The notes beneath the pieces were generated by a model. That model was not told where the DNA came from and ran no database searches. It saw nothing but the letters and a program-made list of their open reading frames with translations. From Anadara kagoshimensis (lineage: Eukaryota; Mollusca; Bivalvia; Arcoida; Arcidae): 64,000 nucleotides of DNA. A program made the position numbers and the translations under genes. The stretch is taken from NCBI GenBank assembly GCA_021292105.1, contig CM037867.1, positions 12,169,183-12,233,182 on the forward strand, written 5' to 3'. This document shows positions 1-64,000 of the stretch, one piece after another; within the stretch, counting starts at the first letter, position 1; each line of letters begins with the position of its first letter.

Positions 1-224
1 TATATAACTTTCCTGTGTATCAAATTTGGAGAAATATTTCCCATGGAAAATAATTTTATTTGATTAAAATTTAAATGTTAAATGAAGCCAATTTTTTACA
101 TAGATTTTAATTGCTATTAGATATTGCAAAATAATTGAAACAGTTGAAACTCCACCCTAATTAAACAGATGATCTACAGGAATTTTTAAGAACATTTTTG
201 CATATGTTACTAATTTACGTTGAT

Positions 225-226
<2 letters not shown>

Positions 227-258
<32 letters not shown>
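227..258. repeat. Poly-T tract
   Basis: An uninterrupted run of about 32 T. It could be the A-tail of a minus-strand retroposon, but no flanking element is recognisable. Confidence 0.9.
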
Positions 259-263
<5 letters not shown>

Positions 264-389
264 CCCTACATTGAAATGAATATCAATCAATAAAACAGTA
301 AAATCACTTTATTTTTATTCGAATACATGCAAGAGACAGTGTAAACAAGGGAGATAATCATCATACGAAAAACAAAACAAAACAAAGGC

Positions 390-761
390 AACACCTGCTG
401 ATTTCTTAATTGACAGAATCGCATCTGACATCGATTTTGGACAGATCTTTCATATGAATGTGTTCAGAAATGAATATATTTTCAGAATTGAAATATTAGA
501 ACCCGTCATTTGTCCTATTATTTAATAATTTGTGTCTGAAGCACGAATGTCGGCCGACAGATGTGAGCCAAACCCCGCAATAGGAGCCTCACCTGCCGTT
601 TTCTCAACTGACAGAATCGCACCCCAAACCGAATCCGGACATGTCTTTCATATGAATGTGTTCAGAAATGAATATATTTTCAGAATTTAATTATAAGAAC
701 CCATCATTTGTCCCATTATTTTAATAAATTGTGTCTGAAGCACGAGTGTCGGCCGACAGCT
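390..761. repeat. Diverged tandem duplication, period about 197 bp
   Basis: Two copies lie head to tail (about 390-585 and 587-761). Both contain a block around ttcatatgaatgtgttcaga and both end in gaagcacgartgtcggccga. The copies differ by scattered substitutions and small indels. No coding frame is shared. Function unknown. Confidence 0.75.
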
Positions 762-2050
762 ATGAAGTAATCCCCACTTTCAAGACGTATTTCTCGTAAT
801 TTTCTGTATATATTTGGTTCTTTTTTAGATAAATTAAAGGGGAAAATATTTATTGTTAAAAATACTTGGTCATTTCAAGTAACAACGATCCCATTTAATA
901 GTATACTTAAATTTTCGAGACATACTACCATTTCCGATCACGTACCAAAATTTGAACTGAAAGTCACGTCACTAAAGTCATTAAAAGTCATCCATATTCG
1001 AAGCTGGCCTTTCAACTGGTAAGAACTTTGAAACTGGCAAATTAGGTTAAACACGTGAACTCACCGGATGTAAGTGCATGTGCTGTGGAAGGGAAAACAC
1101 CTCCTAGTTAGCTTGCTACACTCGTCGCGTATGTATTAAAATTAAAAGCATAAGACTATAGGACGTCAAATAAATCCAGGGAGATTTTGGATAAAGAACA
1201 TACTTATCAACAATATTGTGCTGACGGGCATAGTATAGATTATAAACACTGATGATCGATCACCATATTCAGTACGTTTACAAGTGTTTTATTAGGAATT
1301 TGTCATGTAACCTGTTTACCTTTCATAATATCATGTTTACATTACAAATGCATTGCCTTATTTGAATCTCTTTAGAACCATTGCGTTAATGTTTCGATGA
1401 CAGCAGTGTGTCACGCGCTCTGTGTAAAGCGATACGTCAGTTAATATCTTAGGCCAATCCGCTTTCGATGTACAGCGGAGGAATACATACCACCAAGGAA
1501 CTACTTATTCATTCATAATTTCCTGCGGGTTCATTCATAAATTTATCCGGCGGCTGCAGGGACGCTCTTTACGAGCGGTAACAAACGTAGAAATTTGTCA
1601 TACTGCACCAATTTTAAAAATGATTTGAAAATAAAAAAGAATAATAAAAACTAATATTTGTTGTCTTTTTATTTCAAAATAATTTTTTAATGATTTATGA
1701 CCATTTCCCATGGCCTATAAAGATAAGAAGTTAAAACAATTAGTGAGTCCGAGGACACCACATTTAAATTATGAACAACTATTAAAATTCGACTAAATAT
1801 TTATATTCATAGTAATATCCTACCAAACAGATTATTGTTTAGTGAAAAAAGGAAAAATAGCATTTAATTTTCAAAAGTGTTTTACGAAACAATATTTTAC
1901 GATCGCCAAACAACAAGACAAATCAACATGGCTGTTCTCTTTATATGGTTCTACAATAAGAGTTATCTCGCTTTAAGGGCTCCAACCACATTAATACACC
2001 GACTTTCGGAAAATTAATAATACCTTTTTGTGGGTAAAAATAATGTAAAC
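762..2050. other. AT-rich stretch without recognisable genes
   Basis: No convincing ORF, tRNA or repeat is visible. Short in-frame stretches are not supported by homology or splice structure. Confidence 0.5.
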
Positions 2051-2051
2051 A

Positions 2052-2190
2052 TAAGGATTGAATGTCACTTTGAATGCTGTGATCGAGGTATGACTGCATC
2101 AGCTTACGTTCAAAGCGATTCATTTACTTTGAACGTGAGCTGATGCAGTCATACCTCGATGACAGCATTCAAAGTGACATTCAATCCTTA
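2052..2190. repeat. Near-perfect long hairpin (about 65-bp arms)
   Basis: Left arm about 2052-2115 and right arm about 2127-2190 are reverse complements apart from two or three mismatches, separated by an 11-base loop (2116-2126). The arms begin taaggattgaatgtcacttt on the + strand and on its complement. No target-site duplication is evident. Such a structure could arise by template switching, be a small MITE, or be transcribed into hairpin RNA; the sequence alone does not decide. Confidence 0.85.
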
Positions 2191-2289
2191 ATTGCAATCC
2201 TTCGACACTGACATAGTTATGTTATTTTATGGTACAAACTTAGATAAATACAAATTATAAATTTAATTGATAAAGTAATGAATAATTGA

Positions 2290-2480
2290 CATTTTGCCTA
2301 CCACGACCACGACGTTCCGACACTAGCCGCCATCACGGTACCAAATCAGCGTCATGGCAATTAATGACATGGCAAAATTTAGGCCGAGGTTTCATTCTTT
2401 TGCGTCTAATTCAACATGCCGGGCCTTTGTGGGCGTGGTCGGTGGCCGGCGGCCCGTCAATTCATTGCACAATTTAGACA
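2290..2480 (+). repeat. Dispersed GC-richer repeat, copy 1
   Basis: It shares with 4045-4235 the blocks ccgccatcacg-taccaaa-cagcgtca, the ttcattcttttg block and a tgtgggcg...ccgtcaatt end. The short open frames over it (2286-2477 and 2354-2539) are by-products of this repeat, since they are not conserved in the second copy. Confidence 0.65.
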
Positions 2481-2539
2481 AAAAGTTTATCGCAAAATAC
2501 CCAATTCATGTACAACGAATAAACAGTGACATTTTGTGA

Positions 2540-3590
2540 AAGATACAATACCATCAACATGGTAAACTTATATAAAATAGTAGTTCTGAATTTATCTACT
2601 TTGTGCGGATATAATATGTTTTAGAAAGTATTGCCAAACGTTGTGTTTCATTTACATAATACACATTATCATAAACGTGGAAAGATATAAACTAGTAATT
2701 CCAAACTTCATCTACTTTAAATTTACACGGAAGTTATAGATTATACAAAGGATTGCTCAGTGTTGTGTTTTATTTACATAGTGTTTATTTCACAGTACAA
2801 GACTGTCGGTTCGGAATACAACTCCTTATCTAAATTTGTGAAACCAATATTTTTCAAGGGGTTTGAAAAATATCCAAAGAACGAAAATGTTTTAAACCAA
2901 ATTTAGCTGAGGTAATAAGTAATAAGTGGATTGTCTTCAACCATACCTCTTATTTTACAGTAATTGTGGCGTACTCACAATTTTCAACTTGTTTCAAACA
3001 TTATGTTTTAGAAAATAAACAATAATTCTTGTGGAAGAAAATAATCTGATTGATGACTTAATAAAGAAAAATCACAATAAAAACAACTTCAGACGATGAT
3101 GACGATGGTGGCTTCAAACTAGCAAAGGGGCTGACAATGAGATAAATATAGCGTCAAAAACACATTTAAACATTAAATCTTTAAAGTATAAACCTCACAA
3201 TGCATCATCAAAGTGACAGGGGCTTAACCAATAAATTATTACTTGAATCTTTACAAAAACATTATCTAGGAAAGACATTTAAACACATTGGAATCTTGTA
3301 GACTGCCTGCTGCGTATTCAGTTTAAAATACAAAACCAAAGCGCATATTTTCGTTTCTATATACATAACATCTAAACAAAACATTTCGATAAACATTATA
3401 ATTTATTTAAAAATAAGAAAACAAATTATGTAACTTGCTGTTCTATTTTAGATAGAGGAGGAACTGATATAGTGCGGTATTTTAAGTTTCAAGTGGGTTA
3501 AATAAATCTTAAGTTTATCTTTACACTAATCGATTCAATGTAGTACCTGATGTAAAGATCGACAAAAAATTGTCATTGAATTTATCTGAT
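2540..3590. other. AT-rich intergenic stretch
   Basis: No gene is seen. A block near 2820-2930 (ttcaaggggtttgaaaaata through to tttagctgagg) recurs near 24350-24430 and, inverted, near 31400-31510, so an old dispersed repeat is present. Confidence 0.45.
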
Positions 3591-3599
3591 TTGTTGCAT

Positions 3600-4015
3600 A
3601 TTCCTAAATAGATGAGAATTCAATCATTTATCAATACTTTGTACAACGAAGTAGGCTGCTTGCAAATAAATTGTTGACTCAGGAATATTGCAAGCCTAGG
3701 CTTATCAAGGCCCTCAAAAAGTTTTATGGCCGTCATCACAGTATTGTTGATAAGTTTGATGTCTCTGTGTCCAGGATTGCCTTGGATATATTTGACGTCT
3801 CGTAGTTCCATGTTCCTTTCACACAATTTTGATTACACACGTGGCGGGTGTAGCTAGCTAAACAGGAGGTGCTTACCCTTCCGGAGCACCCGGCCTCACT
3901 TCCCTGGTGGAAGTTCACGTGTCTAACCTAACTTGTCAGTTCCAAAGTTTTTACTTTGCTTCTGGATTGTGATTCGGAAATGGATTAGTATGTTTGTTTT
4001 TGATTATCATTTGTC
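3600..4015 (+). pseudogene. Retroelement fragment: RT C-terminus plus 3' tail
   Basis: An open frame from about 3630 to the TAG at 3803-3805 encodes the C-terminal end of a reverse transcriptase, with LLANKLLTQEYCKPRL followed by KKFYGRHHSIVDKFDVSVSR. After the stop comes the 3' tail that recurs more than 20 times in this window (tagctagctaaacaggaggt, then cctcacttccctggtggaag, then ttactttgcttctggattgt), ending near gtatgtttgtttttgatt. The copy is 5'-truncated and cannot be functional. The RT belongs to a YIDD-box family common in animal genomes; I cannot place it securely as Penelope-like or LINE. Confidence 0.8.
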
Positions 4016-4044
4016 AAAATTTCAACGTAGCATAATGATCAATT

Positions 4045-4235
4045 GACGTATCGCCGACACTGGCCGCCATCACGTTACCAAAGCAGCGTCACGGCAACTA
4101 ATGACGTACTAGTGCCAGTGACGTAATTAAAGCACACAATCCAGGTCGAGTTTTCATTCTTTTTGTGGATACTTTAAGCATGTCGGAACAAAGTGGGCGT
4201 TGCCGGCGATCCGTCAATTGAGACCCGCTCAGACC
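4045..4235 (+). repeat. Dispersed GC-richer repeat, copy 2
   Basis: It is homologous to 2290-2480 (gacactggccgccatcacgt, cagcgtcacggcaa, ccgtcaattg). It abuts the truncated head of a SINE at about 4236, which may be the insertion point. Confidence 0.6.
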
Positions 4236-4535
4236 ACATGTGGGAAAGTGAATTTGCCTTGCCGTTGGCCTTTACTAGTTTACCTGGTATCAGTTTAATG
4301 GACTGGGGGTTAATACGCTTGTCTGCGGAGTATTGACTCTGTTGGCTAACACTTTAAAGTCGCCCTTGGTGCCTGATTGTAGCTGTCAGACAATACAACA
4401 CACTCTCACTTCACATGCATACACGAAATTATTCATAGATTAAACCATAGAGATTAATAAAACAGTTTTCGTCGCGAATAGCTGAAAAATTGCTAATGCG
4501 ACTTTAAGCAACATTCAGCCAACCAACCAACTTAA
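4236..4535 (+). mobile_element. SINE family B, head-truncated
   Basis: It runs from gctcagaccacatgtgggaa, which is the end of the tRNA-related head, through a conserved body (agattaataaaacagttttcgtcgcgaa) to a tail of AACC repeats (ccaaccaacc). It matches the minus-strand copies at 34573-34850 and 58533-58901. The A box is missing, so the copy is inactive. Confidence 0.75.
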
Positions 4536-4779
4536 TGACCAATAAAAAGAGTTATTCTTCACAGAAATTTTCTCTCTTTGCTATTTATTTTAAAATTAAT
4601 ACCTGTAGCAATTTCTGTTGATCATGCTTTTTATTCTAACATAAAACATGAATATAATAATTAAAATTCACATTTATGGTGTGTTATTTTATCTATAGTC
4701 CGATCACATTTTCAGTAATGAAAAAACATGATTTGAATAGGTGGTGTGATTCAACTTTAGATATCTCACTTGATATAAC

Positions 4780-5300
4780 TCCAATAGACTTAAAATTTCA
4801 CACGTATTATTGGAACATATTTTTCCATTTATGTGCATGCAGACTGCTTTGTTGAACAAAGTCCAATAGTTGGAACAGACTCTACCATAGCGTGTTAATT
4901 GGGAAACAAATACCCCTTAACAGGAGAAGAAGGTATATTGCTGTATAGAAAAGGAAAGTTGACAATAGAAAAATTGAAGTCGTCACGTTTGTCATAAAGT
5001 TTCAAATGTATCCTTTTGTGCGTGTCGGAAATCAGGTATAAGACTAAATATGAAGCAAAACTTGAGGAATCTGTGGTACCTTTTTTCAAGCTCACTAGGA
5101 TAGATAGACTTCACATATTCTCTAAATGTAGGATTGTTAAGAGACAGAACGTCATATATGTGTCATATATATGTATGTTGAGTTGATCATGAATGATTTG
5201 GCCACGATCTTCTCTCCATATTTAAGAAGGTTTTGCATAAATTCTACTTCATAAGAATAAAGAAACAAATCAGCAATCAGTAACAACTGCCACATACACA
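4780..5300 (-). pseudogene. Retroelement RT fragment
   Basis: The minus strand encodes a decayed central RT region: a degenerate YIDD neighbourhood (about 5150-5200), then SASYL-like residues, then KLYDKRDDFNFSIVNFPF (within 4895-5095). Upstream the frame is shifted, and downstream it stops well before the C-terminal KFYGRHH block. It is the same family as 3600-4015 and is a dead fragment. Confidence 0.75.
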
Positions 5301-5399
5301 CCTGTTATAGACATGGTTCCACCAGATGACTGCTATGTAAGGAGGTCAGATGTAAAATGAATGCAGACAAACCTTTATTGTATTTACAGCTAATTAATA

Positions 5400-5545
5400 T
5401 TTAAAATGCAAACCCTTCAGTAGCACCCAGCCTCACTTCCCTGGTGGAATTTCACTCATTTAATTTGCCAGTTTTTAATTTGCTTTTGGATTGTGATATT
5501 GACATGGGTTGGTGTGTTCATTTTTGATTATATCAAGTTTATATT
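5400..5545 (+). mobile_element. Retroelement 3'-tail fragment
   Basis: It contains cctcacttccctggtggaat and the ttgcttttggattgtga block of the shared 3' tail, ending cattttt-gattat. It has no coding part. It directly precedes the ORF at 5555. Confidence 0.75.
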
Positions 5546-5554
5546 AAATGTCAT

Positions 5555-6228
5555 ATGAGTACAACCAGATTTGTTCCCAAAACTTGTACTTCGATTAAGA
5601 GGTATGCACGTGCTGATGAGTGTGCAGAAGTGGTAATTGCGAACTCTTGTCTCAGGAAGGGCAAGCTACTAAAAGCAGCATTTGGAGTGTTAGCTCCTTT
5701 GCTTACCGACAAAACCTGTCCACAGATTTTAAAAGCATTAAGAATCGATGACATGCAATATTGTGTAAAATTGTTGTTGATATGGACTATAAATAATTTT
5801 CTCGCAGACATTAGTGATGATAATAGGTAAAACAGGACAGTAAAGCTGTTGCTGTTCTGTCTGAGGGCAAATCAAAGCAGGACAGCAAAGCTGTGGCTGT
5901 TATGTCTGAGAGCAAATCAAAGCAGGACAGTAAAGTCGTGGCTGTTCTGTCTGAAAGCATATCAAAGCAGGATAGTAAGGCTGTGGCTGTTCTGTCTGAA
6001 GGCATGTCAAAGAAGGACGCTAAAGCTGTGGCTATTCTGTTTGAAGGCAGATTAAAGCAGGACGGTAAAGCTGTGGTTGTTCTGTTTAATCAAACCAGTG
6101 TTGGTTATAAGGTTATTGGGAAGCTAAGTGGGCTTAAAATTGTGCTTAAAAGCAAATCTACACAAAGCATTTTATATGACTTTCCTAGCTTAGCACTCTT
6201 AAAAATGGCAAAACTAAGACCATTTTAG
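5555..6228 (+). pseudogene. Unrecognised ORF with 15-residue repeat domain, frameshifted
   Basis: A 91-codon frame starts at ATG 5555 and stops at TAA 5828-5830. In the overlapping frame, 5827-6228 is open for 133 codons. That second frame holds six 45-bp units (starting near 5836, 5881, 5926, 5971, 6016 and 6061), each encoding a 15-residue unit of the type SKQDSKAVAVLSEG. A single-base change near 5826 would join the two frames into one of about 225 codons, so I read this as one broken gene or an assembly error. An intron donor at AG|GTAAAA (5826/5827) is an alternative. Differences between units are often at third positions (gag/gaa, gtt/gtg, agt/agc), weakly favouring past coding. No family is recognised; the N-terminal part has four Cys and is mildly basic. 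Confidence 0.4.
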
Positions 6229-6399
6229 AAGAATAGCTTCTTTAATTTTCATTATATTGATTTGTTGATTATTATAGTGAAGCATTAATGTTACACTATC
6301 ATTTATATACTGAACAAAACATAATTACATGAGGCATAATCTTAAACATCAACATATATAAAAAGAAAACTATTCTGTCCGCCATCTTGATTATCTTAA

Positions 6400-7040
6400 A
6401 TTCCCTAAAGCTGCCAGGGTGGCATCATACAGTTTCTGATTAGGGACATGTTGCAGAACAACTTTATGTACAAACATTTTGCGGACTCTTTTTACAGTAG
6501 GATAGCCAAGTCCAAAATGTGCGTTGGTTTTAAAATTTGAGACCTTCCGCGGTAAATAAAAAGGGATTACTTTTTGGCAAGTGTCTGAACCCGAAAAAAA
6601 TCCGCCATTTTCAGAATCGTTTTTATACCATAAAATTAACATTTTTAGCTACGAATATGATGCAAGCGTGTGAGGAATTAACTAAACTTTCTACGTGTAT
6701 CAAAAAGTCCGAGATAAAACGCCACATTTATTTAAAATTACTGATATCCCGACGATAACCGATTTCTCTTGAAAATCAACAGAAATTTCTTCTCCATTTT
6801 TGAAACTGGTACGTTTTTTGTGTAAAGAATACTTTTCCTAGAAATTTTAATACAATGTCAGAAAATTATTACAGTATACGCCAGTAAATTATCGTACCTG
6901 GTGCATGAGGGTTAAATATGCGAAAATCGCAAAAATCCAACAGCATGATTTCAGTACGTCTTGTTGTCAATGAAAACAAATATGGCCGCGACCTTGATAA
7001 ACATTGTTCTAACGTAATGACGTAAACAACGTTCCCCGTG
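6400..7040 (+). repeat. Long dispersed repeat R, copy 1 (+)
   Basis: Anchors are gggattactttttggcaagt near 6565, gaaactggtacgttttttgt at 6802, ctggtgcatgagggtta near 6898 and aacaaatatggccgcg near 6976. The same order appears on the minus strand at 21190-21680, and parts recur at 10290-11000 (+) and 17280-18010 (-). No protein is encoded. It may be the terminal repeat of an old large element. Confidence 0.65.
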
Positions 7041-7089
7041 TCAAATATATAGGTCAACTGTCTACTGTATACACAGTACACGCAATGTA

Positions 7090-7301
7090 CAGTACAGACC
7101 TGTCGAAAGTTTAACACTAAGCTAACCAAAAGAGGTCAAAACTCGACTGCCGAGTGCCTAAGGTATGGAAAGGTAGCGGTCGAAAAGCTGCCGAGAGATA
7201 GATGGCAACTGCTGTCGATATAAACACCAAACGAGGAACCAATATGGACTGTCGGCACTAATTCGTTAGCTGGGTGCTAAACTTTGTACAGGTCTGTACT
7301 G
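7090..7301. mobile_element. CAGTAC-type MITE, 212 bp
   Basis: Terminal inverted repeats begin CAGTACAGACCTGTCGAAAG on the left; the right end reads the complement (ctttgtacaggtctgtactg). TA dinucleotides flank both ends (7088-7089 and 7302-7303), the target duplication typical of Tc1/mariner elements. Subterminal blocks include ggctgccgag-like and aagctgccga motifs. Other copies lie at 53319, 54365, 59961, 63183 and 63626. It is non-coding and non-autonomous. Confidence 0.85.
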
Positions 7302-7382
7302 TATTTATCGATTTTTTTTGCAACAGGCATCCTCATCTGGCACACATCATATGACATGTGTTTGTTGATGGAGATACTTTAG

Positions 7383-7437
7383 GACCCCAACAGGAATAAA
7401 TAAATAGGGCCTACATTAAAAAAAGATAAATAAAAAA

Positions 7438-7468
<31 letters not shown>

Positions 7469-7945
7469 ATCAGAATTTCTACAGAGAAATAAGTTAGAGC
7501 TGGGACACAGTATGTTGAGCAGGTTACAAAATGTCTAGCAGGTTAGAGATGATAATAAATAAATAAAGAAATAAATAAATAAATAAATAAATCAGAAATT
7601 GTTCAGAGAAATAATTTAGAACTGGGATACAATATGTCAGTGCTCAGTTAATAAATAAATAAATAAATAATTAAGAAATTAAATTGAGAAATAAGTTAGA
7701 GCTGGGACACAATATGTCACCAGTTGTTAATAAATAAAAAAAATAAATAAATAAATAAATAAATCAGAATTTCTACAGAGAAATAAGTTAGAGCTGGGAC
7801 ACAGTATGTTGAGCAGGTTACAAAATGTTTAGCAGGTTAGAGATGATAATAAATAAATAAATAAATAAATCAGACATTCTACAGAGAAATAAGTTAGAGC
7901 TGGGACACAATATGTTGAGCAGGTTAGTGATGATAAATAGGGTAA
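7383..7945. repeat. AATA microsatellite-linked minisatellite, 5 units
   Basis: Five degenerate units of about 90-120 bp each combine an (AATA)n run with a unique block (agagaaataagttagagctg, then ggacacartatgt). Unit blocks start near 7471, 7592, 7671, 7764 and 7870. Unit 4 closely matches unit 1, suggesting a secondary duplication. Confidence 0.85.
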
Positions 7946-7949
7946 ATAC

Positions 7950-10285
7950 ATAAAAAGAGATGAAAATAAGTTGCATTTTGTCTTTCCTCAAGGTACTAAC
8001 ATGAAATGTGGCATGGGTACCATGGAAAGTAACCTCAGATTTATTTTGGAAAAATAAAACAAATATTTTTATATGAACAAAATTAACATTTAAAAAATAA
8101 AAGATATTGAATTACTAAAAAGTTAGAAAAATTTATGAACAGGCAGATAGTTAGAAATTTTGTCATGTTGTTTGTTAAATGAATGACAAGTGGGCCATAA
8201 TAGCATTTAAAAGGACTAAAATTGTCTAAATTATCAAAATTAATTTAGAAACTACACAAACAGGTGATTTTTTGGGGGGACAGGTACTTTCTAGTTGTTC
8301 TGGCTGTGATAAATAGATAAAGCATTTACAAATAAATCAAAAACTATTGGATCATATGGCAGTGTTCATTCTAGAAAGGGTCTGTTGATCCTTTATTTTG
8401 CCAAATGGCACCATTGTAAAGGCCATAGTTGGCCACATTTGAAATTTAGATTTCAAATGCAAGTTCAAAATATTTGATAGCATTGTCATATATAAAAGCT
8501 ACATTATATGAATCTTTTAAATACTTCATTACAAAAGCTTTTACATCAGCCTAAAAGACTACAAGTCACATCAAACATTAGATGTATGCAAAATCATTGA
8601 TGTTATTAAACTTGTTATTAGAGGAATTTTATTAGAAATGAACCCATCTGAAAAAATCCTAGAATGAACACTCATGGTTATTACTATTTACACATAATGG
8701 AACATTTTTCAAAGAAAAATGCATTATGTGTGTCTAAACCAACTTTGTAAATTGTAACAATGTTGAATGTCTCATTTCATGTAAAATTAAAACATAACAA
8801 TATCTTTAATACACTAGGAATTAGATATCATCAGACATTTATGAATGTTTCATTTTATATAGAATTAAAAAAATCAACACATATCAATATCCTTAACATA
8901 CTGGGAATTATATACCATTACACATTTATGAATTGAATGCTTCTCTTGATACTGAATACCTCTTTTTCACCACATGAAATGCTTTTCATGCACCCTTGCC
9001 TGAAGTGTAGCATACAGGTAACAGCATAGGTTAAAATCTTACTATGTCAGAATGTTTGCCAGTTCTCTTGTTGAGGGGTGTGATTTACCTCAGGGATGAA
9101 GCCTGAATATTTTGAGTTTGGGGCCATCTCACTTCATAAAAGAATTTGTAACAGTACTAAATGGCTTGTTCCCGAATCCTATTTTCTATATTTGTATATG
9201 TTATTTATTTTACTTATGAATTTATGAATTAAATAAAATATTGTTTAAACTAAATGGCTTAAATGTGTAAACATTAAGTGGCCCATACTCGAATTTAGAA
9301 GCCATTGGCTACTGGGCCCCTGCAAATCTTCATCTCTGTACCTATTTTCCTCCTTAATCTCATTTACCTGATTATAATTGAAATAATCTTGAATGGGGTG
9401 TGTATACCAACCAATCAATTCTAAATTTAACTGATAAATCAATAAATCTGGAATAGGCCTAGTGTGTTACAATTATTTTGAATTCTTACAAACTAATAAT
9501 GCCCATTTGGATACACTGTGTCATGAATTTCACTGCATTTGCATCAACTTATTTCTTAATGCTATTATCAAACCAGTTCCCATGAATTTTCCTAAAAGAA
9601 GGTGATATTTATTTAATAGAATTTTACAATTTCACAGAAATTACTGAAATTCCTAAATATTTTACAGATCTGTATTTAATCATTATAATATGGAGTTAAA
9701 TTTTTAACCAAGTCAAATGAAATCCACATGATTAGTATTCACTTTTCCTATTTCCTACTTCCACATAGTCTATTTTAAATGTTATTTGTGCTATGTTAAG
9801 TTGACTTAAAACTTTTAATGAAGCAAAATAATCAACTTTGCATGTCTAAATTGTACTAAAATAATAATGCCGGGTTATTGGCATCAGAACAGAAACAAAA
9901 ATTCAAATAATAAAGACCAATGTTGTGTTGACTCTGGCTAAACTAACATGGGAGATGTTTCCTCATTTTGGGAAATATTTCATAAAGAAAAATCCAGTCT
10001 AACCATCTTTAATGATATTAGCTTATTTATCCAATGATATGTACTGATATGACAGACAGGTCCTGTTTATATTTTGCCAGCAAAGCAAAATCAGTTGGTA
10101 ATTTTCAGTAATTCTGAGTCCCTAACTAGCCCTACATGAGCAGGTTGCACTGTACACTGTATTGGTACAGATCCCGAGTCCATATGGGTAAAATTAGAAC
10201 ACATGCATATCTAATGTGTTCGGCAGCCATGCAGATCGATCATACATGACAAATAAGGCAAAAAAGCTTGACTATTTTGTCCAAA
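7950..10285. other. AT-rich stretch, no gene seen
   Basis: There are no long ORFs, tRNAs or clear repeat boundaries. Two similar lines near 8760-8830 and 8845-8935 (atgaatg-ttcattttatatagaatta / atttatgaa) hint at a small old tandem duplication. Confidence 0.45.
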
Positions 10286-10289
10286 ATAC

Positions 10290-11000
10290 ACGATGACATT
10301 TTCTGTATGCTAAAATTGTGATCGAAGCGGGACGAATGCTAATCAAATATGTCCGACTGGAAGTAGTTCCAAAAAATCGGCAGATTAGACGAGAAATGGA
10401 GTGAAAATACAATATTTTTAAGGAAAAACTTACTTTATTTCAACAAAAATATCTCCACAGCGTCTCTCGATTATCAAATTTACATTACATACAATAAGGA
10501 AGCTGTTTTAGCATTTTTCTGTGTCAAATTAGCCGGAAAGGGGCGGCCCATGATCGAGAATCCGGCAATGTCATCGATTTTTTCGACATTTGAAACTGGT
10601 ACGTTTTTTGTGTAAAGAAAATTATTTGACAAATTATACATCAAAATAACCGTGAAAAAAAGTTCGTTCCGTTCATGTAAAAACATCTTTGGTGCATGAG
10701 GAACTGCGTACACAGAATGATATTTTTTAAAGTTTCAATTTTCAATTTTTCGCCGGTGCCTAACATTCAATTACGATTTAAATTGTTAAATTCTCACCGA
10801 CTTTGATAAAAATCGTCTTTAATGACTTACTTTTGTCCTCAAAAGACGATAAAATACTACAAATAGTATTAAAAACTCGCAGTGAAATAAATATTGTGTA
10901 ATTTTAATGCCTCGAGTGAATTCAAATTTTTGACAATTTTTTCACTTTGTCTGCGCGTGAAATTTTGTTTGATGAATCAATGCGCTGGCCGGGTTGGCTA
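10290..11000 (+). repeat. Long dispersed repeat R, copy 2 (+)
   Basis: Anchors shared with the minus-strand copy at 17280-18010 are cttactttatttcaa (10431), gtgtcaaattagccggaaa (10521), gagaatccggcaatgtcatc (10556), gaaactggtacgttttttgt (10592) and gatgaatcaatgcg (about 10971). The copies are old and indel-rich. No protein is encoded. Confidence 0.65.
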
Positions 11001-12000
11001 TTCTACTGTTATAGGTTATGTGTAAAACACCATTTGTCATCTGGACTATATACATTAAAACTAAGTAAGGCATTACTCATTCGTCGTCATTATCACTGTC
11101 TGTATAACTGAAATGATAACAATTCTATTTGATCATAATTCGTCATCACAACCACAAATATCTGTACAAAAAACGCCATCCTTTTTACATTTGCAAATAA
11201 ATCAAATCATCAGCGCCATTTTATGCAATTTTTTTTTAATAATGGGGTAGGGGAAATTTTTCACACCTGTTACTAACTTGTTTGACAAACAAAATGTTCA
11301 TTTACTACCACATGCAAATACTATATCATAAACAAAAGTCATTCCATATAATATTTATATGTTTTTCTCTTCATTTTTGTAAAATAAATTATTGAGCAAT
11401 TTTACACATTTTGGGGTAGGGGAAACATTTTCGTCATCTGAAGCCTTCATTCGCGACTGTTTCAACAAATGTTACATTATTTACATTTACAAGGTATGGT
11501 TAACATTATAAAACAATTTTTTATAGAATTGGAGCATTAGGTAATAGTACAGAACGATTGATAGGACAAATACTTAGTAAAAACGCATAATTTTAGGGAT
11601 TTTTCTGTCTTTTTATTTTTTAAAAGAAATGTTAATTTAAATATCATATTATATGTGTGCTTTATTGTACAAGTTGTGTCAATAATAAAATGTCTAAAAC
11701 ATATAATATTTTATTGATATAGCCGCTAAAACATCATTAATGATATTATAGGAATTTTACTCAATATTTAGTTGGGTGGTCACATATAAAACAAGGCTTT
11801 TAAAAAATGTGTACCACTTTCAGGTTTGACATCCACCTTTTTTTTTTACTTCACTATACCAATACTTTACCATAGCAATGTCAGAAATTTTCGAGCTGAT
11901 GGGTTCAACAAACTTTTATTTTAAGCCTCTTTATAGAGTTAGCCTGGAGACTATATAGTGCAGAGGCATCTTAAACGATTTTCTTACTGTCTAAAACTTT
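11001..12000. other. AT-rich stretch, no gene seen
   Basis: Non-coding, with two similar ggggtaggggaaa blocks (about 11244 and 11412), suggesting a weak local duplication. Nothing else is supported. Confidence 0.4.
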
Positions 12001-12009
12001 AGCAACTTA

Positions 12010-12320
12010 GGATTGCAAAATGTCTTAAAGTGTAAGTTAAACGATTTTCGATAATTTGAGTATGAATAGTAAATGCCGTAATTAAAACAATGTCGAAAAC
12101 CCCGTGATCGTACATGGTCTCCTTTTCGAGATATACGTGGTGAAACCTCCCATTTTGCACCTGGAAAAATTTGTAATCAAGCCTGTACAGGCAACTTCCG
12201 GTTTTCGACGATCACACTTGTGACGTCATCAATAAGTACATGTAGCGCGAAAGTGCGCGTGATGCACTAACTGTCTGGGTTGCAACGACTGAAAGGTGCG
12301 CTTCAGCTCTCCGATTAACG
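12010..12320 (+). repeat. Repeat with TGACGTCA palindrome, copy 1
   Basis: It begins near cttaaagtgtaagttaaacg and includes cacacttgtgacgtcatc near 12205. A related block lies inverted at 16840-17165 (aagtgtaagt plus a TGACGTCA site). TGACGTCA is the CREB/ATF consensus, but here it seems to be part of a repeat. Confidence 0.5.
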
Positions 12321-12324
12321 GCGG

Positions 12325-15300
12325 AATTTACGGGAATACAAAATACTGACAGACTTCAAGGTGTAAACATGACAGAACATTCAGTACATTTTACGACCCA
12401 TACGAAACTGTGAGATGGAAAATGTATCAGATTCATCAGAAGAAGCTGTCTGACAGGGTTAATGCTGTACATGGTAGTGTATATTGTAATTTTTACGAAC
12501 TATTTTCTCATTTTTTTACAGCAGATCTACAGTGTATTGTCAATTTTTTATTTCCTTGCGTTTGAGGGTCAATGTTTAATGAAAGTAGGTGTCTATGTGT
12601 CACAACCACACCACATGCACGTTTTAGTACACGCTCCACATACCACAATCATGACAATGACCAGCTGACAATCCTATTATTTTGACTTATACGGGTACAA
12701 ATTCCAATGCATTCTGGGGTTTTAGGTTTACATTTGCATAGGTTGTTATAACCACTATCTTGGCACTGCTTGTTAAAAATATAATGTAGTACGATATGAA
12801 GTTACTGGTTGGCTACTTGCCTTAGGTTTGAATCCCATAATCCTTACTTTCACAACTTGAGCTGATCAGCTAGTGTCAGTTTCAACATGTCAAAACATCA
12901 TAATAATAAAAATAATAATAATTATAAATCTGTTAAAGTCTAGTTTTAAAACATCACCACTCAGGATTATATTTATTGTAAATTGAAAAAAAGTATTTGA
13001 TTATTCTTTTCTGTTACATGGGTATCTAAGGAAGACATTCAACATATCCATCATTAATCAGTTTGTGCTGTTTAATAGGTATACAGTGGGGAGGATGTAC
13101 AATTTTGTATCAGGCAGATGAATTGAAATATCCATAATCTGTGAATACCCAACCTCATGTGTGTATGCAAATCACTTGTTTTAATCCTGACTGGATAATA
13201 GCTGTTATCCAATTTGTGGTCAAGACAGTCTAATGACCATCTTGTTCTCTGGTAAATATGACATTGTCCAACTTTCTTTCCAGAAAAACTTATTACACAT
13301 GTATATGGTTAATCTGCTGTTGTGTCTATCTGTTTTACCCTACCATACACTCTTGATAGCATGTCCTACCCCAGGTACCAATTATGTGTCTAATTATGTT
13401 GGGTTAGATTTAAATGTAAAAAAAATGTTTTCAAACAATCAAAATTCATTGCACTTTAAATAACTTGGTATACATAATTATGATATAGCAGAAATTAATG
13501 GTTAATTATTTCATTGTTTTCAATGAAGCCTCTTTTAATACTTAAAATATTTCTCTTTTCAGATAAAACAAATTGCATAAAAAGATAATGAAGGCTTAAC
13601 AAATACAGTATAGCAGTCACATGATGGATTTACATTGATCTGTCATGATAACAGTGGGGTTCAAAATTGACAAGATTTTGACAGTCCTTGTAATTAATGT
13701 TATTGTTTATTTAACTACTTCAGTAGATTTGGGACATATCCTCAGGTGAGTGTTAATTAAGGCATATGTGACTCTTGTTTATATATATAAATAAGGGGTT
13801 CAAAATTTCAAAACATATTTTTTTAATTAAAGGTCCAGGACCTTTTGCCTTTTTTCATGGGTTCAACATAATTTTTTGAAAGACAAATATCACTGAAAGT
13901 TCCATGTGCAATTGAGTTAACATTTGAAAATATGTAATCATTTAAAAAAAGTAGTATTTTCTTGTTAAGAGAAAAATTTTGGGTCCATCAGACTTTTCAA
14001 GTTTTAACTTTTAACTTTTCAAGGGTCCCAACACCAATATATCCCAGACCAAGACAATTTTGAACCTCTGTATATTCATAGGTCTCACAGGCCAAATATG
14101 GCCAAGTTCTATTTTTCATTATATTGAATTTCAGAGTTGTATATTTATACTCAGTGCAAACAAAGTTGGGGCCCACTGGGTATATGGGAATCACCCTGTC
14201 CATCTGTCCAAATATAATGTACACTCCATATCTTCTATGTCTATGGATCAATTTTAATGAAACTTGCAACAAATGAAAACAACATGAGACAATGTGTTGC
14301 ATACCAAATTAAGGTGAATAGAAAGGAATAAATCTTAAAATGACAACTAGCAAGATGGGGGGGGGGGCTGTCTAAAGAGCTGCTCTAGTTATGTGAAGTA
14401 AACTTAATATATTGTGATTATTATCTTACATTCATGACAAATTCTTGTTTATTTTGGCTATTGTGTGATTTGTATGATCAAATTCAATAGAAAATACAGT
14501 GTATTCATTTATATTTTGATAGGTACACATTCATTGCAATACAGATTCAACCTGATATTGATAGAGAATTCAAAATTCAGAGAGGAAGTGAAATATCCGA
14601 GACAAGTTTAAAGGAAAAGAAACTATGTATAATATTTCATTTTGTACTAGTCAGCATGCATTTAATTATTTAAATTTTTTGTAGTGGTTTAATTACTTCA
14701 ATATACACAGCTTAGCATTTAAAGATGACATACTGGACATGAGACAGCTGAACATCAAGTGCAAGGTCTAGATTCTCAACTACAGTTTTGCAACCACTTG
14801 ACCAGATTGTTCAATAACTTTACCAAAATGCAAAAAAGATAAATTATATGTTAGCACAAATTTGTCTAATTGAAGAGTAGCAAGGTATTTTCATTACATG
14901 AATTTTTTATGTATCATACATGTATTAAAATTATTGTTGAGAAATAGTTTGTTTTTACTACCAGTACTCAGAGTTTTTCATAGATCTTACTCAAAAACTA
15001 TCTGATTGAAATTAATTTGGAATGGGGGGGGGTAATCAGATTTTATGGCACAGGTTCACTGCCACAAGTACATGTAACAGGTACCCACAATACTGGCTAA
15101 CTTCATCTACACAGCTATCCATAAATAACTATACAATTTTATAATCAAATTCCATCCATATTGCCAATATATCAGAGGTTTTGCAGTATTTTGAAATGGT
15201 AATAATGATCTTAATTTTCATGTCATTTTTTTTAAACCAGTTTTCATGGAATTTATTTTTAATTTGAGAAAAAATATAAAAATCTGCGAAAAATATATTT

Positions 15301-15440
15301 TCAAGTTAAAAACAATATTTTACCTAAAACAACACTCAGATTTACAAACATGATATTTTGATAAAGTAATTTTGTGGAGATTTTCTGTCTATAATGAAAT
15401 GACCAGTTTGAAATGTGTATAAATTTATGGATAGCAGTGT
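12325..15440. other. AT-rich stretch with one repeat-like block
   Basis: No gene is supported. The open frames around 13997-14302 cover a block (gcccactgggtatatgggaatcaccctgtccatctgtcc) that looks like dispersed-repeat sequence rather than an exon. A G9 run lies near 14357 and a G8 run near 15025. Confidence 0.4.
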
Positions 15441-15449
15441 ATATGTAGA

Positions 15450-15845
15450 CCTATTCCAAGGGGGTTGGTGGCACATTGGTCTCTATTACACCTTTTAATT
15501 TCAAGGCTTGAATCCCACTTGGGACTGATCCTAGTGTAAAAAATTTTGTCAATCTGTCTGTTTATGTCAGTGGTTATCTCTAGACACTCCAGATTCCTCT
15601 ACATTTTGAAATCATCACCTTGATATAAGTAAAATGATTTTGATTGGGGTACTCCAACACATATATTTAGGAAGATGCCACTTGGGACTTATCCTAGTGT
15701 GAAAAATTGTCAATCTGTTTTGTTGATGTCAGTGGTTTTCTCCAGTCCAGATTCCTCCAACATTCCAGAGATGTCCACCTTGATATAAGTAAAATAATTT
15801 TGGTTGGATGTAAACTTTACTCCAACACTTATATTTAGAAAGAGG
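15450..15845 (+). mobile_element. Decayed SINE with duplicated 3' part
   Basis: A degenerate tRNA-like head (about 15459-15525, with a B-box-like ggcttgaatcccac) is followed by cacttgggactgatcctagtg ... accttgatataagtaaaat. The last roughly 170 bp is then repeated (15679-15845). The gatataagtaaaat end matches the gatataagtgaaatattctt end of SINE family A in the lectin introns, so the two families share a 3' end. Confidence 0.6.
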
Positions 15846-16449
15846 TATCTATGGCCTGACTTTGATATGTACAAAATGATTCCATAGAAGCTTGGCTCTG
15901 TGCATGTAGGTACTTAGTGCAAGCATATATAAGAGTGGCTTTAATTGATAGCTAACAACATTTGTATAGGTTGCTGCCATATTACCACATTATCTTTGCA
16001 CTGAAGCCAGTTACCACTCAGTCCATTATACCTGAACTAACACAACCAGTAGGAGTCTATGACTTCCAGATGCAGTCAACTGAATTTCTCAAAGCTGCAG
16101 GAGCAGGCACACAGGAAAGTTGCAGTTTCCTTTTTCTGTGGATAATTTAAGGTTGACTAAATAAATAAGGTGTTCTTATATTTTACATCATGAGAGGCAG
16201 ACAGTATAACATCTGACCCTTTCCATATTGCTGGTGCATTGACACTTGTGTTGATTCAAAGCAAACCAGAAACACATGAATTTCACACAACATGAACTTG
16301 TGTTTCCATCAACAAGAAAAAGTTTCTGGTGTGATGTAGCTTGCATTCAACCATCCCCTTGCACCTTCTAGTTATGATGTAGCCATTTTGTAACCAGTAC
16401 TTACATTTGTGACCCTACCCCCTCCCCATCCTGAAAAGCAAGTATGGTT

Positions 16450-16532
16450 GACCGAACCCGGTAGTTACGACGTAGTATATCCCGCTAGTATTGTTGGGAA
16501 GGTCTTGGGTTCGAGTCTCGGTTTGGTCGCTG
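16450..16532 (+). mobile_element. tRNA-like SINE head or tRNA pseudogene
   Basis: The 7-bp acceptor arms gaccgaa (16450-16456) and tttggtc pair. A T-arm/B-box (cttgggttcgagtctcgg) sits directly 5' of the 3' acceptor strand. The D-arm and anticodon arm cannot be folded canonically (the loop is too long), so this is not a functional tRNA. It is probably a truncated SINE or an old tRNA-derived sequence. Confidence 0.55.
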
Positions 16533-16839
16533 TATTTTTCTTTCCCTATTGCATTTTGAGGCTCGCCCAACCCTGGTCTTGGAAGTGACCGACAAACAGG
16601 TAGCTATATCGCAACATACACGTTATACTGCAACGATTGTTTTGTTAGAAAAGGATTTAAGGATTATTAGGTCAGTCGTGATTAAATTCCGCTATGAACT
16701 CAACATCAACAACAGGGAGGAGGGGTCATGTGCATGTGTTATGGAACGGTTGTGGCTGTTTACAGGCTAATTTAACCACCAAACCTCATCATAATGCATG
16801 AACAGATCACTTGCGATTTATTCGTCTTCTTCTTACTAA

Positions 16840-17165
16840 ACCTATGTAAAGTTGTCCTCAGTGGAGATCATTTAATGCGGTTTGACTGAACATTTTTAAG
16901 TTTCGGCGGGCGCCATACTTGTTTATGTTGTAAACAAGTGGGTGCTTATGCGCATGTCTGCAAACATTGGCTATCACACTTGTGACGTCACGAGTCATCA
17001 GAGAGAAATTCAAGTGCATTCAAAGGGGTTATTTCAAAATTTCTCCGTAATTAGTGATTCGATTTTTGAAAGAAATACGGCGTTCGTCTCGGGGAAAGGA
17101 GTTTATTAAAATATGTTAATATCGTTTTTCATTGTACTTACACTTTAAACAAATGTTTGAGAAAT
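16840..17165 (-). repeat. Repeat with TGACGTCA palindrome, copy 2
   Basis: The complement starts with the aaagtgtaagt block (about 17152) and reaches a tgacgtca site near 16985, in the same order and similar spacing as 12010-12320. The match is weak outside these anchors. Confidence 0.4.
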
Positions 17166-17279
17166 ATTCATTGGACTTTGTACGAAGTTACAAAAAATAA
17201 AACCCCGTTATTATTAACTGAAGTTGTTAGAGCGTTAAATATGATAGTTAATTTATAGATACTCAGTAGGAACACCAAA

Positions 17280-18010
17280 GCCGATTGCGTAGGGATTCAT
17301 TAAAATTTGCGAATTTGCAAAAATGAGATAAAATTGGGCATAAAATGGCGAGCCTTTTGAACGAGGCAAAATCAGGAATTGTGTTCAATATATCATCGGA
17401 TGTTATGAACAGGGCTATAACATAAAAAAATCAGTATATATAAAACTCGTCTGTAGCTATTTTTTACAATTCCAATTACATTTAAATATCTTAATTCAGT
17501 GATAAAAACGAGTCACTGACTAAAATTTAAAAATTTGTTCTTTACAAGATTCCTTCCCATTTATCGCAATGCGCGTGTAACAGAATTATTTTTATTTCAA
17601 AAGAAAGATCTCTTTGCAATGCACAACTTGATATATAATTCATCAAATAATTTTCTTTACAAAAAAGTGTCCCTAGTTTTAAAGGTGAAAAAAATCGCCG
17701 TCAATCCGGATTCTTGGGTACGGTCGGGTCCATTTTTCGTCTAATTTGACATAGAAATTTTGTAGCTGTGTTCTATATTTAGTTTGGACACACAGAAGAC
17801 ACATAATGGCATTTACGATTGAAATAAAGTAAGATTAGGCTACAAATATCACCTTTTTCTTCAGACTTCTCATAGAATTTGTCGGATTTTAGGGCCTACT
17901 TTCAGTCTCCATGTAAAAAATCGGCAATATGCCTCTTCGACCGTTCATTTCACAAACTAAAAATCCATACGACAACCACATGCGCATAATCTGTGTTGAA
18001 TGACCACGTA
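17280..18010 (-). repeat. Long dispersed repeat R, copy 3 (-)
   Basis: It is the inverted partner of 10290-11000, with matching blocks at 17640-17690 (ttttctttacaaaaaagtgt), 17700-17760 (aatccggattc, tctaatttgacat) and 17820 (gaaataaagtaag). No protein is encoded. Confidence 0.65.
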
Positions 18011-19840
18011 CGGTGTATTATAAGTGTTAGTTGAATTGTGGAATTAATGGCAATAATAAATCCGTTTATTTAGGATATGCGATTTGGGCCCCAGAGGCTT
18101 TCAGAAGGCCCTGTGGCACTTTTTGCCTTGTTATTTTTAAGTCATTACATGCTGACATTAACCACTTGGTCACTAAATCACTAAAGTTGAGAGTGAATTA
18201 TTCTTACATATTAAGCTGAGCAAGACAGAGAGCAGAGCATGCATTATACTTGGAAAGCATACCCTGTACATACACTAACCTAACAAGTACATAGTATAAA
18301 CTTTGGCTTGGCCACTGTCACAGGCCTATACTTTTACACTCAAGATTGACCCCAACCCATGTTAAATTTCCTGCAGGTAAATGCATAAATATGATTAAAC
18401 AAAGACTTTAATATAACCATGAAGGGTTTGCTTAAACTATTAATGCTGGATAAGCCTTTGTCAAGTAAACCAGCACTTAAAAGTGAAGATATATATATAC
18501 TCTTTTCCAATATTTAAATGTCTGGAAAATTTATATTGTCCCTATTTTAGTCAATTTGAATAAAATTTAAATTCTGATTTGCCAGTAAACTAGTTATGTT
18601 TAAATATAACAAGAAATGATTATTTTTTTAAATAATTTAGCAAGAATATATAATATTATTTGTTAATGTTGGTGTTGTCTAGTGTTTATATTTCAGATAG
18701 ACTGAAATAACGTGTCTTTCATGGCCTAATAAAGATTTCCTTTTAGTTAAAATACTAAATCTCAGTTTAAAGAGAATTTTATGTGCTTTTTTAAGACAGT
18801 TACAGCACTCAATACAATACTAAGATATTGGCTAAAACTGCAAGGAACATAGCCATTTGAGTCATGCAAGTTGATTTAAATACATGTACATTCACATGTG
18901 TTTACTTGAGCTTTCACTACAAAATGGAAAATATGCAGCTGAAAAGCTTACACTTGTAACATTCAAGTTCAATCAACCAGCACCAAACCATAAAAAACAC
19001 TGAAAAGTGAAAACAAGAGGCAATCACGAATGTCACTAAAATTGACAGTTCGAGACCACTGATTATAAAATTACCAAAAGCCATATAAGATTAGGAGGTC
19101 ATTGGTTGCACTCCTAATAAACTAAGTCAACAAACCCCTATTCAACTTGTCACATTTCACAATGCCCATTCCCTTTGTTTTAAGTATGCAGATAAAAGTA
19201 GAATGTGCATTTGCATATGGTATTCAAACTAACAAATGAGGAAAATAATTTCTAAACCCAAAACTGAAATAGTATATGACTGGCTAGTTAAATCTCAAAT
19301 TTAAAATGCAACCAATAATAAATTAATTTTTTACTAAAATGCTACTTATGGATATATAGCCAGTTTTCAAAACCCATATGTTCAAATGGCGTAGACTGCA
19401 TACTCTATCATTGCTTCAAGACTGAAAGGGAGAGCCATCATATGCTTACCACATATCATAAAAATAATTAAACTCCCAATTGAATAGACGAACCATACAA
19501 ACACCAAAAAAGTTCACGGTAAAACAATCTTTTTTTCTCTCCTCAAGTATTGTTTTTGAAAATTTTCCAAAGGGTTGGTGACACTGATGTTGACTTTTGA
19601 AAAGCTCCATACATGTGCATTGTGTGTATATTTATATTTTTACTGAATAAATGGTCACACACCCAATATACACACATGGGCAGCCAAAGCAATAAGACAA
19701 CAGATGTACTTGTTTCAATTTTTGTATAGCTAGGTCTGTTTATGCCAATTTCTGCCTGCACATTTTAAATATGTTGATACTTGATTTGGTAATGGCAACA
19801 AGCAAAAACAACGTCATGACATCCATCAAACCTGAAATCT
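18011..19840. other. AT-rich stretch, no gene seen
   Basis: No coding frame, tRNA or bounded repeat could be supported. Confidence 0.4.
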
Positions 19841-19846
19841 GGTATA

Positions 19847-20639
19847 CAGTATAATCTGTGTGTTAAGAGTTAAGACCACCCAATGGAATGTGCAAAAGTG
19901 ACGGACTTTATATAGAGGGTTACCTTAAACATGTATTGTTAATACTGGTATACAAATGAGTGAAAATAATACGTCTAAAATACCTTTTTATAAATTTTGT
20001 TAATATTATTTTATTATTATTTTTTAAAAATAATTATTTAGAATTAATTATAGAAAATATTTGAAAAGTGCATTATATTCTTAATGGACTGTACATCTGA
20101 TTACATGGTTAGAGTTGATCTATCAGTGTACACTTGACTAATGCCCTTGTTTCTTAAGAAGCAGGATGTCACTTATAAAAACAAAATTAAAGGTATAGTA
20201 AACATACTACCACTTAGTAGCAAAGACTAGTTAATCCAATATTCTAAATAGGCTACAAGCATGTAATTTGCTTTATGCATATAAAGTTATTATTATTACA
20301 ACAAAGACTAGTTATACCTTCTGATCTAGTGACTTCAGTCATTGACATGAGAATAAGGACTTCACAAATTCATTCCTCAATTTTTTACTTCTTATAACTC
20401 AACTATACATTTTGCAACAAAAATATTATTTTAATTATATATTTCTAATCTTAATGCATAAGGAATATATTAATTACAATGTAATTGGTTAATTTTTTTT
20501 GGATAAACTTTTAGATTAAAATTATAAAAAAATTAAAATAAGGTGGAATATATATGGAAGGTCATTATATAGTAAATTCCATTGGGGATACTTGATACTG
20601 GTTGCTATAGACAGGTGGACTTTATAGCAGGTTATACTG
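19847..20639. mobile_element. TIR element, about 0.8 kb, non-coding
   Basis: The left end CAGTATAATCTG and the complement of the right end CAGTATAACCTG are inverted repeats. A related gaccaccc / ggtggacttta subterminal block is present at both ends. A TA lies at the left flank (19845-19846), but the right flank does not preserve it. The core is AT-rich and has no transposase. Confidence 0.5.
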
Positions 20640-20887
20640 CTTTGCAAAATTTATTTTACCACTCATTTGTTTTTTTCTCTGAATTACGAAAGTGGGTATT
20701 TATTATAATATTATGTGAACATTCAGTTGACACAGCTACATGTGCAAGTTATTTAAAGATTCAGTCTGCATGGTGGTAATTTGTCCATTATACAAATAAA
20801 TAACTTCTTGGAGAATATACTGGTTGCATTGATTGTGAAGGTTATTTTATTACTCATGATGTTTCAAAATATGCTTTACTGAACATT

Positions 20888-20918
20888 ACACACACACACA
20901 CTCAAGCTCTTTCTCTCT

Positions 20919-20955
<37 letters not shown>
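20888..20955. repeat. CA / CT / GA compound microsatellite
   Basis: acacacacacac, a short CT stretch, then about 17 GA units. Confidence 0.9.
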
Positions 20956-21189
20956 TGCGAAAATGCAATTAAAGAGAGACAACTCTTGATATCGTATGCA
21001 TATGTACAGGGTTTGACATTTAGATTTACCGATCAGTATCTGGATTATATAACTTTGTCTAAGGGTTTTTATTGAATACTTGCGAAACATGGTGATTTGA
21101 ACATGTGACTTAATGATTCTCCCAACCGGTATCGCGTGAATATAATTTAAACACGCTGCAATGTCATTTCCAACTTGACATTGAAACAT

Positions 21190-21680
21190 CGATCATCGCG
21201 GGGGCAGCCATATTTGTTTACATTGACAACTAAATGTACCATCCAGATTTTCGCTTTATTAAGATATTTACACCTGATGCACCAGAAAGATTTTCGGTTG
21301 AATTTAATTTTGGATGTGTTATTGTATGTTTTACAAAAGATCTAGTGATAATTTTTTACACAAAAAAGTGTCCAAGTTTTGAAGATTGACAAAAAATGTC
21401 ATATTGTTTCTGTCGTGACATCGATTAGCGTCAAGAAATCAATATTTTGTGTAAATAATAATGTTTTATATCAAATTTAAACTCAAATTTCAAAATATTG
21501 GTTATTCCGGCATACAGTCAAGCACAGTGCTTAACTTTATTTTATAATATTTTATCGTTCGTTTAAAGGCGGGGACTTTTTCGGCCATCAGACACTTTTC
21601 AAAAAGTAATCCCAATTTTCAACATGGCGGAAGGATAAAAAATTGTAAAACCGAAACACAATTCTCGGAAAAAGCCGGCT
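21190..21680 (-). repeat. Long dispersed repeat R, copy 4 (-)
   Basis: It is the inverted partner of 6400-7040: gccatatttgtttacattgaca (21208), ctgatgcaccag (21273), tttacacaaaaaagtgtcca (21356), tcagacacttttcaaaaagt (about 21589) and a catggcgga block. Non-coding. Confidence 0.7.
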
Positions 21681-21907
21681 TGGCGTTCCCACTGACTCTT
21701 ATGAACTCTGAACAATTTGGACAGGTGTAATATAACCAATTTTACCAAAGATAAAGTTCTTTCCAACTATAGAAGAGTTCTTAAGTATTTTGGTATCAAT
21801 CTTAAAGAGAGAAAATAATACCTTCCTTAATTTTAAAAAAAAATCAATACATGTATAAGGAAATCTATATAGCAACTTCATCTAAATGTACTACTAAATC
21901 AGTATTA

Positions 21908-23088
21908 CTGTAAAGGGGATTATATTCGCGGGGTGAAAATTTCGCGATTTTTAAAATCGGACATTTCGCGTGGGTGTAATTTTAGCGCAGCAACCGTTTT
22001 TCCGCGATGCAACTGATACCGCGAGTTGTCTCCCTTTCAACTATATAAAGATAAAAGTGCACACCCATGCAAATAAAATATCATTCCCGACCATTCAACC
22101 ATGTAAATAATGCTCATGACTGAGTAAACGTTATTTTCCTAACACAATTTGGTGAACATACGTTATCATTTTGTAAAAATGCTTCGTTGGTTAAAAAAAC
22201 AAGTGAAAAAATGTTAAACTAGGATTGCCAGACCTTGGAAAATGTCTATACAAGTAAAAAAACCTCTTCACGCTCAATGGGTACTTAAGACCCATAAAAT
22301 GATGGAAAAAGAAAACACATTTATTGTGAACGCCTTCACAAGTGCCGGTATTGATAACTCTTAACTTGTTTTCATGCACGACTGATTTTGAATATGGTCT
22401 GTAGGTGTGACGATGTACATAATACTAACAGTAAGCATTTGATTTCATGCGCCAATGACTATGAATAAACTGTCTGGTAAAAGTCTTACGTATGTAAATA
22501 ACACAAAATATGATCTAAAAGATTAAAATTGCATTCAATATTCTTTATTTTTAGATTTATTTCTTAAGTGAGTGTTATTTGTTCACTTACTAAAGTCTGA
22601 TTATCAAATGAAATAAAAATAAAATCATGTTATTGTTTTGTAATTTAGTTATGTCCCTTTAATTACACTCTCTTCCGAGAAAGTACGAAAATTTGTTTGA
22701 TCCGAAATGTGACCAAAATTAATCAAAAGTATCCTCGACCGTCCGTGATTCGAGACTAATACAAAACGAACCAAATTTGCTAACGCAACAAGAATTTGAG
22801 AGCTGAAAATAGACAACTGATTTTTCTTGATAGTTTCACAGTAAATACCTAAATTTTGTCTTTAATGCATGAAATCGTCACTGCAGGGACGATACTCGCG
22901 TATAATAACTGAAAACAAAAATGGCCTTGAATCTTAGTACGCTCTCGATTTTAGGACGGTCGACGATAATAGTATTGAATTTCAATGCTGTATTGCATAA
23001 ATTTTCGCGAGGGTAAAATTTTCGCGATATTGTAATCAGCGCGAAATAAGGGAAAATTTTACCCACGCGAATATTTCCCTCTTTACAG
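21908..23088. mobile_element. TIR element with TTCGCG subterminal repeats
   Basis: The left end CTGTAAAGGGGATTATATTC and the complement of the right end CTGTAAAGAGGGAAATATTC are inverted repeats. TA is present on both sides (21906-21907 and 23089-23090). Clusters of ttcgcg/cgcgaa motifs lie next to each end (21925-22025 and 23000-23075). The core is about 1 kb and has no transposase, so the element is non-autonomous. Confidence 0.75.
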
Positions 23089-23329
23089 TATCATAAATTA
23101 TCAGTAATTAAAAAAAATGACAGTCGTCAAAATGGTCTTCAAATCTATTCTACATCTGACATTAACCAAATGTGGATTCTTGAAAAATCTTGCTTCTAAT
23201 ACTTTTCTACACTTCTGAGCACTATCAGTTATTTTGAAAGAACGCCTAAAACGAATTATTTACTTTTCATTATTTAACAAAAATAGTAAGCCAAGAAACA
23301 TATTATTTAGTGGTGAATAGGGATTCTGA

Positions 23330-24240
23330 ATATTTTGTCAAGCACCATATAGATTTCTGACAAAAATATACTGAAGAAACCATCAACAAAATGTTGTAGT
23401 TTTTGATAGACAACATATTTGTTGTGTTTGGTAATATGATTTTCCAGCAAACAATCAGTAAACCAATGGGCACAAACTGTGCACCGTCGCTTGCTTATTT
23501 GATTCTTTATTTTTATGAAGCAGAATTTATGCAGAACCTTGTTGAATATAAAGAGAAGGCTGTCGCCAAATCATTCAACTCCACATACAGATACTAGATG
23601 TCATTTTCTCTTTATTACATTTGGCGATTATATGAATGTCATCTATTCTAGTGAGTTTATAATAAAAGATACGACTATGTCTTCAAGTTCTGCTTCATAT
23701 TTAGACGTATACCTTAATTATAACGCCCAAAAAAGGTAACATTTGAAACTGTTTGACTAACACGATGACTTCAATTTTTTTATTGCCTTTTGGCCTTTAC
23801 TATACAGCAATATACCTGTTTCTTATGCTTATGGTAAATTTATTTCTCAATTAATACGGTAGAGCTTGTTACCACTATGGGAACTTTATACAACGAATCA
23901 AGCTGCTTACAAGTAAATTGTTGACTCATGGATTTTGCAAGCCTAGACTTATCAGGGCCCTCAAAATGTTTTATGGCCGTCATAACAGTATTGTTGATAA
24001 GTTTGGTGTCTTTGTGTCCAGGATTGCCCTGAATATGTTTGACGTCCCATAGTTCCATGTTTCTTTCACTCAAGGTTGATTACACACGTGGCGGGTTATA
24101 GCTAGCTTAACAGGAGGTCTAATCCTTTAGGAGCACCCATCCTCATTTCCCTGGTGGAGGTTTACGTATTTTACCTAATTTATCAGCTTCACATTGTGAC
24201 TCGGACTTGAATTTGTTTGCTTGACACAGACATGTATGTT
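23330..24240 (+). pseudogene. Longest-spanning retroelement RT copy, degraded
   Basis: The + strand encodes the RT block KPMGTNCAPSLAYLILYFYE followed by AEFMQNLVEY and SFNSTYRY (23403-23597), where a stop interrupts just before the expected YIDD aspartates. Decayed SASYLD, KRDDFNF-like and NFPF-like stretches follow in shifting frames (23640-23830). The C-terminal KFYGRHH region lies at about 23900-24050, and the 3' tail (aacaggaggtctaatc, ccctggtggagg) ends near 24240. Multiple stops and frameshifts make it a pseudogene. No endonuclease domain is visible. Confidence 0.8.
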
Positions 24241-24249
24241 CTTGTTTGA

Positions 24250-24935
24250 ATGAAGAAAGCGAATATTCCAGTTTCATATTATACTAGTGTTCATTTTAGA
24301 TGCCATCCCAAATCAAAATTGCAAATTAGAAGTGCATGAACTAAAATTATGAAACAAAAATTTAAGGGGTTCAAAAATATATCTGAAGAACCAAAATATA
24401 TGTAATCGAACTTAGCTGAGGAAATGAGGGATTATACATTAGTTTTTGAAGGTTGTCCATTTTTAACTTTTAGCAAATTTGGACAGAAGTATTTTTTGCA
24501 AGAAATGAGCCACCTTGTGGTATCTGTGACAATACTTAGTGATGATTGATAATTATCGTATTTTCAGGTTTTTTTTAGCTGGGATTTGTTTACTTTGCAT
24601 AGGGAATAGGTGAGTCAAATTCGTTATAACTTCCTTCAATGACGTCTTATCCACATTACGTAACCGATTTAGCTAGCGCTTTATCAGAAGAAAGTTTACA
24701 TTACTTTAAAGGTTATTGAGTGTTATTCGCCATTACATATCATTTCCGTTTGGATTAGTGAGACAATAAGGCGTAAATCGTCATTATACCTTTTCATGCT
24801 TAACTTTGCTAAATGAATTTAAACAAGAATTGAAATGCTGATCGCCATAGCAACACGAACGTATAAAATAAAATTTACATCAATTATGTCTCCCTTACGA
24901 CAACTAAATTATATGACCACCACTACCTACACCAA
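24250..24935. other. AT-rich intergenic stretch
   Basis: No gene is visible. The 24350-24430 block is related to 2820-2930. Confidence 0.4.
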
Positions 24936-24939
24936 AAGA

Positions 24940-25095
24940 TTGAATGATTGAATGAGGTTTTACGTCCCAGTAAAGAATATTTCACTCATATTTCACTTAT
25001 ATCGAAACATCACCAACTATAGATAAAGTGACAGAAATTTCAATATTTGCAGTGCGACCAGGGCAATTTGCAGGGAGCGTTTTTTATAGTGCCAC
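24940..25095 (-). mobile_element. SINE family A, 3' part only
   Basis: The + strand reads ttttacgtcccagtaaagaa ... ttcacttatatcgaaacatc ... actatagataaagtgac, the complement of the 3' region of SINE A (compare 36200-36300). The tRNA-like head is missing. Confidence 0.65.
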
Positions 25096-25142
25096 GCCTG
25101 TCGGGGAAATTTAAGTATGTAATTGCATGATTATAATGTCGT

Positions 25143-25195
25143 GTTTATTATTATTATTATTATTGTTATTATTTTATTATTATTATTATTATTTC
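25143..25195. repeat. (ATT)n microsatellite
   Basis: About 17 imperfect ATT units. Confidence 0.9.
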
Positions 25196-25214
25196 CGTAC
25201 TTACTGTACTCTGG

Positions 25215-25390
25215 ATCTGTCGCCAGTTTTAACGGAGCTGAATTTGCACAAATTCTTATTATTGTTACCAGTTTTAACGGAATAACGGAGCTGAATTTGC
25301 CTAAATGATTAATATTATTACTATTATTATAATTATTCCGTACCCTGTTCTCTGTTGCCAGTTTTAACGCAGCTGAATTTGTCCCAAACC
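25215..25390. repeat. Short tandem block CCAGTTTTAACGGAGCTGAATTTG, about 3 units
   Basis: Three irregularly spaced copies of gccagttttaacggagctga occur near 25222, 25267 and 25357. The second or third marks the left edge of the segmental duplication. Confidence 0.7.
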
Positions 25391-25769
25391 TGATTAATCT
25401 TCACAGCCTGTACCAGGTCGATTTTGATAGACAACTGATATTAAAAAAAAAACATATGTTACGTAATGTCGATCACATGCAAATATCAGGTGATCATGAA
25501 TAACATGTGTTCTAATATATAGTCAGAAATGTCTTACACTCAGGTTTTTTGTCTTTTAATTTAAATGACTGAAAATATTTTCATTTTTACTTGCTGAAAT
25601 TTATTAACAATCGATAAATAATAATAATAGTGCCTAATAAGCACTTTATTTAGAAAAAATTCCAATTTATGCAATAATTAAAATTAAACAAAGTGTCCAT
25701 TTACCTGGGTTGTGAGTTAGTATTTCGAGACTAGTGATATACTAAATTGGGACAGACTAGCAACAGAGT

Positions 25770-26008
25770 AAATCGGGACTACTGAGCGAGTCACTCGGAA
25801 GTAGTGAGCAAGTCACTCGAGACTAGTAGGTGAGTCACTTGGGATTAAAGCACGAGTAACCCCGGGCGTAGTAACGTAGTAACCCGGGAGTATTGGTGGA
25901 GCAATTCGGGACAAATGAATGAGTTATTTGGAACTAGTAAGCCGGTTACTTGGGACTAGTGAGGTAGTCACTCGAGACTATAGTGAGCGAGTCACTTGAG
26001 GCTAACCC
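25770..26008. repeat. Degenerate GAGTCACTCGGGACTAGT minisatellite
   Basis: About ten imperfect units of 20-26 bp of the type agtgagcgagtcactcgaga. The array is duplicated at 29090-29335 with its segmental copy. It abuts the 3' end of the LINE fragment. Confidence 0.75.
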
Positions 26009-26027
26009 ATATTCATTCCTTACTTAC

Positions 26028-26575
26028 TTAGTCCTCTTTGTGTGTATGTGCACATAAGGCCACCACCAGCTCTCGCCACAACTGTCTGTCCTTAGCCTGT
26101 TTCTCTGCTTTCTTCCACCCCTTCTCCATCTCTTTCAGCTCTTTCTCTACTGTCCGCCTCCATGTTTCCTTTGGTCTTCCCCGCTTCCTTTTCCCATCTG
26201 GTGTCCACTTTAGTGAGACTCTGGTGGTACTGTTGTTGTCTTGTCTCATCACATGTCCAATCCACCGCCATCTTCGTTGTTTTATTTATGTTCTGATATT
26301 CTTCTGGGCACAGATTTCATGTAGCCTCTTGTTACCTATTTTTTCTTGGCCAGTAAATCTTACATATCTTTCTGAGGCAAGTGTTATGAAATGCGGCCAA
26401 TTTTTGAAAATCAGTCTTGGTAACTCTCCAGCATTCTGACCCATATAATAGCACAGATTCAAATTTCTATTGTAGATTCTCAATTTGAATTTAATATTCA
26501 TTACTAAAACCCAATTTTTCGGATATTGTAGCAACATTTTACAAATATTTACATTTTTTCTAGTGGCATTATCTT
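26028..26575 (-). pseudogene. LINE reverse transcriptase C-terminus, copy 1
   Basis: The minus strand encodes the C-terminal end of a non-LTR retrotransposon protein: RIYNRNLN..., a CW/TKTDFQKL region, EKIGNKRLHEICAQKNIRT, RRWRWIGHVMRQDN-like residues, KRKRGRPKETWRRTVEKELK, and ALCAHTHKED before TAA (26028-26030). Breaks: a lost T near 26460 shifts the frame before YGSECW, an extra A in the WPRK..IGNK region (shared with copy 2) shifts it again, and an in-frame TAA follows NIRT. The stop is followed by taagtaagtaag, the usual simple-repeat tail of such elements. RTE/jockey-like; exact clade not determined. Confidence 0.85.
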
Positions 26576-27070
26576 ATTAGGAAGTAACCTAATTTACAAT
26601 ATTAGTCTCTGCTCATAATCTTCTTTCAAAAAGACTGCATACTCCGTAAAATTTTCAATATCACTTCAACTCAAACTGATTATCCTTAATAGAAATGATT
26701 GATACTGTTACATCACAAATTACGTGACCAAATTATATTGATGATAGAAAGTGGTATTAGACATCTGGTCACAGACTCAATGTTGACATGTGTTAAATAC
26801 CACTTTCTTTCATTATTGTAATTTGGTCCGGTAATTTGTGATGTAATCTACATTACCAGCTATCAATCATTCCTTTTAAGGATAAAAAGGTTGCTGTGCA
26901 TTGAATTTTTCTGTTCGAAGTGAAATAGGAAATTTTATAATAATTATTACTGAGTATGCATGTAGACGTTTTGAAGTAATGTTTTAAGCAGAACCTAATA
27001 TTGTACACTAGGTCTCTTTCTTAAAAAATAATGCTTCTATAAAAATTTGTACGTTTTTGTAAAATGTGCC
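26527..27070. repeat. Large imperfect inverted repeat, copy 1
   Basis: The innermost arms (26693-26759 and 26794-26871) pair well: ttacatcacaaatta-cg-gaccaaattat with its complement. The pairing continues outward, more degenerately, through tatccttaa, aaaattt, tacaatatta and acattttacaaa blocks to about 26527 and 27070, giving arms of roughly 230-260 bp. It may be a foldback element or MITE next to or inside the LINE 3' half. Confidence 0.7.
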
Positions 27071-27459
27071 CATTATCTCTAGAAAACGAACTTTTAGTAG
27101 TAATGACTATGTTTAAGTAAGTAACGTGAGATTTAAGCACGAGTAACACGGGAGTAGTGAGAGTTTTGGTCCTAGCACTGCTGATGGGGTACTGCAAAAG
27201 TTTTAGAAGCCATGTGCTACTGGGCGGTCCCTGCTAATCTTAATCCCTGTCTTGGCTTCCATACAAAAATATCGATAATATTACTTTATCGCAATAAAAA
27301 TGTTATGTTAAGAACTTGTGAATTTAAGAGCCTGTTGATTTATAGTTTGGTAAATAACGGCATACTTAAATTAGGACATGAGAACTAATTCTGGAACCTG
27401 ATAAGAATTTGAGCTGTTTATACTAGAACATTGGCGTACATGTTAGTGACGTTATTACA

Positions 27460-27502
27460 AAGACGGCTACCATTTTATTTGTTTTGTTATACGCAGTGTC
27501 AG
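27460..27502 (+). pseudogene. Signal-peptide exon of the lectin, dead upstream copy
   Basis: This is the counterpart of lectin exon 1 (30794-30836) in the first duplication copy. Reading from AAG at 27460 gives K-TATILFVLLYAVSG up to the donor (GTTGGC). The start ATG is changed to AAG, and the nearest upstream ATG (27440) is out of frame. No CTLD exons follow before the second copy, so this is a remnant of a partial gene duplication. It could still act as a non-coding alternative first exon. Confidence 0.65.
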
Positions 27503-27830
27503 GTTGGCTCTTTTAATTGTTTGATGTTTTTGTAAATATATTTTAATATTTTAATATTTCAGTATTTTAATATTATATAGCGATCATTAGGATTTTTTGT
27601 TTTAATTCTTTACCTAATAAGTCCAAACATAAATTGCATTCATAGATTAAAATAAATCCTCGAGTTGTTTCCCTCTTATCGCATATGAATTTATTACGAA
27701 ACCTAAGTAGGAATGTTCAATAATGCTCGGATCTTATAAGGGTCGGTCGAGGCAGCTTAAGCAAAGGCTACATCCAATAACACTATAAAGGTTTGGTTTT
27801 CTAGGTGACCAAAAGACTTAAAACGTCGCC

Positions 27831-28482
27831 TTACATTTAACAACACTTTTATCGCCGCTTAGCCTCAAATCTGGTCCTAGTAGGAGAAAAGGTGTGTCAG
27901 ATCGTGATCGGTGTCTCCGACAATTTTTTTCCATCATATCAGAACTGGCAGCCTTGTCTCTAAAACAGACTAAAGTCTTCTAAAGGCCAGTAAAATTGTA
28001 TCTCAATTGTTCTATATTTATATTATTTGCACCTGTATATAAAGGTCGTCTGTCCATAAAGGCCACTTAAACTAGTTTCATTGGGTGGCCTTTATAGACA
28101 GGTTTGACCGTAAATAAAATACCTGGACATGAAGCAACATTTCCCTTTTGTCCGTTGTTTTTGCGCAATCCGGTTTCTTCTGCCTTCATAGAATTGACCG
28201 CATTAATTTTTACTTGGGCTTAAAACACTTTTACACTATTCCATTTGATGTATATAGTTCGATGTTGGTTTCACGAATGCGTTGCCAGTACAACCAAAAA
28301 CAAGGAAATTTCATATTTCCGAATATGATTTCTCCTTTCGAATTTCTTTATTCGTTTTATCGCGCATTTTTTTTTAATTTTTATTTTTACAGATGTATTT
28401 CAATTTTTATACTTATGCCATATACCATTTTCTTAAATCAATCATAGAATACATTTTAAAAATGGTATATTGTCATATACCT
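27831..28482. other. Interval present only in duplication copy 1
   Basis: Copy 2 passes directly from aaaacaccgcc to tttttaattttatgtag at 31147, whereas copy 1 has about 650 bp here. Both edges contain cctt, consistent with a microhomology deletion in copy 2. The interval holds a fragment of a paired ggcctttatagacaggttt MITE (about 28010-28110) and no gene. Confidence 0.75.
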
Positions 28483-29089
28483 TTTTAATTTTATGTAGTT
28501 TATATTATGATTAAATTTTAAAAAATGGTATATGACAATACCCCTATTTATGAAACGTAATAAAATAATTTTTATGGACATCCTCATTACACAGGATACA
28601 CATAGATTTTTTCATCAATAAGCTGAATTTGCCCAATAGATTAATATTATTACTATTATTATAATTATTTACGTACTCTCCGTTCTCTGTTGCCAGTTTT
28701 AACGGAGCTGAATGTGCCCCAAACCTGATTAATCTTCACAGACTGTACCAGGTCGATTTTGATAGACAACTGATATATAAAAAACAAAACCATATGTTAC
28801 ATAATGTCGATAATATGCAAATATCGGGTGATCATAAATAACATGTGTTCTAATATATAGTCAGAAATGTCTTACACTCAGTTTTTTGTCTTTTAATTCA
28901 AATGACTGAAAATATTTTAATTTTTACTTGTGAAATTTATTAACAATCGATTAATAATAATAATAGTGCCTAATAAGCACTTTATTTAGAAAAAAATTCC
29001 AATTTATGCAACAATTAAAATTAAACAAAGTGTCCATTTACCTGGGTTGTGAGTTAGTATTTCGAGACTAGTGAGATACTAAATTGAGA

Positions 29090-29335
29090 CAGACTAGCAA
29101 CAGAGTAAATCTGGACTAGTGACCTAGTCACTCGGAAGTAGTGAGCAAGTCACTCGAGACTAGTAAGTGAGTCACTTGGGATTAAAGAACGAACGTAGTA
29201 ACGTAGTAACCCGGGAGTATTGGTGGAGCACTTCGGGACAAATGAATGAGTTATTCGGAACTAATAAGCGGGTTACTTGGGACTAATGAGGTAGTCACTC
29301 GAGACTATAGTGAGCGAGTCACTTGAGGCTAACCC
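29090..29335. repeat. GAGTCACTCG minisatellite, second copy
   Basis: It is the segmental-duplication counterpart of 25770-26008, slightly shorter (the cccgggcg portion is missing). Confidence 0.75.
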
Positions 29336-29361
29336 ATATTCATTTCTTACTTACTTAGTCC

Positions 29362-29899
29362 TCTTCGTGCGTATGTGCACATAAGGCCACCACTAGTTCT
29401 CACCACAACTGCCTGTCCTTAGCCTTTTTTCTCATCTTCCTTCCACCCCTTCCCCATCTCTTTCAGCTCTTTCTCTACTGTCCGCCTCCATGTTTCCTTT
29501 GGTCTTCCCCGCTTCCTTTTCCCATCTGGTGTCCATTTTAGTGAGACTCTGGTGGTACTGTTGTTGTCTTGTCTCATCACATGTCCAACCCACCGCCATC
29601 TACGTTGTTTTATTTCTGTTCTGATATTCTTCTGGGCACAGATTTCAAGTAGCCTCTTGTTACCTATTTTTTCTTGGCCAGTAAATCTTACATATCTTTC
29701 TGAGGCAGGTGTTATTAAATGCGGCCAATTTTTGAAAATCAGTCTTGGTAACTCTCCAGCATTCTGACCCATATAATAGCACAGATTTCAAACTTCTATT
29801 GTAGATTCTCAATTTGAATTTAATATTCATTACTAAAACCCAATTTTTCGGATATTGTAGCAACATTTTACAAATATTTACATTTTTTTCTAGTGGCAT
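29362..29899 (-). pseudogene. LINE reverse transcriptase C-terminus, copy 2
   Basis: Here the block SLKSVLLYGSECWRVTKTDF reads cleanly (29660-29899), and the downstream frame (29419-29772) carries ICAQKNIRTEIKQRRWRWVG, HVMRQDN and the KRKRGRPKETWRRTVEKELK block without the stop seen in copy 1. The two frames are separated by the same extra A in the WPRK..IGNK codons as in copy 1, so that lesion predates the duplication. The C-terminus (after GWKEDEKKG) is shifted. Pseudogene. Confidence 0.85.
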
Positions 29900-30410
29900 T
29901 ATCTTATTAGGAAGTAACCTAATTTACAATATTAGTCTCTGCTCATAATCTTCTTTCAAAAAGACTGCATACTCCGTAAAATTTTCAATATCACTTCAAC
30001 TCAAACTGATTATCCTTAATAGAAATGATTGATACTGTTACATCACAAATTACGTGACCAAATTATATTGATGATAGAAAGTGGTATTAAACATCTGGTC
30101 ACAGGCTCAATGTTGACATGTATTAAATACCACTTTCTTTCATAATTGTAATTTGGTCAGGTAATTTGTGATGTAACATAAATTGATACACATAACCAGT
30201 TATCAATCATTTCTTTTAAGGATAAAAAGATTGCTGGACATTGGATTTTTCTGTTTGAAGTGAAATAGGAAATTTTATAATAACTGAGTAATACATGTAG
30301 ACGTTTTGAAGTAATATTTAAAGCAGAACCTAATATTGTACATTAGGTCTCTTTCTTAAAAAATAATGCCACTATAAAAATTGTACGTTTTTGTAAAATG
30401 TGCCCATTAT
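29860..30410. repeat. Large imperfect inverted repeat, copy 2
   Basis: It is the segmental counterpart of 26527-27070. The inner arms pair ttacatcacaaattacgtga (about 30047) with the complement of the tcaggtaatttgtgatgtaa block (about 30157-30177). Confidence 0.65.
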
Positions 30411-30750
30411 CTCTAGAAAACGAACTTTTAGTAGTAATGACTATGTTTAAGTAAGTAACGTGGGATTAAAGCACGAGTAACAAGGGAGTATTGAGAGTTT
30501 TGGTCCTAGCAGTGCTGATGGGGTACTGCAAAAGTTTTAGGAGCCATGTGCTACTGGGCGGCCCCTGTTAATCTTAAGCCCTGTCTTGGCTTCCATATAA
30601 AAATATCGACAATATTACTTTATCGCAATAGAAATGTTATGTTAAGAACTTGTGAATTTAAGAGGCTGTTGATTTATAGTTTGGTAAATAACGGCATACT
30701 TAAATTAGGACATGAGAACTAATTCTGGAACCTGATAAGAATTTTAACTG

Positions 30751-30793
30751 TTTATACTAGAACATTAGCGTACATGTTAGTGACGTTATTACA
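30751..30793 (+). promoter_or_regulatory. Possible TATA-like element upstream of lectin ATG
   Basis: tttatactaga begins 43 bp before the ATG at 30794. If it positions transcription, the 5' UTR would be only about 10-20 nt. The same sequence is present in duplication copy 1 (about 27415-27425). No other promoter element is convincing. Confidence 0.25.
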
Positions 30794-30836
30794 ATGACGG
30801 CTATCATTTTATTTGTTTTCTTATTCGCAGTGTCAG
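30794..30836 (+). CDS. Lectin exon 1 (signal peptide)
   Basis: ATG at 30794 in context acaATGa, 14 complete codons plus one base (phase 1), donor CAG|GTTGGT. The donor is weak but the phase matches exon 2: G + GA makes Gly, giving AVSG-CTAISC. The exon lies in duplication copy 2, and its mate at 27460 lacks the ATG. Confidence 0.7.
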
Positions 30837-33472
30837 GTTGGTTCTTTTAATAGTTTTATGCTTTTGTAAATATACAGTATTTTAATATTATATAGCGATC
30901 ATTAGGATTTCTTTTGCTTTAATTCTTTCCCCAATAAGTCCAAACCTAAGATTGCATTCATAGATCTAAATAAATCTTCGACTTGTTTCCCTCTTATCGC
31001 ATATGAATTTATTACTAAACCTAATTGGGAATGCATAGTATTGATCGGATCTGATATGGGTCGGTCGATGCAGCTTAAGCAAAGGCTACATCCAATCTCA
31101 CTTAAGAGGATTGGTTTTCTAGGTGACCAAAAGACTTAAAACACCGCCTTTTTAATTTTATGTAGTTTATGATTAAATTTTAAAAAATGGTATATGACAA
31201 TACCCCTATTTATGAAACTTAATAAAATAATTTTTATGGACATCCTCATTACACAGGATACACCTAGATTCTTACATCAATAAGCAATAATGTTAAGAAA
31301 TGTTGCATTTCCAAGAAAATTATAATCTCAGCAGGCAACATTTTTGTATTACTTTTGTCTATTTGCGACTAGTTACAATCTGAGAATACTCAAAAACTAA
31401 GGTATACTTCCTCATGCCAAGCATTTCCTAAAACGAATTTGGTTAAATATATTTTGGTTCTTTGGATATTTTTCAACCCCTTCAAGAGGGTTTGTTTCAC
31501 AATTTTGGTCTAAACACTACTAATGATGAATTGCATTTTGAAACGGCCGTCAAATACTGTAAAATTAAAACTGGTTCAATATGTAATAATGTTACTTTTA
31601 CTTACTTATGTATATATATTTTACATAGGATGCACTGCGATAAGCTGTAGGAGTGGATGGGTCCATCACGACACTTCCTGTTACCTTGCCGTTCATTTGG
31701 AAGAATCGTGGGTGGTGGCTGAGGTAGGTTGCTTCCTATAATATAAATATGTCAATAAAGTTAATCGTATATTTAAACGACCGTCTAGAGCTGTAAAATT
31801 AAAACTGGTATAACATGTAATTATTTATTCAAAACTTAAGAAAAAGTTTAATTGTTTTCTAGAGTTTTAAAATGCATGTTTGTAACAACAAGAACCGTAC
31901 ACAACGATGAAACATGAATTACAAAGAATAAATTCAGTTTTGTTTTAGAAAACATTTTAACTTATTTTTAATTATGGATATGAAGTGGCGCCGGTTGTTT
32001 TTTTTTTTTTTTTTTTTTTTTTTGTCGGTTGTCTTTGAGTAATCTAGAACCGACACATGAATACATGTATGTCAAATATTGGCGCTGATGTTTTCCAACC
32101 CACCAATCATGGAGTTCGGTAGTGTATCATGTGATCAATAACATTTGTACGTAACGTTTTAGAAAATGTTTACGTCGAAAACCAGAGTAACATTATTTTT
32201 ATGGACAATCGTCAACTTATGGAAGTAATTTTTCTACTCGAACGTTACGGGGTATAACGTAGCAAAATGTTACACCCCATTTATCATTTTTAAACACACG
32301 CCATGAATACCTTAAATACCTTACAGTACTGTCAGTAACCCATTGTTTGATCTCGGTGTTTTAGTGCATGTCTTCCAATAACACAGCGTAAGCATGCCGC
32401 ATTCTCTAGAAATAAAGTTTTCAAAGATACTAAATACGAAAGTTCTAAAATTGCAGAGTCTTTGTCCATCTTTTTTAAGAAACTGTATCCATGAATGCGC
32501 ATCACTACGGTGTCTTAGTTGATAGAATGCGGTATATTTGAGAGATCGTGCGTTTGAACCCCAGCCTTGCAAATAGGTAGTGACTGTTCTTTCGACAAGC
32601 ACTCGGTATTTAGAATTAAAAAAAAACACGGCGTCATTCGGAAGAGATCTTAAAACTGTCGCTCCGTCAAGCGTGGCACATTAAAGAACCCTCCCTGCAC
32701 ATTGATCTGAGCGCTGCAAAATTTAAAATTTCTGCCTCTTCTCCTATAGCTAGTGACGTTTCTATATAGGTGAAATATTCTTGACTGGGAGGTTATATCC
32801 CTTTTCAATCTGTACTCGATCATAAATGCACAAATATTTAAAAATCAAAATTTAGCCTTTTCGCAAGTTTGAGATCACTGATTTATGAAAATCACAAGAT
32901 CTATAAGAAAAACAAGAAAAGGTGTTAAAACTTTCCTATATTAATGCTTACATATAGTTTTCATGCTCCGAGGTCTATCTCAGGGGGGGGGGGAGAATAA
33001 AATGTTTAACATAAGAACTGTGAATTTTGTAAAGAAAATGTCCCGCAAATGGGTGAAAAACAGGGAAATTGTCAAAATAGGGATATATTACATGGCCCTA
33101 GAAATATATTAAGTAGTCTGCTACCACGTGGTTGTTTTTCTTTATAAACCATGCCTTAATAGCCTTCCAAAAATAAGGCAAGTAAAACAGTTTAATGCAG
33201 GACATGTTTGGTTTTTCAGCAAGCATCTTTACAAAACTATTTTACATAATTTTATTTTAGTTTTGAGTTTTGATATTTTCTGTTTTACATGTTTTTATTT
33301 TTGTAGAATCATTGGTAGAGATATTTTCTGTTTCAAATTTTATTTCTTTATTTTTTAGGAACATTGCAGAATTTTAGGTGGTATGTTGGCAGAAATCAAT
33401 AATGCTAGTGAAAACGCATTCTTACAATCAATGTTACAACGTCAAAACCTCCATAAAGGTATGCAAGGATTG

Positions 33473-33557
<85 letters not shown>

Positions 33558-33887
33558 CCACTGTGGTAGAGTGCACGCTCCGTAAGTGGGAGATCGTGGG
33601 TTCGAACCCCGATCAAGTCTGACCCAAGAATTAAAAGTGGGTAGTGACTATTCTTTCGCCAAGCACTCGGCATTACGAAATAAAAGTCACGGTTCTTTCG
33701 GATGGGAACTTTAAATAAACGAGGCGCTGTGTCACGGTAGGCGTGGCACGATAAAGAACCCTGCTGTATAATGCCATCAGCGCAACGCACAGGCAAAATT
33801 TCTGCACCTTCTCCTATAGCTGACGACGTCTCGATATAAGTGAAATATTCTTGACGTTAATACCATCACTCAACTCTCTCTCTCCTC

Positions 33888-33937
<50 letters not shown>

Positions 33938-34449
33938 CTGTAAATATTAGATATATATAGAGTATAACGCATGGTAAAACTCCATATCAGACATAGGGTT
34001 CTAGCCTGAGGTATCAGTGATATTGGTAGAGGGCTAATATGACATGTGAGCATCATATAGCAAAATATTAAAAACTACATATATGATAAATGTGTACAGC
34101 TAAGTATTAACAATGTTCTTTTGCAGATTACTGGATAGGTGGTACTGATGTTGAAGTTGAAGGAGAATGGAAATGGGTTAGTAGCAGGCAGAGATTTACA
34201 TTTATCGACTGGAGTACCGGAGAACCAAACAACGTCGTCAAGGATGGGATGTCGGAGGGATGTGCTATGATGTCATGGGGTGTCCAATACAAATGGAATG
34301 ACGCAAATTGTGCGACCGCCAAAGCGCATTTTGTATGCGAAATAGAGTATGCATTAATACATATAATTACTCGGCCAATGTGTTATAATTTTAATGTGCT
34401 GCCATTTCAAAAATTTCTCCCAAATGCACCCCAACTAGGGAATCCGTGA
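30794..34449 (+). CDS. Secreted C-type lectin, EPN/WND type, 4 exons
   Basis: Predicted extracellular carbohydrate-binding protein of 186 residues. Exons are 30794-30836, 31629-31723, 33359-33458 and 34127-34449, with intron phases 1, 0 and 1; the joined length is 561 nt with no internal stop. The N-terminus MTAIILFVFLFAVSG is a signal peptide. The CTLD follows: an N-terminal Cys pair of the long form (SCRSGW, SCYL), EHC, WIGG, the calcium/sugar motif EPN, EGC, the calcium motif WND, then NDANC and HFVCE. All four core disulfide cysteines are present. EPN in this family usually means mannose-type binding; that is inference here. There is no transmembrane segment and no second domain. The read-through tail of about 35 residues after the last Cys may be real, or a donor at 34347 (GA|GTATGC) may lead to a further exon. 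No AATAAA is obvious downstream. Confidence 0.85.
31629..31723 (+). CDS. Lectin exon 2 (CTLD N-terminal part)
   Basis: Acceptor tttacatag|GA, donor GAG|GTAGGT. It encodes CTAISCRSGWVHHDTSCY and then the strand ending SWVVAE. The cysteines at SC and SCY form the extra N-terminal disulfide of long-form CTLDs. Confidence 0.85.
31998..32023. repeat. Poly-T tract
   Basis: A run of about 26 T in lectin intron 1. Confidence 0.9.
32500..32790 (+). mobile_element. SINE family A copy in lectin intron 1
   Basis: Degenerate tRNA head with a B box cgtttgaacccca (about 32551), then ggtagtgactgttctttcg, caagcactcgg, gcgtggcac-ttaaagaaccct, cttctcctatagct and the 3' end tatataggtgaaatattcttga. It aligns throughout with 33556-33860 and has the same orientation as the gene. 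Confidence 0.8.
33359..33458 (+). CDS. Lectin exon 3 (CTLD helix 2 region)
   Basis: Acceptor tttttttag|GAA, donor AAAG|GTATGC. It encodes EHCRILGGMLAEINNASENA and continues to QNLHK. The GGMLAEI block is the conserved CTLD alpha-2 signature. Confidence 0.9.
33477..33556. repeat. (CT)n(GT)n compound microsatellite
   Basis: About 20 CT units followed by about 18 GT units, 19 bp after the exon 3 donor. Confidence 0.95.
33556..33860 (+). mobile_element. SINE family A copy in lectin intron 2
   Basis: The tRNA-like head has an A-box region (tgtggtagagtg) and an exact B box gggttcgaacccc (33598-33610). The body runs gtgactattctttcgccaag ... cggtaggcgtggcacgataa ... to tcgatataagtgaaatattc. CT/GT microsatellites lie on both sides. 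It is the best-preserved head of the family in this window. Confidence 0.85.
33872..33940. repeat. (CT)n microsatellite
   Basis: Imperfect CT run of about 68 bp following the SINE in lectin intron 2. Confidence 0.9.
34127..34449 (+). CDS. Lectin exon 4 (sugar-binding core and C-terminus)
   Basis: Acceptor ctttttgcag|AT. G + AT gives Asp, then YWIGG. It encodes WKWVSSRQRF, the calcium/sugar site TGEPNN, EGCAMMSWG, KWNDANC and HFVCE, and stays open to TGA 34447-34449. A donor-like GTATGC at 34347 could end the exon earlier. Confidence 0.9.
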
Positions 34450-34572
34450 TATTCTAACCATGTGCATGACCAAATAATATTCGTTAATGACGCATCTACT
34501 GCACCAAATAACTGTTTTATGACGTTACATATTATGTATAATGGTTTTCAAATAAGTAGCAGTCAAAATTAG

Positions 34573-34850
34573 ATTGGTTGGTTGGTCGAATGTTGCTTAA
34601 CGCCGTATCAACAATTTTTCAGCAATTCGCGACGCGAACTTTTTTGTTAATCTCTATGGATTAATCTATAAACAATTTTGTGTATGCATGTGAAATGCTA
34701 GAGTGTTTTATGATCTGCTTTTAACTACCGCGCACTCAGGGCGACTTTAACGTGCTAGCTTAAAGTCAGTACGCCACAGACAAGCGTACCACCCCCAGTC
34801 CATTATACTGATACCAGGTGAATTAGCAAAGGCCAACAGCTCTAGAGTCT
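34573..34850 (-). mobile_element. SINE family B, 5'-truncated
   Basis: The + strand begins attggttggttgg (the AACC tail complement), then gttgcttaacgccgtatcaa, tctctatggattaatctata, acgccacagacaagcgtacc and cagtccattatactgatacc. The tRNA-like head is missing. It lies about 120 bp beyond the lectin stop codon. Confidence 0.8.
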
Positions 34851-35049
34851 GGGTCTCTTAGAGTTTGTTGAAAATGAGAACATATGGTAAAGTTAAATAA
34901 CGCCATGCGTTAGTTAACGTCACTTCCGAGAGTTTCATAACACCGAGTCTTCAAATTTTGCTTCATATTTAGATTTATAACTCATCAGCCTTTCTCTTCA
35001 TATACCTTCTTTCAAGTCATAAGATACATTCAGAAAATGGTATGTGACA

Positions 35050-35430
35050 ATTTTGAATGCATTTTATGATTTATTCAAAAATATTTTTGATAAATAAATT
35101 GTTGGCTAAGGGATATTGCAAGTCTAGGCTTATCAAGGTTCTTAAACAGTTTTATGGCCGTCATCACAGTATTGTTGATAAGTTTGATGTCTCTGTATCA
35201 AGAATTGCCCTGGATATATTTGACGTACCAAAGTTCTATGTTCTTTTCACACAATTTTGAATACACACGTGGCGGGTGTAGTTAGCTAAACAGGAGGTGC
35301 TTACGCTTCCGGAGCACCCGGCCTCACTTCCCTAGTGAAAGTTCACGTATGTAACCTGACAGTTACAAAGTTTTTACTTTGCTTCTGGATTGTGATTCGG
35401 ACATGGATAAGTATGTTTGTTTTTTATTTT
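35050..35430 (+). pseudogene. Retroelement fragment: RT C-terminus plus 3' tail
   Basis: The open frame 35057-35260 encodes NKLLAKGYCKSRLIKVLK, FYGRHHSIVDKFDVSVSR and IALDIFDV; the family's stop codon is lost, so the frame runs on into the tail. The 3' tail (gtagttagctaaacaggagg, cctcacttccctagtgaaag) follows to about 35430. Confidence 0.8.
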
Positions 35431-35449
35431 GATTATGACATCCACGGAA

Positions 35450-35880
35450 TGCTTCCATCTGAGCCTTTTTTAAAAACATGATAACTTCAATTTTCTTCTG
35501 TCAACTTCCCTTTTCTATGCAGCAATATACTTGCTTCTCTTGCTCATAGTGTATTTGTAGCACAGGTAATCGATTATTGTTATGATTGTAGATGTTGCTC
35601 CAACTAAGAAAACTTTATACAAACGAAGCAAAGTACTTTCAAATATTTTTTTACTCTGGAAAATGCAAATACAGAGGTTAATCAAGGCCCTCAAAAAGTT
35701 CCATCATCATTTCATTTAAGGTATAAGGTCTCTGTATCCAAGGTGGCCCTGGATATATCCGACGTCACATAATCCTGTGTTCTTTGATTTTACACATGGC
35801 AGGTGTAGGTAGCCGCTAAACAATAGGTGCCTCCTCGGTGGAACTTCACATGTTTAAAGTAATTTCACAGTTTTCGCTTT
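35450..35880 (+). mobile_element. More degraded retroelement copy
   Basis: Recognisable blocks are caacttcccttttctatgca (the NFPF region), ttaatcaaggccctcaaaaa, gccctggatatatccgacgt and cacatggcaggtgtaggtag. All frames are broken. Confidence 0.65.
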
Positions 35881-36199
35881 GCTTTTTGGATTCTTACACC
35901 TTTTTGCTAAGACTAGAATTTTGCCGAGTAGGTGGGAGATGTGGTAACCCGTTAGCGCGTGTTTGAGACCAATCCACCACAGCGACACCTCGGTCACAAT
36001 TTTTGAGACCACTTTTACTCTGAACAGCTCAAAATAATTTTCAAAAGCGAAGGTAAAGCAAACATTACAATCATTTAAAATTAAAGAAAAATTGGTAATG
36101 CAGAAAAAGAAAATTTTAAACACAAATTACCTCAGTGGTTTATTTTTAAATTTCACTATGTTTACTCAGTGGTTAATGTTATTCACCAGAAATTGGAGT

Positions 36200-36537
36200 T
36201 GAGTTGAATAATGGTGTTTAACGTTCCAGTCAAGAATATTTTACTTATATCGAGACGTCGCCAGCTATAGGCGAAAGTGCAAAATTTTGCCTGCGTGTTG
36301 CGCTGGTGGCATTATACAGCTAGGTTCTTTATCTTGCCAAGCCCACCGTGACACGGGACCTCGTTTATTTTAAGTTCCCATCTAAAAAAAACGTGACTTT
36401 CATTTCGTAATGCCGAGTGCTTGGTGAAAGAACAGCCACTACCATCTTTCAAGTGTTGAATCATACCCGGTTGGGGTTTGAGCCCACGACCTGTCACTTA
36501 CAGAGCGAGCACTCTACCATCTGAGCTACCTAGTGGT
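36200..36537 (-). mobile_element. Full-length SINE family A with 18-bp target duplication
   Basis: The insertion is flanked by an exact 18-bp direct repeat, ttcaccagaaattggagt (36182-36199 and 36538-36555). On the minus strand it starts with a tRNA-like head: A box tagctcagatggtagagtg, then gctctgtaagtg, then a B box gggctcaaacccc. The shared body and the 3' end tatataagtgaaatattcttgac-like follow. The intact flanking repeat marks the cleanest SINE insertion in the window. Confidence 0.9.
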
Positions 36538-36704
36538 TTCACCAGAAATTGGAGTCGTAAAATTGACTTACTATTATCCTACAGAATCTTGCATCTACGT
36601 ATTCTCGCTTTACGTATATTATCTTTAAAAATAAAACACAAACATCCCACATCACATTCCAATAAGCAAAGTAAACCAAGTGAAGTTGGCAAATTAGGTG
36701 AAAT

Positions 36705-36965
36705 GCGTGAACTTCTACCACGGTAGTGAGGCTGGATAGTCCGGAAGGTTAAACACATCCTGTTTAGCCAGCTACACCTGTCGGGCGTGTAATCAAAAGT
36801 TGGAATGCAAGCAACATGGAACTGTGAAACATTAAATATATCCATGGTAATTATGAATACAGAGACATCAAACATATTAACATTATGATGATCATCATAA
36901 AAGTTTTTGAGGGTCTTGATAAGCTTAGGCCTGCAATATCCTTGTTCAACAATTTATTTGTAAGC
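36705..36965 (-). mobile_element. Retroelement 3' fragment
   Basis: The complement of the tail (cttctaccacggtagtgagg, catcctgtttagccagctac) leads into the complement of the RT C-terminus (aatatatccatgg, gagggtcttgataagcttag). The coding frame is broken. Confidence 0.75.
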
Positions 36966-37190
36966 AGCCTGCCCTGGATATATTTGACGTCACATTGTTC
37001 ACGTTTCGTTCACTCACTTTTGATTACACACGTAGCTAAACAGGAGGCGCTTACCCTTCAAGAGCACCCGGTCTCACTTTCCTTGAGCCCTGGAAGAAGT
37101 TCAAGAGTTTAGCTTAAGGTCTCAGTTTCAAAGATTTTACTTTGCTTCTGGGTTGCGATTCGAACATGGAATAGTAGGATTGATTTTGAT
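36966..37190 (+). mobile_element. Retroelement 3' fragment, opposite strand
   Basis: It starts at gccctggatatatttgacgt and runs through the tail (cacacgtagctaaacaggag, gcttctgggttgcgattcg) to about 37190. It is inverted relative to its left neighbour, with almost no spacer. Confidence 0.75.
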
Positions 37191-37199
37191 TGTATACAT

Positions 37200-37390
37200 T
37201 TCCAGTAATAGAATCAAGCTCTACCATAGCGTAATTGTAAAACAAATAGACCGAATTAAAAACAAACATACTAATCCGTGTCCAAATCACAATCCAGAAG
37301 CCAAGTAAAATCTTTGGAACTGACAAATAAGGTTAGACATGTAAACTTCCACTAGGGACCGGGTGCTCAAGAAGTGTAAGTACCTCCTGT
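37200..37390 (-). mobile_element. Retroelement 3' fragment
   Basis: It contains aaaacaaacatactaatccg, caatccagaagccaagtaaa and gggtgctcaagaagtgtaag. It is the third copy in this alternating cluster. Confidence 0.75.
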
Positions 37391-37827
37391 ATATCAAAAG
37401 CAGATATACTAAATTCTCTCCCAAGTGAATTATTTTTCATACTAATACTATCCGTAGGTTTATATACATGTAACCTTGATTTGTCTATTGTAGCGAAACC
37501 ATAGAAGTCAATGTTTTTGGATGACGGCTGTACAGAAAAAAGAATAAATCAAATAAAATTGTGTTCTCCTTTACTTGTTACTACCGTATTTGTCATTGAA
37601 AAATGAATAAAAGATGCTCATAAAGATTATAGTATTTTTATATAATGTTGCATTAGGTGGATTTGGTAATATTTTGGTCCTTCTATTTTAACATTTCGAC
37701 AAAAATAATTCCACAATATTTTTCCGAGTTGATGGGGGAAATTATTCCGAAACAACCGTCTGTTGCTGAAAAATTAAAACAGGTTTAGTATTAATTATCT
37801 AGTTAAATATCTAATTATTAATTAGTA

Positions 37828-37912
37828 TCTAACCTAACTTGTCAATTCCAAAGTTTTTACTTTGCTTCTGGAATTGTGATTCGGAAATGGATAAGTATGT
37901 TTGTTTTTGATT
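37828..37912 (+). mobile_element. Retroelement tail fragment
   Basis: About 85 bp: aacctaacttgtcaattcca ... ataagtatgtttgtttttga. Confidence 0.7.
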
Positions 37913-37924
37913 GCATTTATATAA

Positions 37925-39040
37925 ATAGAGTCGTTTATTGAGAAAAATATTTTGAAATGTCGGCTTGAGGGAAAAATATTTTGACCAACAAAGGACATTA
38001 TTCACCAGACCATACTGTAAATTGCTAACGAAAACTAAAAGTGAGACTACATGGTTCGTGTTATGAATCATCGTGAATTTCTGTGACAATATGTCGATGA
38101 TTCGTGTCAATCGAAATTGCATGGTAATGTTGACCGGGCGATAATATAACAATTGAATTTAAGAATTCAAACATTAGTAAATGACAACTGAAATGAAAGA
38201 AAATATTACAATTAACACATGGCATTAAAAATAAGTATTAAAGCACATTGCAACTGAATAAAGAATTAATATTAACAATCTCAGCACAACTAGAATAAAT
38301 AATTGCAAATTTCGCACACGACAACCATCCCAAGGACGATTTTGCGCTGTTATATTTTTAACCTTAGCGTGAAAATTATCTCGCCGGAAATAAACAGTTA
38401 TATATACATCATAACGTCACAAAAACATTAATATTTACATGCGTTGTTATGGTAACAAATAGGGAAAACAACAAAATCAATATCGATCATATAACTTGCA
38501 ATGCATTTTAAATATTAAAAAACACGCAATAAGTGATGATTTAACATAACTTTGATCATAAAGCGTTACACGTGAAGATAATTAGTTAGAATTTTTGTCA
38601 CACCTGAACATTTTGAATTTCGTTATATGAAAACTGTTACAATAATCAGAAGTGCCACAGTTGCTGATAGAAAATGCCATTAGGTGATTGATGGAAAGGT
38701 TTAAAATTATCTGGAATAATAATGAGAATCTCTAATTCAGTTAATAAATAGTCGGTTATTACCAATAATTAGGCAGAAAACCGATTTCTAAGTATTGATA
38801 TTTTCGCTGTCACGAAGTTTTTTGTGGGAAATTTACATTTTTGACACCTGGAGAATTATGAAAAACAATTTAAAATTCTTTCTACAGAACTTTTGCAGAT
38901 CTTATCGCCGACGAGAGGTAAGTGTGTTAAAATAAAACAAAATATTGTTTTGCTTTGATTCGGCAATTTGGAAATTGTGATAATATTTTAACAAATTTGA
39001 TATGATGTTTGTTTTTAAAGAAGATTTTGATCGAATGGAC
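37925..39040. other. AT-rich stretch with one exon-like site
   Basis: No gene is supported. A frame starting atgaaaaac at 38859 encodes a short basic peptide (MKNNLKFFLQNFCRSYRRRE) and ends at an excellent donor, GAGAG|GTAAGT, near 38919. Without downstream exons this remains a guess. Confidence 0.3.
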
Positions 39041-39049
39041 CAAATATTA

Positions 39050-39420
39050 TTTTACTTGGTTTCGACAAAAATAAAGTTTTTATTTGAAATGGGATATTAC
39101 TGCATCGGTTTTTGTTTTTGATGTATTAGATTAGACAAAACACAAACTGGTACTATTTTTATTTGATACCAGGTTTTATTACATGTTTTGCTGTAATGGA
39201 TTATTTGGTTTCGCCAAAATTGAAAGCGATTGTTTTCATATTGAAACGGGTTTCATTGCAAGTTATGCTGGAATAGACATAACACTTATTTTACTTGGTT
39301 TTGGAAAAATTAAATGTATATCTTTTTTAGGTGATATTTCTTTAGATTTGTATTTGTATATTCTGCTGTGTTAGACAAAATAACAGTTTACTTGGTTTCG
39401 ACAAACTAAACGCGATACTA
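39050..39420. repeat. Degenerate tandem repeat, about 4 units
   Basis: ttacttggtttcgacaaaa-like blocks recur near 39052, 39207, 39291 and 39390, alternating with tattagattagacaaaa and gatattactgcat-like blocks. The short frame over it is incidental. Confidence 0.6.
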
Positions 39421-39867
39421 TTTTCCGTTTTAGTTCACATCTAAATCTGACAATTGATCAAATACACCTTGTTTTATTATAAGTACTTTTTAGGACGTAC
39501 TGATAGTGGGGATAAATTTTACGTCGGTTTAATTTCACAAAAATCGTAAAATTAATGGGGTTCACCACTGTATCGCTTGATATCCTTAAGAGTTTGGATA
39601 TAGAACATACTAGTTTACATTTTGTAACAATATTGTTACGACGTTAACAATTTCCAAAACGTCTGACATAAACGTTAGGTCGTTCAGCGGCGAACTCCAT
39701 TTTTTCTTAACTTCTTGTGTCATATGATGATGGCCAGTAAACATTAATCATGTGAAAATCAAATATTCGCTAAACCTTTATTTTCACTGTTGTTACCGTC
39801 GCCGAATTTACGCAGAAAATAAAAGGTTATGACTTTGCTAGATATAGTCATCAGCAATGCATTGTAT

Positions 39868-39990
39868 CTTGCCCTTTGGAAGCACCCAGTCTCATTTCCC
39901 TTTTAGAACTAATTATTTTTAATGTGATTTGCCAGTTTTTAAGGTTTAACCGTTTTTGGGGATTGTGGTGTGAATATGGATCGCTATACT
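39868..39990 (+). mobile_element. Degraded retroelement tail
   Basis: ggaagcacccagtctcatttccc, then gatttgccag and tggggattgtgg. Recognisable but diverged. Confidence 0.55.
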
Positions 39991-40289
39991 TGATTTGAAG
40001 ATTTCTATAAAATTATATCTGTATTTTAATTTTGTGCAAGTTATATTTTTAGTGAAAATTACCAAAAAATATTTTCAATTGATAAAAGTAGTAGTGGTTG
40101 TGAAAGGGTCCATTCTCGGTATATACTATATCTTGTAATCTGCATGTTGAGATTATCTGAATTAATTACTCGATTTATAATCTATGCGATTGCTGAACTT
40201 TTCTATACCAGGCTCTGTCCGATGGAGATTTGAACCTACATGTATAATAGTGAGAGGGGCTGCAATCTGTTAGTCAAAGGAATTTAAGA

Positions 40290-40412
40290 ACTGAATCAAA
40301 ACCAAACATACCAGTCCATATCCAAAAAACAACCCCAAATCAAAACTTGCAAATTATCTTAAACACATGAACTTCCATCAGAAGTGAGTCTGGGTGCTCC
40401 TAATATGCAAAT
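40290..40412 (-). mobile_element. Degraded retroelement tail
   Basis: accaaacataccagtccata, aacttccatcagaagtgagt and gggtgctcctaa on the + strand match the complement of the tail. Confidence 0.6.
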
Positions 40413-40419
40413 ACTGTTT

Positions 40420-41940
40420 ACCTAGGTACTGTACTGAAGTACCTTTAACGTGTCAATTTCATTCTAGACAGTCTGTAATCCGACGCTTTATACCAGTGAG
40501 TTTTACAACAATTGTGTTTTCAGTGTGCTATTATTACATTTTAAACAATTCTGACAATATATCAATGTTGCATATACACTGGTTTTAGTTGTAAAGCAAT
40601 TTTGTCACTTTGAATTATATTTATAACCGCATAAAATAAAATAACAACGGCCAAAAGCTTCCTGGTCTTTGAATATTTACATAACGCAAGAACAAAACTA
40701 GTTGACTTCCGGGGCATTAATTCACGTTTAATTAGGTAATTATTAGACACAAAAGCTAGAAATGTCTTTCTTTTGAAGTAATATGTCATTGTAACATAGT
40801 CTAGTCTTTGTTTCATATCGTAGGTGTAAATTACAGTTATAAAAATAATCAATTTATCAATAATTTCCATATATAGTCAAACAATATTGACCTGTCCACT
40901 TAACCTTTCACGAGGGATATTCAGATACGAAGTCCAGTATACACGATTAAAGTTAGAATTCGCAGTTAATTAAAAAATAATGAATGTTCCTCGTTATGTA
41001 GACGAAATAAACGTGTGTTTTCTGAAAGTCCAAACTAAAGGTCAAGCAGAAAGGTCATTTTTGATGGCAGGTACTACTTTCATAATTTTGGTCTAAGCAC
41101 TACTGTAAAATTAAAACTGGTATACATAATTTATTAAGATTTTTTGTTTTGTTTTTTTGGTTTGTGAAATATGCTTAGGGCTGTTGGTCGGTAAAATGGT
41201 TTAACTAGTGTGGCGACACCTTTAGGTGTTTCGCAGGAAAGAATGGAACAATCTAGAGGATTTATTAGTAGAGCTCATCCACAGAACTTGCCACTCAAAA
41301 GTTTAACATGAAATGTTGTTTAAGAAAATCCAGCAAAATTTCAGCTATTGACAACGCGACTTTTTTTCTTATTAATTTCGAGCATAAATTAATTTAAACA
41401 AATGTCAGTAAAAATTTTTATTAATCCACAGAACAGTTCATTTTACAATAATTTTAATCTCGATACGTAAAATGCATGTTTTTCTTACTTTCATGTTTTC
41501 ATGAGGGCGACAAAAACCAGGTCATGTTTTTGTAACGGTTAAGGAAATCTTAAATACCCTGGGGTACGTTTAACACAGTATACTTCTTTGGAAAAAGTAT
41601 GCCTTAGGAAAAATATTTTCCTCAATCTTGTTTACAAAAAACGTACAAAATTTAAGACATTTCGTTATTTCAGACAGGTAAACATTTGGCATAGGAGAGA
41701 AAATAACATAGCATATATCTGCTACATTTAACGACGACTACGACAGTATCGACGAGAGGGTATTTGTAAAGATCGATAAAGCTTGAACTTTGTATTTCCT
41801 AACTTTTTCCTCAGTTCAAGCCTAGAAATGAACAAACGAACAAACTTACGAAACATGCGTAAAACTTGATCCTGATCAGTACATGCAGTTTAACATGCGT
41901 CGTCTGTATTCACAGAAACGTACCCTTTTAAATGAAACGT
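40420..41940. other. AT-rich stretch, no gene seen
   Basis: No coding or structural RNA signal. The block tggtctaa-cactact...taaaattaaaactggta near 41085-41130 recurs near 31505-31575 and 31785-31815, so old repeat fragments are present. Confidence 0.4.
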
Positions 41941-41944
41941 TTAC

Positions 41945-42235
41945 AAATCCCAATCCCAAAGCAAAGTTAATACTTTTGAACTGGCAACTTAGTAAAACAA
42001 GTGGACTTCCATCAGGGAAGTTAGGCCGGGTGCTCTGGAAGGGCAGCTAGCTATACCGCCATGGGTGTAATCAATGTTAGAATAAAGTCAACACTGGGCG
42101 TAAAGGCATAAGTATACTAGGTACACTAGTACTTTTGGATATTGAAACAGATATAAACAATGATAAACCTAGGCTTTTTCCGAATAAACAATTTATTTTT
42201 AAGCAGTATAAAGTTCCGAAGTAGTTCAAAATAAG
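41945..42235 (-). mobile_element. Retroelement 3' fragment
   Basis: Tail complement (caaatcccaatcccaaagca, ggacttccatcagggaagtt, gctagctataccgccatggg) followed by a decayed RT C-terminal complement (gataaacctaggc, aacaatttatttttaagcag). Confidence 0.7.
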
Positions 42236-42239
42236 TAGT

Positions 42240-43340
42240 TTATTGGCTAAAATATAGGTAAAACATTTTCGTTTCATAACTTCATTCACTTTAATCGCAA
42301 TGAAAACAAGCCATGTTGTGTTGCTTTTCTGTTCTGAAGATAAAAATAAATATCAACTTGTTTTCTGGAGTGGAAATCAGTCATGGTATGCGAGATAATA
42401 CTCAAATATTGAAAAAAACTTCGTTGTTATGCCCCTCGATAACTTTGCCCACCTTGCTATTTGCCACACTTCCCATTTCTTCTGTTTTTTCTCTATAAAC
42501 CTCCCTCGATTTATTGCCAAACTCTTTTAAAAAACAATAATCCGATTTAACAAATGGCATGAATTGAGGTTTTACTTGAATCGAAATTTTAAAATACATT
42601 TGATATAAACTTAAAAATAAAAAATGCGCTCTAATGTCATTTTAGGTTCCATTTCCGGCATTGGAAATGTATTTAAGTACAATTTCCTCTCTATTGTGTT
42701 TATATTCATACTCATGTGCACATTTGTATTAATGAAACATTATGTTCGTTAACAGGTAATGTCATACTTCATCCCAAGAGAAAAGCTGTAGAATATTATC
42801 ATATCTAGAATATTATAATATCAGCACACAGCTTTTAGTACTCTTTGAAACACGATAAATAACAAAATCAAATATTTATCAAATATGCCATTAGTGTCAA
42901 AATACTTCCTTTGAAATTAAAACCCTATTAAAGGTAAAAATCGAAATATCTGGCTCAAAACCACGCGAGATATTCCATCATTTGCATATATAATCTCTGG
43001 TTAGAATATCGGCGGGTAATATATGGTATAAATCTAATTTCCTTGTCAGAGAACATTGTAATCACTTTTATTGATTCATGTCATTCAAATCAATGATGAT
43101 ATTTTAAATATCAACCCGTTATAAAAAGATTATTATATCATCCACATATCTCAACATGATTGATGACTGTTACTGTTAAACTTTTATTATAGGAGTATAT
43201 GTAACTGAATGGTCTATGGATCACAGAACTGTCTAGATTCGATCGCGAATCCCATTGATTTTGAGACTTTCGTATTTTGCAATATCAGAGAGTTCAACAA
43301 ATTTAAACAATTTCCATGTTTAACGATGCTGTTATTAAAT
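42240..43340. other. AT-rich stretch, no gene seen
   Basis: No supported gene or bounded repeat. Confidence 0.4.
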
Positions 43341-43344
43341 AACT

Positions 43345-43490
43345 GCAAATATACCGATCCATGTTCAAATCACAATTCTAAACGCAAGTTAAATAAAACA
43401 CGTGAACGGTATAACTAGTCATGTGCGAAATAATAATTGACCATGAAAGGAACATGAAACTATGTGAAGTCAAATGTATGGTATAATCGA
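43345..43490 (-). mobile_element. Retroelement tail fragment bordering the satellite
   Basis: The + strand reads ccgatccatgttcaaatcac, aacacgtgaac, then gaaaggaacatgaaactatg and tgaagtcaaatgtatgg, the complement of the tail running into the RT stop region. Its last part is identical to satellite monomer sequence. Confidence 0.65.
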
Positions 43491-43498
43491 AATATTAA
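43469..43498 (+). repeat. Left part of a satellite monomer split by a MITE
   Basis: ctatgtgaagtcaaatgtat then ggtataatcg and aaatattaa matches the monomer. The rest of the monomer resumes after the MITE at 44487. Confidence 0.8.
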
Positions 43499-44486
43499 GG
43501 GTCGTCTAAGTAGGAAAATTCAAGTGAAAACCATTTGGTTGAAAAGCGTGAAAGAGGGGCATAATTATGAAATTACCTACACAAGCGTGAAGATTTATAA
43601 ACAAATACAGCAGGAATTGATAATTTTAGAAATTTTAAAATATTTGTTGCATGTTTTTATGAAAATAGTGCAAAAATACACGTGTTAGGGAAAATAGTTT
43701 ACAACTTGTATAATGAATTAATTTTAAAAAATGAAACGATATTAAGATAGTCAACATCATAAAGCAGTGCAAAGGGGCCAGAGTTTGTTAAAGAAATACG
43801 AGGTTTTTGAAAACTCGACAATTTACGGTTGATGTTATCTACGATTTATTTTTCTTTTAAAAATGCGTGTACCAGGCGTGACATTTATATTCTAAGGCCA
43901 CTAATAATCCAAAATACAACAAGTCACTAAAAGTGCACGGTCACACAATACTGTTCTATTTGAATTGGGGTGAATATTGTTTAGTTTCAACTATGTTGAA
44001 CTATATAAAGCCGAATATGCCTCAACAATAATCAAGTAATATACAAACTTAGCTTTTATAATCTTCCCTTGGATCGTTGGTAACCTTAGAATACGAACCA
44101 TCACGCCTTGTACACGCATTTTTAAAAGGAAAACAAATCGTAGAAAACCTCAACCGTAAATTGTCGAGTTTTCAAAAACCTCGTATTTCTTTAACAAACT
44201 CTGGCCCCTTTGCACTGCTCTATGACGTTGACTATATTAATATCTTTTCATTTTTTTAAAATTAATTCGTTATACAAGGTGTAAACTATTTTCCCCAACA
44301 CGTGTATTTTTGCACAATTTCCTTTAAAAAATGCAACAAATATTTTAAAAACTCTTAAATTATCAATTCTTACTTTATTTTTATTTATAAATCTTCACGC
44401 TTGTGTAGGTAATTTCATAATTATACCCCTCTTTCACGCTTTTCAACCAAATGGTTTTCACTTGAATTCTCCTACTTATATGACCC
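43499..44486. mobile_element. TTAA-flanked foldback MITE, 988 bp
   Basis: TTAA lies on both sides (43495-43498 and 44487-44490). The terminal inverted repeats begin gggtcgtctaagtagga and, from the right end, gggtcatataagtagga. The arms are about 385 bp (to about 43885 and from about 44101) with a core of roughly 215 bp. TTAA duplication is the piggyBac signature, but no transposase is present. It interrupts a satellite monomer, so it is younger than that monomer. Confidence 0.88.
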
Positions 44487-46026
44487 TTAATGAAAATAAC
44501 TTTGTATTAACTTGCCGAACCATAATTCCGTATTTTTTTCATTCTCAAAGACAGATGTAGCAGGTGCTTATCTTTCTAACTATGTGAAGTCAAATGTATG
44601 GTATAATCGAATATTAATAACTCTGTATTGACTTGCCGTACCATATTTCCGGTTTTTTTCATTCTTAAAGACAGATGAAGCAGGTGCTTATCTTTCTAAC
44701 TATGTGAAGTCAAATGTATGGTATAATCGAAATATTAATAACTCTGTATTGACTTGCCGTACCATATTTCCGGTTTTTTTTTCTTAAAGACAGATGAAGC
44801 AGGTGCTTATCTTTCTAACTATGTGAAGTCAAATGTATGGTATAGTCGAAATATTAATAACTCTGTATTGACTTGCCGTACCATATTTCCGGTTTTTTTT
44901 TCATTATTAAAGACAGATGAAGCAGGTGCTTATCTTTCTAACTATGTGAAGTCAAATGTATGGTATAATCGAAATATTAATAACTCTGTATTGACTTGCC
45001 GTACCATATTTCCGGTTTTTTCATTCTTAAAGACAGATGAAGCAGGTGCTTATCTTTCTAACTATGTGAAGTCAAATGTATGGTATAATCGAAATATTAA
45101 TAACTCTGTATTGACTTGCCGTACCATATTTCCGGTTTTTTTTTTTCTTAAAGACAGATGAAGCAGGTGCTTATCTTTCTAACTATGTGAAGTCAAATGT
45201 ATGGTATAATCGAAATATTAATAACTCTGTATTGACTTGCCGTACCATATTTCCGGTTTTTTTCATTCTTAAAGACAGATGAAGCAGGTGCTTATCTTTC
45301 TAACTATGTGAAGTCAAATGTATGGTATAATCGAAATATTAATAACTCTGTATTGACTTGCCGTACCATATTTCCGGTTTTTTTCATTCTTAAAGACAGA
45401 TGAAGCAGGTGCTTATCTTTCTAACTATGTGAAGTCAAATGTATGGTATAATCGAAATATTAATAACTCTGTATTGACTTGCCGTACCATATTTCCGGTT
45501 TTTTTATTCTTAAAGACAGATGAAGCAGGTGCTTATCTTTCTAACTATGTGAAGTCAAATGTATGGTATAATCGAAATATTAATAACTCTGTATTGACTT
45601 GCCGTACCATATTTCCGGGTTTTTTCATTCTTAAAGACAGATGAAGCAGGTGCTTATCTTTCTAACTATGTGAAGTCAAATGTATGGTATAATCGAAATA
45701 TTAATAACTCTGTATTGACTTGCCGTACCATATTTCCGGTTTTTTTATTCTTAAAGACAGATGAAGCAGGTGCTTATCTTTCTAACTATGTGAAGTCAAA
45801 TGTATGGTATAATCGAAATATTAATAACTCTGTATTGACTTGCCGTACCATATTTCCGGGGTTTTTTTTTTTCTTAAAGACAGATGAAGCAGGTGCTTAT
45901 CTTTCTAACTATGTGAAGTCAAATGTATGGTATAATCGAAATATTAATAACTCTGTATTGACTTGCCGTACCATATTTCCGGGTTTTTTTTTCTTAAAGA
46001 CAGATGTAGCAGGTGCTTATCTTTCT
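44487..46026 (+). repeat. 120-bp satellite array, 12 complete monomers
   Basis: Monomers start at acagatgaagcaggtgctta: 44551, 44671, 44790, 44913, 45033, 45154, 45275, 45396, 45516, 45637, 45757 and 45880, with a partial one at 46000. Spacing is 119-123 bp and varies mainly in a T run. Inner monomers are almost identical; the outermost share acagatgtag instead. Multiples of three make fortuitous ORFs (for example 44754-45161 and 45670-46131) with a 40-residue repeat; T-run changes break them, so coding is unlikely. Confidence 0.95.
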
Positions 46027-46145
46027 GGATCACCGAGCCTCACTTCCATGGTGGAAGTTCGCTTGAATAAGTTAATATACCATTTTAAAAGATTTTACCT
46101 TTCTTTGGGTTGCGATTCGGACATGAATTAGTATGTTTGATTTTG
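46003..46145 (+). mobile_element. Retroelement tail fragment at right edge of satellite
   Basis: The last partial monomer (gtagcaggtgcttatctttc) continues without a break as tail sequence: accgagcctcacttccatgg, tggaagttcgc, tttgggttgcgattcggaca, tagtatgtttgattttgatt. Confidence 0.75.
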
Positions 46146-46384
46146 ATTTGGGTGCTTCTTCGAAGGCCATACAAATTTGGGTTTTAGAATTTTGACTGGG
46201 TGGTGAACTTTCATTCACTGGTACCCATTCACTAAACTCTCTCGGGTCCCCCATCTTTACAACAATCGTTTTATCGCAATTTTCAAAAAGCTGCAAATAT
46301 TTTGTTGATAGCAATAATTGAACCATAATCAGAACTGCGTTACACTGCGCACATATAGTTTCCACAACTAAAAATTGAAAACTA

Positions 46385-46470
46385 TATTATCAAAAACAAA
46401 CACACTAATCCATAGTCGAATTACAATCCAGAGCAAAGTAAAAACTTGGAAATGACAAGGTATGTTAGCG
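46385..46470 (-). mobile_element. Retroelement tail fragment
   Basis: caaaaacaaacacactaatc then caatccagagcaaagtaaaa on the + strand. Confidence 0.65.
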
Positions 46471-46535
46471 ATGAGTTTAACTGAATTTGTTGAAAAAGAT
46501 TATTGTTTTAATTCATTTAATTTTTATTCATTTTT

Positions 46536-46557
46536 TATTATTTTATTTATTTATTTC

Positions 46558-46589
<32 letters not shown>

Positions 46590-46595
46590 TTGTAT
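46536..46595. repeat. (ATTT)n microsatellite
   Basis: Imperfect ATTT units over about 60 bp. Confidence 0.85.
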
Positions 46596-46976
46596 TTTTA
46601 ATTTTCTGTATTTTCAAGATTTTTATCTATAACATAAATATTAAATGCAACCTGTCATATTCCTTCCTGTACCTGAATGTGGTGTTTCTTATTACAACAA
46701 TTGTTATTTTATTGTTCTAATAAAACTAAATGTAGTGGACTTGACCACAGACAAACACTTTACTATTTCATGGAAAATTATTATCCGTACATCCAAGTTC
46801 TATCGGAGAAAAATGGAGAAATGAAAAGGTTTTTTTACCGTGCTGAATGAAATTGAAACTTATTAAGTAGTATACATTGGGAATAAATACATGTATATGA
46901 TACGAAAAACTATATGCAGATTAAGCAACATTAGTTTTTGTGCTAAAATGTTTCCTAGATTAGACGTTTTCAAGTA

Positions 46977-47141
46977 CAGTCAAGTCTGCCTATCAAGTCC
47001 ACCCAAGAGAACCAGTAAAAGTGGCCTTTATGGGCAAATGGTTTTCATATACATGTTCAAATAATATGAATAAAGACCTCTACTGACCTTTATAAGCAGG
47101 TTGGCCTTATATTGAGGTGACCTTTAATGCAGGTTGGGCTG
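46977..47141. mobile_element. Small TIR element, CAGTCAAGTCTGCC type
   Basis: The left end CAGTCAAGTCTGCCTATCAA and the complement of the right end cagcccaacctgcattaaag are imperfect inverted repeats flanked by TA (46975-46976 and 47142-47143). Internal gtggcctttatgggc blocks match 28040-28110. A MITE fragment family. Confidence 0.6.
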
Positions 47142-47144
47142 TAA

Positions 47145-48530
47145 ACGTAAAGTGTAAATTAAAATTGATAATGGCTTAAATTACTAAATCCTAAATCGCT
47201 CATTCTTACAGATTCCGTTCGACCTCATATGCTAAAGGAGTTTTATTGACTTGACGTGATCCCTTTTACTAGTTTACTTGGTACCAATATAACGACTTAA
47301 ATAAAAGATTGTTTCTTGCTTTACGACAACACTAGAAAACAAGTTCCCCCACCATCCACTACATTAATGTATTTTAAAGTAGAATTAAATCTATTCATGA
47401 AAGCACTACGATTACGCAATAGCTATACCAGTAATCGCTAGACTGCTGACAAATTATCATCCATGCATTGAAAAACATTAAACTGACTAATCAGGCGAGA
47501 TATACCTGTGTTAGTAGAGATTCCATGTGGTTTCTATCTTGTAAAATGAAATATTTAGATGTTTATACTTGCAGGCGTAACGTTATTGCTATTATACTGT
47601 TCCATTGGTGATTCTGTAAAATTCTTTAACTTTTTAATGTTTTGATGGAACAAGGTTGTTGCCTTGTATGAAATGACGTTAAAAGATGCAGTCTAAAAAC
47701 TTTAATGGACAACATCATAAGAGTTATTTGTTGGTGTTTAACAATCCTAATAACATGATTCACATATATGGAAGGGGACAGTTTGGGTTGCTGGGGAACC
47801 AAGAGTCTCTAAAAAACACCAATCTTTGGCAAGCGATATAACAAACTTTCTGACATTTTCCGAGTGTGGTTCGGACCTAGTTCTATATATAAATATGTCA
47901 TGAAATAATAATAAATATAACTTCCTATGTAATAAGGTATGTATGTTTAAAGCCTTTTATATTGTACTCAGACGGGACTATTGTCATTTGGTAGACAATA
48001 ACAAGTTCGACTAGTAGCTTTGGCAGTCCATCGGGGGAGGACTTGCAATAAATTATGCAGGAAAAAGATGCAGAAAGCACAAAAAAGGCTACTAAAGCTT
48101 TAGTTAAAATTCTGTAAATGTTTTGTCTCGGTATAATAAAATAACAGATACCCTCTAGGGAGCAGACATCCAGAATTGCCATTGCCCTCGAGTGACAGTT
48201 CTTCGCTGGTTGCTATCTTAGCTCGTAGCTTTCTTAGATATAGTACATAGGCAGTAAGTGTTGTTACTTTTAAGATAAATTGCATATGCTGTTACCCAGC
48301 ACTGGATGTCCAAATTACTATAGGGCAATTATTGTTTATTTTAAATATTTTGTAAAAATTGATCTATTGGGTAAAAGGAAAATGACGGTCAATACCCTGA
48401 CCCTCGGGCAGTCCAAAATCTTGATTTTTGTCATGTACATAAGTAATTATTGCTTAAATATTATGGTTGTGTTCTATAATTGTTTCTGCGTTGCAAATCT
48501 AACTATATTTACAATCCAAATGAAATTCTC
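47145..48530. other. AT-rich stretch, no gene seen
   Basis: Short minus-strand frames at 47925-48285 have no recognisable motif and no splice context. Confidence 0.4.
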
Positions 48531-48534
48531 TGTA

Positions 48535-49302
48535 TTAATCAAAAACAAACGTACTAATCCATATCCGAATCACAATCCAGAAGCAAAGTAAATCTTTGGA
48601 ACTGACAAGTTAGGTTAGACACGTGAACTTCCACCAGGGAAGTGAGGCCGGGTGCTCCGGAAGAGTAAGCACCTCCTGTTTAGCTAGCTACATCCGCCAC
48701 GTGTGTAATCAAAATTGTGTGAAAGGAACATGGAACTATGAGACGTCAAATATATCCAAGGCAATCCTGGACACAGAGACATCAAACTTATCAACAATAC
48801 TGTGATGACGGCCATAAAACTTTTTGAGGGCCTTGATAAGCCTAGGCTTGCAATATCCCTGAGTCAACAATTTATTTGCAAACAGCCTACTTCGTTGTAC
48901 AAAGTCCCCGTAGTGGGAAAAAACTCTACCATAGCGTATTAATTGGGAAACAAATACACCATAAGCAGGAGAAGCAGATATATTGCTGCATAAAAAAGGA
49001 AATTGACAATTATAGAAAAATTGAAGTCATCACGTTTCAAATGTACCCTTTCCTGTTCGTCATAATTCAGGTATAAATCTAAATATGAAGCAGAACTTGA
49101 GGAATCAGTCGTGTCTTATTTCAAGCTCACTAGGATAGATGGCATTTACATAGTCTCCAAATTTAGGATTGTTAAGAGACAGGACGTCATCTATATATCT
49201 GTATGTTGAGTTGAATGATTTGGCGACAGTTTTCTCTCCAGATTTAACAAGGCTCTGCATAAATTCTGCTTCGTAAGAATAAAGAAACAAATCAGCAAGC
49301 AA
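48535..49302 (-). pseudogene. Retroelement RT copy with intact YIDD box
   Basis: On the minus strand, 49302-49105 encodes MLADLFLYSYEAEFMQSLVK, SFNSTYRYIDDVLSLNNPKF and GDYVNAIYPSELEI, an intact catalytic YIDD region. After that the frame breaks, with remnants of the SASYLD, KRDDFNF, NFPF and KFYGRHH blocks to about 48730 and the 3' tail complement to 48535 (ccagaagcaaagtaaatctt). It is the best-preserved catalytic motif of the family here, still 5'-truncated and frameshifted. Confidence 0.82.
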
Positions 49303-49554
49303 TTAAACTATTTGACGAGTGATTCAGTCTATTACAGGAGAGACCGAAAGCTTTACGTGCGACCTTTTGTTTTCTGACGTCATGGTTTTTGACGTCGCCG
49401 GCAATGTATGAATGATACATTGGTACAGGACTACTTTACAAAGGTGTAAAATCAAATTTCTGTTATCCAGACAAAACACTGTATGTTTGTGATTGTAAAT
49501 ATAAGAAATAATATTCTTTTCAAGTGCATTCATTCCGTATAATGAACGAGAGCC

Positions 49555-49640
49555 AGGAATTTAAAACAAACATACCAATCCATGTCCAAACCACAATCCT
49601 AAAACAAAATAAGTTGAAGCTGAAAAATTAGGGTAATGAC
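49555..49640 (-). mobile_element. Retroelement tail fragment
   Basis: aaaacaaacataccaatcca, tgtccaaaccacaatccta on the + strand. Confidence 0.65.
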
Positions 49641-49649
49641 GTCATTATA

Positions 49650-50241
49650 ATGTTATTTCTGAAACGTATTGAAGGTCTGATAATGATCCACTAGATTAAA
49701 ATTTCCAATGAAACCAGTCTTGCTTCAAACACTTCTCAGAACCATCTTTCTGAATTATTTATTCAAAGTCTGTTATATTAAATTATGAATAATAATTAGA
49801 AATTCTGATATATTGAATTCACTAGTATATTGAAAATATTTCTAATCCATAGAAACTCGCGTATAATAATTCTCAACTCGATAGGGGATTGGGGCGACTT
49901 ATAACTGCTAATGAATAAACTTTTGTGTACTTTAGCTTTTATAAAAAATACTTGAACATGTCAATATTGTAATAAATTCTTGACTTTTTTGTTTAAATTT
50001 ACACAAAGTCAATCAATCAATTCTCATTATTATTTGTATAACACTGGGTAACAGCACAAGGAAAATTTTCATTTTTCAATCTCTTACTACATAACCATGT
50101 TTATCGCATATTTTGAACAAAAATTAGCATATTAATAATTGATAAAAAATTGTACTGTCATCTAGTTAAGTATGAAACGAATGGGAAAAATAGGTCGTCT
50201 TTTAATTATTAATCTATCTAATATACATTCTACTTCATATA

Positions 50242-50284
<43 letters not shown>

Positions 50285-50940
50285 ATGTGTGTATTGTGTG
50301 TGTGTGTGTTAAAATTTGATTTCATTTAATTTTGATATTTGATTTAAGCAGTCAGTTTGGTGATAAAGTTAATTCTTCCATTTGCAGAGTTTGAAGAGAA
50401 GGACGATGTTTGATATTTGAAAACGGAAACCTATGAAAACCTAGACATCCAATGAAAATCTACATATCTTAAGAAGAATACATCACCATGGATACAGTAT
50501 GTTTTTCACTATTAATTGTTGACAATTCTATGTAAGTTTCAGTTTTTGCTACCCATTCAAATTTATTGTATTAATTTTAACTTTTTTACTTTTTTGGAAA
50601 AACTTTACAAACTTATGAACATGAAATTGTTATGGAAGTCCTTCGAGATGCGTAAAAGCGTTATTGGGATTTAATTATAATTTCGTATATTTGCGAATTA
50701 CTAATGCGAAGAAACGAAATAACTGTTGCGAATAAACGAAATACTATTTCGAAATACCTTTTTAACATATATCCTGTTACGGGCTTATATATAAAAATTG
50801 AAAAATAGTTTTGAATAATGAATATTTGCCTTTTTCCAAGTGTTGCAATGTTTCAAGCGATCTTAAAAACAAGTAACATAAGTCGCTGTAACATTTTGTC
50901 ATGTAACGCACATCAAAATGTATAAAAATAAAGATATTAT
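49650..50940. other. AT-rich stretch with one exon-like site
   Basis: No gene is supported. A possible short 5' exon (acceptor tttgcag at about 50385, then catcaccATGGATACA|GTATGT near 50488-50500) has a good start context but no continuation that I can identify. Confidence 0.3.
50239..50310. repeat. (AT)n(GT)n microsatellite
   Basis: Interrupted AT dinucleotide runs followed by a short GT run. Confidence 0.9.
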
Positions 50941-50947
50941 TGTGAAT

Positions 50948-51155
50948 GACCCGTACTTCCATGTTCCTTTTACACCATTTTGATTACACACGTGGCGGGG
51001 TAGCTAGCTAAACAGGAGGTGCTTACACTTCCGGAGCACCCGGCCTCACCTTCCTGGTAGAAGCCCACGTGTCTAACCTGATCGTCAGTTCCAAAGTCTT
51101 ACTTTGCTTTTGGATTTAGATTCGGACATGGATTAGTATGTTTGTTTTTACAAGT
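50948..51155 (+). mobile_element. Retroelement 3' tail
   Basis: It starts at the RT-stop neighbourhood (cgtacttccatgttcctttt) and runs through cacacgtggcggggtagcta and gagcacccggcctcac to gattagtatgtttgttttta. Confidence 0.75.
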
Positions 51156-51224
51156 ATTTTCTAACTATCTACGGTTCACTACGTCATTCATTGCATGCAA
51201 TGTATTAATAAATTCACTTCAGTG

Positions 51225-51490
51225 AACTTTGAAACAAAACTAAAATCTCTGTGTCCAAAATTATCCTTGATAATTTTTTTATGCCACATGGTTGGTTCCA
51301 TGTCCCTTTCATGCTCAACTTCGAATTCACACTTTTCGTGTGAAGCTAGCTGAACATGAGTTGCTCACTTTTCTGGAGCAGCCGGTCTCGTAACCTGGTT
51401 GAAGTTTTCGTGTTTTAATTAATTTGCCAGATTCAGCGTTTTTAATTTGAATTTGATGTTGTAAATTGGACACGGGCCTATATGTAATAT
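51225..51490 (+). mobile_element. Degraded retroelement 3' fragment
   Basis: Recognisable blocks: tctctgtgtccaaaattatc, ttccatgtccctttcatgct, gaagctagctgaacatgagt and gccggtctcgtaacctggtt. Confidence 0.6.
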
Positions 51491-51624
51491 AGCACGGCAT
51501 TAGACACCCCTAGTCGTGCAAGTTCAGCAGCATTATAAGCGTAAACTAAAAATAATTTTACTGAATAAAACTTCCGTTAAATAAAAATGCAAGTCAGACT
51601 GCTGAAACGCATTAATATTAATAG

Positions 51625-52180
51625 CAACATAACACAAACATACCGGTCCATGTCCAAACTTTAATCCCAAAAGTGAAATGTTTGGGAAATGGCAATTAAG
51701 TTTAGAAGTGAGAGCGTGCGTTCTGGAAAGAACCCTCTACAGATGCCTACAAATGTAAAATGTGAAATCATAATTGAAAATGAAAAAAAAACATAGAACT
51801 ATTGGACATGAAATATCTCCAGTGAACAATCTATTCGTAACCAAGTTGATCCCCATGATAAAGTTTCCGTAGTTTGTATATCCTCTACAATAGCGTATTG
51901 ACTGTTAAATAAATACACCATAAACAGGAGAAGCATATATAATCTTTCATAGAAAAAAGGAAAGTTGGCTATACGAATAGAAAAACTGAAATCATCACGT
52001 TTGTCATATAGTTTCAAATGTAACCTACAAAATCTTTGAAAACTCGCACATTAAATTAAAAAACGTGATTTTTTACCAGGGATTAGTAAAGATAGAATAT
52101 ATCCAGGATAATTCTGGATATAGAGACATCATACTTATCAACAATGTTGAGGTGAAGGCAAAAATGGTTACATTAGTCAC
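51625..52180 (-). pseudogene. Retroelement RT fragment
   Basis: The minus-strand frame 51799-52017 encodes KLYDKRDDFSFSI then ANFPFFYE, followed by a shifted C-terminus and the tail complement to 51625 (aaacataccggtccatgtcc). A piece of the C-terminal region (ccaggataattctggatata) lies out of order at 52092-52170, so the copy is rearranged. Confidence 0.7.
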
Positions 52181-52189
52181 GCTTCAAAA

Positions 52190-53310
52190 GAAAAATGTCA
52201 TCCCTTACATTAACAATAATGATGAAACACGATATATGCACACAAAAAATAACGATGTTTACTCTGCCCTGAACTACAGTGTGTAAAACAACACACTTAT
52301 TGGCATTGTGTTTACTATGTTTTAGTCGCGTCAGTGCGCATTGCAATTTAAACTTCCTATGGGAAATCAACGTAAATTAAATTATTTTATCAAATGCCTT
52401 TTTCAGCTTTTCATCACTTTGATGAATATTGTTCTTTTATTTATTTCTTTCAATTTTTAATCAATTCATTTAGGGCGATAATTTAAATTTCTTATTATTC
52501 AAATAGGATATTTTTTAAGTTTGATTTAATACAAAATATTTAGTATTGTAGGTCATCCTTTAAATCAATTTCTTGTTATGTTGCAGTTGTTTTTATTTAT
52601 CGGGAAATAGCTGTATTAATTATTTTACCTGTGGACAGCTGCAGTATAAGGGGAACTTTATTAAAATGTTCAAATATACTATATATTCACTCCATTTTCA
52701 CGAACTTTTAATCAGAAAAGCAACCAGGACTATCCAATTGTTACCTCCAGACGCGCTAAAACAAATTAAACAAAATTAAACGACACATTCAAAATAATAC
52801 TCGCAATATATATTTTGGTTACTTAACGCAATAAATCTAAAAAGTAAGCGATCAATGCCCAATGCTCGAAAAGATCAGAAAGATCAGAACAAAGGATAAA
52901 ATAAGAGAATCAAATATTTTGTAAAATTATGCAAACTAAATTAAAAATCGCAAATTATTCAGTTATCCAAACATGGCCATATCTTTAATTTTACACAGTT
53001 ACAGTTGCATTATGTTATGTCTCGTTTTGCTAGGTGTCTGTCCATTGGCTGTTGCCGTTAGTGTTAAACTGCAACGACGTATGTAACTAAGTTCAGCAAA
53101 AGCAAACGTACCAATCAAAGTCCAAATCATTGACTGGTGTGTCTCTTTATGATCAGTCTTTATAAATATTAGAAGGTGTAAAAACCATCCTGGTATCTAT
53201 TTCTGTCCCACTCACGTCATTTAATAACAAATCAATAAATATGAATGAATTGTAACACTCTGATTATTATCAATACAGGGATGTTAATCCATTAATCATG
53301 CGTGTAATTA
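52190..53310. other. AT-rich stretch, no gene seen
   Basis: Only a short scrap of retroelement tail complement near 53095-53130 (caaacgtaccaatcaaagtc) is recognisable. Confidence 0.4.
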
Positions 53311-53318
53311 ATCACATA

Positions 53319-53516
53319 CAGTACTGACTTGTCGAAAGTTTCACACTGAGTTACCGAAAAGGGGCTGATGCTCGGCTGCCGAATGGGTAGTTCGTGACCG
53401 AGGAGCTGCCGAAAGAGTAAATAACAAGTGTCATGCTATCGAGATATTGGTAACGGGAAGCTGAGAAAAACTGCTGATTTGTTAGTTTAGTGATAAACTT
53501 CGGACACGTCTGCATC
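53319..53516. mobile_element. CAGTAC-type MITE copy
   Basis: The left end cagtactgacttgtcgaaag is preceded by TA, with subterminal ctcggctgccgaatggg and gaggagctgccgaaa. The right end (gataaacttcggacacgtctg) is a diverged inverted repeat. Confidence 0.75.
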
Positions 53517-54364
53517 TATGACGAAACTAGTTGTTACCGTCATGTTATTCACATTACAGGGTTTCAAGTACGTTTAAGATTTTGATAACCATATGGCAAC
53601 CAAGGTCAAAAGTTCTGTTGTCATTTACAGAAGACTACTCGCCACAACCTTTAAAAGTTTTCAACAAAATTAAGTAGGTTTTAGATTTTGATAACCATAT
53701 GACGTCAAAGCTGGTGTTTTCAGCATTTACTGATAACCACAAACTTAACATGCTTAAGTAGTCACCAAAATTAAATGTATGCCAAATTTTTGAAGATCGA
53801 CAAATAGGGCTAGCCGCTGTTCCACGTAATACCGCCTAACGTTTGCTTGGATAATTTATTTCCTTTGTATATGGAATCATATCCGTTCAGTGGAATCATT
53901 TCAGTTTGTCGTCATAACGGGATTTGCGACAAACATTTAGAGATATGAATTCCATGTTATAGCGGCGAATCCATACATGTGTAGTTTTTTTTTTTTTTAT
54001 TTTGTAGGTATACTGCATTTCACCTACACCTTATATATTGTTTTTATCGCGTTTATTTGCCTGTCTAGGAAATTACCTAGTATCACAGTAAGAGCCACCA
54101 ACACAAAAGACCTAATATTACAAACATGCCCAATAAAGTAATTTTATTTTGACACCATTGATTTAAAATACAAGATGGTTTTCATTGGTTTATAAATAAA
54201 GGTACATGATTGCATTTGCTTATCTTATGACGAATGGTAAGGTGTATATGTAAACCACATATAGACAGTCAGAAAAACGCATAAAACAAGCAGAACAACG
54301 GGAAATTAACACCCGTGATTCAAGTACTTTGAGATAATATTCATACACCAAAAATAAAACTATT

Positions 54365-54575
54365 ACAGACCTGTCGAAAGTTTAACACTAAGCTAACCAA
54401 TCGATACCTCATCTCGGCTCCCCAATAACTGTATCTGGACAGTTTTGTGGCAGCTGGTATCTGTCTCGAGGCAGCTTTTCAGGTCACTAGCTATCCATAT
54501 TTGGCCAATCGGCAGCCGAACTGCGACTCTTTTTCGTTAGGTCATTGTTAAAATTTTAAAAGGCCCGTGCTGTAG
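54365..54575. mobile_element. CAGTAC-type MITE copy
   Basis: acagacctgtcgaaagttta opens the copy. Internal aggcagcttttcagg and atcggcagccgaactg are in inverted orientation relative to other copies. The right end is diverged. Confidence 0.7.
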
Positions 54576-54579
54576 ATAT

Positions 54580-55600
54580 CTCAGACGCGCATGAATATTT
54601 TTCTCTCTCTAGAACGATTCTTCTCAGTGACTAATGTTATTTTATCAATTCCATTGTCCTCAAATAAGAACATTTAAATTATATTATTGCTTATTATGGT
54701 CACAAAAACAGATCGAAGCGTTCTCTATTTAAATCAGAAATTCAAAGGTAGAATTTAGTCAATTATTGGATTTCATTTTAAAAAATTGTGAAATATATAA
54801 AAACAAAGTAGCTCATTAAAGTTATTGTAATGAATGGACAAATAAATAAATAATATGGGTTTGTTTGACATTCAATCAATATGTTTACTTATGATATATA
54901 CAGTATAGTGCGTCAAGTTTGAGCTGGTGGTTTGACCTTTTAATTTAAATTAGCCTTATAGACTGTGATTTAGGCAACACAGGGTGATTTTATTCCATAA
55001 ACACCCTGTATCCAGTATTACTATCATCTATCCTTATATTAAATTTTATATTGCCGCTAAATTACACAGTTGATATATCCGCTTGATTATTCAAATTAAA
55101 GGTCAAACTGCCAGGTTAAACTTGACACACTTTACACCAATGCTCGGCGTGACTGTACCATTATTACAATATTTTAACATTTTCATCCGGGTAAATCGAT
55201 CGAGAAAACCGGCGGTACAGAACACAATATCACTATTATACCTCCTAACAATAAAAACCTCTTTTTTCACTTAACCTTTAACCCGAATTTGTCTAGTCGT
55301 TACAAGGTGTTCAGACACGTATCTCAACAAATTATACAGTAAAATCAAGTAGAATAATTATGGTTTAATTTGCGCAACTTCAGCAGTTAAGCTGGTAATG
55401 ATTTGTCGCTGTCTTATAACATTATTGATTCCTCAGTCTTTGAGGTAAAGAATATGTGTAAAGTTCTAAACAATATAATCTCGGGTTTAAAGTGATTAAT
55501 TGATCATTCTGGACAAAAACCTAGAACCGTGGGATGATTATTTAGACCCGTAGTGATTTAAAATATTTACATCAGTCATTAGATATATTTAACGCTAACG
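54580..55600. other. AT-rich stretch, no gene seen
   Basis: No supported gene. gtttgagctggtggtttgac (54919) and aggtcaaactgccaggttaaacttga (55100) are weakly inverted and may be the ends of a small TIR element. Confidence 0.4.
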
Positions 55601-55604
55601 TGAT

Positions 55605-56300
55605 AGAAGAAAATCCTAGAAAAAAGGTAGGTACAATTTTTAAATATATCTGTAACTTAAAATTGTAATTTATGTCAATAGAGTGGAAGGCAACGTTTTG
55701 CCAAGTTTTTAGATTGGAATTAACGTATTTGGAATGAGTATACGAGTTCGAAAAGAGTAGAAATTATAAGAAAAAGAAGGCACAGTCTATAACTAAAAAT
55801 TGTAATTTATGTCATTAGAGTGGAAGGCAACGTTTTGTCAAGTTTTTTAATTTGTAAAACGTATATCGAATAGGGTATACAATTACGAAAGAGTAGAAAT
55901 TCTTAGAAAAGGGAAGGCACAGTTTTAAAATACATCTGTAACTAAAATTGTAATTATGCAAATAGAGTGGAAGGCAACGTTTTGCCAAATTTTTAAATTT
56001 GATTAAACGTATATCGAATAAGGTATACAATTACAAAAGAGTAGAAATTCTTAGAAAAGGAAGGCACAGTTTTAAAATGTATCTAAAAAATGTAATTTAT
56101 GCCAGTGAAGTGGAAGGCAACGTTTTGCTAAGTTTTTATATTGTAATAAATATCGAATAGGATATATATATGTATGAAGAGAAGAAATTCTTAAAAAAGG
56201 AAGGTGCAATATTTAAATATACCTGTAACTAAAAATGTATGATGCCAGTGGAGTGGAAGGCAACGTTTTTGTCAATTTTTAGTTTGGAATAAACGTATAC
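55605..56300 (+). repeat. Minisatellite, 5 units of about 130-147 bp
   Basis: Each unit carries gagtggaaggcaacgttttg (55681, 55818, 55965, about 56108 and 56251), then an aaacgtatatcgaata-like block, gagtagaaattcttagaaaa and aaggcacagttttaaaat. Units differ by indels. Non-coding. Confidence 0.9.
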
Positions 56301-56480
56301 TAAATAGAACATAATATATACCTACTTTTATTTATTATTCGTATAATAATGCCACATACATATATTTATATATTAAATTTAATCATAAAATTCATTCAAA
56401 ATTGGCATATTGTCTATCTCTTGAATGTATTTTAATGATTAAATTCAAAAAATGGTATATGACAATAATAAGAATTATTA

Positions 56481-56535
56481 TTGTTATTATTGTTGTTGTT
56501 GCTGCTGCTGTTGTTGTTGTTGATGATGATGTTGC
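56481..56535. repeat. Trinucleotide-type microsatellite (TTG/TGC/TGA)
   Basis: attgttgttgttgctgctgc followed by ttgttgttgttgatgatgat. Confidence 0.85.
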
Positions 56536-57181
56536 TGTACTTTGCATTTGCTTGTATGAACCATTGGCTGTGGAATCCGAAACATATTTCAACAATATAG
56601 AGATTTTTTCTTGCATCCGTCCGTCTAAAATAATAAATTGAGTTTATCTTATTGTATAGCTTTCTTGGTTTCGATGGGCGTTACAAAGATAAATGCAGTT
56701 TTCATCATCTGATTTCTTTTATATGTCAGCTTTAAATAGACCATATGTGAATGAAAGTCAGGATTTTTAGAAATACTGAGTCAGTAAAAAAAAAAGTGGT
56801 AATCCGTTTAAAAAATGAGACAAAATAAGTCCATCATATAAGCATCAAGTCTACAAAAGGCCATATGGTATGTTACAAACTTTAGTTACCTTTGAGTTTC
56901 TGAATGATGATTTCAATTTGATTAATTTCATTACTTTCAATATAGAACTAGAGATTGTAACTGGGATACAAGTTACGTATGATTCCCCACCGTCCATAAA
57001 TAATATATATGGCATATATCCGGTTAAAAGACCTTAGGGTCTTACTTCTTTTTCAGGGTTTTCAACCGTCCCAGAATATAAGAGTGCTGTTAATCTTGAT
57101 CACTCAGACGCTTTACTCTTTCCATCCTATAAATTCCATACACGAGATTTATTCCGTATAATACACCTGAACTAACAAGAC

Positions 57182-57358
57182 TCTCTACGTGTTAAAAAAT
57201 ATGTCTTTCCCATAGATAGGGTCTTTTAACCGGACTGTATATATAGCGCCGTGCGCATTTATAAATGTCTGGACTAAAAAGACCCTCTGCGTGTTATAAA
57301 GTATGTTTTCCCCATAGATAGGGTCTTTAAACCGGACTATATATATATAGCGCCGATC
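57182..57358. repeat. Tandem duplication, period about 105-110 bp
   Basis: Two copies of cccatagatagggtctttta ... ccggactgtatatatagcgc (near 57210 and 57314). Confidence 0.8.
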
Positions 57359-57359
57359 T

Positions 57360-58255
57360 ATTTCAAAACACTCGTTTTGTCCAAAAATGGGTGACCGTAT
57401 AGATCTATTACTCAATTAAATTGTTCAGTTATACGATTTAATGCTCGAGTGGACTTGTTTGACGGTCACTAATCGGATTAACTCATAGATGAAGTCATTG
57501 GCTTGGTATTATGAGTGTCGTAACCAGCTTATGTCCATTCAGAATTGGATCCACCGGGTCCTCAACGACGTATTTAATTGCGCCATTTACACCCACCCAC
57601 CTTCCAGATAAATATAAAATGAATATATCTAGCATATCTACACAGATAACAGATTATTGGTACCAAATTGTATCCAAATCCATCAAGCCGTTTTTGAGAT
57701 CTGATCCAGCATATACTATGCCAGTAGGTCTTGAGAAAGGCGGAATAATAGGAATAATGATAAGAAGAAAAAACGAAACAATATGATTCCCCATCTATGG
57801 TGGTGCGGAATCATAATCAACATCGTGTTGGGGTCTGAACAATGTGTACAAAAGAATTTTGTATGAAAATGAAATATCAATGCAAAATCTTTTTGGTGTT
57901 TTTTTACTTAATTTTTAAATACAGTAAACACTGACAAAAATATTCTTGTCTGGTATCGTAGTATGTATCCACAAAAAAATCAACAGTTAATAATTTTACT
58001 TGTAAAACTATATTTATTAAATTTTAAATATTTTAAAATATTAAATATGTAAACAAATTAAAATCTGGTTTGTTCTTAAAAAATCACGTAAAATTACAAT
58101 TTCAAATACAACCAAGAGCACGAAACGACAAGAGAGAGAAAGATTGAAAAGGAGGTTCTAAAAATGCTTTGATTGACAGAAATCGTAGTTCGATCTCGGT
58201 TACAATGAAATCTTAAGTGCATTCTATCGCTAGTGCCTAGACAAACAAACTAGGC
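57360..58255. other. Stretch with unrecognised short ORF
   Basis: A 91-codon + frame (57511-57786) and an opposing minus-strand frame overlap. Neither contains a motif I recognise or clear splice sites, so no gene is called. Confidence 0.35.
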
Positions 58256-58261
58256 ACGACA

Positions 58262-58460
58262 AGATAAATATATTTGAAGTCCCAAATTTTTATGTTCCTT
58301 TCATTTTCAATTTTGATTACGCGCGTGGCGGATGTTTAGCAGGTGCTTACCCTTCCGAAGCACTAGGCCTCGCTTTCCTGATGGAAGTTCACTTGCGACC
58401 TCATTTGCCAGCTTCAAATAGTTTACTTTGCTTTGGAAATATGGTTTGGTATTTGTTTAA
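58262..58460 (+). mobile_element. Retroelement 3' tail
   Basis: tatgttcctttcattttcaa, gcgcgtggcggatgt, gcaggtgcttacccttccga and gatggaagttcacttgcgac. Confidence 0.7.
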
Positions 58461-58489
58461 TAACTTAATAACTTTTTGATAGGTTAGCA

Positions 58490-59000
58490 GGATGTGTTTT
58501 CCCTTCCAGATCAACCGGTCTCACTTGCCTGGTCGGTTGGTTGGGATTCATTGTTGCTTAACGTCGCATCAGCAATTTTTTCAGCTACTCGCGACGAGAA
58601 CTATTTTTATTAATCTCTATGGATTAATCTATGAACAATTTCGAGTATGCATGTAAAGTGCGAGTGTGTTGTTTGGTCTACCCAGGGCAACTTTAACGTG
58701 CTAGCTCATAGAGTCAGTACGCCGCAGACAAGCGTACCACTCCCTCAGTCCATTATACTGATACAAGGTGAACCAGTTAAGGCCAAGGGCAAGGGAAATT
58801 CACTTTCCCACATGTGGTCTGAGCGGTACTCGAACTCACAGCGGTGAGACACCCTGGATTTGAAGACTAACGTCTTATCCATTAGGCCACCGCGGCCTCT
58901 CCCACTTTTCTGGTTTAGTTAACCAGCTTTCAAAACTTTAACTTTACTTGGGGCTGTGATTTGAACATGCACAGCTATGTTCATTTTTTATTGGGGCCAA
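58490..59000 (+). mobile_element. Retroelement tail split by a SINE
   Basis: The left part (58490-58532: tttcccttccagatcaaccg, gtctcacttgcctgg) and the right part (58902-59000: cccacttttctggtttagtt, aaccagctttcaaaacttta, ggctgtgatttgaacatg) form one tail when the SINE is removed. cacttgcctggt and cacttttctggt at the two junctions may be an imperfect target duplication. Confidence 0.7.
58533..58901 (-). mobile_element. Full-length SINE family B
   Basis: On the minus strand it starts with a tRNA-like head: ccgcggtggcctaatggata carries the A box and gtgagttcgagtaccgc the B box. The head resembles tRNA-Arg-type sequences. Then follow tcagaccacatgtgggaaag, the conserved body and an AACC-type tail (complement of cggttggttggg). 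It is the only copy here with both promoter boxes. Confidence 0.85.
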
Positions 59001-59271
59001 TGATTATATAACCCCCTGCTTTGGAACGGTATTTGATTTAATGTCCAGTGCTTTAGATCTATCAGATGAGGTATTTTATATCAAATCATATACTTCTAAT
59101 GTCATATTTCATTGAAAAATATTGCAATTACATTTAGCCATTTAGGATTTGGTAAAGTTTTATTAAATGTACTTATATGAACTTATGTCGAATTAGTTCT
59201 AACGATTCATAAAATGACATCTCATCGTCAAATCCTTCCTGTAAACTTTGGTGATAAACAGAACATGAGGA

Positions 59272-59439
59272 ATGTGATGTTATTGTGTTTGTCATCTCCA
59301 GGTTGTTGGTAAACAAGTACTATATATAAACCCTGGCACTACAAACATCACTGAGCACACATCACCACATCAACATCCGCTCCAGGTTCCAATAAAGCTG
59401 GTATTTTATAACCATCACGTTTTGGGTTGTTTCGTTACA
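59272..59439 (+). mobile_element. LTR-like module (possible solo LTR)
   Basis: A strong TATA box (tatatataaaccc, 59321) is followed about 65 bp later by AATAAA (59390), and the stretch ends gtttcgttaca. A start at tgtgatgtta and the TACA end would fit a short gypsy-type LTR of about 168 bp. No matching flanking duplication, primer-binding site or gag/pol was found, so a chance promoter-like region remains possible. Confidence 0.3.
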
Positions 59440-59444
59440 ATATA

Positions 59445-59955
59445 TTTAACAATAAAATGTTCAAAATGGTATATATCAATTCTGTTGGAGTGTATCAAAT
59501 ATCCAATCATACAATCCATGATGTTGTACATTCAAATTTGTGCCATTTGGACTATTGGTTCTGTTAGACACGGTGACGATACTTTCGTACGATCTGCCTA
59601 TCGCAGGTCAATCGTTGTCTTCTGGTTCTGTTGTACATGTTGATGAAACTTTAAATAAGTTCAACATATATCCCCCAAACAAAGCAATTCATCGCAAGTT
59701 TAGTTTGTGGACTTCAAAACACCAGTCCATTCTCCATTAACCAAAAAAAAGGAAATTCAATCGATATTTTTTCGGTTTTGTTGGGCATTTTGACAACATT
59801 TTTATACGATCTGATTATAAAAAAGCTCGATATTTTTCTCTGGGAATTCCTGCTTCCTCTACCATACCTGAAAAGAGAGTATCGATTTAAGTTTTTTTTT
59901 AAATCTTGACTTTGGTAAACCACCAAGACTTAATTGCACCTCATTATAAGCTATT
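59445..59955. other. Stretch with unrecognised short ORFs
   Basis: The overlapping frames 59422-59643 and 59540-59740 have no motif or splice support. Confidence 0.35.
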
Positions 59956-59960
59956 TTATA

Positions 59961-60509
59961 CAGTACAGGCCTGTCAAAAGTTTAACATTAAGCAAACACA
60001 ATAGTACCGAAACAGCAGCTCAATTCAGCCCCTCGTTAGCTTCATCTAGAAAGCTTTTTGGCAGCCGTCATCTTTCTCTCGCCATTTTTTCTTCTTCTTC
60101 TTCTTATTCTTCTTTTTTGGTCCCTGACTATTCATTTCTCAACATCACTCGACAGCTTTAACATGCTTTTCGTTTGCTCGGTGTTAAATTGTCTACTGTT
60201 CTGAGTCCCTCATAAGCAATATTTAGACAGTCTTTTATGGCAGCCGTCATCATTCTCTCTCCATTTTTTTGGTCCCTGGCTATTCATATCTCGAACACTC
60301 GACAGCTTTAACTCCTTATTGTTTGCTCGGTGTTAAATTGTCTACTGATCTGAGTCCCTCATTAGCGAAATCTTGACAGTCTTTCGGTAGCCGTCATCTT
60401 TCTCGCTCCAAATTTTCGGTCTCTGGATATACATACCTCGGCCACTTGTCAGCCGACTTTCAAATTATTTTCGTTATCCCGGTGTTAAATTGTCAACAGT
60501 TCTGTACTG
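59961..60509. mobile_element. CAGTAC-type MITE expanded by internal repeats
   Basis: It starts cagtacaggcctgtcaaaag after TA and ends cagttctgtactg. About three internal units of 140-160 bp each contain ggcagccgtcat-ctttctc, a ggtccctg-ctattcat block, cgacagctttaac, and the TIR-like cggtgttaaattgtctactg. The normal family length is about 200 bp. Confidence 0.8.
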
Positions 60510-60514
60510 CATAT

Positions 60515-61230
60515 CTCGTGCTTCTTTAACATCGGAAGTTTTATAATCAATAAGTGTGTATAATGACAGCACAGCTACCACGTAATCGTTGACAACACAA
60601 ACATTTATACATGTAATTGTTCAGATTAAATAAACGCTTTCAGGATCCTTTCAAAAAAATATTGCATGTCACCACAGTTGTCAATTTTGTTAAAATAGAA
60701 AATAAAAAAACCCAAATAAATACTTCCCACAAAAGGTCTTTTTCAAGGAATATTTTTAACATGAATTATAGATTGTTTGTAGTTTTTAATCCTTTTCTAG
60801 ACTACATCCCAATTAAGACCTATTATATATATACTGTCATGGTGTAACAGAGATTTGGAGCAATATAGCAACGATTGTTTGTTAATAATAAAAAAGGCAA
60901 AACCGTAAAACCGACATACATTTTTAGAAAAAGTTTACGTACTGTTCCTCCAAACATCAGGATCAAGAATATCACACGTGAATAAACAATATTAAAATGT
61001 TAAAAGCATGCAATATTTCAGTCTTTTTCTGAGAATTTGTATGTTTTGGGTTCTTTTAAACGACCGTGGAAAAGGAATAGTGCTTGTGTTTTTAGCTTTT
61101 AGTAACTTTTAAACTTCAACCATAGTGACTTTTAGCCATTTAACAACATAAGTAGTTTTCAGTGAAGCACCAGTGTTTTATTCAACGTTTTTACTCGATA
61201 GAGATTCTTCTTCTACGTAGGGATTTTCAG
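60515..61230. other. AT-rich stretch, no gene seen
   Basis: No supported gene. Confidence 0.4.
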
Positions 61231-61372
61231 ATTACAAAATATGACCGTCATCACAATACTCATAATAAGAATGGTTCCTCTGTATCCTAAATTATTCTGG
61301 ATATATGTGATGTCATGTAGTTCCGTGTTTCTTTCATTCTCAATTTTAATTTTGTATGTGGAGGTTGTAGGT

Positions 61373-61914
61373 TACGAAAGCCTATTAAGCTCATGAATAA
61401 AAAAAATTAAAAGGCGTAATAACGCGAAATAAAGGCGTTATAATGCGAAAAAAGGCCTTTAGAAAGGCGTAATAACGCGAATTAAAAGGCGTTATAACGC
61501 GAAATAAAGGCGTATTAACGCGAAATAAAGGCGAAATAACGCGAAATAAAGGCGTAATAACGCGAATTAAAAGGCGTAATAACGCGAATTAAAAGGCGTT
61601 ATAACGCGAAATAAAGGCGTATTAACGCGAAATAAAGGCGAAATAACGCGAAATAAAGGCGTAATAACGCGAATTAAAAGGCGTTATAACGCGAATTAAA
61701 AGGCGTTATAACGCGAAATAAAGGCGTATTAACGCGAAATAAAGGCGTAATAACGCGAATTGAAAGGCGTTATAACGCGAATTAAAAGGCGTTATAACGT
61801 GAAATAAAGGCTAATTAACGCGAAGTTAAGATGCCTTCCATAATGATGTGGAGGTCCTGGGGTTTAATCTCTACCCCCCCCCCCCACACACACACACTTT
61901 ACATATATATTAAG

Positions 61915-61948
<34 letters not shown>

Positions 61949-62627
61949 GTGTGTGTGTGTTTCCTGCACAACTATGTGTAATGTAATAAGCTGTTTTATA
62001 TGTATTTATTCTATGAAAATTAACAAAAAAAACTGCACATCATCCGATCCTGCGCTGAAATGAACATACTATTTCAGTAAGGTTTCTTTTCAATGTTGAA
62101 GTGTTGTTTTTTTCATAAAGAGTATCATTTTATATATGGGGATGGAAATCTTTTAAGTAATCTGAAATATAAACTTTGATAAACATTGGCAATGTACACA
62201 AGGCTATTTATTAAAAAGTTCCTGTCCAATTGTCAATCGCTAACTTTTAACACTTTCTGACATCTTCGTATGAATAGATCTACAGTTGCCTTAAGCTATT
62301 CAAACTAAAACCAATCTGTTTGTGGTGAGGGTTGTTAACATTCTCCAGGGAAGTGACTGCTCTATATATAGACAAAAAGGCGTTATTACGCCTTTTAATT
62401 CGCGTTATTATGCCTTTCGATTCGCGTTAATACGCCTTTCTAAAAGCGTTATAACGCCTTTCAATTCGCGTTATTACGCCTTTATTTCGCGTTATAACGC
62501 CTTTCAATTCGCGTTATTACGCCTTTCTAAAGGCGTTATAACGCCTTTTTTTCGCATTATAACGCCTTTATTTCGCGTTATTACGCCTTTTAATTTTTTT
62601 TATTCATGAGCTTAATAGGCTTTCGTA
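61373..62627. mobile_element. Foldback element with palindromic minisatellite arms
   Basis: The ends are exact inverted repeats beginning tacgaaagcctattaagctc, identical for about 70-80 bp. The flanks carry the direct repeat GTAGGT (61367-61372 and 62628-62633), a 6-bp target duplication. The arms then consist of 20-22 bp units (ggcgtaataacgcg plus aattaaaa or aaataaa): about 19 units on the left (61405-61830) and about 10, inverted, on the right (62378-62592). Each unit core, gcgttataacgc, is itself palindromic. The core of about 550 bp holds a CA/GT microsatellite and no ORF of note. Non-autonomous; superfamily unknown. Confidence 0.88.
61873..61962. repeat. C-run plus (CA)n/(GT)n microsatellite
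   Basis: A C13-type run, a short CA run, a spacer, then about 19 GT units, inside the foldback core. Confidence 0.9.
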
Positions 62628-62709
62628 GTAGGTACCTAGACAGGAGGTGCTTAAACTTCCGGAGCTCTTGACGTGGTGGAATTTAACGCGCTTTTATATC
62701 AAATGACCG

Positions 62710-63180
62710 ACTAAAGCAATTGGTATAAGTTATTATACATTTATACATTTGAATAAGTTTTTGGTTTAGGTCAATCATACAATTTTCAGAAACGTCTTAC
62801 TTAAAATTAAATTATGTTTGGCAGCATTGTTATATATAATTGACAAACTTGGAACTTGAATTGTGTCCTCCATTTTCAATTTTAAAAATCTACGTTAGTG
62901 TTTCTAAAAAATCCCCGAATATTTATAAACAATTTCAACTTGTTAATTATACTACCACGTCTTAATTAAATATCTGTTCATAGTAATAAGTCCACTCCTA
63001 AAACGGTAACCTAACACACCGGACATATGGCGTAGTTTGACGTATCTGCCAATATTAAAGAATTAATGTTAATATTTACTTTAAAAAAAGGACTTTTCTT
63101 GTTAAAAATGGAATTGATATCTATAGATTCGCTTTTAAGTACATAATAGACCCAACCTTATTAGAACAATAAGCTATTGA
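62710..63180. other. AT-rich stretch, no gene seen
   Basis: No supported gene. Confidence 0.4.
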
Positions 63181-63182
63181 AT

Positions 63183-63375
63183 CAGTGCCTTATCACCACC
63201 TGAACTCAGCGCTTCGTTTACTATATCTTGCCAGAAATTCGCCAGCTGGTATTTACATCTCTGCAGCTTTTCGACTACTTGCTGTCGACATTTTGGCCAC
63301 CACTCGGCAGCCGAGCTTTGACATCTTTTCATTATATATAGCTCAGTGTTTAACTTGCCACTGGTCTATACTGTC
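63183..63375. mobile_element. CAGTAC-type MITE, diverged copy
   Basis: Internal ctgcagcttttcgact, ccactcggcagccgagcttt and the right end gctcagtgtttaacttgcca match the family. The left end is weak. The frame over it (63185-63394) is incidental. Confidence 0.6.
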
Positions 63376-63625
63376 CATCTTCAAATATCCCTAAAAACGT
63401 CTGCTAAATAACGTCAGAAAATTATTCAAAGATTATGAAACATTCACCGCCTTCATCGTGCAAGATATTCAGAACAACAAACAGAAAATCACAAATCTTA
63501 AAAAGGTGACGAAAATAATTATGTAGATTGACAAAATAGATGATAACAAATGCATTATTGGAAATTCTATTAAACGGAATTTTATGATCACCGAGTTAAA
63601 TGAATGGTTTGACTGTAAACACATA

Positions 63626-63822
63626 CAGTACAGATATGTCGAAAGTTGAACATTGAGCTAACGAAAGGAAGTCGAATGTTCGGCTGCCGAGTGGCTGCTA
63701 TATGATATAGCTAGTGAAACAAAAAGCTGCCGAAAACCAGTCAAGATATAGCTCATGAGAGGCCGAGATGAGCTGCTAACTTGGCACTAATTCGTTAGCT
63801 TAGTGTTTAAGGTGTGATATAT
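63626..63822. mobile_element. CAGTAC-type MITE copy
   Basis: TA then cagtacagatatgtcgaaag, internal cggctgccgagtggctg and aaaaagctgccgaaa, right end cgttagcttagtgtttaagg. The terminal bases on the right have decayed. Confidence 0.75.
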
Positions 63823-64000
63823 AAAATGTAATATTTACAATAGCAATAGCTTTGCTTCAATAAAGTATTTGATAGCGACTATACTTTGCAACTTCATGGA
63901 GACATTGCTCCACGTGCTGGCGTGATGACATCAGATGTCTAATGCTCTCGTTGACTGACAGGAAACGACGCATTTTTTAAGAAGGTGCGCCAACAGCGCA

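Follow-up and report, generated by a model that had tools for sequence, protein, structure and literature searches.

An apparently young, high-copy foldback family with arms of 21–22-bp repeats and probable IS3EU/GingerRoot affinity in the genome of Anadara kagoshimensis

Introduction

Foldback elements are already known, as are tandem repeats within terminal inverted repeats (TIRs). According to the portions available of a study on Drosophila virilis, most foldback elements have been tied to the Mutator superfamily, with P-type exceptions (PMC4079207). Long TIRs with internal tandem repeats are described for Tetris, which was placed in Mutator (PMC4079207), as well as for Galileo of the P superfamily, and in the excerpted text the Galileo authors discuss these repeats as secondary transposase-binding sites (PMC3573991). 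Galileo and Tetris are known to make inversions and to seed satellites.

For the IS3EU superfamily, and mostly for GingerRoot, the accessible part of the description gives TA..TA ends together with a 6-bp target site duplication (TSD) (PMC10045372). In a fungal IS3EU set consisting of TET+ families, the TIRs are longer than 30 bp and end in TAYGG..CCRTA; in the sections available this pentamer is described for that one set and does not define the superfamily (PMC12730594). A literature search over titles and abstract beginnings, with Repbase outside its scope, found no foldback element with IS3EU-type ends and no 21-bp arrays in IS3EU or GingerRoot. One paper mentions both foldback and IS3EU, the two words being unconnected in the part of it that was available, and a paper on bivalve transposons (PMC10294476) has 0 mentions of IS3EU and 0 of foldback. 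A search for the repeat unit described below, GCGTTATAACGC, returned one unrelated paper.

Here we describe a foldback insertion in a stretch of 64,000 nucleotides from the bivalve Anadara kagoshimensis (hereafter the window), and compare it with its relatives in the host genome. Two features seem to be new: a foldback element whose ends are of IS3EU type, and 21-bp arrays that recur in several IS3EU-like elements within a single genome.

Results

Structure of the insertion

The insert spans positions 61373–62627 of the window (1,255 bp) and is flanked on both sides by the hexamer GTAGGT (61367–61372 and 62628–62633). An earlier note on this DNA had reported exact TIRs and a 6-bp duplication, and its coordinates are exact: the left 81 bp (61373–61453, forward strand) are identical to the inverted right 81 bp (62547–62627, reverse strand), with TACG...CGTA ends. 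Beyond the 81 bp the arms still match over ~70 bp more with few mismatches, after one 11-bp gap. This gap reflects a single unit core that the right arm keeps and the left arm lacks, and the alignment of the arms places the collapsed unit at 61445–61466 (forward strand).

Each arm opens with a 41-bp unit-free tip, followed by units at a spacing of 21 or 22 bp, and once of 32 bp at the collapsed unit; the spacing of 20 bp that had also been claimed is not seen. The count of about 29 units in inverted arms holds, with 29 recognizable cores, 19 in the left array (61414–61821, forward strand) and 10 in the right array (62380–62586, reverse strand), the two arrays being mutually inverted. Cores with no more than two mismatches to GCGTTATAACGC number 28 in the insert, against 1.14 expected, and none of 100 shuffles reaches 28. 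The unit had been called self-palindromic, which is true in part: 8 of the 28 cores in the window copy are exact palindromes, and perfect palindromes make up 254 of the 712 cores in 28 long copies of the family. A higher-order period of about five variants had likewise been proposed for the left array, and it corresponds to a 107-bp repeat (3.4 copies, 95% matches), a block of five unit variants. The two arrays enclose a unique core of 543 bp (61830–62372) with a CA/GT microsatellite, common to other long copies and devoid of a transposase-sized ORF. The insert has thus the long inverted arms of tandem repeats around a short core that characterize the foldback class.

For the single-stranded element, the predicted fold pairs the two arms with each other over most of their length. 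The left array alone gives a row of small hairpins in predicted folding (z −5.9, with 0 of 100 shuffles equally stable). Folding in many registers, as suggested previously, appears possible from the predictions for the element and for the left array.

Several other repeats were noticed in the window. A second inverted-repeat element of ~1 kb, with arms of ~390 bp that are 88–96% complementary and, by eye, with TTAA flanks, lies at 43494–44491, adjoining a 121-bp tandem array at 44495–46026 (12.7 copies, 97% matches). Repeats of 22 bp, ACTAGTGAGCGAGTCACTCGAG, lie at 25766–26004 and 29114–29332 in a duplicated segment, beside ORFs that by eye resemble the final part of a LINE-type reverse transcriptase. 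Further ORFs, at 31514–31738 and 34111–34446, resemble C-type lectin exons by eye.

Empty sites in the window

The flanks were joined without the insert, one hexamer being kept, and aligned across the window. They align straight through at six other places with 67–76% identity, and the hexamer is present once at each of these empty sites, mostly as GTAGCT. The site at 3725–3887 (forward strand) is 75% identical across the insertion point, with one GTAGCT; the further diverged empty sites are found at 48654–48816 (reverse strand), 35153–35315, 23972–24118, 50953–51037 and 36740–36892 (reverse strand). The left TSD copy is accordingly assigned both from the sequence and from the single hexamer at the diverged empty sites. 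Since the joined flanks match at six places, the flank of the insert is a dispersed repeat. To that extent, and no further, the proposed insertion inside a retroelement tail holds. It is noted that a short 22-bp repeat, CGAAATACTATTGCGAATAAA, occurs at 50694–50753, ~200 bp from one copy of the host repeat.

Family size and target site duplications

The genome searched is a 1.115-Gb assembly in 36 contigs. The unit core GCGTTATAACGC occurs at 4,564 places in it, against 24 for the reversed control, and the 23-bp tip, with up to two mismatches, at 1,159 places (576 + 583), against 0. The tip count and the core count, the latter at 7.4 exact cores per sampled copy, both lead to a family size of roughly 600 copies, which is an estimate from these counts and not a direct count. 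The family ends are TACGAAAG...CTTTCGTA.

Copies were sampled in two ways. Twelve core clusters were taken in list order, among the matches listed, by the unit core alone. Both ends are present in 8 of the 12 and one end in 3; at the remaining locus, L013, reading of the sequence finds a tip with a small deletion. No core-picked locus was thus free of the shared termini. The tip sample was drawn from the matches listed (100 of the 1,159, all on contigs C1–C3), of which 78 were fetched; the 22 left unfetched are 18 single ends and 2 pairs. Repeat records of one copy were dropped (among them L004–L007, L020–L027, L033–L036, L040–L043 and L046–L049), after which there remained 36 copies for which a candidate second end could be named.

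An exact 6-bp duplication flanks 30 of these 36 copies; exact duplications of 5 or 7–10 bp flank none, and one copy has a duplication of 2–4 bp. When flanks were swapped between copies, unmatched pairs agreed in only 1 of 1,260 cases. Among the six failures, L010, L045 and L059 agree at 5 of 6 bases and L029 and L038 at 3 of 6, while L065 has its hexamer one base out of register. It should be mentioned that L010 is a duplicate of L009, as judged by its flanks, and that the second ends of L038 and L045 are poor. Twenty further single-end loci yielded nine copies with a second end (one mismatch), all nine with an exact 6-bp duplication; nine had no second end, and two were dropped because their partner, with 7 errors, was a chance one. 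Pooled, 39 of 45 copies with a candidate second end carry the exact 6-bp TSD, and the duplication is therefore consistent in this sample. TA..TA ends are found in 35 of the 36 copies and in all nine further ones. The target hexamers vary between copies.

Two arrangements of copies were noticed by eye. Near the end of L088 (reverse strand), one family member seemingly interrupts the tip of a second one and is preceded by TTATTA. L030 and L031 contain, at about 1782–2060, duplicated one-armed copies, and immediately downstream of them an exon-like ORF whose small product would be rich in His and Tyr and has a secreted-like start.

Copy forms, array variation and age

The same core is present in 28 of the 36 copies. 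In these 28 long copies it lies on average 2.8% from the consensus (range 1.0–7.8%; 2.4% in the window copy), and the repeat around the insert is ~25% diverged from the closest related copies within the window. Because the core divergence is far below that of the flanking repeat, the family burst looks young by this comparison of sequences, in a sample picked mostly by exact tips, which favors young copies.

Copies closely resemble one another in the outer tip, in the innermost units and in the core, and array length differs widely, from 4 to 21 units per arm in the long copies. When the arrays are spelled out as successions of unit variants, many are alike near the tip and near the core and differ in the middle, sometimes with repeated blocks, as in L064 ('.ec.baec.baec.bsp'). 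The 107-bp period of the window copy resembles these block repeats. From the order of the units we infer that the arrays probably change through duplication and loss of unit blocks. The start of the array is nearly constant, with the first base of the first core 41–43 bp from the tip in all 14 arms measured. Short copies span 155–621 bp; the shortest, L059 (155 bp), is the one mentioned above with a TSD matching at 5 of 6 bases.

Search for an autonomous partner

A longer copy with a transposase had been hoped for in the earlier note. No transposase-bearing copy of the family, such as an autonomous IS3EU/GingerRoot element with its IS3/IS481-like DDE transposase, is present among the copies fetched (78 of the 100 tip places listed, of 1,159). 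The only long copy, L057 (3,470 bp), proves to be an ordinary one that owes its extra length to a different repeat interrupting the left arm, and L030, L031 and L037, also considered as long elements, are actually one-armed copies. An rva_4 match at C2:56177055 lies 11 kb inward of the tip at C2:56166028; the copy at this tip, L081, however, reaches its own second end within 1,103 bp, and the hexamer there matches. No other rva_4 matches were seen within 20 kb inward of the listed tips on C1–C3, with coordinates compared by eye. A viral link was considered as well, from the 16-mer AAGGCGTTATAACGCG, which occurs in 3 viral contigs, once in each; the stretches read around these matches contain no array, and the matches were attributed to chance.

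Transposons with an rva_4 integrase core in the same genome

The integrase-core domain PF24764 (rva_4), a model that we take to represent IS3EU-type transposases, has at least 102 matches in the host genome, a lower bound from 150 scored candidates of 224. Many of the matches are in open frames and fall into groups of identical score, and Pfam confirmed the rva_4 domain in all five ORFs given to it. The transposase of 486 aa at 1436–2893 of L090 has 8 matches of the same score in the genome, which suggests recent activity, and it also matches a SAM domain (PF07647, 21.4 bits, cut-off 20.5).

To find outer ends, two copies were compared for each of six rva_4 families, with some extended, and the end was fixed in four: TATGG in F417 and F486, TACGG in F344 and F479. 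These ends support the inferred assignment of rva_4 to IS3EU-type transposases. None of the four fixed-end families shares the tip of the insert family. Nor was this tip found in any of the seven rva_4 loci L090–L096, with up to 4 mismatches of 17 allowed, apart from one 4-mismatch match in L090.

Three of the four fixed-end families have 21-bp arrays between the end and the transposase ORF. The array of F344 (11.5 and 10.5 copies) lies 36 bp from the tip and that of F479 (17 and 22 copies) 37–40 bp from it; the array of F486 (14 copies) is better described as 42-bp pairs and lies further in, at about 375 bp. Near the end of F417 there are only short repeats, one of 53 bp (2 copies) and one of 22 bp (2.3 copies); its 21-bp array (4.5 copies) lies deeper inside, next to a sequence that resembles a tip of a different type. 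Within the stretches fetched, no 21-bp array is seen in the families of L091 and L093. The arrays of F344 and F479 are in frame before the transposase ORF and read as a 7-residue repeat; given a later ATG, leader and coding sequence are equally likely for them. In L096 (794–2230) and L094 (838–1869), 21-bp arrays are in open frame with the transposase ORF and are predicted to read as 7-residue repeats.

Exact tips of F479 (100 of 259 listed) form inward-facing pairs 14,817, 14,504, 14,080, 13,728 and 8,318 bp apart, and four of these five pairs enclose an rva_4 match among the matches listed. The two widest pairs have their exact tips at C18:37933500 and 37948316 and at C14:38736263 and 38750766. 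Large transposons with such inverted ends therefore exist in this genome.

Palindromy and phasing of the arrays

Palindromy was measured with 5-bp arms, 8-bp arms being too strict for the window element's own unit. Against units permuted by column, the arrays of the window element stand out, the observed palindromy being reached in 0 and 13 of 2,000 permutations. With the same control the counts are 54 and 87 of 2,000 for F479, 89 for the internal array of F417 and 236 for F344, and the F486 array shows no palindromy. Under dinucleotide shuffles, which keep composition and destroy repetition, perfect palindromes are extreme in no array, the window element's included; its left array has 7 perfect 10-bp palindromes against a shuffle mean of 4.45 and a largest value of 14. 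The palindromy described here accordingly refers to the column-permuted control.

Counted from the tip, the first unit of the window element has its core at 42–53 and its center at 47.5 bp. F479 has an inverted 5-mer pair also centered at 47.5 bp, and in F344 the first perfect inverted pair is at 68.5 bp, one 21-bp period further in, with an imperfect one preceding it. This agreement in offset was noticed after the fact. The tip itself was also tried as a diverged unit, and its local alignment is no better than that of shuffles (414 and 465 of 2,000).

Discussion

Superfamily placement

The TA..TA ends and the 6-bp TSD fit IS3EU/GingerRoot and do not fit Mutator, P or Dada. The TIR, at 81 bp, exceeds the 30 bp of the fungal set, and the tip pentamer is TACGA and not TAYGG, the fifth base being A. 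We consider that the insert probably belongs to a young, high-copy, non-autonomous foldback family of IS3EU/GingerRoot type, mobilized by a transposase from elsewhere. Derivation from a Polinton/Maverick or Dada element would explain the TSD length, which is about 6 bp in both, and is nevertheless very improbable. Polintons do have a TSD of about 6 bp, but their ends start with AG. Dada elements have no TIRs and insert into small RNA genes, as far as the available text states (PMC3706591), whereas the present family has an 81-bp TIR and varied target hexamers. Convergent anatomy in a Mutator or P foldback, after the fashion of Tetris or Galileo, has in its favor that Tetris and Galileo, known foldbacks with internal tandem repeats in long TIRs, belong there; it is improbable here, the TSD being 6 bp and not the 8–10 bp reported in the accessible text for Tetris (PMC4079207) or the 7 bp for Galileo (PMC3573991). 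Exact duplications of 8–10 bp occur in 0 of 36 copies, and exact ones of 7 bp also in 0 of 36. That the arrays are a satellite which some unrelated mobile element has picked up, in the manner of the Helitron/Helentron-borne satellites of molluscs, is scarcely credible when at least one tip, in one case damaged, accompanies the cores at 12 of 12 loci, and when TIRs and a TSD of fixed length are not known as Helitron features. Its precedent is the satellite arrays that molluscan Helitrons carry, according to the available parts of two reports (PMC5139131; PMC7492417).

Possible role of the arrays

If the IS3EU/GingerRoot placement is right, a transposase encoded elsewhere would recognize the TACG...CGTA ends, move the element and duplicate 6 bp of the target. 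The arms could have become foldback through tandem multiplication of a 21–22-bp, largely palindromic unit starting ~41 bp inside the tip, and array length would then have been altered by duplication or loss of unit blocks. Each unit might bind a transposase dimer, and a spacing of about two helix turns would put the dimers on one face of the DNA. The arrays as putative transposase-binding sites is a reading to which we give an even chance. It is suggested by the near-palindromic core within a directional unit, the palindromy against the permutation control, the tip offset and the 21-bp arrays of other families; it is weakened by the weak or absent palindromy of the other arrays, dinucleotide shuffles that single out none of the arrays, few-unit copies with TSDs and a tip unlike the unit.

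Alternatively, the arrays may be functionless, expanded by palindromes and by slippage or unequal exchange, with a transposase that needs the outer tip only. This possibility deserves serious consideration, even if we lean away from it. The range of 4 to 21 units per arm and the block duplications are in keeping with it, as are short copies of 234–621 bp that retain exact 6-bp duplications (L009, L060, L068, L069 and L084). The one-armed copy L037, whose right end is only ~12 bp long with a matching hexamer CAATCT (by eye), points the same way, although this form might equally have arisen through deletion afterwards. Against functionless arrays stand the arrays of the same period and other sequence that three further families in this genome carry between end and transposase, and the constancy of the first core at 41–43 bp from the tip.

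A wider form of the binding-site reading may be put forward only tentatively, as a conjecture we rather doubt. IS3EU/GingerRoot elements, autonomous members included, would commonly carry a subterminal 21-bp array ~40 bp inside the tip as a phased landing strip for several dimers, its sequence renewed in each family with spacing and offset kept, and the window foldback would be an extreme form after gene loss. It is made less likely by F417, the one fixed-end family of four that has only short repeats at this position. With a young IS3EU-ended foldback beside transposase elements that bear arrays, arrays as binding sites and arrays as slippage by-products can now be tested against each other, and concrete predictions follow from the helical spacing, the fixed tip offset and the varied array length.

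Comparison with known systems

Tetris and the related MITE DAIBAM of Drosophila virilis resemble the present family in being non-autonomous, with tandem repeats inside the TIRs of a foldback and an autonomous partner not found according to the text available; Tetris differs in its repeats of ~220 bp, its TSD of 8–10 bp and its placement in Mutator (PMC4079207). Galileo likewise has TIRs lengthened by tandem repeats, and differs in a repeat of ~210 bp, a 7-bp TSD and a P-type transposase, as given in the accessible sections (PMC3573991). Among molluscs, the Pacific oyster tandem repeats CgiSat35 and CgiSat47 are annotated as IS3EU, with monomers of 690 and 129 bp, respectively, in the part of the report available, and so differ from the short unit described here (PMC8268682). 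The closest likeness is to IS3EU/GingerRoot, with which the family shares TA..TA ends, a 6-bp TSD and long TIRs (PMC10045372). It differs in beginning with TACGA, in carrying no transposase in the copies fetched, and in its foldback form and subterminal palindromic array, neither of which is described in the available portion of that paper. Elements with an integrase-core transposase and TAYGG ends share its host genome.
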